This document shows positions 1-35,067 of a DNA stretch of 35,067 bases, piece after piece. The translations under genes were made by a program, and so were the position numbers. Numbering within the stretch: position 1 is the stretch's first letter; every line of letters begins with the position of its first letter. The notes below the pieces were generated by a model. It did not search any database. It was not told the DNA's origin and saw only the letters and a program-made list of their open reading frames with translations. The DNA comes from Patescibacteria group bacterium (GTDB lineage Bacteria; Patescibacteriota; Patescibacteriia; JACQRZ01), in NCBI GenBank assembly GCA_038065255.1, contig JBBTRI010000010.1:123762-158828 (forward strand). The letters are read 5' to 3'.

Positions 1-271
1 TTTGTTCATTCTTTTTTTGAAGTCCGAATTTCATCCGTGCCTCACGTTCAGCAAAAAAATCGCTCTTAAAAAATTCTTCCATGTGCTTTAGATTATCCTG
101 CCTCGACTGCATCTGTTCAAGCTCAGAACGCAGTGCGGCAATTTTTGATTGGCTTTCTATTGTTTGTAACGTAATACTTACAAATTTCCACATCAAAAAA
201 ACAAACACCAATGAAAGTGTAAAAAAAAAGAGTTTTGATGAATGAAGGCTTAACGTGCGCTTATCCCTCAT
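1..271 (-). CDS. FtsB/DivIC-like septum formation initiator, partial (runs off window)
   Basis: The reading frame starts at the ATG at 271-269 and stays open to the window edge (90 codons seen). The product has a short basic N-terminus, one hydrophobic span at about residues 14-34, then a charged heptad-like stretch typical of a coiled coil. It continues into a segment ending EREARMKFGLQKKNE, which resembles the conserved end of FtsB/DivIC proteins. These small bitopic proteins link FtsL and FtsQ in the division complex and act at the septum. The start overlaps the stop of the preceding PH-domain gene as ATGA, so the two are probably translationally coupled. The C-terminus is missing here. 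Family assignment is from length, topology and the C-terminal motif only. Confidence 0.7.
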   Translation of the reverse strand, partial: MRDKRTLSLHSSKLFFFTLSLVFVFLMWKFVSITLQTIESQSKIAALRSELEQMQSRQDNLKHMEEFFKSDFFAEREARMKFGLQKKNEQ

Positions 272-864
272 ACGCCTTCTTCATCACCGGTGATTTCAAC
301 TGAATGAAGTTTTCCTGCTTGGCCTTTGGGGCTATCGGTTCTTTTTTGCATGCGTGATACTGCATGAGAAATACGATCAAGCACCTGCTGTGGATGTTCG
401 ATATTTTTCATAACTGTATAGCGCGTTCCTGTATAGAGCGCGGTAATCTGCATATTCCCCAACGAAAAAAGTGTTTGCAAAAATCCTTTACACTCATATG
501 AAATTTCAGTAATTGTTTCCAGTTGAAATTCCTTCACTTGTTTTTTGAGCATGCTTGTGCGCGTGATTTGCATGATCCTCCGCGATGTAACAACCGTAAT
601 GGTTCCAATCCATTGAGAAAGGATTGTGAACATAAAAAGAAGAAGTGCAAAAATAAGCAAAGAAAATATAACAATTCCATTTAAACCAAGTGAAAGAAAT
701 GGAAACAAAAACAAGCAGGTAACAATAAGAAGAGCGCAGAAGGGCAACAGGCGGAGGAGAGCAACAATAGAATGTGGGCGATAGGTTCCCAGCACTTCTT
801 CATCCTGGCTTATATGAAGTGTTTCCTGAAATATTGACATTGGATCAGTGAGTATGAATCTCAC
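268..864 (-). CDS. Membrane-anchored bacterial PH-domain protein (YdbS/YdbT-like)
   Basis: The 198-residue product has two closely spaced hydrophobic segments at about residues 33-85, followed by a domain beginning TVVTSRRIMQI. That pattern, two membrane spans and then a beta-rich segment in which a newly transcribed residue set reads 'TSRRI', is characteristic of bacterial PH (bPH2, DUF304) membrane proteins, whose role is generally unknown. The GTG start at 864 has an AAGG nine bases upstream. An alternative ATG in the same frame lies at 840 but has no visible Shine-Dalgarno site. The stop overlaps the FtsB-like start by four bases. It lies 29 bp downstream of the winged-helix gene and is probably in the same transcript. 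Confidence 0.65.
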   Translation of the reverse strand: MRFILTDPMSIFQETLHISQDEEVLGTYRPHSIVALLRLLPFCALLIVTCLFLFPFLSLGLNGIVIFSLLIFALLLFMFTILSQWIGTITVVTSRRIMQITRTSMLKKQVKEFQLETITEISYECKGFLQTLFSLGNMQITALYTGTRYTVMKNIEHPQQVLDRISHAVSRMQKRTDSPKGQAGKLHSVEITGDEEGV

Positions 865-893
865 TCAAGTATACCTTGAATTAAATCCAATGC

Positions 894-1547
894 CTAGACC
901 TGTTGATCAGTCAGTGTATCAAAAACAACTATCTTTTTGCCCTCTAAAATTTTAAATAGAAAACGATCCGTGACACTCTTTCGATAGGCATATTCATCAC
1001 GAGTCATTGTTGTAAAATTAATCTCACGCTCATACTCTCTCTCAAATGCCTGCACTACTTTCAAGAGCCTACTGCGCGAAACGTCTCCAATAATGAGTAG
1101 ATCAACCGGAGTATCTTCCCTATTCACAAAAAAACCAGACAGTATGATGGAATTGATGGAGCCAAGATTCTGAACTTCACGAATGAGATCCTGCTGAAAT
1201 AAGATTGGACTTTTTAAGAATAGAGATCTCAATTCCTGGTAGAGCGAGTATTCTTTATTTGCTGTGAAATACCGCTTTATATGTTTGTCTGTTAATTCAG
1301 TATCTTGCTTTTTACTTTGTGGCTCTTTTTTTACAACAAACTGGGGCTTGAGAGAATGATTGCTCTTTATGACTGCTTCAGAAATAATACCGCAATCAAT
1401 AAGATTTTTGAGTTCACGACGCACTGAGTTAATCTGTGTATCAATCTTTCGTGTAAGCTCACGAATAAAATATGAGTCCTCGGGATGCATGAGAAATAAA
1501 CGCAAAAGTCGCGTACGTGTCTTTGAACCAAAAATGTGTTCAAGCAT
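894..1547 (-). CDS. Winged-helix protein with nucleotidyltransferase-like C-terminal domain
   Basis: Residues 1-65 read as a winged helix-turn-helix: an N-terminal LLRLFLMHPEDSYFIRELTR segment, then a recognition helix and the wing-like LIDCGIISEA. After a basic linker and a helical region, residues about 125-205 contain SINSIILSGFF and then VDLLIIGDVS. This resembles the MNT/nucleotidyltransferase fold, in which a beta strand carries acidic residues, here only VDLLIIGD. The combination is common in uncharacterised archaeal and Patescibacteria regulators. It may be a DNA-binding regulator rather than an active transferase, because a complete GSxxxxxxxDxD motif is not evident. The nearest strong Shine-Dalgarno (AAGGAGG at 1576-1570) is 22 bases from the ATG, which is unusually far. 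It is transcribed divergently from the PP2C-like gene. Confidence 0.6.
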   Translation of the reverse strand: MLEHIFGSKTRTRLLRLFLMHPEDSYFIRELTRKIDTQINSVRRELKNLIDCGIISEAVIKSNHSLKPQFVVKKEPQSKKQDTELTDKHIKRYFTANKEYSLYQELRSLFLKSPILFQQDLIREVQNLGSINSIILSGFFVNREDTPVDLLIIGDVSRSRLLKVVQAFEREYEREINFTTMTRDEYAYRKSVTDRFLFKILEGKKIVVFDTLTDQQV

Positions 1548-1600
1548 ATGATCTGAAAATTCAACAGCACCTCCTTGCCATAAATCCTGAACAATTGCTG

Positions 1601-1628
1601 TTTACATATTTATAGGCTATACTATAAT
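1601..1628 (+). promoter_or_regulatory. Promoter of the PP2C-like gene
   Basis: TTTACA at 1601-1606 and TATAAT at 1623-1628 are separated by 16 bp. Transcription should start near 1635, about 26 bases before the ATG at 1661. The -10 overlaps the -10 of the opposing promoter. Confidence 0.65.
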
Positions 1629-1649
1629 TGCTTTTTAGAAAACTGTAAA
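1621..1649 (-). promoter_or_regulatory. Divergent promoter of the winged-helix gene
   Basis: On the minus strand TTTACA (1649-1644) and TATAGT (1626-1621) are separated by 17 bp. The predicted transcript would contain AAGGAGG and then the winged-helix ATG at 1547. The hexamer shares four bases (1623-1626) with the plus-strand -10. Confidence 0.6.
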
Positions 1650-1660
1650 GATGCCCTGAT

Positions 1661-3958
1661 ATGGCTTATAATTATAAACCTTTTTTCTCAAAGATATCAA
1701 TTCAGGGAAAGGGACACGATGAACTATCATATACATTTTCAAATGGACCCATCGAACAGAAAAATGGTTCAGTTACTATTTTTGGTGTTTTTTCCATCAA
1801 TTCTTCTCAAGAACTTTACCAGTATTTCATAAAACAAACAGTTAAACATTTTGTTGATTTTTATCATCGAGCACAATCACTTCCCGATAATGCACAAACT
1901 GCAGAAAGCGGATTGAATAATCATGAGTTTTTATTTGAGAATGCAATTCAATACATATACGACAAAGTTACAACTGCACTTATTGACTTTCAAGAGGATC
2001 ACAAGCGTTCGGGATCGATTGATTTAAAAAAAATTCACTGCATTATTGGCGTGCTTTCAGAAGGTACGCTCTATCTCAGTGTAACAGGGGGAATGCTGCA
2101 CAGTTTCTATATCTACCCAACCACAAACAAGCAGGGGTTCTCTCGGTACTCTCTCGCTCCTATTATTGACGCGGGAAAGAACAGCGAGCATCAGACGAGG
2201 CTTTTTTCACAAATAGTTTCCGGCGCTGTTAGTTTGCCTGACGGTGTTGTATGTATTACAACCGGATCGCTTCTGGACTACCTTTCGCTCGAGCAGCTCA
2301 AACAAATTGTCACAACCCAACATCCAGACCATCTAACATTGTCCCTTGAGCGCATACTTGGCAGAGTTCAGGCCCGCAATGATCTCACTGCGCTTTTTAT
2401 TCATCCAACATACACAGGCAATGCACAAATGGCCCAACAGCAGCATAGGATCCAAACCGCATCTAACCGTTCTATGGAAGAGCTTAATAGCAGACAACGA
2501 GGCACGGATAGTGTTATGACTCCAGCTACATCATTCCATGTTTCTCACGCAATATCCCGTGCTACTCATCTTCTTAAACTTTGTATTCAAAAGATTATTA
2601 CCCTTGAAAAAATACTTTTTCAACCGGCAAACGCAAAAAAAATGCGTTCGTTTATTCATATCATAATCACAGCGCTTCAGCGTTTTGGAAAACATCTTAT
2701 CAATACTGCGCGATCAATCCAGCGCGCTATTACATCGCGATCATATCGAAATGTACTTCAGAGCCATGCTCATTTGGCACCTAAAATGTATTCCAAATTC
2801 CAAGCTGCATATTCTTCTGCTAAGCATACTTTTCTCAAACTACCGAAACCATCGCGAATTATCCTCTCGCTCAGCATCCTTTTTATTGTGCTCTTTGTAA
2901 CAAGCTTGTTTACACTAAGCGCGCAGAAAAAAAAGCAGCAGCACGTTGCATCAGTTGAAACAATTATTCAGTCGATTACCGATAAATCAAATAGTGCTGA
3001 AGCTCGCGTTATTTTCGAAAATGACTCAGCTGCATTTCCCCTTATCCAAGAGATGCAGCAGCTTATTGAGCATGTACCGCAACCACTTACCGACAAGCAG
3101 CAATCATCACTTGTGATACTTCGGACAAAAATCGCATCACTTGTGAAGCGCCTTAATCATGCTATCACTATTGATTCTCCCGAATATATTGCAACACTTG
3201 CAGACATAGCTACTGCCGAATCAGTAGATGCAACAGAATACTCCGGAACGATTCTCATTGCATCTGAACAACATTTTTATTCACTTTCGCCGGGAGCAAA
3301 GAATCCAACACACAGCACGGTTCCCTCTTCCATGACCACCTCCCGCTGCGCAGCAGCGATAAAGAATGCGATCATTGCATGCAATGGCGATGGCACTCGC
3401 CTCTATCGTCTAGAACAAAACTCCGTATCAAAACCATTGCCAATTTCTCTTTCTGCTAAAGAAGGAAGAATAGATAAAATTCAAACGTACAACTCAAATG
3501 CTTATGTGTATAGTGCGAGTGCTGCAACGTTTTTTAAACATTTGGTATTGGGAAGTGGCTTTGGAATAGGGATCGAATGGGTGAAAGATCCATCAATTTC
3601 CCTTCATGATATTTTGGATTTCGATATTGACGGCTCTCTCTATGTACTGAAAAGCAGTAACCAGCTCTATCAATACGTCAACGGAAGGCCTCGACCCATA
3701 CCTCTACCATCGATCATTCCAACACCTCAATCTCTTACAAAGATAGAAACGGATCCTTCCACCCCCTTATTATTTCTTTTGGAGCCGCGAGGTAACAGAA
3801 TCATTGTACTTGATAAAAAATCATACCAGCTCAAAGCACAGCTTCTCTCTCCTGTCTTCAGCTCACTGAAAGATATTCAACTGCGTCCATCGACAAAATC
3901 TCTTCTGGTAGTCAACGGTGCAGATCTTCTGAATATACCACTGGAAAAACTCAAATAA
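1661..3958 (+). CDS. Membrane-anchored PP2C-fold protein, probably catalytically inactive
   Basis: The 765-residue product has three parts. Residues 1-250 resemble a PP2C (PPM) phosphatase fold: FGVFSINSS at 41-49 sits where active enzymes have a GVFDGHGG or VADGMGG motif, CITTGSLLDYLS at 198-209 sits where they have the SDGL motif, and ARNDLTALFI near 238-247 matches the final DNxT motif. The first two motifs have lost their metal-binding aspartates. A linker follows, and one transmembrane span lies at about 399-420. Residues 430-765 look beta-rich, with short repeated strand patterns that could be a propeller. The likely role is a signalling or sensory pseudophosphatase at the membrane, which is inference. 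It is monocistronic between a promoter and a bidirectional terminator. Confidence 0.55.
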   Translation: MAYNYKPFFSKISIQGKGHDELSYTFSNGPIEQKNGSVTIFGVFSINSSQELYQYFIKQTVKHFVDFYHRAQSLPDNAQTAESGLNNHEFLFENAIQYIYDKVTTALIDFQEDHKRSGSIDLKKIHCIIGVLSEGTLYLSVTGGMLHSFYIYPTTNKQGFSRYSLAPIIDAGKNSEHQTRLFSQIVSGAVSLPDGVVCITTGSLLDYLSLEQLKQIVTTQHPDHLTLSLERILGRVQARNDLTALFIHPTYTGNAQMAQQQHRIQTASNRSMEELNSRQRGTDSVMTPATSFHVSHAISRATHLLKLCIQKIITLEKILFQPANAKKMRSFIHIIITALQRFGKHLINTARSIQRAITSRSYRNVLQSHAHLAPKMYSKFQAAYSSAKHTFLKLPKPSRIILSLSILFIVLFVTSLFTLSAQKKKQQHVASVETIIQSITDKSNSAEARVIFENDSAAFPLIQEMQQLIEHVPQPLTDKQQSSLVILRTKIASLVKRLNHAITIDSPEYIATLADIATAESVDATEYSGTILIASEQHFYSLSPGAKNPTHSTVPSSMTTSRCAAAIKNAIIACNGDGTRLYRLEQNSVSKPLPISLSAKEGRIDKIQTYNSNAYVYSASAATFFKHLVLGSGFGIGIEWVKDPSISLHDILDFDIDGSLYVLKSSNQLYQYVNGRPRPIPLPSIIPTPQSLTKIETDPSTPLLFLLEPRGNRIIVLDKKSYQLKAQLLSPVFSSLKDIQLRPSTKSLLVVNGADLLNIPLEKLK

Positions 3959-4011
3959 AAAACAGCCCATACCATGCTCTGCATAAAGCACCGGCATGTG
4001 GGCAGTTTTTT
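3957..4011. terminator. Bidirectional Rho-independent terminator
   Basis: An A-run at 3957-3962 is followed by GCCCATACCATGC (3965-3977), a loop, GGCATGTGGGC (3993-4003) and a T-run at 4006-4011. It can serve both the convergent PP2C-like gene and rplL. Confidence 0.75.
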
Positions 4012-4021
4012 ATATGTACGC

Positions 4022-4423
4022 CTATTTGAGAGTGACTTTTGCTCCTGCTTCTTCAAGTCTCTTCTTCATGCTTTCAGCATCGGCCTTACTTACACCTTCT
4101 TTCACAATTTTTGGTGCTGCATCGACAAGATCTTTTGCTTCCTTCAAGCCAAGCTGCGTCAATTCACGGATTGCTTTAATAACATTAATTTTCTGCGCTC
4201 CTGCTTCGCTGAGCTCAACATCAAATGCGGTTTTTTCTTCAACTGCTTCTGCTGTAGGCGCGCCTGCTGCGGCAGCCATCATGGGAGCTGCGGCTGAAAC
4301 GCCAAATTTATCTTCGAGAAGACTAACAAGTTCAGCAAGATCAAGGACTGTTAAGCTTTCGATCTTGGATACTAGGTCTTTAAATTTCTCGGGAACAATG
4401 ACCTCTTTTTTTTCATCTGACAT
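4022..4423 (-). CDS. rplL: 50S ribosomal protein L7/L12
   Basis: The 133-residue product is the stalk protein that recruits translation GTPases to the large subunit. The N-terminal dimerisation helices ([32 protein letters not shown]) are followed by an alanine-rich hinge at about 44-60. The globular C-terminal domain includes [27 protein letters not shown] and ends [12 protein letters not shown]-like. All family hallmarks are present and length is close to the usual 120-130 residues. It lies 39 bp after rplJ in the standard order and ends at a terminator. The rplKA genes usually found upstream and the rpoBC genes usually found downstream are not adjacent here. Confidence 0.96.
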
Positions 4424-4462
4424 AAAAATATGATTCTTTCATTAATTAGGAATGCAATTCAC

Positions 4463-5005
4463 TTAGGAAGATTTCGCAATTTTGATTGCATTCAGTACAT
4501 ATACGAGACTTCTAGTATTGCCGCTTAGAACAGATACAATGCCGCGCAGAGGGTTGGCAAGACATCCTACTACCTTAGCGCGAAGTTCAGTCTGAGAAGG
4601 CAGAAGGGCAAGACGCTTAATTTGCATTGCATCCATACTGACCAACTCTTCACCTTCCTTGAACATCAATCCTCCAAGAAGCTGCAATGCCTCATGGGTT
4701 TTTGCAAACAACGCCAACAATCGAGCAGGAGCTACTTCATCATCATAACCGCATACCAACGCAACCTCTCCTTCATAGCGCTTTGGATCGACTGTTGTTA
4801 CACCGCGGTTCTCAAGCGAACGGCGAATCAGCGTTTTTTTTGCCATCATGCAATCTATGCGTTCTGCTCGCAAGTTGCGACGTAATTCTTCGGTTTCTTT
4901 AACCTTCAAACCCTTCAAGCTAACAAATACCACTGAGCGCGCATCTGCAAGTCTTTCCGTAAGCTGCTTAATGATGCCTTGTTTACTTTCTTTTGTTCGA
5001 GCCAT
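4463..5005 (-). CDS. rplJ: 50S ribosomal protein L10
   Basis: The 180-residue product is the base of the ribosomal stalk: it binds 23S rRNA and carries L7/L12 dimers on its C-terminal helix. The N-terminus has the typical KESKQGIIKQLTERLADARSVVF pattern, followed by the RNA-binding body with KKTLIRRSLE and the later segments GGLMFKEG and LANPLRGIVSVL. It is preceded by a leader with an L10-binding-type fold and a terminator-like hairpin, so synthesis is probably controlled by its own product. It is followed by rplL. Confidence 0.95.
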   Translation of the reverse strand: MARTKESKQGIIKQLTERLADARSVVFVSLKGLKVKETEELRRNLRAERIDCMMAKKTLIRRSLENRGVTTVDPKRYEGEVALVCGYDDEVAPARLLALFAKTHEALQLLGGLMFKEGEELVSMDAMQIKRLALLPSQTELRAKVVGCLANPLRGIVSVLSGNTRSLVYVLNAIKIAKSS

Positions 5006-5026
5006 AACAAGTAACTAACTAGGTAA

Positions 5027-5056
5027 TAAAAAAATCTGTGCATACTGCCACAGACC
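5027..5056 (-). terminator. Intrinsic terminator-like attenuator inside the rplJ leader
   Basis: On the minus strand the stem TCTGTG/CACAGA (5054-5035) with an 8-base loop is followed by a run of seven T. It lies about 22 bases before the rplJ ATG and downstream of the promoter, so it could act as a regulated stop. Confidence 0.65.
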
Positions 5057-5140
5057 TACATGCCAATTATCATTGGCCCGACCTTTAATCCTCGGCGGGT
5101 AATTAAGCAGTTCAAGGGAACTGCACCCGCTGTCTATGGA
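5028..5140 (-). ncRNA. L10-type ribosomal protein leader
   Basis: Read on the minus strand, the untranslated leader of rplJ contains an outer stem GCGGGT/ACCCGC enclosing hairpin GCAGTTC-CCTT-GAACTGC (5130-5099). A second hairpin, GCCAAT-GATA-ATTGGC, follows (5077-5062), and then a terminator-like hairpin. This layout resembles the known L10 leader that binds the L10(L12)4 complex. Identification rests on position and on the fold as drawn by eye. Confidence 0.7.
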
Positions 5141-5151
5141 GTATATGGTCT

Positions 5152-5180
5152 ATTCTAGGATAGTGGAGATAAGCTGTCAA
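5152..5180 (-). promoter_or_regulatory. rplJ-rplL promoter
   Basis: TTGACA (5180-5175) and TAGAAT (5157-5152) are separated by 17 bp. This is a perfect -35 with a five-of-six -10. Confidence 0.8.
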
Positions 5181-5311
5181 GTAGTGCTCTTGTTTGTTTT
5201 TGCTTTGTAGCTTTTTATCACCCGGTGATACTGCTGATGAGCAATAAACCTACTTGGCGTTCGATAACCAAGAACTTGCGATTTACCCCTCACTCGTGCG
5301 TGATTTTTCAT
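5177..5311 (-). pseudogene. Possible transposase C-terminal remnant (44 codons)
   Basis: An open frame starts at an ATG one base after the mltG stop. It encodes a very basic 44-residue peptide containing QVLGYRTPSRFI. The LGYRTPxxF pattern is typical of the C-terminal end of DDE transposases and integrases of the IS3, IS30 and IS481 type, just after the catalytic glutamate. No catalytic domain is present, so this would be a scrap. Its stop codon lies inside the -35 of the rplJ promoter. It could equally be a short chance ORF. Confidence 0.35.
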
Positions 5312-5312
5312 A

Positions 5313-6314
5313 TCAGTTTTGCAAATATTCTCTTTTATTCTTCACATGCTCTTGGAAGGTCTTACTAAAAACAGTTCTGCCATCTGGTGCTGTAAGAAAA
5401 TAGAGATACTCATTCCGTATAGGGTAGAGCACTGCCCGCAGGGAGGAAAGGCCAGGATTACAAATAGGTCCCGGCGGCAGGCCTTTCACGCGATAGGTGT
5501 TGTAAGGCGAATCAATTGCAATATCATTATAGGAGCTTTGAGGAGATTTTTTACCGGTAATGTAGTTTACTGTTGAATCGGCCTGTAGCGGCATGCCAAG
5601 TTCCATCCGTCGCATAAAGATGTCGGCAACACGTGCGCGGTCGACATCAGTCCGAACTTCTCGTTCCACAATACTTGCAAGTATTACTCTATCGTAAAGC
5701 GCCCATCCTTTTTCATCTGCCTTTTCGCCGAACTTCACATACACTTTAGTATTAAAATTTGTAAGCATTTTTCGTATTACATCATCAGGGGTGGAATCAA
5801 CAAATATACGGTAGGTATCCGGAAACAAAAAACCTTCGATTGTCCTTTGTTGCGCTGTCCCAATCAGAAATGGAAAGTATGCCGACCAATCTTTTTTTGA
5901 TGAACGTAAAAAATCATCTTTTGAAAAAACACCTTGCTTATCCAACGCGCTTCCTATGTCGTCAATCGACCATCCTTCGGGGATAGTAATACTCAATTCA
6001 CGCTTTGGTACTCCAATTGCTAATTTCTTCATGAGGCTAAAAAGCGGCTCATTTGATGGGATATCATATTCCCCCGCCTTGTATGAATACGATGGGAAAA
6101 GAAGCTTTGATACAGTTATCATTACAGAAGGATTGCGGATCAACCCACTGTCATAGAGTTTAGCAGCTATTATTTCGACCGTATCACCCGACTCAATGAT
6201 TATTTTTTTTTCTTGTACCGATGATGATAACGGACTGAGAATAGTGAAAACAGCTGCAAGTAATAGCATAACAATTGCACTACATGCAGTGATACATATG
6301 AACAGCTTTTTCAT
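5313..6314 (-). CDS. mltG: Endolytic murein transglycosylase MltG
   Basis: MltG cleaves nascent glycan strands in the membrane periplasm or outer face and is thought to set chain length or terminate elongation. The 333-residue product starts MKKLF at 6314 and has one hydrophobic span at about 5-25. An N-terminal LysM-like segment (ESGDTVEIIAAKLYDSGLI) precedes the YceG catalytic domain. The catalytic glutamate is in ASIVERE, residue E217, with the expected LQADSTVNY and NTYRVKGLPPGPICNPG motifs after it. A longer in-frame extension upstream is implausible because it is cysteine-rich and overlaps the PAP2 gene. The start overlaps the PAP2 stop as ATGA. It is the last gene of the envelope run. 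Confidence 0.93.
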   Translation of the reverse strand: MKKLFICITACSAIVMLLLAAVFTILSPLSSSVQEKKIIIESGDTVEIIAAKLYDSGLIRNPSVMITVSKLLFPSYSYKAGEYDIPSNEPLFSLMKKLAIGVPKRELSITIPEGWSIDDIGSALDKQGVFSKDDFLRSSKKDWSAYFPFLIGTAQQRTIEGFLFPDTYRIFVDSTPDDVIRKMLTNFNTKVYVKFGEKADEKGWALYDRVILASIVEREVRTDVDRARVADIFMRRMELGMPLQADSTVNYITGKKSPQSSYNDIAIDSPYNTYRVKGLPPGPICNPGLSSLRAVLYPIRNEYLYFLTAPDGRTVFSKTFQEHVKNKREYLQN

Positions 6315-6799
6315 AACCGAACCACTCTCCATACAATCGCAAAACTCATCAAACCAACAAAAGCGCCTGTAATAATATCCAATGGGTAATGCACGCCTGC
6401 TGCAATGCGAGACACGCCAATGATACATGCTAGCGTATACGCTACGCCACTCATACGAGGATACGCCGCACCGATGCTTGCTGCCAAAGCAAAGGAAAGG
6501 GCTGTATGATCTGACGGAAATGATTTGCTCGTTGCAGATTTTTCAATAAGCTGAATAACAGAATGGTCAACAAACGGTCGCGAGCGAAATAACAAAGAAC
6601 CAATTGTGGCATTTATTCCAAATGCCAAACTCGAGCTAAAAATCGCATGCTTCAACAGCGATTTTTTTTGTACACCTGCAATGACTATTCCAATACCCAG
6701 AAGAGGAAGTGCATAGGTTGCAAAAAAAACGATACCAGCATCTATAATCCAAGAACGATGTGCAACTCCATTGATGAAAGAAAATAATAATACGTCCAT
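6311..6799 (-). CDS. PAP2-family phosphatase (undecaprenyl pyrophosphatase-like)
   Basis: The 162-residue integral membrane protein carries three PAP2 motifs: FRSRPF near residue 72, PSDHTALSFALAASIG near 95 and SRIAAGVHYPLDIITG near 131. The histidines of motifs 2 and 3, and the R-x-x-x-GVHYPLD pattern, are present. The lysine of the canonical KxxxxxxRP motif 1 is not in place, where a glycine is found. Such enzymes dephosphorylate isoprenyl or lipid pyrophosphates. Between rseP and mltG, and with glycosyltransferases upstream, recycling of undecaprenyl pyrophosphate is the most likely role. That is inference from context. Confidence 0.8.
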   Translation of the reverse strand: MDVLLFSFINGVAHRSWIIDAGIVFFATYALPLLGIGIVIAGVQKKSLLKHAIFSSSLAFGINATIGSLLFRSRPFVDHSVIQLIEKSATSKSFPSDHTALSFALAASIGAAYPRMSGVAYTLACIIGVSRIAAGVHYPLDIITGAFVGLMSFAIVWRVVRL

Positions 6800-6811
6800 A
6801 GAGGAGTCGCT

Positions 6812-7891
6812 CTACATCGGCAGCATTCTCGTAACATCCCGTATTGTAATGAGTATCAGTAGAGCAATCAAGAGCATGAATCCAGCAACATGAATGGCAT
6901 TTTCAAATGCCGGGTTCAGACTTTTGCGCCTCACGCGTTCAATAAGGATAAAAAGCGCCCGCCCGCCATCAAGTGCAGGAATCGGAAGAAAATTAAAAAT
7001 AGCAAGACTCATGGAAAGCTGACCAACAAGATTAATGAGATAGGTTATGCCGAGCTGCGCAACGGTGCCTGTATATGACGCGATTCCTACTGGACCGACA
7101 AAATTATCAAAAGCCAAGTGTCGCAATGCACTTCCTAGCGTACTCACAATCATAACAGCAATACCCCATGTCGTTTCAAGTGATTTAATAAATGCGATAT
7201 GCAACGGATAGGACACAAGACCAATGCGAGCTATTCCAATACCAATACCTGCCTTACCGGTTTCTTTTAAAATGACAGGGGTAATCTGCTGAGTAGAAAC
7301 ACTGTTGCCACGTATATAGGTTACCGTTACGGATTGCTCAACATGTGCTCGAGTATAATCCTGTACATCTTGTATGGATGTTTGCGCTACTCCATCAAGC
7401 TGCGATATGACATCGCCTATTGCAAGTCCTGCTTTCTGAGCCGGTGACCCCTGCTGTATATAGGTTATTTGAATTTTTGCATCCCGTGCTTGCCCATCCA
7501 GCTTTTCAGCATCAAGAATATGAGGCATGCCAATAGCATACCCTACGGTAAACAATACAATCGTCAATACTACATTCATGAAAACACCCGCCGCGAGTAC
7601 AATTAATTTCTGCCACCACGGACGCGATGCAAAGCTATCCTTATCCTGCGACAATGTTCCCGTACCATCTTCACCCTTTAATTTGACAAAACCTCCAAGC
7701 GGCAGTGCATTGATAGAATACAGCGTCGGTCCCCTTTTTATACCCCAGACGCGCGGGGGAAAACCAAAGCCAAACTCTTCAACGTGTATGCCAAATATGC
7801 GTGCTGCAACAAAATGCCCCAGTTCATGAATAAGAACTAAAACACATAGTACAGCTAAAAACAATAGGACGGTTGCAATAATTCCAACCAT
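6812..7891 (-). CDS. rseP: Site-2 membrane metalloprotease RseP/MMP family (M50)
   Basis: The 359-residue product is an intramembrane zinc protease. HELGH at residues 22-26 is in the first span, and NFLPIPALDGGRALF near the C-terminus carries the third zinc ligand. A PDZ domain (GSPAQKAGLAIGDVISQLDG) lies between them at about 147-215. The FGFGFPPRVWGIKRG segment after the first motif is typical. RseP homologues cleave membrane-bound anti-sigma factors and leftover signal peptides. There is no sigma or anti-sigma gene nearby, so the substrate cannot be named. It lies 22 bp downstream of frr and 12 bp upstream of the PAP2 gene, as is common for frr-rseP neighbours. Confidence 0.93.
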   Translation of the reverse strand: MVGIIATVLLFLAVLCVLVLIHELGHFVAARIFGIHVEEFGFGFPPRVWGIKRGPTLYSINALPLGGFVKLKGEDGTGTLSQDKDSFASRPWWQKLIVLAAGVFMNVVLTIVLFTVGYAIGMPHILDAEKLDGQARDAKIQITYIQQGSPAQKAGLAIGDVISQLDGVAQTSIQDVQDYTRAHVEQSVTVTYIRGNSVSTQQITPVILKETGKAGIGIGIARIGLVSYPLHIAFIKSLETTWGIAVMIVSTLGSALRHLAFDNFVGPVGIASYTGTVAQLGITYLINLVGQLSMSLAIFNFLPIPALDGGRALFILIERVRRKSLNPAFENAIHVAGFMLLIALLILITIRDVTRMLPM

Positions 7892-7913
7892 ACTGTTAGC
7901 CTATAATCATGAA

Positions 7914-8465
7914 TTAAAGTGTAAGAATATCCTCTTCTTTTTTTGAACCAAATTCATCCGCTCGCGTAGTTGTCAGCTTTGTAAGCTCATCAATCTGTTT
8001 ATAGAGATCATAGCGATCGTCTTCGGTAATTTCGTTTAATTTCTCGCTTTTCTGAACATCTTCCCGCAAAGCATCGCGGACAGCTCGAACGGCAATTTTT
8101 GCCTGCTCCACTTTTTGTCCCACTACTTTCACAAGCGCCTTTCTATTTTCTTCAGTGAGCAACGGCATGACTAATCTAATTGATGAACCGTCGTTTACAG
8201 GATTGACGCCAAGATTTGCCGCCAAGAGCCCTTTTTCAATATCTTTGAGTACAGACTTATCCCACGGAGAAATAAGAATAGTGCGAGCATCGGGAATACT
8301 GAGTGATGCAAGATGCTGCAACTGCGAAAGAGTTCCGTACGCTTCAACCATAAGCCCCTCTACGAGACTGGTACTTGCGCGTCCTGTTCGAAGATTCTTC
8401 AGCTCATCCTGCAAATACGTCAGATGTTTTTCGAATTCACTTTTTTGTTTGTGGATATCAATCAT
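7914..8465 (-). CDS. frr: Ribosome recycling factor
   Basis: The 183-residue product matches RRF throughout: the N-terminal three-helix-bundle start with EKHLTYLQDELKNLRTGRASTSLVEGLMVEAYG, then the domain II ISPWDKSVLKDIEKGL and SSIRLVMPLLTEENRKALVK segments, and a lysine-rich C-terminal helix ending in acidic residues. The family length is 185. RRF with EF-G splits post-termination ribosomes. It sits between the Asp-box lipoprotein gene (10 bp) and rseP (22 bp). Confidence 0.96.
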   Translation of the reverse strand: MIDIHKQKSEFEKHLTYLQDELKNLRTGRASTSLVEGLMVEAYGTLSQLQHLASLSIPDARTILISPWDKSVLKDIEKGLLAANLGVNPVNDGSSIRLVMPLLTEENRKALVKVVGQKVEQAKIAVRAVRDALREDVQKSEKLNEITEDDRYDLYKQIDELTKLTTTRADEFGSKKEEDILTL

Positions 8466-8475
8466 ATTGAAAACA

Positions 8476-9528
8476 TTATAAATAAGGATTTTTTTCTACC
8501 TCTTTCATAAGACCCATATAGATAATCGATAGGTTATTAGGGTCAATCGCAATGACTGAGGGCCACTGGGACGTTGGGAGAACCTGTGCTGTCCAATGAG
8601 CGCCATTGTCTGTGGAATGGTAGAATGTATTTTTTGTTGCATAATAAATCTCATCCTCGTTCGACGGATTCATCGCACCGACGCGCACATCCACGCTGCC
8701 TATTGGCGTAAGCGGGGGAATAAACCGCCAACTCTTTTCCGTTCCTTCAAATTTCCAGAGACCCATCGATGTTGCTAGGAATAACTGTTCTTTTTTGCCA
8801 GATACTTGAGCCGCTCGATAATCACCTCGTTGAAGCTGGATTTCCTTTGGTGGCGTTATGTCTTGCCAGTCACCGCCCTTCGTATAACTTCGAATTACTT
8901 GGGAATCGCGTGAAATAATGGTTACAATTGCTGTATCAAACTGATCAAGGAGAATTTTTGCAATGGGAGTGCGATCACGATAAAATACAGAATTCCATGT
9001 CATCCCTTGATTGGTACTTTTGAAGACATCTCCCGAAAGACTTGCAATATACACCACCATGGGATCGGACGAGTCAAGCGCAATACTGGTAATTCTTGTT
9101 TTCCGAGTTTCATTATAGATGGTTTCCCAACTTTCTGCGCAATTAACGGTACGTAAAACTTTGGTCGGAAGCGCCACAAAAAGCGTACATTTCGCCGTTG
9201 GATCTAGTACAACATCAACAATCTCTTGATTTGCAATCATTTGTGTCCAGTGAATTGCTGCGTTATCACTGATAAACAATCCTTGGGCTTTGGTGCCCAA
9301 AAAAAGATTAAGAGAATTCTTTGGATTAACTGCAAGAAATGTAGCTTCTGCTGTAGTAAGCCTCAGGAGTTTGCCACCCGTACCCTTTACAAGCGATTTT
9401 GACTGCCATGTATTTCCTTTATTCGACGATTGTATAACAGTATCGGAAGACCCCTTTAACGTACATGAGGCTCCGGTAAGCATCAGTGTGAGAATGACAA
9501 TACCAAGTGATGTGTTTGAGGTAGTCAT
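8476..9528 (-). CDS. Asp-box (BNR/sortilin-like) beta-propeller lipoprotein
   Basis: The 350-residue protein starts MTTSN at 9528, has a hydrophobic signal ending LTGASC, so a lipobox-like cysteine at about residue 22, and is probably lipid-anchored at the cell surface. Five or more Asp-box motifs are visible: SSNKGNTW, SDNAAIHW, STNQGMTW, SYTKGGDW and STDNGAHW. They are spaced as in seven-bladed sialidase/sortilin or YCF48-type propellers. The catalytic residues of sialidases are not apparent. The start overlaps the holB stop as ATGA. Function is unknown; binding of glycan or another ligand, or a scaffold for envelope assembly, is inference. Confidence 0.75.
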   Translation of the reverse strand: MTTSNTSLGIVILTLMLTGASCTLKGSSDTVIQSSNKGNTWQSKSLVKGTGGKLLRLTTAEATFLAVNPKNSLNLFLGTKAQGLFISDNAAIHWTQMIANQEIVDVVLDPTAKCTLFVALPTKVLRTVNCAESWETIYNETRKTRITSIALDSSDPMVVYIASLSGDVFKSTNQGMTWNSVFYRDRTPIAKILLDQFDTAIVTIISRDSQVIRSYTKGGDWQDITPPKEIQLQRGDYRAAQVSGKKEQLFLATSMGLWKFEGTEKSWRFIPPLTPIGSVDVRVGAMNPSNEDEIYYATKNTFYHSTDNGAHWTAQVLPTSQWPSVIAIDPNNLSIIYMGLMKEVEKNPYL

Positions 9529-10238
9529 AGGCTTGTGTTCAGGCAAAAAGCATCATATACGCTTTGTTCGCGCACACCGCCACTCCGGCTCATCTGCACA
9601 TTGATTAGTTCGCGATAGAGCAATATATTCACCTTGGGAATGGAATCTTTCTCACGCAAGATTGTACCTTCTAATTCAGAAAAAAATCCGTCACAATCAT
9701 CCTTTGTCAGCGACTGGCATGCTACGAGCTTTTCACCAAGAGAAAGCGATATCAAATGCGAAAGACTCATACTACTCATCCCGCTGATATGAGTACTTTC
9801 GGGCAGTCTCAATACGGCACAGCGAGATGCAACAGTTGGCATGACTCCTAAGCGAGAAAATGCCTTTAATATAAATACACTGTCTGCAGGTGTCTCTTCC
9901 AGTGTTTTAAGTAGTGCATTACCGCTTTCTGCAGTAAGCTCCTCGGCGCATGGTATCAAAACGATCCGAATCCGTCCAGAAATACTCCTTCGCGATAGCT
10001 TCTGCCGCACATCCTGTATTTGCTTAACTGTTATAATAGGATGCTTGCGATCTTCGTCTTCATTTTGGACTGTAATTGTTTCCGATGGTTTAATGTAATC
10101 GATAAATGTTTGTACAAAATCTTTTTCACCATCACCTGTACAACCAACAAAAAGCAGGGCATGAGGAAGCATACCCTCATGATAGAGTCGAACGACATAC
10201 TGCCACATTGGATGCTGTTCTTTTACTATACTATTCAT
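9525..10238 (-). CDS. holB: DNA polymerase III delta-prime subunit (short)
   Basis: The 237-residue product resembles the AAA+ clamp-loader subunit delta-prime. HALLFVGCTGDGEKDF replaces the P-loop, which is often degenerate in delta-prime. RIVLIPCAEELTAESGNALLKTLEETPADSVFILKA is the conserved ATPase-core block, and SRCAVLRL is the sensor 1 / SRC motif. At 237 residues it is shorter than the usual 300 or more, so most of the C-terminal collar domain seems reduced. The start at 10238 is chosen because the longer in-frame extension lies inside the upstream glycosyltransferase gene. It is embedded in an envelope operon, which is odd for a replication gene but happens in compact genomes. Confidence 0.85.
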   Translation of the reverse strand: MNSIVKEQHPMWQYVVRLYHEGMLPHALLFVGCTGDGEKDFVQTFIDYIKPSETITVQNEDEDRKHPIITVKQIQDVRQKLSRRSISGRIRIVLIPCAEELTAESGNALLKTLEETPADSVFILKAFSRLGVMPTVASRCAVLRLPESTHISGMSSMSLSHLISLSLGEKLVACQSLTKDDCDGFFSELEGTILREKDSIPKVNILLYRELINVQMSRSGGVREQSVYDAFCLNTSL

Positions 10239-10251
10239 AGCTGTAGATAGT

Positions 10252-11367
10252 TTAGCATACTGTCTTCTCTCTCGATAGAGAGTCAATGCCACGCGCACAC
10301 GACTTCCACGTGAATCGCTTTGTATTTTCATACCCGATTTCTGTGAGATGAGCGGCATACGATACATCAGAAGCAATTTTTTGCATGGCATTCGCTATAG
10401 ATAGGGCTGATTGTGGATCGATATAAAGCGCTCCGGCACCTGCAATTTCTGGCAGTGAAGTTGTTTGTGAAGTAATAACCGGAACGTGGCATGCTTGAGC
10501 TTCAATTACAGGAATACCAAAACCCTCGTAGAGGCTCGGGAAAACAAATGCAGCACATCCCGACAAAAGCGCTTTCTTCTCATACTCTTCTAACCATGGA
10601 ATATACATAATCCTTACACCCATTTTGTGCGCTTCTTCAATAGCGGCAATGCTTTTTTGAGCTCCATAGCCTTTTGGACCGGCAACGACAAGACAGTGTG
10701 AGGAATTGGAGCGGGAAAAAAGCACGAATCCCTGCACTAAGCTCTTAATATTTTTTCGTTCATCAATTCTACCAATGGTGAGAAAATATGGTTGTTGGAT
10801 GCCATACTTTTCGATAGTCGCTCGAATGGCACTCTTGTCTTGCAAAGCGGCATAGGTTGAATCCAAACCTATATGTACAACGTGAATATTCTCACTCGGG
10901 GTTCTGTAGTTACGAATAATTTCTTGTTTTGTCCATTCTGAAACGGCAACGATTCGCCACGCCTGCTTAAGCGCATACAACGTTGACCATTTCAAATATG
11001 CCACATCTTGCCAGCTCCGATATGTTGTGTGGCAGAAAAAGCCGACATCATGAACGACAGTAATGGTTTTTTGTGGATGAATGAGCGGTAATGCGCTCGC
11101 TGGTATGAGCAATACATCTGGGGGATGAACTAGCATTTCAAGTGAAAGTCTTCCTTGAGTCCAAAAGTGTTTGAATGGCCAGTGAAGTATACGCAAACGA
11201 GAAGAAATGACAGCATCCATATCGCCTGGGGGCATTCGGTCTGTATAAAATATATATTCGTGCTCTGTATCGATGTCTGCCAGTGCTTTCATCAAATGAA
11301 AAACATACCATTCAATGCCGGTTTTTTCTTTCCTAAATGCACGCGATACATCAACACCAATCGTCAT
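10252..11367 (-). CDS. GT4-family glycosyltransferase
   Basis: The 371-residue protein is a GT-B fold retaining transferase of the RfaB/Mannosyltransferase type. The N-terminal half begins MTIGVDVSRAFRKEKTGIEWYV. The C-terminal nucleotide-sugar domain includes YFLTIGRIDERKNIKSLVQGF, VVAGPKGYG, and FVFPSLYEGFGIPVIEAQACHVPVI, with the conserved EGFGIPVIEA containing the E-x7-E motif. It is cytoplasmic and acts on an unknown acceptor. It lies two bases after mreB and 13 bases before holB. With three GT2 genes upstream, it probably belongs to a surface-glycan pathway. Confidence 0.88.
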   Translation of the reverse strand: MTIGVDVSRAFRKEKTGIEWYVFHLMKALADIDTEHEYIFYTDRMPPGDMDAVISSRLRILHWPFKHFWTQGRLSLEMLVHPPDVLLIPASALPLIHPQKTITVVHDVGFFCHTTYRSWQDVAYLKWSTLYALKQAWRIVAVSEWTKQEIIRNYRTPSENIHVVHIGLDSTYAALQDKSAIRATIEKYGIQQPYFLTIGRIDERKNIKSLVQGFVLFSRSNSSHCLVVAGPKGYGAQKSIAAIEEAHKMGVRIMYIPWLEEYEKKALLSGCAAFVFPSLYEGFGIPVIEAQACHVPVITSQTTSLPEIAGAGALYIDPQSALSIANAMQKIASDVSYAAHLTEIGYENTKRFTWKSCARGIDSLSREKTVC

Positions 11368-11369
11368 GG

Positions 11370-12380
11370 CTATTTTGTTGCTAAAATACTTCTCTTATAC
11401 GCATCGAGGTTTTCCAAAACAATACCGGTACCCTTTGCGACACACAACAATGCTTCATCGGCAATATATGATGGGATACCCGTAGCGCGTGTTACCAACT
11501 GGTCTAAATTGCGAAGCAAACAGCTGCCCCCCGACATAATAATACCTCTATCAATAATGTCTGCCGCAAGTTCGGGTGGTGTATTCTGAAGCACAGTTTT
11601 GAGCGCAGAAATAATACCATCAAGTTCATTTGACACCGCATCGGTTACATCATCTGATGTTACACTAATTGTTTTTGGCAGTCCGGTAAGCATATCGCGT
11701 CCACGCACTTCCATTGTGAGCTTATCATCAAGATAGAGTGCTGAACCAATAGTTATTTTGATTTCTTCTGACGTTCGCTCCCCTATCGCAAGTCCGTACT
11801 TTTTTCGAACATATTCCATAATTGCATAATCAAACTTATTCCCGCCGATACGCACTGACGTTGAAGCAACAACCCCACCCAATGAAATAACGGCAATTTC
11901 TGCAGTGCCGCCTCCAATATCAATGATCATATGGCCGGATGCATTGCCAATAGGAATATTGGCACCGATTGCTGCAGCAACCGGTTCTTTAATAATATAT
12001 GCAGCCTTTGCGCCGCTCGCGAGCGTAGCATCGATAACTGCACGGCGTTCGGTAGATGTAATGCCTGCAGGAACCGCCACCATGACTTCCGGACGGAAAA
12101 TACGAAAACCGCCGAGTGCTTTGTTCACAAAATACCGCAGCATTGCTTCTGTCGTGCGATAATCTGCTATTACTCCGTCTTTAAGTGGGCGATAGGCAAC
12201 AATGGTATCTGGCGTTCTTCCAAGCATTTCTTTTGCCTCTCTGCCAACAGCAAGAACTTTTTTATCAATAATGGAAATAGCAACAACTGATGGCTCATTT
12301 ATGACAATGCCGCGTTTGGGGATATGAACCAGAATATTTGTCGTTCCAAGATCAATGCCGAGTTTTGGTGTAAATGCCAT
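11370..12380 (-). CDS. mreB: Rod-shape-determining protein MreB
   Basis: The 336-residue actin-like ATPase shows the family motifs: phosphate-1 GIDLGTTNILVHIP at residues 7-20, phosphate-2 DIGGGTAEIAVISLGG near 155-170, connect-2 region, and adenosine motif GGSCLLRNLDQL near 285. MreB polymerises on the cytoplasmic membrane and guides the elongation machinery. MreC, MreD and RodA are not seen in this window. The gene lies four bases after the DUF4012 gene and two bases before the GT4 gene, so shape control and glycan export are probably co-expressed. Confidence 0.95.
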   Translation of the reverse strand: MAFTPKLGIDLGTTNILVHIPKRGIVINEPSVVAISIIDKKVLAVGREAKEMLGRTPDTIVAYRPLKDGVIADYRTTEAMLRYFVNKALGGFRIFRPEVMVAVPAGITSTERRAVIDATLASGAKAAYIIKEPVAAAIGANIPIGNASGHMIIDIGGGTAEIAVISLGGVVASTSVRIGGNKFDYAIMEYVRKKYGLAIGERTSEEIKITIGSALYLDDKLTMEVRGRDMLTGLPKTISVTSDDVTDAVSNELDGIISALKTVLQNTPPELAADIIDRGIIMSGGSCLLRNLDQLVTRATGIPSYIADEALLCVAKGTGIVLENLDAYKRSILATK

Positions 12381-12383
12381 ACG

Positions 12384-14276
12384 TTACTTAAATGTGATAG
12401 AGTATTCCTTATCAGTTTGAAGAAGTGATTCGAACTCAACACTTCCAAGCTCTGACTTTGACGTTGATCCGATCAGTGGGCTATATGAAGCAATCGGACG
12501 GACAAAATGCGCAACAACAGAAATCTCTTGCCCAATAACACCGCTCTGCTTCTGAACAAATAATGTATACAACCCTTTTTTGACATCTTCTTCTACGTGT
12601 TTTGGAAGCTGATATTCAATGGAAAGGGTACCTGTTTTTTGGGGTTCAATCTCAATGAATGCGCCGAGAACCATCTTACCATGCTCTTGAGAAATCTCAA
12701 GGGGAATAGGGGAAGAAATATGCGAACTTCCTTGAGGAATAAGAATTCGAACATAATCCTTATACGTGGTAGACGTCCATGAAAATGTTCCATTATTTGT
12801 ATAGGTGAGAAGTACTTTTGCTTTCAGGACGCCGTCATCATTTTCCTTAATAGTATATGAAATCTTCTTATCCATCACGGCATCTGTTTTTAAACTGATG
12901 ATGTTGCTATCCACAACCATAAGGTAATCACTCGATTTCTGAAGAACTTCTCCGCTCCAGCCATGATCTTTCAAAAATTGAAAAAGGTCGCTATCGCGCG
13001 TATAGGCCATAAGCGTCTTTTCAGCCAAGCGGGCGCGCATGACGCCGAATATCCCTTCCCACTCCACTATGCTTAATTTCGCAATGCGCCGGATAAGCTC
13101 ATCCGCAATCAATCGAATAACGTCCTTGCGCTCAGATCTGGCAATACCCCTTCGTTCATAACCTTTTTCAACTTGGTATTCCAGTTGATCGCGCAATTGA
13201 TCGGGATCGAAATTAAGATCCTCCACGGATACAGGACCAACGATCCGCATAAGCGATGATATGACATCTGGAGTCAAGGTAAGTACGGCATCAATTTTTT
13301 TAGTGCCGCCCTCGCGCGCATAAAACCAGAGGGCCTGCCGTGCAGCAGTAGGAAAATCAGGAGACCAATTTGAATCACGCAAATACCATGCGCGTATGCC
13401 ACCATACGTACGCAACGGTTTTGGCGGTGGAATGCGCAAGTGTTTTGCATTGTCATCAAAATTATAAATATTATCGGTAAAAAATGATTTAATTTCTCCA
13501 TTACGAAGTGTAAGAATTCCATATGATCCAATAAATCCTCCTGTTGCGCGCACCTCCGCATTGTTTTGGAATAGCAAAAGATACGTCATCTCGCGGTCAT
13601 GTCCAAGAAGTGCGGGTGCAACTGATAGATAGGGTACTGCGGCATCTAGTATATCTCGCACCCTTTGTGCATGATTATACAATGCCTGCTTAAGCGGCAC
13701 TGCCTGGCTTGGAAGTGAAGTATCTGAAATTTTTTCAAGCCGCTGCAGCAAGAGATCTAACGAAGCACGCGAACCTGTTATTGACGGCAGTCCGGACGTT
13801 AGTATGTCTAATATGCGTTTCTTATCTTGCTCCGACAATTCCTTAATATGTGAATCTCCCTCCTGCACAAGAAGAATTGTTTCCAGTGGAATAGTAATTT
13901 TTGAAAGATCGTATCCCACGCTCACAAAAAGGTCTACAAGCGATATAAGTGTGAGAGTTTCTTTCTGATAGGCTTGAAATGGTGAAAAAGAAACGGTAAA
14001 TGTGGGGGCGCTTGAGATCTGTAATTTCAGTTCGGCAAGGGCTTGCCGAGAGATTGCAAGACTGTCTTGAATTCTTGAATATCGAAAGTGCTCAACATCA
14101 CTTTTAATACTTTCGAGTGACGATGATAGCGTAGAAAATATATGAGCTACTCGCGCTACATCGCGTCCGCCAATCCAAATGATACCGCCAATCCAAAGAG
14201 CAATAAGAACAATACAGCCGATAATTATGCTTTTAAGATGACTTTGCTTTCGCTTATGAAAACTAAGTCCGTGCAT
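12384..14276 (-). CDS. DUF4012-containing surface protein
   Basis: The 630-residue protein has a basic N-terminus, one membrane anchor at about 15-38 and a long extracytoplasmic part. A helical segment (about 45-180) precedes the DUF4012-like core, with the conserved-looking LLLFQNNAEVRATGGFIGSYGILTLRNGEI near 231-260 and LRDSNWSPDFPTAARQALWFY near 295-316. DUF4012 proteins are frequent in Actinobacteria, Chloroflexi and Patescibacteria and are often next to polysaccharide or LCP genes. Their function is not established. The first 14 bases overlap the upstream GT2 gene. A role in surface-polymer attachment is inference. Confidence 0.8.
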   Translation of the reverse strand: MHGLSFHKRKQSHLKSIIIGCIVLIALWIGGIIWIGGRDVARVAHIFSTLSSSLESIKSDVEHFRYSRIQDSLAISRQALAELKLQISSAPTFTVSFSPFQAYQKETLTLISLVDLFVSVGYDLSKITIPLETILLVQEGDSHIKELSEQDKKRILDILTSGLPSITGSRASLDLLLQRLEKISDTSLPSQAVPLKQALYNHAQRVRDILDAAVPYLSVAPALLGHDREMTYLLLFQNNAEVRATGGFIGSYGILTLRNGEIKSFFTDNIYNFDDNAKHLRIPPPKPLRTYGGIRAWYLRDSNWSPDFPTAARQALWFYAREGGTKKIDAVLTLTPDVISSLMRIVGPVSVEDLNFDPDQLRDQLEYQVEKGYERRGIARSERKDVIRLIADELIRRIAKLSIVEWEGIFGVMRARLAEKTLMAYTRDSDLFQFLKDHGWSGEVLQKSSDYLMVVDSNIISLKTDAVMDKKISYTIKENDDGVLKAKVLLTYTNNGTFSWTSTTYKDYVRILIPQGSSHISSPIPLEISQEHGKMVLGAFIEIEPQKTGTLSIEYQLPKHVEEDVKKGLYTLFVQKQSGVIGQEISVVAHFVRPIASYSPLIGSTSKSELGSVEFESLLQTDKEYSITFK

Positions 14277-15072
14277 ACGTCATGGGATATTTCAAAAAAT
14301 ATCGTATACCATCAATAATGTGGATTCTCGTGGCAGTATCTCGTATTGAATGGAGTCCCATCCGCTGTGCAGATTGCCGCTTATGGAGATGAATAAGCTG
14401 AGCGCTACTATGATAGACGACTCGGAATCCATTCTGCCAAAAACGCATACACCAGTCGGTATCACTGAAGTAAAGAAAAAAACGTTCGTCAAACAGACCA
14501 ACCTTTTGCACTGCCGATCGTCGCGCAATCAGAAAAGCTCCCATGAGGGAATCTACATCTGTGGGGCCATTCACCTCAATATCTTTCATCAAAAATGCTT
14601 CGATATGTTTTCGAGCAAATGGCAGCTTGCCTATCCATAATCGACGATACACCGGCGTAAGTAAGCGATAAAATCTATAGTATGATTCTTGAATGCTGCC
14701 ATCCGGATTCAAGAGTCGTGGGCCAACAATGCCGACATCCTGATGGTCATGTAAAAACCGATAGAGCATTTCTAAGGCACCAGATAACAATGTAACATCT
14801 GCGTTGGAAATGATGATATATTCTCCCCGAGCGGCATTCATACCAACATTATTTCCTGCTGCGCACCCAATATTACGTGCAAGCGGAATATAACGAACAC
14901 GAGGGTATCGCTGCTCGAGAATCTCCTCAAGCCCTGCGTCTCGGCTATTATCAACAACAATAATCTCAAAAGCTAATTGAATATTTGCGCGGTATATATT
15001 CGCAATGCACTCCCGCACCAATTCCTTTGTTCTATAGTTGAGAATAACGAATGAGAATGCCGGTTTGTTCAT
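14263..15072 (-). CDS. GT2-family glycosyltransferase (rhamnosyltransferase-like)
   Basis: The 269-residue GT-A fold protein starts FSFVILNYRTKELVRECI and carries IVVDNSRDAG, the NIGCAAGNNVGMNAARGEY block, and SNADV in place of the DxD metal motif. GAFLIARRSAVQKVGLFDERFFLYFSDTDWCMR supplies the acceptor region. This pattern is closest to WbbL-type rhamnosyltransferases, though the sugar cannot be named. The C-terminus has a short hydrophobic segment and basic residues that could peripherally bind the membrane. It overlaps the DUF4012 gene by 14 bases and is separated from the next GT2 gene by seven. Confidence 0.87.
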   Translation of the reverse strand: MNKPAFSFVILNYRTKELVRECIANIYRANIQLAFEIIVVDNSRDAGLEEILEQRYPRVRYIPLARNIGCAAGNNVGMNAARGEYIIISNADVTLLSGALEMLYRFLHDHQDVGIVGPRLLNPDGSIQESYYRFYRLLTPVYRRLWIGKLPFARKHIEAFLMKDIEVNGPTDVDSLMGAFLIARRSAVQKVGLFDERFFLYFSDTDWCMRFWQNGFRVVYHSSAQLIHLHKRQSAQRMGLHSIRDTATRIHIIDGIRYFLKYPMTYART

Positions 15073-15079
15073 AGATAGA

Positions 15080-16114
15080 TTATATAAAAATGCGCTTCAT
15101 CCATTTCAATAAATCAACTACAGAGCATGTGCGCCTCAATTGAATGATTGACCTCTTCTTTTTCATCACTGCATACATGTTCCATAATTCGCCAAATGCT
15201 TTTAATTGTGTTGGTTCGCAGAGTATCATATAAATACATTTTGCACATTCATAGAATATCATCTGAATGCCGACAAACGGCAAAAGTGCCGCCGGAACAT
15301 TTTTGAAAAGCACATACCAATGATTGCGATACGACCAGTAGCGAATGATATGCGCCCCACGATTGACAACGAGAAATGAACTCTTAGCGCTTCTCACATG
15401 ATAGCATATCGCCTGAGGAATGCAGTAGCTCTTCCACTGCCGTAAACGCATACGATAGGCAAGATCAACATCTTCCTTATACATGAAGAAATCATCATCA
15501 AAATACTCATTCTTTCCTTGTCTGTCAAGCATGCAATCTTCAAGCGCCAAACGTCGATAGAGGGCACATGTTGCAGGTACACCAAATACTTCTTGCTCGC
15601 TTGTACAGTGCGAAGCCGCTAAGCCTGAGTGCGTTAAGTATGCATGCTGACTCTGCGCCAATGATATTCCGCACGCATCTATGGATGCTGCACGTGGAAT
15701 GTCATCGAACGACCGAATACGTATGAGAAGTCCACTTACACTTCCAACATCCGGGTGTTTATCCATGAATGCAATAAGCAGTTCGCAATACGAGGGTTCG
15801 AGAACGGTATCCTGATTGAGAATGAGAATATATTCAGAGCGTGTTGAGCGAATAGCATCGTTATGCGCTCGTGCAAAACCTGTATTTTCCGACGAAAACA
15901 CGCAATCGATTTTCTGTGTATTTTTGCTTATACTAACTCGTGAGCTGTCAGTCGATGCATTATCCCATATCCTATATTCAGCGGGGGGCTTGGTTTGAGA
16001 AGCAACGCTTTGCAGGCAGCGTGGTAAGTACTTCTCGCCGTTGAATGTCACAAGACTGATAGCATACGAGCCTTTTTCATGCGCTCTGAGCGATGCGGGA
16101 CTTTTCTGTAACAT
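15080..16114 (-). CDS. GT2-family glycosyltransferase
   Basis: The 344-residue protein has YAISLVTFNGEKYLPRCLQSVASQT at the N-terminus, RIWDNASTD, NTGFARAHNDAIR, and LNQDT as the metal-binding DxD equivalent. FFMYKEDVDLAYRMR provides the ED catalytic-base motif. The end has a hydrophobic stretch (NVPAALLPFVGIQMIFYECA) suggesting membrane association. The ATG at 16114 has an AGGA about four to six bases upstream. Its first 38 bases overlap the end of the larger glycosyltransferase gene in another frame, an unusually long overlap for this window. Rhamnosyltransferase-like, with donor and acceptor unknown. Confidence 0.87.
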   Translation of the reverse strand: MLQKSPASLRAHEKGSYAISLVTFNGEKYLPRCLQSVASQTKPPAEYRIWDNASTDSSRVSISKNTQKIDCVFSSENTGFARAHNDAIRSTRSEYILILNQDTVLEPSYCELLIAFMDKHPDVGSVSGLLIRIRSFDDIPRAASIDACGISLAQSQHAYLTHSGLAASHCTSEQEVFGVPATCALYRRLALEDCMLDRQGKNEYFDDDFFMYKEDVDLAYRMRLRQWKSYCIPQAICYHVRSAKSSFLVVNRGAHIIRYWSYRNHWYVLFKNVPAALLPFVGIQMIFYECAKCIYMILCEPTQLKAFGELWNMYAVMKKKRSIIQLRRTCSVVDLLKWMKRIFI

Positions 16115-17570
16115 AGAATCCTAAATATCTTCCAAACATAAGTCGTGTTTGGGCATCAATTGCCGGAATTGAACTGAGAAGAATAATAGAAATAGGAAGC
16201 AGAAGCCACTGCAAGATCATAAATAGCACACTAGATACCCCGTGCCGCTTCGAGCGAGGCGGCAGCAATGTCATGGAAACTATACCAATAATAACAATGC
16301 CTGCAAAACTCATATTCAAGAGCAGTTCAAGAATATGAGGTGCGTTTTGAGCAACAATACTGCTTTGCTCTGAATCGCTTACAAACAAAAGGGGGAAGCG
16401 GCCAAGAAGAAGTATGATAAATGGCGCTGTTGCCCAGGTATACATGCCTTCGGTCTGATTCCAAAGTATTTTTAAGCGTTTACCGATTGGGATCATCCGA
16501 TTTTTCAAGAAATTTTCAACAAGATAGGGAAAATGTTCCACGCCCCATGCCCATCGCCTCTGTTGTTTGTACAAATTCACCAAACTCTTCCATGTCCCTT
16601 CAGCTAATACGGTATCCATTGAGACAGGTATAAAAAGTGGTGTAACTTCGTAATCTCCGTTATATCGCATAAAGCATTGTAGGAAAATTCGCGAATCCTC
16701 ACTAACGATTGTAGGATCCCAATACCCAACATCAACAAGCGCCTGAAATGGCATACTGTGAGACGAAAAGGTAAACAACCGATCAGGCCGCACGAGTTCA
16801 GTCATGAGCCAAAACGTCGTACTAAATGCTGCGAGGCGCATCGGCGCGGGAGAATCCCAGATATTATTGTTATAGAGCACAACCGGCTGGTAGCTTGAGT
16901 GTGTTCTATTCGGATGGGAAAGGTACGCCGATGTCAGGCAGGAAAAGTAGTCCTGATGCACAATCGTATCGATATCAAAAGCTGAAACAATCACACGCTC
17001 ATAGGAAATATTGAGCTGATCTATAAGCGTCTTCGATTGCACGCCCATGTAATGAAGGTTTGCTCCTTTTGTTTTTATTTCTCCTGCAATCCCATCCGGA
17101 TGGATAGTGGTAAGAAAGCGAGTAAAGACAGTTGAATATTTTTTTTTCATTACTTCCATTACTTGCAAGGCATGTGGCTCATTTCGCCCCTCCCCTCCAA
17201 GCACCACAATCATCCTGTCTGAGGGATAGCGCGATTGGGCAAGAGCAATAAGTGCCGTATCGACTATCTCAGTACTTTCATGCACAAACGGTAGGCATAT
17301 GAGGTGATAGACGGATTGCCAATCGTTGTGCGCGCGCAATGCGGCATTCCAATCTGTTTTCATTGATTGCCTATACGTCCTCCATGCAAGAATGAGAAAA
17401 ATAAGAAAATAGGCAACTCGGAAAAGCCAATACAAATCGAACAAAAGAATAAAATAGATCACCCAAAATGGCTTGACGATCGACAGTACTACTCCAGAAA
17501 AAAAAGTGATCCAGACAAGCATGCCTGGAATAATTTCCATTCTGCGATACATCCGTGATTTTGTTTTCAT
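16077..17570 (-). CDS. Multi-pass GT2-family glycosyltransferase
   Basis: The 497-residue protein has two or three hydrophobic segments at about 14-65 and three more at 385-480, flanking a cytosolic catalytic core. The core shows SAFDIDTIV (DxD), VSEDSRIFLQCF (ED catalytic base) and KQQRRWAWGVEHF (QxxRW). This set is typical of processive or membrane-embedded GT2 enzymes related to cellulose synthase and hyaluronan synthase. It may therefore both polymerise and export a polysaccharide, although that is inference. The ATG at 17570 follows AAGAGG at four bases, and that site falls in the left arm of the foldback element just upstream. Confidence 0.82.
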   Translation of the reverse strand: MKTKSRMYRRMEIIPGMLVWITFFSGVVLSIVKPFWVIYFILLFDLYWLFRVAYFLIFLILAWRTYRQSMKTDWNAALRAHNDWQSVYHLICLPFVHESTEIVDTALIALAQSRYPSDRMIVVLGGEGRNEPHALQVMEVMKKKYSTVFTRFLTTIHPDGIAGEIKTKGANLHYMGVQSKTLIDQLNISYERVIVSAFDIDTIVHQDYFSCLTSAYLSHPNRTHSSYQPVVLYNNNIWDSPAPMRLAAFSTTFWLMTELVRPDRLFTFSSHSMPFQALVDVGYWDPTIVSEDSRIFLQCFMRYNGDYEVTPLFIPVSMDTVLAEGTWKSLVNLYKQQRRWAWGVEHFPYLVENFLKNRMIPIGKRLKILWNQTEGMYTWATAPFIILLLGRFPLLFVSDSEQSSIVAQNAPHILELLLNMSFAGIVIIGIVSMTLLPPRSKRHGVSSVLFMILQWLLLPISIILLSSIPAIDAQTRLMFGRYLGFYVTEKSRIAQSA

Positions 17571-17571
17571 A

Positions 17572-17732
17572 AGACCTCTTGCACAGTAATTTTCCGTAAC
17601 GAAAGCATGATTATTTGAGCGAAAACAATGAAGCTTGAGGAAATGAATCCGTGTGATTCATTGACGAGAGATGAATTGTTTGCAGCCAAATAAGCATGAT
17701 TGTAGTAGGAAGGATTGTTGTGTAAGAGGTCT
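17572..17732. mobile_element. 161-bp foldback (MITE-like) element
   Basis: The two ends are inverted repeats, AGACCTCTTGCACA at the left and its complement with one mismatch at the right. By eye, the two 78-bp arms align without gaps at about 53 of 78 positions, around a five-base centre bounded by perfect 8-bp arms AATGAATC/GATTCATT. This is a whole-element imperfect palindrome, as in miniature inverted-repeat elements. There is no coding capacity. No clean target duplication is seen, apart from a possible TA on each side. It lies between mscS and the large glycosyltransferase gene. Confidence 0.6.
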
Positions 17733-17754
17733 ACACTACTATCGCTAGTGGTGT
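17733..17754. repeat. Short inverted repeat at the mscS stop
   Basis: ACACTACTA-TCGC-TAGTGGTGT forms arms matching at eight of nine positions. It abuts the foldback element and includes the mscS stop codon. There is no T-run, so a terminator is not claimed. Confidence 0.5.
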
Positions 17755-18293
17755 CGTGTTCCTCGAGCATTTTGGCTTGGTGATTGAACAACTCCCACCG
17801 TAGAGATTTGTCCGTTTGGTATGGTGTAGAGAATCTGTTTATCACGAATAATTGTTTTCATCAAGCTGACATGTTCTACAACACCCTGAATACCATTAAC
17901 AATAATGACATCGCCAGGACGAAATTGATCTCCAATAAGAATGGTTATGCCGCTTCCAACATCTTTCAAAATAGACTGAGCAGCAAAAGAAAGAGCAATG
18001 CCTACAACGCCTGCCCCGGCGATCAAGGGTCCGATATTCACGTTAAATTCATTGAGAACAATGAAAAGGGCACAAAGGCCAAGTACCCAGCGCGCTAACG
18101 TCAAAAAAAGCGTTATGACACCCTTAATGCGGGGGTCGGATATTGTTGTACCGCGGATAATCGGCAATCTCGAGGAAAGTACCGTAATAAACCGTTTCAC
18201 GAGAATGATAACAATGAGGTATGCAAACAGCGCAACAATAACAACAATCAATACATTAAGAAATCTCGAGAGTGTGAGTACTAATGCATCCAT
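17745..18293 (-). CDS. Short MscS-family mechanosensitive channel
   Basis: The 182-residue product has three hydrophobic segments, at about 8-35, 55-80 and 85-112. The pore-lining third span and beta domain are evident in AGAGVVGIALSFAAQSILKDVGSGITILIGDQFRPGDVI, with the GVVEHVSL and YTIPNGQIST segments after them. Typical MscS proteins run on to about 280 residues with a cytoplasmic alpha/beta domain. Here the chain ends about 16 residues after IPNGQISTV in a tail unlike the family. The lost part may have been removed by insertion or decay, as the foldback element starts 13 bp further on. Whether it still gates is unknown. Confidence 0.78.
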   Translation of the reverse strand: MDALVLTLSRFLNVLIVVIVALFAYLIVIILVKRFITVLSSRLPIIRGTTISDPRIKGVITLFLTLARWVLGLCALFIVLNEFNVNIGPLIAGAGVVGIALSFAAQSILKDVGSGITILIGDQFRPGDVIIVNGIQGVVEHVSLMKTIIRDKQILYTIPNGQISTVGVVQSPSQNARGTRHH

Positions 18294-18302
18294 AAAATAA
18301 TC

Positions 18303-18728
18303 CTATGTGATTTGGGCGCTACAGACCACAGTATGCTTTTCTTCATCTATACTGCATTCTGGGTGGGAAATATTTTTGATAGAGCGCTTTCGTGCATGCT
18401 TTGAAGCGTCACATACCTCGCCATATGCTGCTCCGGTAAGCAGATATTGAGAATCGTTTACTTTCTGAATAGAAGCTATCGAACACTCGCCAAAAAGAAT
18501 ATTTTGTTCTTCGCTATGCCGCACAAGCTCTCGCAACCACTCGGCAAAAAGCGATTCTATATTTTTGGCATCGACAACCATTTTTATGCGCTCTTTATCT
18601 TTCAGATGTTCTGAATCTCCCATAAGCGAAAAGAGCGCTCTGCCGCCGTCCAAAAATGCATCTATTGCTATAGTCCCTTCCGAGCGAAGCTCAATACCTC
18701 CTTTATTTTCCGTGAGAGTATAAGGCAT
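18303..18728 (-). CDS. Divergent archease-like protein
   Basis: The 141-residue product aligns with archease along its length: AIDAFLDGGRALFSLMGD at about 21-38, the VDAKNIESLFAEWLRELV block at 52-69, and GAAYGEVCDASKHARKRSIKNI near 99-120. Archease activates the RNA ligase RtcB through metal-binding aspartates. The usual N-terminal DHTAD motif is replaced by TENKGG at about 6-11, and the C-terminal aspartate segment reads VVCSAQIT. Key acidic residues therefore seem missing and a changed function is likely. No rtcB is seen in the window. It lies nine bases from mscS and eight from the YtxH-like gene. Confidence 0.7.
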   Translation of the reverse strand: MPYTLTENKGGIELRSEGTIAIDAFLDGGRALFSLMGDSEHLKDKERIKMVVDAKNIESLFAEWLRELVRHSEEQNILFGECSIASIQKVNDSQYLLTGAAYGEVCDASKHARKRSIKNISHPECSIDEEKHTVVCSAQIT

Positions 18729-18736
18729 AGAAACTC

Positions 18737-19054
18737 TTATTTTTTCTTTAATTCTTTTTGTATATCACCCCAATGGCTCGTGAGTATCGATTTCATTTCC
18801 TGCAAGTATGCTGTGGTGATTTTCTTTCCACGAGCATATTCCAAAAGCGATGTTTCGAGCATTTTTTCATAAGCGTCCTTAGACACCATATTGAGCGACC
18901 GTGCGCTTTTCAGCATTTTTTTCAGCAATGACTGAGCAAGTTTTTGTGCTTCTTTCCGTGTTTTTTTCCCTGCCTGAGGAGCACAGAGCAATGCGGCGGC
19001 AGATGCAAGAATTGCTCCCAGTGCCGCACCTTTCAAAAATCCTTTTTTATCCAT
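18737..19054 (-). CDS. YtxH-like small membrane protein
   Basis: The 105-residue protein has an N-terminal hydrophobic span GFLKGAALGAILASAAALLCAPQAGKKTRKEA, which is the YtxH/GvpP-like signature in which a glycine- and alanine-rich span is followed by APxxGKxTRxE. The rest is a lysine-rich helix. The family is often stress-associated in Firmicutes, but no function is known here. It is the first gene of a minus-strand run and has -10-like sequences 20-40 bases upstream. Confidence 0.75.
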   Translation of the reverse strand: MDKKGFLKGAALGAILASAAALLCAPQAGKKTRKEAQKLAQSLLKKMLKSARSLNMVSKDAYEKMLETSLLEYARGKKITTAYLQEMKSILTSHWGDIQKELKKK

Positions 19055-19073
19055 AGAGGTGCATACGTAAAGT

Positions 19074-19091
19074 ATTATACACCTAAGTATA
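19074..19091 (-). promoter_or_regulatory. Tandem -10-like elements upstream of the YtxH-like gene
   Basis: On the minus strand TATACT (19091-19086) and TATAAT (19079-19074) lie in tandem, the second preceded by GTG. Matching -35 hexamers are weak, so this is only a candidate promoter for the envelope run. Confidence 0.4.
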
Positions 19092-19123
19092 CCATAGGGG
19101 AGCTAAAAAACCATTCCCCTGCA

Positions 19124-20071
19124 CTAGGCATGGAATCCCCAATCCACTTGGAGCGGTCTTTTGCCTTGTTTTTTGGAAAGATACTGATACGCGCTAATAG
19201 CAGCTTTTGCACCTTCTCCCGCCGAGATAATAATCTGCTGATACGGCACCGTCGTACAATCACCTGCAGCAAATATGCCTGGTTTTGTTGTCTGACATTT
19301 ATCATCAATCTGTATTTTACCTGTTGCATCGCACTCAACAAGTCCGGATATAAAGGATGTACTTGATTCAAACCCTATCGCAACAAACAACCCGTCCACC
19401 GCTACTATTTCTTGTTTGTCGGCGTCAGATGGTGTAAGTGTTATCTCGCGCAGATATTCCTCGCCACTGAGCGCAGTAACTGTTGTGTACAAACGTTGTT
19501 CAACATTATGAAGTGTCTTGAGACGATCAAGAAGAATCTTTTCAGCCCTAAATTGATCGCTTCTATGGATAAGATAAATGTGGCGCGCAATTCCAGACAG
19601 CTTCCATACAAGCTCCAGCGCTGAATTGCCGCCTCCGACAACGGCAACAATTTTATCTTTATAGTGTAGAGCAGAGTGCGCATTGCAGTAATGGATTCCC
19701 TTCCCCTCATAGCGCTCTTCGCCTGCAACTCCGAGATTCTTTGGTGTTTTCCCAAACGCACATAGGATGCTTGATGCAGTAAAACGACTGGTGCGTGTTA
19801 CCACATCAAACACTTCATTATTCTCATGCACCTCGGAAACATGCCCTTCAATAAATGTACATCCCACGTTGCGCGCCTGCTGTGAAAAAAGCTCAACAAG
19901 TTCTGGACCTTCAATGCGTCCTATGCCGGGATAATTCTCAATTTCAGATGTCGATGCTGTTTGTCCGCCAAGGTCTTTAGCAATAATCGTAGGCGCCAAA
20001 CCGCGCCTACCCGCAAAAATGCCTGCCGAGCACGCAGCAACACCCCCTCCAATAATAATTAGGTCAGTCAT
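19124..20071 (-). CDS. TrxB-like flavoprotein oxidoreductase lacking the second active-site cysteine
   Basis: The 315-residue protein matches the thioredoxin reductase family throughout: IIGGGVAACSAGIFAGRRGL for FAD binding, VVGGGNSALE near 144-153 for NADPH binding, and FAAGDCTTVPYQQIIISAGEGAKAAISAYQYL for the FAD C-terminal motif. Where TrxB has CATC, this protein reads CNAH at 129-132, so only one cysteine of the redox pair remains. Disulfide reduction as in TrxB is therefore doubtful, and it may be a different NAD(P)H-dependent reductase, such as a ferredoxin-NADP reductase-like enzyme. A terminator sits within six bases of the start. Confidence 0.82.
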   Translation of the reverse strand: MTDLIIIGGGVAACSAGIFAGRRGLAPTIIAKDLGGQTASTSEIENYPGIGRIEGPELVELFSQQARNVGCTFIEGHVSEVHENNEVFDVVTRTSRFTASSILCAFGKTPKNLGVAGEERYEGKGIHYCNAHSALHYKDKIVAVVGGGNSALELVWKLSGIARHIYLIHRSDQFRAEKILLDRLKTLHNVEQRLYTTVTALSGEEYLREITLTPSDADKQEIVAVDGLFVAIGFESSTSFISGLVECDATGKIQIDDKCQTTKPGIFAAGDCTTVPYQQIIISAGEGAKAAISAYQYLSKKQGKRPLQVDWGFHA

Positions 20072-20075
20072 AGGT

Positions 20076-20105
20076 GGAAAAACGGCCGGGAGTGTATCCC
20101 GGCCG
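20076..20105 (-). terminator. Strong Rho-independent terminator
   Basis: A nine-pair stem, CGGCCGGGA-TACAC-TCCCGGCCG on the minus strand, is followed by TTTTTCC. It lies between the zinc-ribbon gene and the TrxB-like gene. Confidence 0.85.
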
Positions 20106-20119
20106 ATGCATTATTCGAG

Positions 20120-20356
20120 TTATTCATCATCAAACCCATCTTCATCATCGTCATCATCATCATCAAAGTCAGCTGCAAGAGGATCAGATTCACTTTCGTC
20201 ATCCGTATTATCGAATCCGGTATCCTCATCATTAAGCTCATCTCCCTCTTCTTCATTGGTATCGCCGTCATTCGGCTGCAAATCTACTCCGCAAACATCG
20301 CAAACGCCTGGCAAATCATACGTTTGACCGCATTGCGGACAAAGGTAGTCACTCAT
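20120..20356 (-). CDS. Small acidic zinc-ribbon protein
   Basis: The 78-residue protein has LCPQCG and CDVCG spaced for one zinc ribbon at residues about 5-24. The tail, from residue 28, is almost entirely Asp, Glu, Asn and Ser. The serine-rich reading on the opposite strand is the shadow of this acidic run. The gene lies between pepA and a strong terminator. Such zinc-ribbon proteins with acidic tails are common but their role is unknown; a nucleic-acid- or protein-binding role is inference. Confidence 0.65.
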   Translation of the reverse strand: MSDYLCPQCGQTYDLPGVCDVCGVDLQPNDGDTNEEEGDELNDEDTGFDNTDDESESDPLAADFDDDDDDDEDGFDDE

Positions 20357-20401
20357 AGAAATGTAACAATATTAAGAATGAAATTATTAGTAGTATAGTT
20401 A

Positions 20402-21889
20402 TTAAAATGTCCGCGCTACTTCAATAAAAAGCCGTGTTGCACTGCCCGTAGATCCCTTAGCAAGATTGTCATCGCTCGCTGATGTCATTGTTGATGCAAT
20501 ATCTATGTGAGCCCATGCAGGAAAGTCCTTCGCCCACTGATAAAGAAACAGTGCGGCATTAATGGATCCGGCTTCTCTATTTTTTGGAGCATTCAGTACA
20601 TCTCCAAATACACCCTTCAAACCGCATTCATACTCCTCCCACAGTGGCATGCGCCAGAGATAATCTCCGCATTCTTCCCCAGCCTTTGAAAGCATAGCTG
20701 CAGTCTGATCTTGTGGGCTAAACAGAGCTGATGCGTGGTGCCCAAGAGCAATAATACATGCTCCTGTTAATGTTGCAACATCGACGACGAGGCGTGGATT
20801 ATAGCGGCGTGCATACCACAGCGCATCTGCAAGCGTTACGCGCCCTTCCGCGTCGGGACTCACTACCTCAATCGTTTTTCCTGACATTGACGTCAGAATG
20901 TCTCCGGGACGGTAGCTTTCGCCTGACGGCATATTTTCAACAGCGGCAATCAGTCCAATGACATTTGTTTTTAATCCCAGTTCAGCAATAGCGCAGAGTG
21001 CTCCAATCGTAGCCGCTCCCCCGCTCATATCCAAATGCATATCATCCATTGCGTTGCCGGGTTTAAGATGCAGCCCACCGCTATCAAAGGTAATCCCTTT
21101 ACCTACAAACACAATGGGCTTTTGCGATTTAGGCCCCTTTAGATATTCCATGATGATAAATTGTGCTTCTTCACTACTGCCTTTTGAAACTGCAAGTATT
21201 GCATGCATGCCGAGCTTTTTCATTTCCGCTTCATTAAGTACCGTCACCTTCACGCCGCATTTTTCTCCCCTATTTTTTGCTTCACGCGCCAATAGTACCG
21301 GTGTCATGGTACCTCCCGGAGTATTTGCGAGCTCTCGAGCGGCATTCACATGCACACCAATACTCTTGCCAGTGAAGAGTGCTTTTGAGATGCTTTTTTT
21401 CTTACTTGCATCTTTTACTTCATAGGATATCGATTGCACTTCAAACCAGCCGTCTTTTGGTTTTTCTTTAAAGCGATTAAATTCATACTGCGCCATCTCA
21501 AGATTTGTTGCCACTACTTCGGCTGTGCGTTCAAGGGAAAGAGTACGTGGACGGAAATCATCAAGAGAGAGTGTTATTGATCGGGTATCATTTCCTTTAA
21601 GATGCGAAAATAGTTTGCGCGCAGCAAGCACGAGCTTTCGGGCAGTCCAATCTTCCTTCTTGCCAAGACCCAAGACGCAAACCGACGATGATGGTGAACT
21701 TGGCAAAACAAACCATGAGCACTGCCCAGCTTCACCCACTCCCTTACGGACAGAACGCACCAAGTATTCACGATCAGATTTCTCAAGCCGCTTGGTGAAC
21801 GAATGATCGCCAATGAATTGCCCCGAATAGAGTGCTATACAACAATTTGTTTGTTTCTCGTGTTTGGAGGTTGCAACTTCATGATTCAT
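20402..21889 (-). CDS. pepA: Cytosol leucyl aminopeptidase (M17)
   Basis: The 495-residue product is a dinuclear-metal aminopeptidase of the M17 family. The C-terminal catalytic domain has VGKGITFDSGGLHLKPGNAMDDMHLDMSGGAATIGA, with catalytic Lys and metal-binding Asp residues, and SPDAEGRVTLADALWYA, the NTDAEGR-type signature. The N-terminal domain is less conserved. These hexamers remove N-terminal residues from peptides and in some bacteria bind DNA. The start at 21889 has AGGA seven bases upstream. The frame continues upstream to an earlier start, but that start would lie inside the promoter region and is unlikely. Confidence 0.94.
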   Translation of the reverse strand: MNHEVATSKHEKQTNCCIALYSGQFIGDHSFTKRLEKSDREYLVRSVRKGVGEAGQCSWFVLPSSPSSSVCVLGLGKKEDWTARKLVLAARKLFSHLKGNDTRSITLSLDDFRPRTLSLERTAEVVATNLEMAQYEFNRFKEKPKDGWFEVQSISYEVKDASKKKSISKALFTGKSIGVHVNAARELANTPGGTMTPVLLAREAKNRGEKCGVKVTVLNEAEMKKLGMHAILAVSKGSSEEAQFIIMEYLKGPKSQKPIVFVGKGITFDSGGLHLKPGNAMDDMHLDMSGGAATIGALCAIAELGLKTNVIGLIAAVENMPSGESYRPGDILTSMSGKTIEVVSPDAEGRVTLADALWYARRYNPRLVVDVATLTGACIIALGHHASALFSPQDQTAAMLSKAGEECGDYLWRMPLWEEYECGLKGVFGDVLNAPKNREAGSINAALFLYQWAKDFPAWAHIDIASTMTSASDDNLAKGSTGSATRLFIEVARTF

Positions 21890-21925
21890 ATATATCCTAT
21901 CATGTAAAACCAAAATGCATCTGGC

Positions 21926-21953
21926 ATTGTACACTACTATTAGATCTTGTCAC
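21926..21953 (-). promoter_or_regulatory. Candidate pepA promoter
   Basis: GTGACA (21953-21948) and TACAAT (21931-21926) are separated by 16 bp. Each matches consensus at five of six positions. The -35 falls inside the last codons of the DUF475 gene. Confidence 0.45.
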
Positions 21954-22887
21954 CTGTGGAAAAACTATTTTTATGGTAATGGGGGTGCCGGCGCGATTTA
22001 ATATAAAAATATGCAACAACGCCAAATGTCACTAGCGGTGAAAGCCACGCCGGAATATGTGCGCCGAAACTTTCCAGCAACATAATAACACTTAAGAAAA
22101 AAATAGAATACATTGCGCCGTTTTTGAGATAGAGATAACGCTTGATGGTATGGATATGATTGATAGTAAACGACCGCACGACAAGCGCACCCAATCCATT
22201 TCCAATAAGTATGAGCGGTACTGCAAGCGTAAATGCAAACGCACCCAACACGCCATCGATAGAAAAGGTCACATCGAGAATTTCCAAATAGCATAACTTA
22301 CTAATGTCTGAGATATGAGACCTATGCGTAAGCTCTTTCTCGATTTTCTCTGCATTTTGCCGAAAGCCATGAATGATAAAAAAAGCTGTAGATCCTACAA
22401 CGGCACCTATCGCCATAAGCGGATCCTGTTGAATTGCAGACCATACGAGAACCGTGAGTATAAGGGAAACAACAGCATAGAACCACACGCCATGAGTATG
22501 AATGAATCGTTCCCCGACAAGACCATATTCTTTCTCCTCCACAAAAAGCCAGTGAAAAAATAGAAAACAGAGGAATGTGCCGCCGCCAATGAGTAATATC
22601 GGGGAAGACCGTTCAATTGCCCCGATAACACTCGGGTCACTGGTAATGGTTGCGGTAAATGCCTCAAACGGCCCGATACCGGGAGTCACCAACCACACAA
22701 TAAGCCATGGCAAAAGCCCTCGGACAACAAACACGGCAAAAAAAATCCCCCATGTCAAAAACCACTTTCTACTTTTCTCCTTCATTGTAGAAAGCACTTC
22801 TGCATTGATAATTGCATTGTCGATGCTACTGACGACCTCAAACAAACAAAGGCCGGCAACCACGATAATCATTGAAAGAATACTCAT
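21940..22887 (-). CDS. DUF475/TerC-like integral membrane protein
   Basis: The 315-residue protein has eight or so hydrophobic segments and starts SMIIVVAGLCLFEVVSSIDNAIINAEVL. This SSIDNAI block near residue 20, with a second one, LEILDVTFSIDGVLGAFA near 200, is the internal duplication of the TerC/DUF475 family, in which acidic residues sit within membrane helices. Family members are linked to manganese export and tellurite resistance. Function here is unproven. A Shine-Dalgarno (AGGAG) is near the start. The gene may be transcribed from its own promoter, downstream of the cyclophilin gene. Confidence 0.85.
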   Translation of the reverse strand: MSILSMIIVVAGLCLFEVVSSIDNAIINAEVLSTMKEKSRKWFLTWGIFFAVFVVRGLLPWLIVWLVTPGIGPFEAFTATITSDPSVIGAIERSSPILLIGGGTFLCFLFFHWLFVEEKEYGLVGERFIHTHGVWFYAVVSLILTVLVWSAIQQDPLMAIGAVVGSTAFFIIHGFRQNAEKIEKELTHRSHISDISKLCYLEILDVTFSIDGVLGAFAFTLAVPLILIGNGLGALVVRSFTINHIHTIKRYLYLKNGAMYSIFFLSVIMLLESFGAHIPAWLSPLVTFGVVAYFYIKSRRHPHYHKNSFSTGDKI

Positions 22888-22902
22888 ACGCTCCTAAACA
22901 AT

Positions 22903-22932
22903 CTTATACTGCTTATACTGCAAATTTTGCAA
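22903..22932 (-). promoter_or_regulatory. Candidate promoter of the DUF475 gene, with tandem 9-mers
   Basis: TTGCAA (22932-22927) and TATAAG (22908-22903) are separated by 18 bp. The -10 lies in two perfect tandem copies of CTTATACTG (22903-22920 on the plus strand). Confidence 0.45.
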
Positions 22933-22942
22933 GATAGTTCTT

Positions 22943-23692
22943 TTATTTTTCTGAAATAGAAACCGAGAGTATTTTTATCGGGGTAACGGGTTTTGACTGT
23001 TCTCCTGTTGCACTCATGGCAACCGGAGCAGTGGCAATTGCATCCACGACTTCCAAACCCTTTGTTACGCGCCCAAAAATCACATAGTTTGGAGGGAGTG
23101 GATAATCCTGGTGCATGATAAAAAACTGACTACCGTTGGTATTTGGACCGCTATTCGCCATTGCTATGGTGCCTCGCGTATATTCTCCCTTAAACGGTTC
23201 GTCATCAAACTGATATCCCGGACCACCAGTACCATCGCCCTTGGGATCTCCTCCCTGGATCATGAATCCTTTGATCGCGCGATGGAAAATAGTTCCGTTA
23301 TAAAATTTCTTTTTTGCTAACGTCACAAAATTCTCAACAGTCTTAGGGGTTTGTTGTGTGTTAAATTCGATACTAATATCTCCTTTTTCCGTACTAAGAA
23401 TTGCTGAATATTTTTTTGCTGCGTCAAATGTCGCTGCCGCCTGCTCCTGAACTACCTGCTGCTGTGTCGGGGGCATCTGAGTTGGAGGTGCCAATTCCTG
23501 ATCCCGCTGATTAATCTGCTCTTGAGGAACTTCTTGCACGGGAGGTGTTGAAAGTGATTGTGTATCTTGTTGAAGTGGTTCTGTCATAGGTATTGATACT
23601 TCGCTTGGTTTAGAAAATTGAAAAAAAGCTGCAATGACAATAATAAGAAGAGCGATGGCTGAAATAAGTATGACGGCTGTTTTTGTATTCAT
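22943..23692 (-). CDS. Membrane-anchored peptidyl-prolyl cis-trans isomerase (cyclophilin)
   Basis: With the ATG at 23692 the product is 249 residues. A signal-anchor at about 5-25 is followed by a Gln/Pro-rich linker (about 40-85) and then a cyclophilin domain. The domain has the active-site pattern FHRAIKGFMIQGGDP, the QGGDPKGDGTGGPG segment and GSQFFI. It should fold proline-containing proteins outside the cytoplasm. A GTG start at 23713 would add seven residues. Neither start has a clear Shine-Dalgarno site. The promoter predicts an RNA start close to 23716, which leaves a 24-base leader for the ATG. Confidence 0.85.
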   Translation of the reverse strand: MNTKTAVILISAIALLIIVIAAFFQFSKPSEVSIPMTEPLQQDTQSLSTPPVQEVPQEQINQRDQELAPPTQMPPTQQQVVQEQAAATFDAAKKYSAILSTEKGDISIEFNTQQTPKTVENFVTLAKKKFYNGTIFHRAIKGFMIQGGDPKGDGTGGPGYQFDDEPFKGEYTRGTIAMANSGPNTNGSQFFIMHQDYPLPPNYVIFGRVTKGLEVVDAIATAPVAMSATGEQSKPVTPIKILSVSISEK

Positions 23693-23722
23693 AGGTGATA
23701 ATGAGTTATTCACAATGGTACT

Positions 23723-23751
23723 AGTATAGCTTTTTTTTTAAAAAATGCGAA
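23723..23751 (-). promoter_or_regulatory. Candidate cyclophilin-gene promoter
   Basis: TTCGCA (23751-23746) and TATACT (23728-23723) are separated by a 17-bp, T- and A-rich spacer. Confidence 0.45.
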
Positions 23752-23792
23752 TACGCGCTTTTTCGTATGGATTCGGGACGATTAGGAGAGTA

Positions 23793-23821
23793 TTGACAAA
23801 AAGGCAAAAATGTGCTATAAT
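23793..23821 (+). promoter_or_regulatory. Perfect consensus promoter of the plus-strand membrane protein gene
   Basis: TTGACA (23793-23798) and TATAAT (23816-23821) are separated by exactly 17 bp. Initiation about seven bases after the -10 gives a transcript starting near 23828, about three bases before the ATG. Confidence 0.85.
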
Positions 23822-23830
23822 CGGCTGGAA

Positions 23831-24418
23831 ATGAGTACACATTTGTACCTTCAAGCGTACCTTAAAAACGCATGGGAATCTTCGAAACATTTGAGGATCA
23901 TTAGCACGCCAATGGCATTTGCAACAGCAATTCTGATGTTCCCGCAATTTGTACAAGAACTTTGGCACTTTCATGTGTTCAATGCCAGCGCGTTTGGAGA
24001 TATGGCAGGGATGTTTCTTGGTTGGATGGGCATAGCACTTGGTCTGCAAGCGATACACAGCGCTATTTCACATCAAGATGATATCGCCAGCATTTACACG
24101 TTTGCCATTCTAGGAGTAGTCGCTGTGGCATATGCACCATGGAACACTCTCGGGATAATCATCGCAACTTCGTATATTGTTGGAATAGTTTTGTATGAAA
24201 GTGGTTTCCATATACGGCAACATATTGGCGTTAATGTAACATCGATTGTTGCGTTTGCAACACTCATACAAAACAGAAGAGAGGAGAATGTAACGTCGTC
24301 AAGAGGCGACGAGTTGGGAAAACAGTTCTTGGAAGTAGCACTAGGAGTTTACACTCTTATTATTGCTGGGGCTGTAATTACCATCGGTGTTGCAGCACAC
24401 ATCGGCCATCTGCTCTAG
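23831..24418 (+). CDS. Multi-span membrane protein of unknown function
   Basis: Not recognised. With the ATG at 23831 the product is 195 residues and has about five hydrophobic segments, including ISTPMAFATAILMFPQF near the start and LIIAGAVITIGVAAHI at the end. His-rich spots occur (HFHV, HSAISH, HIRQHIG), which could bind metal or simply lie at the membrane surface. An earlier in-frame ATG at 23810 falls inside the promoter, so the shorter form is chosen. There is no room for a Shine-Dalgarno site. The gene is transcribed alone, divergent from the cyclophilin gene, and ends at a terminator. Confidence 0.7.
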   Translation: MSTHLYLQAYLKNAWESSKHLRIISTPMAFATAILMFPQFVQELWHFHVFNASAFGDMAGMFLGWMGIALGLQAIHSAISHQDDIASIYTFAILGVVAVAYAPWNTLGIIIATSYIVGIVLYESGFHIRQHIGVNVTSIVAFATLIQNRREENVTSSRGDELGKQFLEVALGVYTLIIAGAVITIGVAAHIGHLL

Positions 24419-24433
24419 CAGAGGCCTTTTTTT
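24404..24433 (+). terminator. Terminator overlapping the membrane-protein stop
   Basis: GGCC-AT-CTGCT, then AGCAG-A-GGCC, form a hairpin around the TAG stop (24416-24418), followed by seven T. Confidence 0.75.
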
Positions 24434-24444
24434 ATTGCATACAT

Positions 24445-24480
24445 AAAAAAAACCGCCCCACAACGGGGCGGCTTTTTTTC
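24445..24480. terminator. Strong bidirectional terminator of the pilus operon
   Basis: A perfect seven-pair stem CCGCCCC/GGGGCGG (24453-24459, 24465-24471) is flanked by eight A on one side and a T-run on the other. On the minus strand it ends the pilus operon 15 bases past the pilin stop. Confidence 0.92.
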
Positions 24481-24494
24481 TATACACAGCCCTC

Positions 24495-24998
24495 TTAGCG
24501 TGCTATTGAAATTTCTGTCGTGTTTTCAGACTCGCAGGCGCGTACGGTAACAATGCCCGTCGCATCGCGCTGAAGCGTATAGCCGGTATGTCCCGCTGTC
24601 CATGTGCCGGCACCATTGGGGCTCACTGGTACTCCGCCCATTTTCCCTGCCGTCACAAGTCCGGCAACGTTCACGCAATTTGTTGCAGTTACAACATCGG
24701 TATCACAATTAGCATCATATGCATTGCAGGCAGCCGCATCAGTTCCGACCATGTACACTTGCCCGGCCGTCATATTTGTAATGGCTGTGAGATAATTGCC
24801 CCTGTTGTCTACTTGATCTGCCTTGATTGCCGTCATAATCGCTGAAATATCCGACCAGCGACGAGCATCACGCGTATCACGAAACCGAGTAAGTGGATCC
24901 AGTGCCACAAATGCTACTGCAGCTAATATCGCGATAACCGCAATTACAATAAGGAGTTCGATCAGCGTAAACCCCCATTGAAACGCCTTTTGTTTCAT
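24495..24998 (-). CDS. Type IV major pilin candidate
   Basis: The 167-residue prepilin starts MKQKAFQWGFTLIELLIVIAVIAILAAVAFVAL. The prepilin peptidase site is G9|F10 with glutamate at +5 of the mature chain, and the hydrophobic N-terminal helix runs to about residue 32. A short basic and aspartate-rich helix (RDTRDARRWSDI) follows and a globular domain with cysteines at about 95-130 and near the end could hold disulfides. Its promoter-like element and 96-bp gap from pilM suggest separate, higher expression, as expected of a major pilin. It is the last gene before the terminator. Confidence 0.87.
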   Translation of the reverse strand: MKQKAFQWGFTLIELLIVIAVIAILAAVAFVALDPLTRFRDTRDARRWSDISAIMTAIKADQVDNRGNYLTAITNMTAGQVYMVGTDAAACNAYDANCDTDVVTATNCVNVAGLVTAGKMGGVPVSPNGAGTWTAGHTGYTLQRDATGIVTVRACESENTTEISIAR

Positions 24999-25029
24999 AT
25001 GTTTTTGCTATAATAAAAAATAAGTAAAA

Positions 25030-25058
25030 ATTATACCTCTTAAGTAAGTATACTCTAA
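25030..25058 (-). promoter_or_regulatory. Possible pilin promoter
   Basis: A TATAAT (25035-25030) lies 32 bp from the pilin ATG, and a TATACT lies 13 bp further upstream. The -35 (TTAGAG, 25058-25053) is weak. Confidence 0.35.
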
Positions 25059-25094
25059 AATCCCACTATGGGCAGTGGATAACTTACTCTTGAT

Positions 25095-26156
25095 CTAGAG
25101 ACGAAAAGAAGGATGCTCGCGTTCCCAAAAACCAAGTCTCACGCCTTTTAATGCCAATCCAAGCGCTTCGATATAATGAAGATGATCGGTTGTATCCGCA
25201 TTGTGATTGGGTTCAAGGAATGACGCTCCGCGCTGAACAGTCCGCTGTGTTTTCTCTTGAAGATATTCCGGCAATCCCACCAGGCGCGCTGATCCACCCA
25301 CAATAAGTATCTTGGTGATTGTTGCATTCATGCCTACCTCATAGTATGAGCATGCAGTGAGTATTTCATCAATAATAGGCTGGAGCAGTTTTTCAAACAG
25401 AGCGCGCCGAGAAATGGGCTCAAGACCCTCTTCCCGTTTAATCCTATCGGCTTCTTCTTTGGTAACATCAAGTGACTTCGCAATTTGTTCAGTGAAAAAA
25501 TCGCCGCCGATTTCAAGGGAGTGTATATATTCAAGGCCTCGCGACGAGCATATGGCAATTTTTGTCCTTTCTGCGCCACAGTCAACAATACAGAGAGGTT
25601 CGTGAGGTTGGCTGCCAAACAGCCCACGCGTGATAGCAAGAAGTTCGTGATCAAATGCAGCAACTCGATAAGGTGTTGTGTCAAAAAAATCCTTCCATTC
25701 CTGGAGCACTTCACGGCTCATGCCATATATCAGCACATCGACGGCAGTATCTTTCTTTGAAATAATTTTTGAAGAATAAATAAGATCGTCTTTTTCGATC
25801 GGAATGGTAGAGAGTGCAGTATCACGTATCTGTTCATTTAGTGCCGCTGGCGTTGAGACCTCAAAACGAGCTACGAAAGTATACACTTGGCGCTCTGGTA
25901 TTCCTACCACAATGTCATGCATCGAAAGCGGCTGCCCGGAAGCGCTCTGCCAAAGCAATGAGAGAGCCTCGAGAAGCTTTTTTTTATTTATAAGACGCCC
26001 GTGCTCTACTACTCCTTTCTCCAATGACATGCGTGCGCGATTTACAACAGTGGGTATGTGCGAAAAAACAGACCTTCGAAGTTCAATCGCTTCAAGAGTG
26101 TGGTCAGCTATATCCAATCCTAGTGCCTGTTTTTCAAACATATATAAAAAAATCAA
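25095..26156 (-). CDS. pilM: Type IV pilus assembly protein PilM
   Basis: PilM is an actin-like cytosolic protein that links PilN to the pilus machine. The 353-residue product has the FtsA/PilM-like ALGLDIADHTLEAIEL near residues 11-26, VDCGAERTKIAICSSRGLEYIHSLEIGGDFFTEQIA near 190-225 and ILIVGGSARLVGLPEYL near 290. Two starts compete: TTG at 26156 overlaps the previous stop as TTGA and has GGAGGAG eight bases upstream, whereas ATG at 26141 has none. The TTG is taken here because the same four-base overlap recurs in this operon. PilN and PilO genes, which normally follow, are absent from this stretch. Confidence 0.85.
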   Translation of the reverse strand: MIFLYMFEKQALGLDIADHTLEAIELRRSVFSHIPTVVNRARMSLEKGVVEHGRLINKKKLLEALSLLWQSASGQPLSMHDIVVGIPERQVYTFVARFEVSTPAALNEQIRDTALSTIPIEKDDLIYSSKIISKKDTAVDVLIYGMSREVLQEWKDFFDTTPYRVAAFDHELLAITRGLFGSQPHEPLCIVDCGAERTKIAICSSRGLEYIHSLEIGGDFFTEQIAKSLDVTKEEADRIKREEGLEPISRRALFEKLLQPIIDEILTACSYYEVGMNATITKILIVGGSARLVGLPEYLQEKTQRTVQRGASFLEPNHNADTTDHLHYIEALGLALKGVRLGFWEREHPSFRL

Positions 26157-26596
26157 TCATTTCTCTCCTCCCATGAAAGCACCACGGGAACTGCTCCCAA
26201 CAGCGAATACTGCGATCGAATATGTTTTGTATGTCCCGCCACCACGGCAGTCACGTCTATTCTTCGCGTAGTAGCATCGAGATTAGCAACCTGTAGTGTA
26301 CAGGAGCCATTCGGTGCTGTGAAGGGCACAGGACTGCTGAGCCCCCAGAGTACATCTCGCCGAATACGAATATATCCTTCTTCCATGCATCCATCTGCCA
26401 ATGACGACGCTTCGCCACCGCGTTCACCCACATAACTACCTTCTCTTTGGCCAAGGCCAATCACAAGCGCACTTGTTGAAATAATCAACAGCGATGAGCC
26501 AAGAATAATAACAGCAATGAGAAGTGAAACTCCCCTCTTATTGCCGGACCGATGCGGCTGTTTGAAATGTGTGTGTGAATGAAACATACGAATCAT
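26153..26596 (-). CDS. PilX-like pilus assembly protein
   Basis: With the ATG at 26596 the product is 147 residues. It has a basic start and then RGVSLLIAVIILGSSLLIISTSALVIGLG, a prepilin-like hydrophobic helix after a Gly, without the usual glutamate at +5. CMEEGYIRIRRD and the NGSCTLQV segment resemble PilX-like minor pilus proteins. The MIRMF start is repeated in the preceding gene and is chosen for that reason; earlier and later starts at 26620 (TTG) and 26587 (ATG) also exist. It overlaps the end of the preceding prepilin gene by 59 bases, an unusually long overlap. Confidence 0.7.
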   Translation of the reverse strand: MIRMFHSHTHFKQPHRSGNKRGVSLLIAVIILGSSLLIISTSALVIGLGQREGSYVGERGGEASSLADGCMEEGYIRIRRDVLWGLSSPVPFTAPNGSCTLQVANLDATTRRIDVTAVVAGHTKHIRSQYSLLGAVPVVLSWEERND

Positions 26597-27065
26597 CTTG
26601 AGAACGCATCTGCGTTTCAATAGTTATACGAACGTTTTCGCGTTCTGTTGAACCCGAAAGCAATGAAAATAGTAATTGGGATAATTGAACTTCATTAGTC
26701 GTCAAAGCAATAGGTTGAGCTGCACCCTCCTGCATGGTAAGTATGCCATTATCCTGATCAAGACGGAATATTGTTGGATTGACTGCCGGGTCTGCCATCG
26801 AAAGTGCAAGCACGCCAGGATCAGCATCAAATGTTGATGCTCCAGTATTGACACCTGTGGCGCTCCGAATTTTTTGACTCATGATATCCAGTGCCATCCG
26901 ACTATTTTCATCGACTTCCTGCATGCTTTCCAGTGATGACCGTGTGGAAAGAAGCGATACCATAAAACCTCCGAAACTTCCGGCAATCGCTAACAAAAGA
27001 GCAATAGTGATTATTGTTTCAAAAAGCGTAAAGCCTTTTGATTTCCGGTTGAACATACGGATCAT
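26538..27065 (-). CDS. PilW/GspJ-like minor prepilin
   Basis: The 175-residue prepilin has SKGFTLFETIITIALLLAIAGSFGGFM, with cleavage after Gly11 and glutamate at +5 of the mature chain. A helical stalk, DENSRMALDIMSQKIRSATG, precedes a beta-rich body. This is the pattern of PilW/GspJ-type minor pilins, which sit at the pilus tip and prime assembly. The start overlaps the stop of the propeller-pilin gene as ATGA, so translation is probably coupled. Confidence 0.8.
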   Translation of the reverse strand: MIRMFNRKSKGFTLFETIITIALLLAIAGSFGGFMVSLLSTRSSLESMQEVDENSRMALDIMSQKIRSATGVNTGASTFDADPGVLALSMADPAVNPTIFRLDQDNGILTMQEGAAQPIALTTNEVQLSQLLFSLLSGSTERENVRITIETQMRSQDDSYVSFTHTFQTAASVRQ

Positions 27066-28819
27066 TTATAATATATCCGAACTTCATTAAGAGTCGGCGT
27101 GTTCTGCATATCTCCATCGAGAATGACTCGGTATTGAACCCATCGATTATTATTTGCGGCACTGGATATCACCGATCCTCGAGGATCGGAAAAATACGTA
27201 TCAACTCCTGCAGAGCCATACCACGATCCAAAAACTCCCTGAATGCCACCATTATCCGGCGCGGTACGTACCTGAAAACGCACATCGCAGGCAGGAGTGC
27301 ATACAGGCACTGCTTCATCCCACTCAATAACAGTCACAGGAGAGGAATCGCTCAGGGAAAATGCTGATGATACGAGTGTCGCTTGTGCATAATAAGCATT
27401 CGCTACATAACGAAAAATTTTCGAACCATCGCCTACGGCCCATGCTGATGTTAGTGACAACGCACTAACTCCACGCAGATTGTTCGTCGTTGGAGATGTG
27501 GCTTCCTGCCATGAAACGCCGTTCCAATGAAGGATTTCTCCACCGTTTCCCACAGCCCATCCATGGACTGTAGAGGAAAAATGAATAGCGTTCCAATTAT
27601 TGCCTCCCGTATCCTCAGCTTGCGACCATGCAATACCATTCCAATGATAGATCAATCCCTGATCTCCGATTGCCCAGCCATCAAGCGCTGAAATCATATG
27701 GAGTGCACTCCATACCGTGCCGCCGGTATCCGTATGTTCTGCCCATGCCGCACCGTTCCAGTGATAGATCAAGCCTTGATTACCAACCATCCAACCGTCC
27801 GTAGCGCTTATCAGCTGCACATCATTCCATTCTGTACCGCCGGTGTCGGCAAACTCTGACCAGCTAACACCGTTATAGCGAAAAATTTTACCGGCAGCGC
27901 CAACTGCCCAGCCGTCAGACGGGTTTAAAAAATACACACTATTAAGATGGTCTGTTGCCGGAGATATAGCAGATGACCATGCAGTTCCATTATAGTGAAT
28001 GATCTTACCCCCATCTCCTACCGCCCAGCCGTCACTCTGTGAAAGCATATGGATTGCATTGATTCTATCCCCATGGGGTGAGGATACTTCCGTCCATGCC
28101 GTACCGTTGTAATGGGCAATAAGCCCGTTATCACCCACTGCCCACATGTCGCTTGCCGATACTGTGCTTACACCCCGAATATGGTGCCCCTGAGGCAATT
28201 CCGTATGGAGCGACCACGCGCCACTCCCGATATTTGGTGCAATCTGAACTTGACCCGCAATAGTAGTGAGCGCATGCCCATCATCGCTTTCATAACGATT
28301 GGGAAGCAGCCATGTACTCTGTCCTGCGCCGCCCACCCAATCTGTCTGTGTCCATACTGATGAATCCCAATTGGTAAGATAGGAACTTCTCACAACTCTA
28401 TTTGGCGTATTCTCAAGCGTTGTCCAATCAACGCGGCTCTCTGCATATTTCGTATGGGGATCCGTATAACTTGCCGGACATGAAGCACTATCTCCTTGAG
28501 ATGTTCTGCACACATCACTCACGGTGATCGTACGAGTAAAGGGTGGGATTGAATTGCTCGCACCCGATGCAATCCATTGATTTGCCGAAATTGCAACTCC
28601 GCTTGGCGTGGCTGGAAGCTCATTCCATGCTCCATCGCGTATTGAACGAATTGCTTCAAGACCCTCTTGGGCAAGGGCATCAGCTTCTAAATGCTGGGAA
28701 CCTTGTTGACCGCCATGAAGCGAACCCAGCATAAGCGAGACGAGTGCCATTGCAATGAAAGAAAAAATAGCTAAAGCAATGACAATTTCAAGAATGGCCT
28801 GCCCTTTTTTCTTATTCAT
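27062..28819 (-). CDS. Prepilin-like protein fused to a seven-bladed beta-propeller
   Basis: With the ATG at 28819 the product is 585 residues. A prepilin-type N-terminus (KKKGQAILEIVIALAIFSFIAMALVSLMLG) has a processing site G6|Q7 and Glu at +5. A non-repetitive region (about 40-200) with three or more cysteines follows. Seven tandem 39- to 40-residue units, each starting with W and containing GWAVGDGGxIxHYNG-like cores, occupy about 202-475. A C-terminal domain (about 476-585, ending NEVRIYYK) resembles a discoidin/laminin-G-type sandwich. The likely role is a pilus-tip adhesin, by analogy with PilY1. That is inference. It shares eight bases with the upstream prepilin gene. Confidence 0.8.
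   Translation of the reverse strand: MNKKKGQAILEIVIALAIFSFIAMALVSLMLGSLHGGQQGSQHLEADALAQEGLEAIRSIRDGAWNELPATPSGVAISANQWIASGASNSIPPFTRTITVSDVCRTSQGDSASCPASYTDPHTKYAESRVDWTTLENTPNRVVRSSYLTNWDSSVWTQTDWVGGAGQSTWLLPNRYESDDGHALTTIAGQVQIAPNIGSGAWSLHTELPQGHHIRGVSTVSASDMWAVGDNGLIAHYNGTAWTEVSSPHGDRINAIHMLSQSDGWAVGDGGKIIHYNGTAWSSAISPATDHLNSVYFLNPSDGWAVGAAGKIFRYNGVSWSEFADTGGTEWNDVQLISATDGWMVGNQGLIYHWNGAAWAEHTDTGGTVWSALHMISALDGWAIGDQGLIYHWNGIAWSQAEDTGGNNWNAIHFSSTVHGWAVGNGGEILHWNGVSWQEATSPTTNNLRGVSALSLTSAWAVGDGSKIFRYVANAYYAQATLVSSAFSLSDSSPVTVIEWDEAVPVCTPACDVRFQVRTAPDNGGIQGVFGSWYGSAGVDTYFSDPRGSVISSAANNNRWVQYRVILDGDMQNTPTLNEVRIYYK
27395..28216 (-). repeat. Seven tandem ~117-bp units encoding propeller blades
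   Basis: The encoded units are 40, then six times 39 residues. Units 4-6 are the most alike (all begin W-x-E/Q-x-x-DTGG and end LI/IL-HWNG). No unit is disrupted. Confidence 0.8.
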
Positions 28820-29276
28820 ATTCAGCTTTACCTGCGCCATTAATAGAAAGTGTGCGAGCACCTGATACGCTATGCGTGAGAATAACTGTTCCCGTAGCCG
28901 AAGGAAGAGCGAATGTATTTGAAAAAACAATTTCCTGAGATCCTTGGGTTAATGATGGCGCAAGTGAGATTGCAGAATCCAACTGCACAACTCGGTCATA
29001 GCCCTGTTCTCGTGCCGCATAGGATGTCCCCTGAAAAACAACATAGCGATCGGGACCGGTAGGATTACTATCAAAATAGATCCCATGAGGAATGTTATGA
29101 AGGCGTGCTGCGCTCATGGTACGCATAAGCCTCAGATTTTGTATAAGTTGAGCTGCTCCTTCGTTGAGTTGCGAACTTACCTGAAGATTTGAATAGATGG
29201 GAAATGCTGCTGCCACCAATAGAAGAGTGATGCCGCTCACGACCAAAAGCTCAATAAGCGTAAAACCGTACTTCAT
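28812..29276 (-). CDS. GspH/FimT-like minor prepilin
   Basis: The 154-residue protein starts MKYGFTLIELLVVSGITLLLVAAAFPIY, so the processing site is G4|F5 with Glu at +5. The body, beginning SSQLNEGAAQLIQNLRLMRTMSAARLHNI, matches the GspH/FimT-type helix then beta-sandwich. It is a probable tip-complex minor pilin. The start overlaps the pilC stop as ATGA and its end overlaps the start of the propeller pilin. Confidence 0.83.
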   Translation of the reverse strand: MKYGFTLIELLVVSGITLLLVAAAFPIYSNLQVSSQLNEGAAQLIQNLRLMRTMSAARLHNIPHGIYFDSNPTGPDRYVVFQGTSYAAREQGYDRVVQLDSAISLAPSLTQGSQEIVFSNTFALPSATGTVILTHSVSGARTLSINGAGKAEYE

Positions 29277-30355
29277 TTTTTTACCCCTCCTGTAATATTG
29301 TAAATTGGAGTAATAATTGAGAGAGCCAAAAATGCCACTGCAAGGCCTATGAAAATAAGGAGAGCTGGTTCTATGACAGTTGAGAGCGCTTTTGTTGCGC
29401 TATCCACTTCTGCTTCATAATATTCTCCGAGGTAGAGCAGCGTATCCTCAAGCTTGCCCGACTCCTCTCCAACGCGCACCATATGAACAAGAACCGAAGG
29501 AAAAAGAATAGGATATTGATCCAATATCTCATGAAGTGCGCTTCCTTTTGTAACGCGGATGCCAAGCTCTTGCATTGCAGATTTATAATAGAAATTTTCA
29601 AGAGTCTGTTTCATAATATCAAGCGCTTCATCAATGCGCAGTCCGCTTTTCAACAACATTCCGAGTGTTCTTGAAAATCTGGCAAGATTTGCCGCTTGCG
29701 TAATTTGCTTGACGATTGGAATCCGCAGAAAAAACCAATGCGTATAGGGGCGAATAAAACGCCGCTTCAGCAGCCATGCCAAAAAAATAATACCGCCAAT
29801 AACACCAACAAGAAGCACTGTTCCGTGCTGCTCAACAAGCTTTGAAAAAGCAATAAGCCATTGTGTCGTAATCGGCAATTCCATCCGAAGTCCGGTAAAC
29901 AGCGGCGTGATTTGCGGCAACACAAAGAATGCTATCACAAGACCCAATACAAGCGTTGCTATAAGTACGATAATGGGATAAATGAGCGCGCCTTTCACTT
30001 TCGAAATAACTGCACGATCTTTTTCCAGCTGCAATGCAAGGTGCTCAAGATTCGTTTCGAGTGTGCCTGATACTTCTCCGGCGCGCACAGCACTGACAAA
30101 TAACCCAGAAAATACCTTTTTATGATCTGAGAGTGCATCGGCAAATGATCTGCCTGCAGTAACAGAACGAGAAACATTATCGAGAACGAACTTCAATGTT
30201 CCATGCGCAGAATCTTGCACGATATGCAAAGCTTCGGTGATTGAAAGCCCTGACTTCAGCATAATTGCAAGGTGCCGCGCCAATAACGTTCGCTGGGAAA
30301 GCGAAACGCCGCCAAGTGACATGGTAAGAGGGTTTTTTTTGGTTTTTTTTACCAT
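29273..30355 (-). CDS. pilC: Type IV pilus inner-membrane platform protein PilC (GspF family)
   Basis: The 360-residue protein contains two related GspF domains. Domain 1 is about residues 20-140 (LARHLAIMLKSGLSITEALHIVQD and GTLETNLEHLALQLEKD) and domain 2 about 225-345 (ARFSRTLGMLLKSGLRIDEALDIM and GEESGKLEDTLLYLGEYYEAEVD). Each ends in a hydrophobic span, with a central pair of membrane helices. PilC transmits the motion of PilB to the growing pilus. It starts seven bases after pilB and its stop overlaps the next prepilin start. Confidence 0.93.
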   Translation of the reverse strand: MVKKTKKNPLTMSLGGVSLSQRTLLARHLAIMLKSGLSITEALHIVQDSAHGTLKFVLDNVSRSVTAGRSFADALSDHKKVFSGLFVSAVRAGEVSGTLETNLEHLALQLEKDRAVISKVKGALIYPIIVLIATLVLGLVIAFFVLPQITPLFTGLRMELPITTQWLIAFSKLVEQHGTVLLVGVIGGIIFLAWLLKRRFIRPYTHWFFLRIPIVKQITQAANLARFSRTLGMLLKSGLRIDEALDIMKQTLENFYYKSAMQELGIRVTKGSALHEILDQYPILFPSVLVHMVRVGEESGKLEDTLLYLGEYYEAEVDSATKALSTVIEPALLIFIGLAVAFLALSIITPIYNITGGVKK

Positions 30356-30362
30356 ACTCTTC

Positions 30363-32060
30363 TTATGTGCGGGTAACTCGAATCACCTCCTGAAAAGTCG
30401 TGATGCCCAAAAATATTTTATCAATGCCATCATCCAGCATTGTTGTCATGCCACCCTTCACAGCAGCATCCATGAGTTCCTCACTTGAAGCGCGGCGCAG
30501 GATTGCTTCGCGAAGAATATCATCAAGCTGCATGACCTCGTAAATACCTAAGCGCCCGCGATACCCCGTTTGGCTGCAAAGAGCACATCCCTTTCCACGG
30601 TACCATTGGATGTGAGCGATAGACTTTACGTTATGGGCAAGGATGCGTTCTTTAAGAAGTGTTTCATCTTCGATAAGCCGTTTTTCTTCCGGTGTTATGG
30701 TGTACGATTCGCGACACTTTTCGCATATTTTTCTCACCAAACGTTGAGCAATCACAATATTCACCGTACTTGCCAACAAGAACGGTTCAATATTCATATC
30801 GAGAAGTCGGGGCAGTGTTGTTGCAGAATCATTTGCGTGGAGCGTTGAGAGCACCAAATGCCCCGTCATTGCAGAGTTGATAGCAATGCCGGCTGTTTCT
30901 TCATCGCGAATTTCACCGACTAAAATAATATCCGGATCTTGGCGCAAAATAGAACGCAGCCCGGTGGCAAAAGTCAGATTGGTTTTGGCATTTACTTGGA
31001 TCTGATTGATGCCTTCAATATCATATTCCACAGGATCTTCAATGGTAATAATATGAACATCCCGTTTATTGAGAATTTTTAAAATAGCGTATACCGTGGT
31101 GGTTTTACCGCTGCCGGTTGGTCCTGTCACCAAGATCATGCCATAGGGTTTTCGAATAGCGCGCTGAGTTTTTTTAAGATCATTTTCAGAAAATCCCAAA
31201 TCATTGAGATTAAACTGCTGAGCTTTACTGGAAAGAAGGCGCATGACGACATTTTCTCCATAGGTTACGGGCACAACCGATACGCGGACATCGATTGTTT
31301 CGCCATCGGTAGCAAAACGGAATTTTCCATCTTGAGCTGCTCGATGTTCATCGGTACGCATTCGGGAAAGAATTTTAATGCGTGTTACAATCAGCTCGGT
31401 TAGTTCTTTTGGCATTTCCAAAACATCGTGCATAACGCCATCGATGCGGAATCGCACAAGAATTCTTCGAGAAGACGGTTCGACATGGATGTCTGATACG
31501 CGATTTTTGTAACCATAGTGGACGATCGAATCTACAAGCTCAACAATGGCACTGTCTCGTTCTTCACGGGAAAGCGAAAGGTTTTTTATGCGCTGATAGA
31601 TGCCTTTAAATACCTCTATCAAGCTGCCCTTGTATTGCGCCACTGCTTTTGCAAGCCCTTTGGGAGTGATGACATAGACAATAATGGGTTCGCCAAACCG
31701 CTTCTCAAGAAGATGCCGCATAGAAAGATCTTCCGGATCGATCATTCCCACTCGAATACCCTCCGCTCCTCTGCCAAACGCTACAACTCCGCTTGCTTCT
31801 GAAACAATTTGGGGAATGAGATAAAAAACATTTTCTTCAATTGTTTCTTTGACAAGATCAACAAAGGGAACACCAAGAGCTTTGCCAAGCTGTGCTCCAA
31901 GTTTTTCTTCAGATAGGTTGTTTTGTTCTAAAAGGGCCGGGAACAAATCCTGCTTTGTTCCTTTAATCGATTTTTTCAATGCCAAAACATCATCCTTAGA
32001 AACGATGTCTTTGCGAATCATGATAGCAATGCATTTTTCTTCACTGCTCATTCGTGCCAT
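30363..32060 (-). CDS. pilB: Type IV pilus extension ATPase PilB (GspE family)
   Basis: The 565-residue protein drives pilus polymerisation. An MshEN-type N-terminal domain (about 20-150) is followed by the N2 region with SDIHVEPSSRRILVRFRIDG and the ATPase core. Walker A is GPTGSGKTT at 313-321, Walker B DIILVGE at 377-383, and the His box LSTLHAND near 404. A four-cysteine zinc site is present at C446/C449 and C492/C495. No separate PilT is seen here. The gene is the first of the pilus operon, and a dyad lies directly before its start codon. Confidence 0.95.
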   Translation of the reverse strand: MARMSSEEKCIAIMIRKDIVSKDDVLALKKSIKGTKQDLFPALLEQNNLSEEKLGAQLGKALGVPFVDLVKETIEENVFYLIPQIVSEASGVVAFGRGAEGIRVGMIDPEDLSMRHLLEKRFGEPIIVYVITPKGLAKAVAQYKGSLIEVFKGIYQRIKNLSLSREERDSAIVELVDSIVHYGYKNRVSDIHVEPSSRRILVRFRIDGVMHDVLEMPKELTELIVTRIKILSRMRTDEHRAAQDGKFRFATDGETIDVRVSVVPVTYGENVVMRLLSSKAQQFNLNDLGFSENDLKKTQRAIRKPYGMILVTGPTGSGKTTTVYAILKILNKRDVHIITIEDPVEYDIEGINQIQVNAKTNLTFATGLRSILRQDPDIILVGEIRDEETAGIAINSAMTGHLVLSTLHANDSATTLPRLLDMNIEPFLLASTVNIVIAQRLVRKICEKCRESYTITPEEKRLIEDETLLKERILAHNVKSIAHIQWYRGKGCALCSQTGYRGRLGIYEVMQLDDILREAILRRASSEELMDAAVKGGMTTMLDDGIDKIFLGITTFQEVIRVTRT

Positions 32061-32089
32061 AGTATGCTGAGTGAAACACTCTGTATACT
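32061..32089 (-). promoter_or_regulatory. Dyad-symmetric operator-like element before pilB
   Basis: AGTATGCTGAGTG, AAA, CACTCTGTATACT form 13-base arms that match at 11 positions. The dyad starts at the base adjoining the pilB ATG and covers the putative -10. It may bind a dimeric regulator or form an RNA hairpin over the ribosome-binding region. Confidence 0.55.
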
Positions 32090-32111
32090 ATCACGATTTC
32101 AATCAAAACAA
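32082..32111 (-). promoter_or_regulatory. Candidate pilB promoter
   Basis: TTGTTT (32111-32106) and TATACA (32087-32082) are separated by 18 bp. The -35 is weak. The -10 lies in the dyad. Confidence 0.4.
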
Positions 32112-32120
32112 AAACTCGTT

Positions 32121-33290
32121 TTATCCATTATGGCAAAATGTGAAAAAATCAGTCGCTCTATCGGTACACTCCCATGAGAATTCGTTTTCATTCCTGCCAA
32201 AGTGCCCATAAGCGGCGGTTTTTGCATAGATGGGTTTCCGCAAATCCAAATGAGTAATAATTCCTTCGGGTGTTAGGTCAAAATACTGCATCACCCGCTC
32301 AGCGATTATTTCATCGGGCAGCTTACCACTTCCAAACGTATCAACCATCACCGATGTTGGCTGTTCTCTTCCGATAACATAAGCTATTTGTACCTCGACA
32401 GTATCTGCTAACCCCGCTGCAACGATATTTTTAGCAACATAACGAGCCATATAGGCACCCGACCGATCTACTTTACTTGGGTCTTTACCGGAAAAACATC
32501 CACCACCGTGCCGCCCCTTGCCGCCATAAGTATCGACTATAATCTTTCGCCCTGTTAACCCGGTATCCCCATGGGGGCCGCCAACTACGAATCGTCCAGT
32601 CATATTGATAAAATACTGCGTATTCTCATCAATATAGTCTTTGCAGACGGGTATAATCACTTCTTTAATACAGTCTGTACGGATTTGCTCAAGTGAAATG
32701 TCAGGATCATGCTGAGCGGCAAGTACAACATTAGCAAGCCTCATCGGTTTGCCATTCTGGTACTGCACAGCTACTTGTGACTTGCCGTCAGGCCGTAGAT
32801 ATGGCAGGGTACCATCTTTCCGCACTTCAGCAAGACGCGCTGCAAGCTTATGAGCTAAGATAATCGGTAGTGGCATGTATTCGGGTGTTTCCCTGCATGC
32901 ATAGCCAAACATAAGCCCCTGATCACCGGCACCATGAACCCTTTTATCTGTTATCACCCCTTGTGCTATATCAGGACTCTGTTCATGGAGCGATACTAGA
33001 ACGCCGCAGTTTTCAAAATCTATGCCATAGGAAGGATCGGTATACCCAATCGATCGCAGCACTGATCGTACAGTTTTTTGCACATCAACGAACCCTTCGG
33101 TTGTCACTTCTCCACCCACGATCACCAAGCCCGTAGTTGTAAAAGCTTCAACGGCGATGCGAGAATACGGATCCTGGGCGATTAAAGCATCGAGAATCGC
33201 ATCGGAAATCTGATCGCAGATTTTATCCGGATGACCTTCGGTTACTGATTCTGAAGTAAACAAAAAAGATGGTTGTTTTGGTATATTCAT
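32121..33290 (-). CDS. metK: S-adenosylmethionine synthase
   Basis: The 389-residue enzyme makes SAM from methionine and ATP. It contains [17 protein letters not shown] near 18-34, [12 protein letters not shown] near 115-126 and [40 protein letters not shown] near 258-297, all family signatures. Length is typical. It follows a 45-codon ORF by 26 bp and precedes pilB by 60 bp. There is no obvious SAM riboswitch upstream. Confidence 0.97.
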
Positions 33291-33316
33291 AAATCACTTC
33301 ACTTTTTACCCCAATA

Positions 33317-33454
33317 CTAGGAGGAGGGTTGCGAAGGATTCTGCTCCACCTCTTCTTCTTCCTGAGGGATTCCTAGTAAATCCTTTAATTTATCATACTT
33401 CCGCGGGTCATGACCGTTCAATGCGGCATCAATCAATTCATCGGGAGTGGGCAC
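33317..33454 (-). CDS. Conserved-looking 45-residue small protein upstream of metK
   Basis: A GTG start at 33454 has AAGGAG seven bases upstream, one of the better Shine-Dalgarno sites in the window. The encoded 45-residue peptide has two helix-like segments (TPDELIDAALNG and RKYDKLKDLLGI) and ends in an acidic, Pro/Ser/Gln tail. Family not recognised. The promoter at 33504-33532 gives a leader of about 43 bases. It probably precedes metK in one transcript. A leader or a regulatory peptide is possible, but so is a small stand-alone protein. Confidence 0.55.
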   Translation of the reverse strand: MPTPDELIDAALNGHDPRKYDKLKDLLGIPQEEEEVEQNPSQPSS

Positions 33455-33503
33455 TCTCTATCTCCTTATGATAATCACACACTATGTTGGATCTACGGCT
33501 TGT

Positions 33504-33532
33504 ATTTTATTAGTGAACATTGAAACTGTCAA
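33504..33532 (-). promoter_or_regulatory. Promoter of the small-ORF/metK unit
   Basis: TTGACA (33532-33527) and TAAAAT (33509-33504) are separated by 17 bp. Confidence 0.75.
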
Positions 33533-33550
33533 TTATCTTAACTAAATCAA

Positions 33551-34126
33551 CTATGTGAGTAGCTCGTGCATTAAGATTCCCGTGCCGATATTTTTTTTTG
33601 CGGAATATGGAATCACCATTTCGCGCCCAACGATGTTCTGAATATCTTCCAGCGCATTCTTAATCTTAGTCTTTTTTAGTTTGTCGATTTTGTTTGCGAC
33701 AACAATTATATCTTTATGGTGCTCTTTTAGGCTATAGAGCATGTTTCGGTCTGATTCGGTCAGTCCGATGTTCGCATCGACTATGAGCACAACTTTTTTT
33801 TGCGCATACCCCGACTGGAACAAATACCAATAAATCAAAAGTTGGATCTGCTCTTGTTCGCGCTTTGACCCCTTTGCATACCCATACCCCGGAAGATCAA
33901 CAAATAGGACTGATTTATTTATACGAAAAAGAATAATCTCGCGCGTCCGCCCCGGGAGCGCGCTCGTGCGTGCAAGACCCTTATGTCGAGTAAGTGAGTT
34001 AATCAGCGAGGACTTTCCTACATTCGACCTGCCGATAAATGCAATCTGAGACTTCTCGTCATTAAGCTCATCATCCGGTCCTGTGATTGCTTTGAGAAAT
34101 GCAGCTGATTTAAGAGGTGCTGTCAT
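33551..34126 (-). CDS. engB: Ribosome-biogenesis GTPase EngB/YsxC
   Basis: With the ATG at 34126 the product is 191 residues, typical of the family. G1 is GRSNVGKSSLIN, the switch region contains GLARTSALPGRTREI with G2 threonines, G3 is DLPGYGYAKG, G4 is NKIDKLKK, and G5 is SAKKNIG. EngB helps assemble the large ribosomal subunit. A GTG in the same frame 18 bases upstream is a possible alternative start. The stop is close to the promoter of the next transcription unit. Confidence 0.93.
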   Translation of the reverse strand: MTAPLKSAAFLKAITGPDDELNDEKSQIAFIGRSNVGKSSLINSLTRHKGLARTSALPGRTREIILFRINKSVLFVDLPGYGYAKGSKREQEQIQLLIYWYLFQSGYAQKKVVLIVDANIGLTESDRNMLYSLKEHHKDIIVVANKIDKLKKTKIKNALEDIQNIVGREMVIPYSAKKNIGTGILMHELLT

Positions 34127-34271
34127 GAGCTTAATGGTACACACTTATTCGCTAGAGCGCTAATCTGCCGCCTATTCGATAGTGGGACCATGCTCAGCGT
34201 CAGCAACATTGGCGCCTTACTGAAAGGCAAAATACCTCAATCGACTCTCAAACAAACGTTATTATAATTGT

Positions 34272-34832
34272 TTATTCCTCACGAACCTTATCCTCACTAT
34301 CAATACTGTCGAGACCCATGCTCCACAAATCAGGACCCCTTTTCCAAACCTTCCAACCACCTTCCCAGTTTTTATTCCACACTTGCTCATCAGCTAAGTA
34401 ACCTTTAAATGGTACGGAGCCGTTATTTGAAGTATCGAGTCGATACCATCCATCTTCCAGTTGTATTTCCACAATCGTATGAGTGCTCTTGCCATCAAGT
34501 CTGATCAATTTCAACAGTTGAGCATCAACACTAGCTGCTTTGCAGAGGGCAATAAAAATCAGAGCCAAATCAGAACAGGCCTTACCCTTATAGACATAAC
34601 CGTCCTCGACTATCTCTGAGGCTGTTCGTTTCCACTGAATACTGTCGGCATACTCCTTGGTTGCATCATTGTAATTCCTAAATTCAAGAGAGCTATGAAT
34701 ATGTTTAAGAAGGGCGACTAAGTCTTCATAGGTTTTCACTTTGTAGTCACCTAAAAATTCCTGGATAGCCGGAGTGACTTCGGTTTGAATTTTCGACTTC
34801 TCGGTTAGGCTCCGGTTATATTCCTTTTGCAT
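34272..34832 (-). CDS. Transglutaminase-like domain protein
   Basis: The 186-residue protein has the Cys-His-Asp core of the transglutaminase/protease-like superfamily: KACSDLALIFIALCKAASV near 83-101 (Cys at about residue 85), STHTIVEIQLEDGWYRLDTS near 115-134, with His at 117-118 and Asp at about 132. Upstream is a helical region. There is no signal peptide, so it is probably cytosolic. Substrate and reaction are unknown; peptidase, amidase or cross-linking activity are all possible in this superfamily. No Shine-Dalgarno site is visible. Confidence 0.65.
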   Translation of the reverse strand: MQKEYNRSLTEKSKIQTEVTPAIQEFLGDYKVKTYEDLVALLKHIHSSLEFRNYNDATKEYADSIQWKRTASEIVEDGYVYKGKACSDLALIFIALCKAASVDAQLLKLIRLDGKSTHTIVEIQLEDGWYRLDTSNNGSVPFKGYLADEQVWNKNWEGGWKVWKRGPDLWSMGLDSIDSEDKVREE

Positions 34833-34995
34833 AACGTGAATTGAAGATATGGTTGCCCCTCTTGGACAAACTCCGAATATTTTTCAAAAAAAATCCTGAC
34901 GTTGAAATCTGATCTCCCAGCCCCAACTCCCCAGCGGCGACTCTGCGTAATTAGAGTACAAAACCCCTCCCATTTCCCCCTTCATTTTTTTATAT

Positions 34996-35067
34996 TTAAA
35001 TCTTTGCAGGTGTATACTCAAAATTCTCGCTGATCTTCCAAACACCTTTCTCTCTGAAAGCAGGAAT
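34996..35067 (-). CDS. C-terminal end of an unidentified gene (truncated by window)
   Basis: The last 72 bases on the minus strand read as 23 codons ending GVWKISENFEYTPAKI and a TAA. The composition looks like a real protein end, but it is too short to identify. Confidence 0.4.
   Translation of the reverse strand: MPAFREKGVWKISENFEYTPAKI

Follow-up and report, generated by a model that had tools for sequence, protein, structure and literature searches.

The window, by which we mean the whole 35,067-nucleotide stretch of DNA analysed from the genome of an ultrasmall Patescibacteria group bacterium (G000; 1.09 Mb on 27 contigs, 99% complete), encodes a protein, P0001, which is probably a modular minor type IV pilin that sits at the pilus tip and acts there as an adhesin. 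Its head is a seven-bladed propeller carried between a pilin stalk and a C-terminal domain. In relatives of P0001 the operon slot is fixed and the two ends are conserved, while the head between them is swapped. Propeller-bearing and modular pilins are already known, and it is the fixed chassis with exchangeable heads that forms the newer part; the slot, the two ends and the swapped heads also go beyond an earlier reading made from the letters of this DNA (the sequence-only reading), which proposed a prepilin fused to a propeller and a surface tip adhesin. The features discussed below are collected in Table 1.

Table 1. The pilus operon of the window and the parts of P0001, with the basis of each assignment.
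Feature	Coordinates	Strand	Basis or remark
PilA-like pilin, probably major	24495..24998	-	sequence GFTLIELLIVIAVIAILAAVAF; position
PilM	25095..26156	-	PilM_2, E 2.9e-23
PilX/GspK-like minor pilin (by position)	26153..26620	-	sequence, synteny; without Glu at +5
PilW/GspJ-like minor pilin (by position)	26538..27065	-	N_methyl, E 6.7e-5; synteny
Modular minor pilin P0001 (PilV/GspI slot)	27062..28819	-	585 aa; ORF, synteny, homologues
P0001 C-terminal domain, residues 474-585	27065..27400	-	conserved whatever the head
P0001 seven-bladed propeller, residues 201-472	27404..28219	-	seven 39-residue blades; strand 201-207 closes the last blade
P0001 pilin helix and stalk, residues 7-200	28220..28801	-	conserved whatever the head; AlphaFold2 confident for the helix only
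P0001 prepilin leader MNKKKG	28802..28819	-	predicted cleavage before QAILE; sequence, homologues, prepilin peptidase of the genome
FimT/GspH-like minor pilin	28812..29276	-	N_methyl, GspH
PilC-like platform protein (T2SSF)	29273..30355	-	Pfam T2SSF, E 3e-52
PilB-like extension ATPase	30363..32060	-	pilT_fam below cut-off, 183.9 bits; recurs at syntenic loci

The reading frame of P0001 lies on the minus strand between an ATG at 28819 and a stop codon at 27062-27064. Its product begins with MNKKKGQAILEIVIALAIFSFIAMALV, that is, with a leader of six residues that has Gly at -1, with Glu at +5, and with a hydrophobic stretch following MNKKKG/QAILE. The Pfam N_methyl model matches residues 1-26 below its cut-off (E 0.0044; 17.0 bits against 21.2). 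Gly or Ala at -1 and Glu or Asp at +5 recur in practically all of about 40 homologues, which bears out the prepilin signal of the sequence-only reading. A prepilin peptidase gene is present in the genome (PF01478, E 1.8e-11).

Around the gene, the order on the minus strand is PilB-PilC-FimT-[P0001]-PilW-PilX-PilM-PilA, and P0001 therefore occupies the PilV/GspI slot. The PilX/GspK-like neighbour has no Pfam match. Elsewhere in the genome, two PilT-family ATPases score above the curated cut-off. P0001 thus has the marks of a modular pilin: a class III signal (a hydrophilic leader ending in Gly or Ala, and Glu at +5), a domain that is not specific to pilus biology, and a gene encoded together with the assembly machinery (PilB-PilC-FimT-X-PilW-PilX-PilM).

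The propeller is evident from its repeats. Seven W[AM][VI]G motifs begin at residues 226, 265, 304, 343, 382, 421 and 460, and self-comparison of the protein at lags of 30-49 gives a single peak at lag 39 (42% identity against 2-9% elsewhere). The blade motif, found seven times in the real protein, appeared in none of 10,000 composition shuffles. Seven repeats had been read earlier with a spacing of 39 to 40 residues; the number stands, and the spacing is corrected to exactly 39 throughout. AlphaFold2, given a shallow alignment of two rows that both came from one relative (L029), modelled residues 201-472 as seven blades with block pLDDT mostly 80-89. The last repeat has no outer strand, and residues 201-207 (GAWSLHT), ahead of the first repeat, supply it in the manner of a 'velcro' closure. 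The best fold in the PDB for this model, searched with Foldseek, was the seven-bladed Ycf48, represented by 5ojr and other entries (E 3.9e-15; 18% identity; TM 0.73 over the target), and the seven-bladed closure for which structure prediction had been suggested as a check is thus borne out. No Pfam or NCBIfam model fits the blade, the Ycf48 models PSII_BNR (PF14870) and NF010237 do not match, and the Pfam search for RCC1 repeats was negative, the repeats here being of a W-A-V-G type with 39 residues. The sole PDB sequence match is a weak one to Toxoplasma TLAP2 (9ya3_H, E 0.0012, residues 382-477), and a search of viral folds returned generic propeller matches only, some of them tail fibre proteins.

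Relatives extend this picture. Within the family (11 genomes, the same 11 being found by a search for gene order), full one-ring relatives occur in G006 (62% identity) and G007 (47%) and two-ring relatives in G003 and G005, with that of G004 split over two contigs; a related C-terminal-type domain follows each ring. When rings were counted with a blade profile, contiguous arrays contained 7, 14 or 21 blades, and single proteins 7 to 35 blades in one to five rings. The raw tally of 43 rings, from which G200 (L067; irregular blade detection) and the second ring of L029 (a run of N) were left out, gave 37 scoring seven blades and six scoring six. Two of these six come from truncated sequence, one of them (L016) being seven-bladed in L008, and on reading the ring of L055 proved to have seven blades with a weak last one. 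This leaves 39 of 42 complete rings seven-bladed and three six-bladed, namely the second ring of L061, the ring of L069 and the third of L074, with L061 and L069 in one family. The comparison of copy number between related genomes that the sequence-only reading had recommended is thereby provided. Rings tend to group by their position within the protein across genomes, between G000 and G006 each blade mostly resembles its counterpart best, and in L060 the pairing of ring r1 with r3 and of r2 with r4 suggests that a unit of two rings was duplicated. Judged from these sequence comparisons, the unit that evolves is the whole ring and not the single blade, which is an independent argument that the rings are closed and seven-bladed.

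Among the 381 genomes of the class, 200 contain a match to P0001, many of them only at residues 1-200 and about 475-585. Forty locus stretches were taken as a sample for comparison, and at nearly all of them, as far as the stretches reach, the order PilB-PilC-FimT-[modular pilin]-PilW-PilX-PilM is kept. What the relatives retain is the slot, together with some 200 residues at the N-terminus and, in most cases, about 110 at the C-terminus; the middle part varies. In other classes of the phylum, L124, L126, L127 and L128 hold frames of 1527-2386 aa with W-A-V-G rings; these gave no pilin-stalk match and were left out of the counts.

In the AlphaFold2 model, pLDDT falls below 50 in the stalk past the helix, as it does in much of the C-terminus. 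The C-terminal domain had been described as sandwich-like: judged by its conservation it is a genuine unit, while the sandwich fold is a guess, because a separate model of the domain, built from three rows, reached a pLDDT of 54. Distances between C-terminal domains track those between stalks (Spearman 0.43) and are independent of whether the head is shared (coefficient 0.01), as measured over the loci with a detectable C-terminal domain, a choice that biases its apparent conservation.

Between these ends, the heads are W-A-V-G propellers, ConA-like lectin domains, LVIVD propellers or unnamed modules. Laminin_G_3 (ConA-like lectin) matches, with E as low as 1.7e-81, were found in the heads of L065, L073, L078, L085, L087, L091, L092 and L093, CBM_4_9 in those of L091 and L092, and LVIVD repeats in those of L087, L091 and L092; the heads of the other loci are regions without a Pfam match. 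Single proteins may be composite, the pilin of L093 having four Laminin_G_3 stretches and that of L087 lectin domains together with LVIVD repeats. At L083:2467-5409 (-), the head has no Pfam match and consists of ~45-residue repeats (YEFDT...DGYVTTVDIDAAGNI), possibly a further type of propeller. A tree built from the stalk only calls for at least 11 changes of head type and, counting W-A-V-G against all other heads, at least six, and a single clade of all W-A-V-G pilins is rejected on this tree (p-AU 6e-6). The exchange is best seen in L029, with two W-A-V-G rings, and L065, with a lectin head, which share a genus code. Their heads do not match, whereas the stalks are 63% and the C-terminal domains 53% identical, and so are the neighbours to a similar or higher degree (PilC 81%, FimT 65%, PilW 61%, PilX 69%, PilM 62%). 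Three further pairs show the same pattern.

P0001 is accompanied by other propeller proteins in its own genome. A second minor-pilin operon, FimT-[PilV-like]-PilW-PilX, is found on another contig (G000:C11; L120:1092-3919), and its PilV-like prepilin, in a frame of 461 aa, continues as a fusion into an LVIVD propeller (PF08309, E 1.7e-30) that has some seven units. G006, G003 and G001 also carry this type of operon with an LVIVD-propeller pilin, and G010 and G002 carry it with short or other heads. In the window itself, a 356-aa protein at 8476-9546 (-) starts like a lipoprotein (LTGASC) and contains a BNR propeller of the Sortilin/Ycf48-like type (PF15902, E 4e-13; NF045728, E 5.6e-20, below cut-off). 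Two adjoining Ycf48-like proteins with ~30% identity to the propeller of P0001 lie at G000:C20:12600-18272 (L002, L003), with N runs nearby.

Several known systems resemble P0001 in part. The sequence-only reading set the propeller on a pilin-like chain apart from PilY1, and for P0001 this is right. PilY1/PilC tip adhesins (PF05567) likewise have a seven-bladed propeller that is thought to be presented at the tip by minor pilins, but PilY1 is a separate non-pilin chain without a sequence match and PF05567 does not match P0001, whose propeller sits on the pilin itself. Such an arrangement is not without precedent, since TM7x PilX2 and modular pilins have been published (PMC12206443, PMC8179133), among them a Falkowbacteria modular pilin with 12 LVIVD (IPR013211) repeats (PMC8179133). 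Like P0001, PilX2 of TM7x (Nanosynbacter lyticus) is a Patescibacterial minor pilin whose propeller, there on the C-terminal side, has seven blades, and deletion of PilX2 lowers host binding; TM7x also has two type IV pilus sets (PMC12206443), just as the genome studied here has two minor-pilin operons. PilX2 is described with RCC1-type repeats, the name PilX and no predicted PilD signal (PMC12206443), whereas P0001 has Ycf48-type repeats, occupies the PilV slot, shows a clear class III signal and has a further, conserved domain after its propeller. Modular pilins with grafted domains are widespread, and PilB (vWA) and PilC (lectin) of Streptococcus sanguinis share with P0001 a pilin module with Glu at +5 and a grafted domain; ConA-like lectin heads occur both among known modular pilins and among the relatives of P0001 (PMC8179133). 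P0001 differs from these in its Ycf48-type propeller, for which Pfam has no model and which has a conserved stalk on one side and a conserved C-terminal domain on the other, and in its fixed operon slot. Ycf48 (PSII_BNR) itself, the closest solved fold, is a photosystem II assembly factor and belongs to a wholly different context. In the open literature, which leaves out most subscription papers, propeller pilins of Patescibacteria were found only in one report (PMC12206443), and no description was found there of a Ycf48-type head, of a PilV slot that stays constant and goes with a conserved C-terminal domain, of rings that multiply as wholes or of heads replaced repeatedly.

What the propeller does can be argued in more than one way. 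It could replace PilY1 in starting or stabilising the filament, with no part in binding a partner: P0001 is one of the minor pilins that start the filament, in Myxococcus assembly is primed by PilY1 (cited in PMC12206443), and the PilY1 family is found in none of the 381 class genomes, this one included, a weak test given that no control genome gave a match either. Such a priming role is nevertheless unlikely, for lectins, LVIVD propellers and unnamed modules, all of unrelated folds, replace the head while the stalk and neighbours are kept, which is not what one would expect were assembly dependent on the propeller as such. The GspH/GspI-type minor subunits are common to pili and secretion systems, which would allow a pseudopilus instead of a surface pilus; with PilM and a PilA-like pilin in the operon and PilT homologues elsewhere in the genome, this is most improbable. 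No secretin came to notice in the window.

In many bacteria, DNA is taken up with the help of type IV pili. The head might bind DNA for competence, as proposed for the Thermus minor pilin ComZ with its large extra module (PMC8179133). The acidic ring (pI 5.2, net charge -15) speaks against DNA binding, the 43 tallied rings have a median net charge of -13 with four positive and 39 not, and the alternative heads are of carbohydrate-binding types, so that a DNA-uptake head is hardly to be expected. Sialidases and several glycosidases are propellers, and the head of the relative at L093 weakly matches sialidase-type models, which together invite the idea that the pilus carries an enzyme, for instance a hydrolase or lyase acting on glycans. 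P0001 matches no enzyme family in Pfam or NCBIfam and the most constant blade positions (G, G and W) appear structural, leaving an enzyme very unlikely.

A surface tip adhesin is the best reading of the operon slot and the exchangeable heads; from these we infer adhesion and a ligand, and the position at the tip is deduced from the homology to minor pilins and the bulk of the protein. In this proposal, prepilin peptidase would remove MNKKKG, and the N-terminal helix would pack with the FimT-, PilW- and PilX-like minor pilins into a filament-starting complex that ends up at the pilus tip. The stalk and the conserved C-terminal domain would form a chassis presenting the Ycf48-type propeller outward as a binding head. 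PilB would extend the pilus and PilT would probably retract it, pulling the small cell towards the target of the head, for which a protein or a glycan of a partner cell is the likeliest candidate. Since the same subunit in the same operon place has different heads, it probably decides what the tip of the pilus will bind, and other heads on the same chassis would change specificity in other lineages.

We give about an even chance to a wider reading, in which one chassis (stalk and C-terminal domain in a fixed slot) bears exchangeable heads throughout the class and more rarely across the phylum, the chain may turn back after the head to place its C-terminal domain on the stalk, which would make the head an insertion in a split pilin module, and propellers multiply by nothing less than a whole ring, with blade numbers of 7 to 35. 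If this holds, the range of partners may evolve through the swapping of cassettes between conserved ends. The ring counts provide a clean natural record of propeller evolution, with gains of whole rings, in sevens. All this would bear on how Patescibacteria select partner cells and keep hold of them, and on the identity of the hosts of almost all uncultured lineages. One recognisable slot that holds the probable recognition head would point to candidate partner-binding proteins across hundreds of genomes, which can be tested domain by domain.
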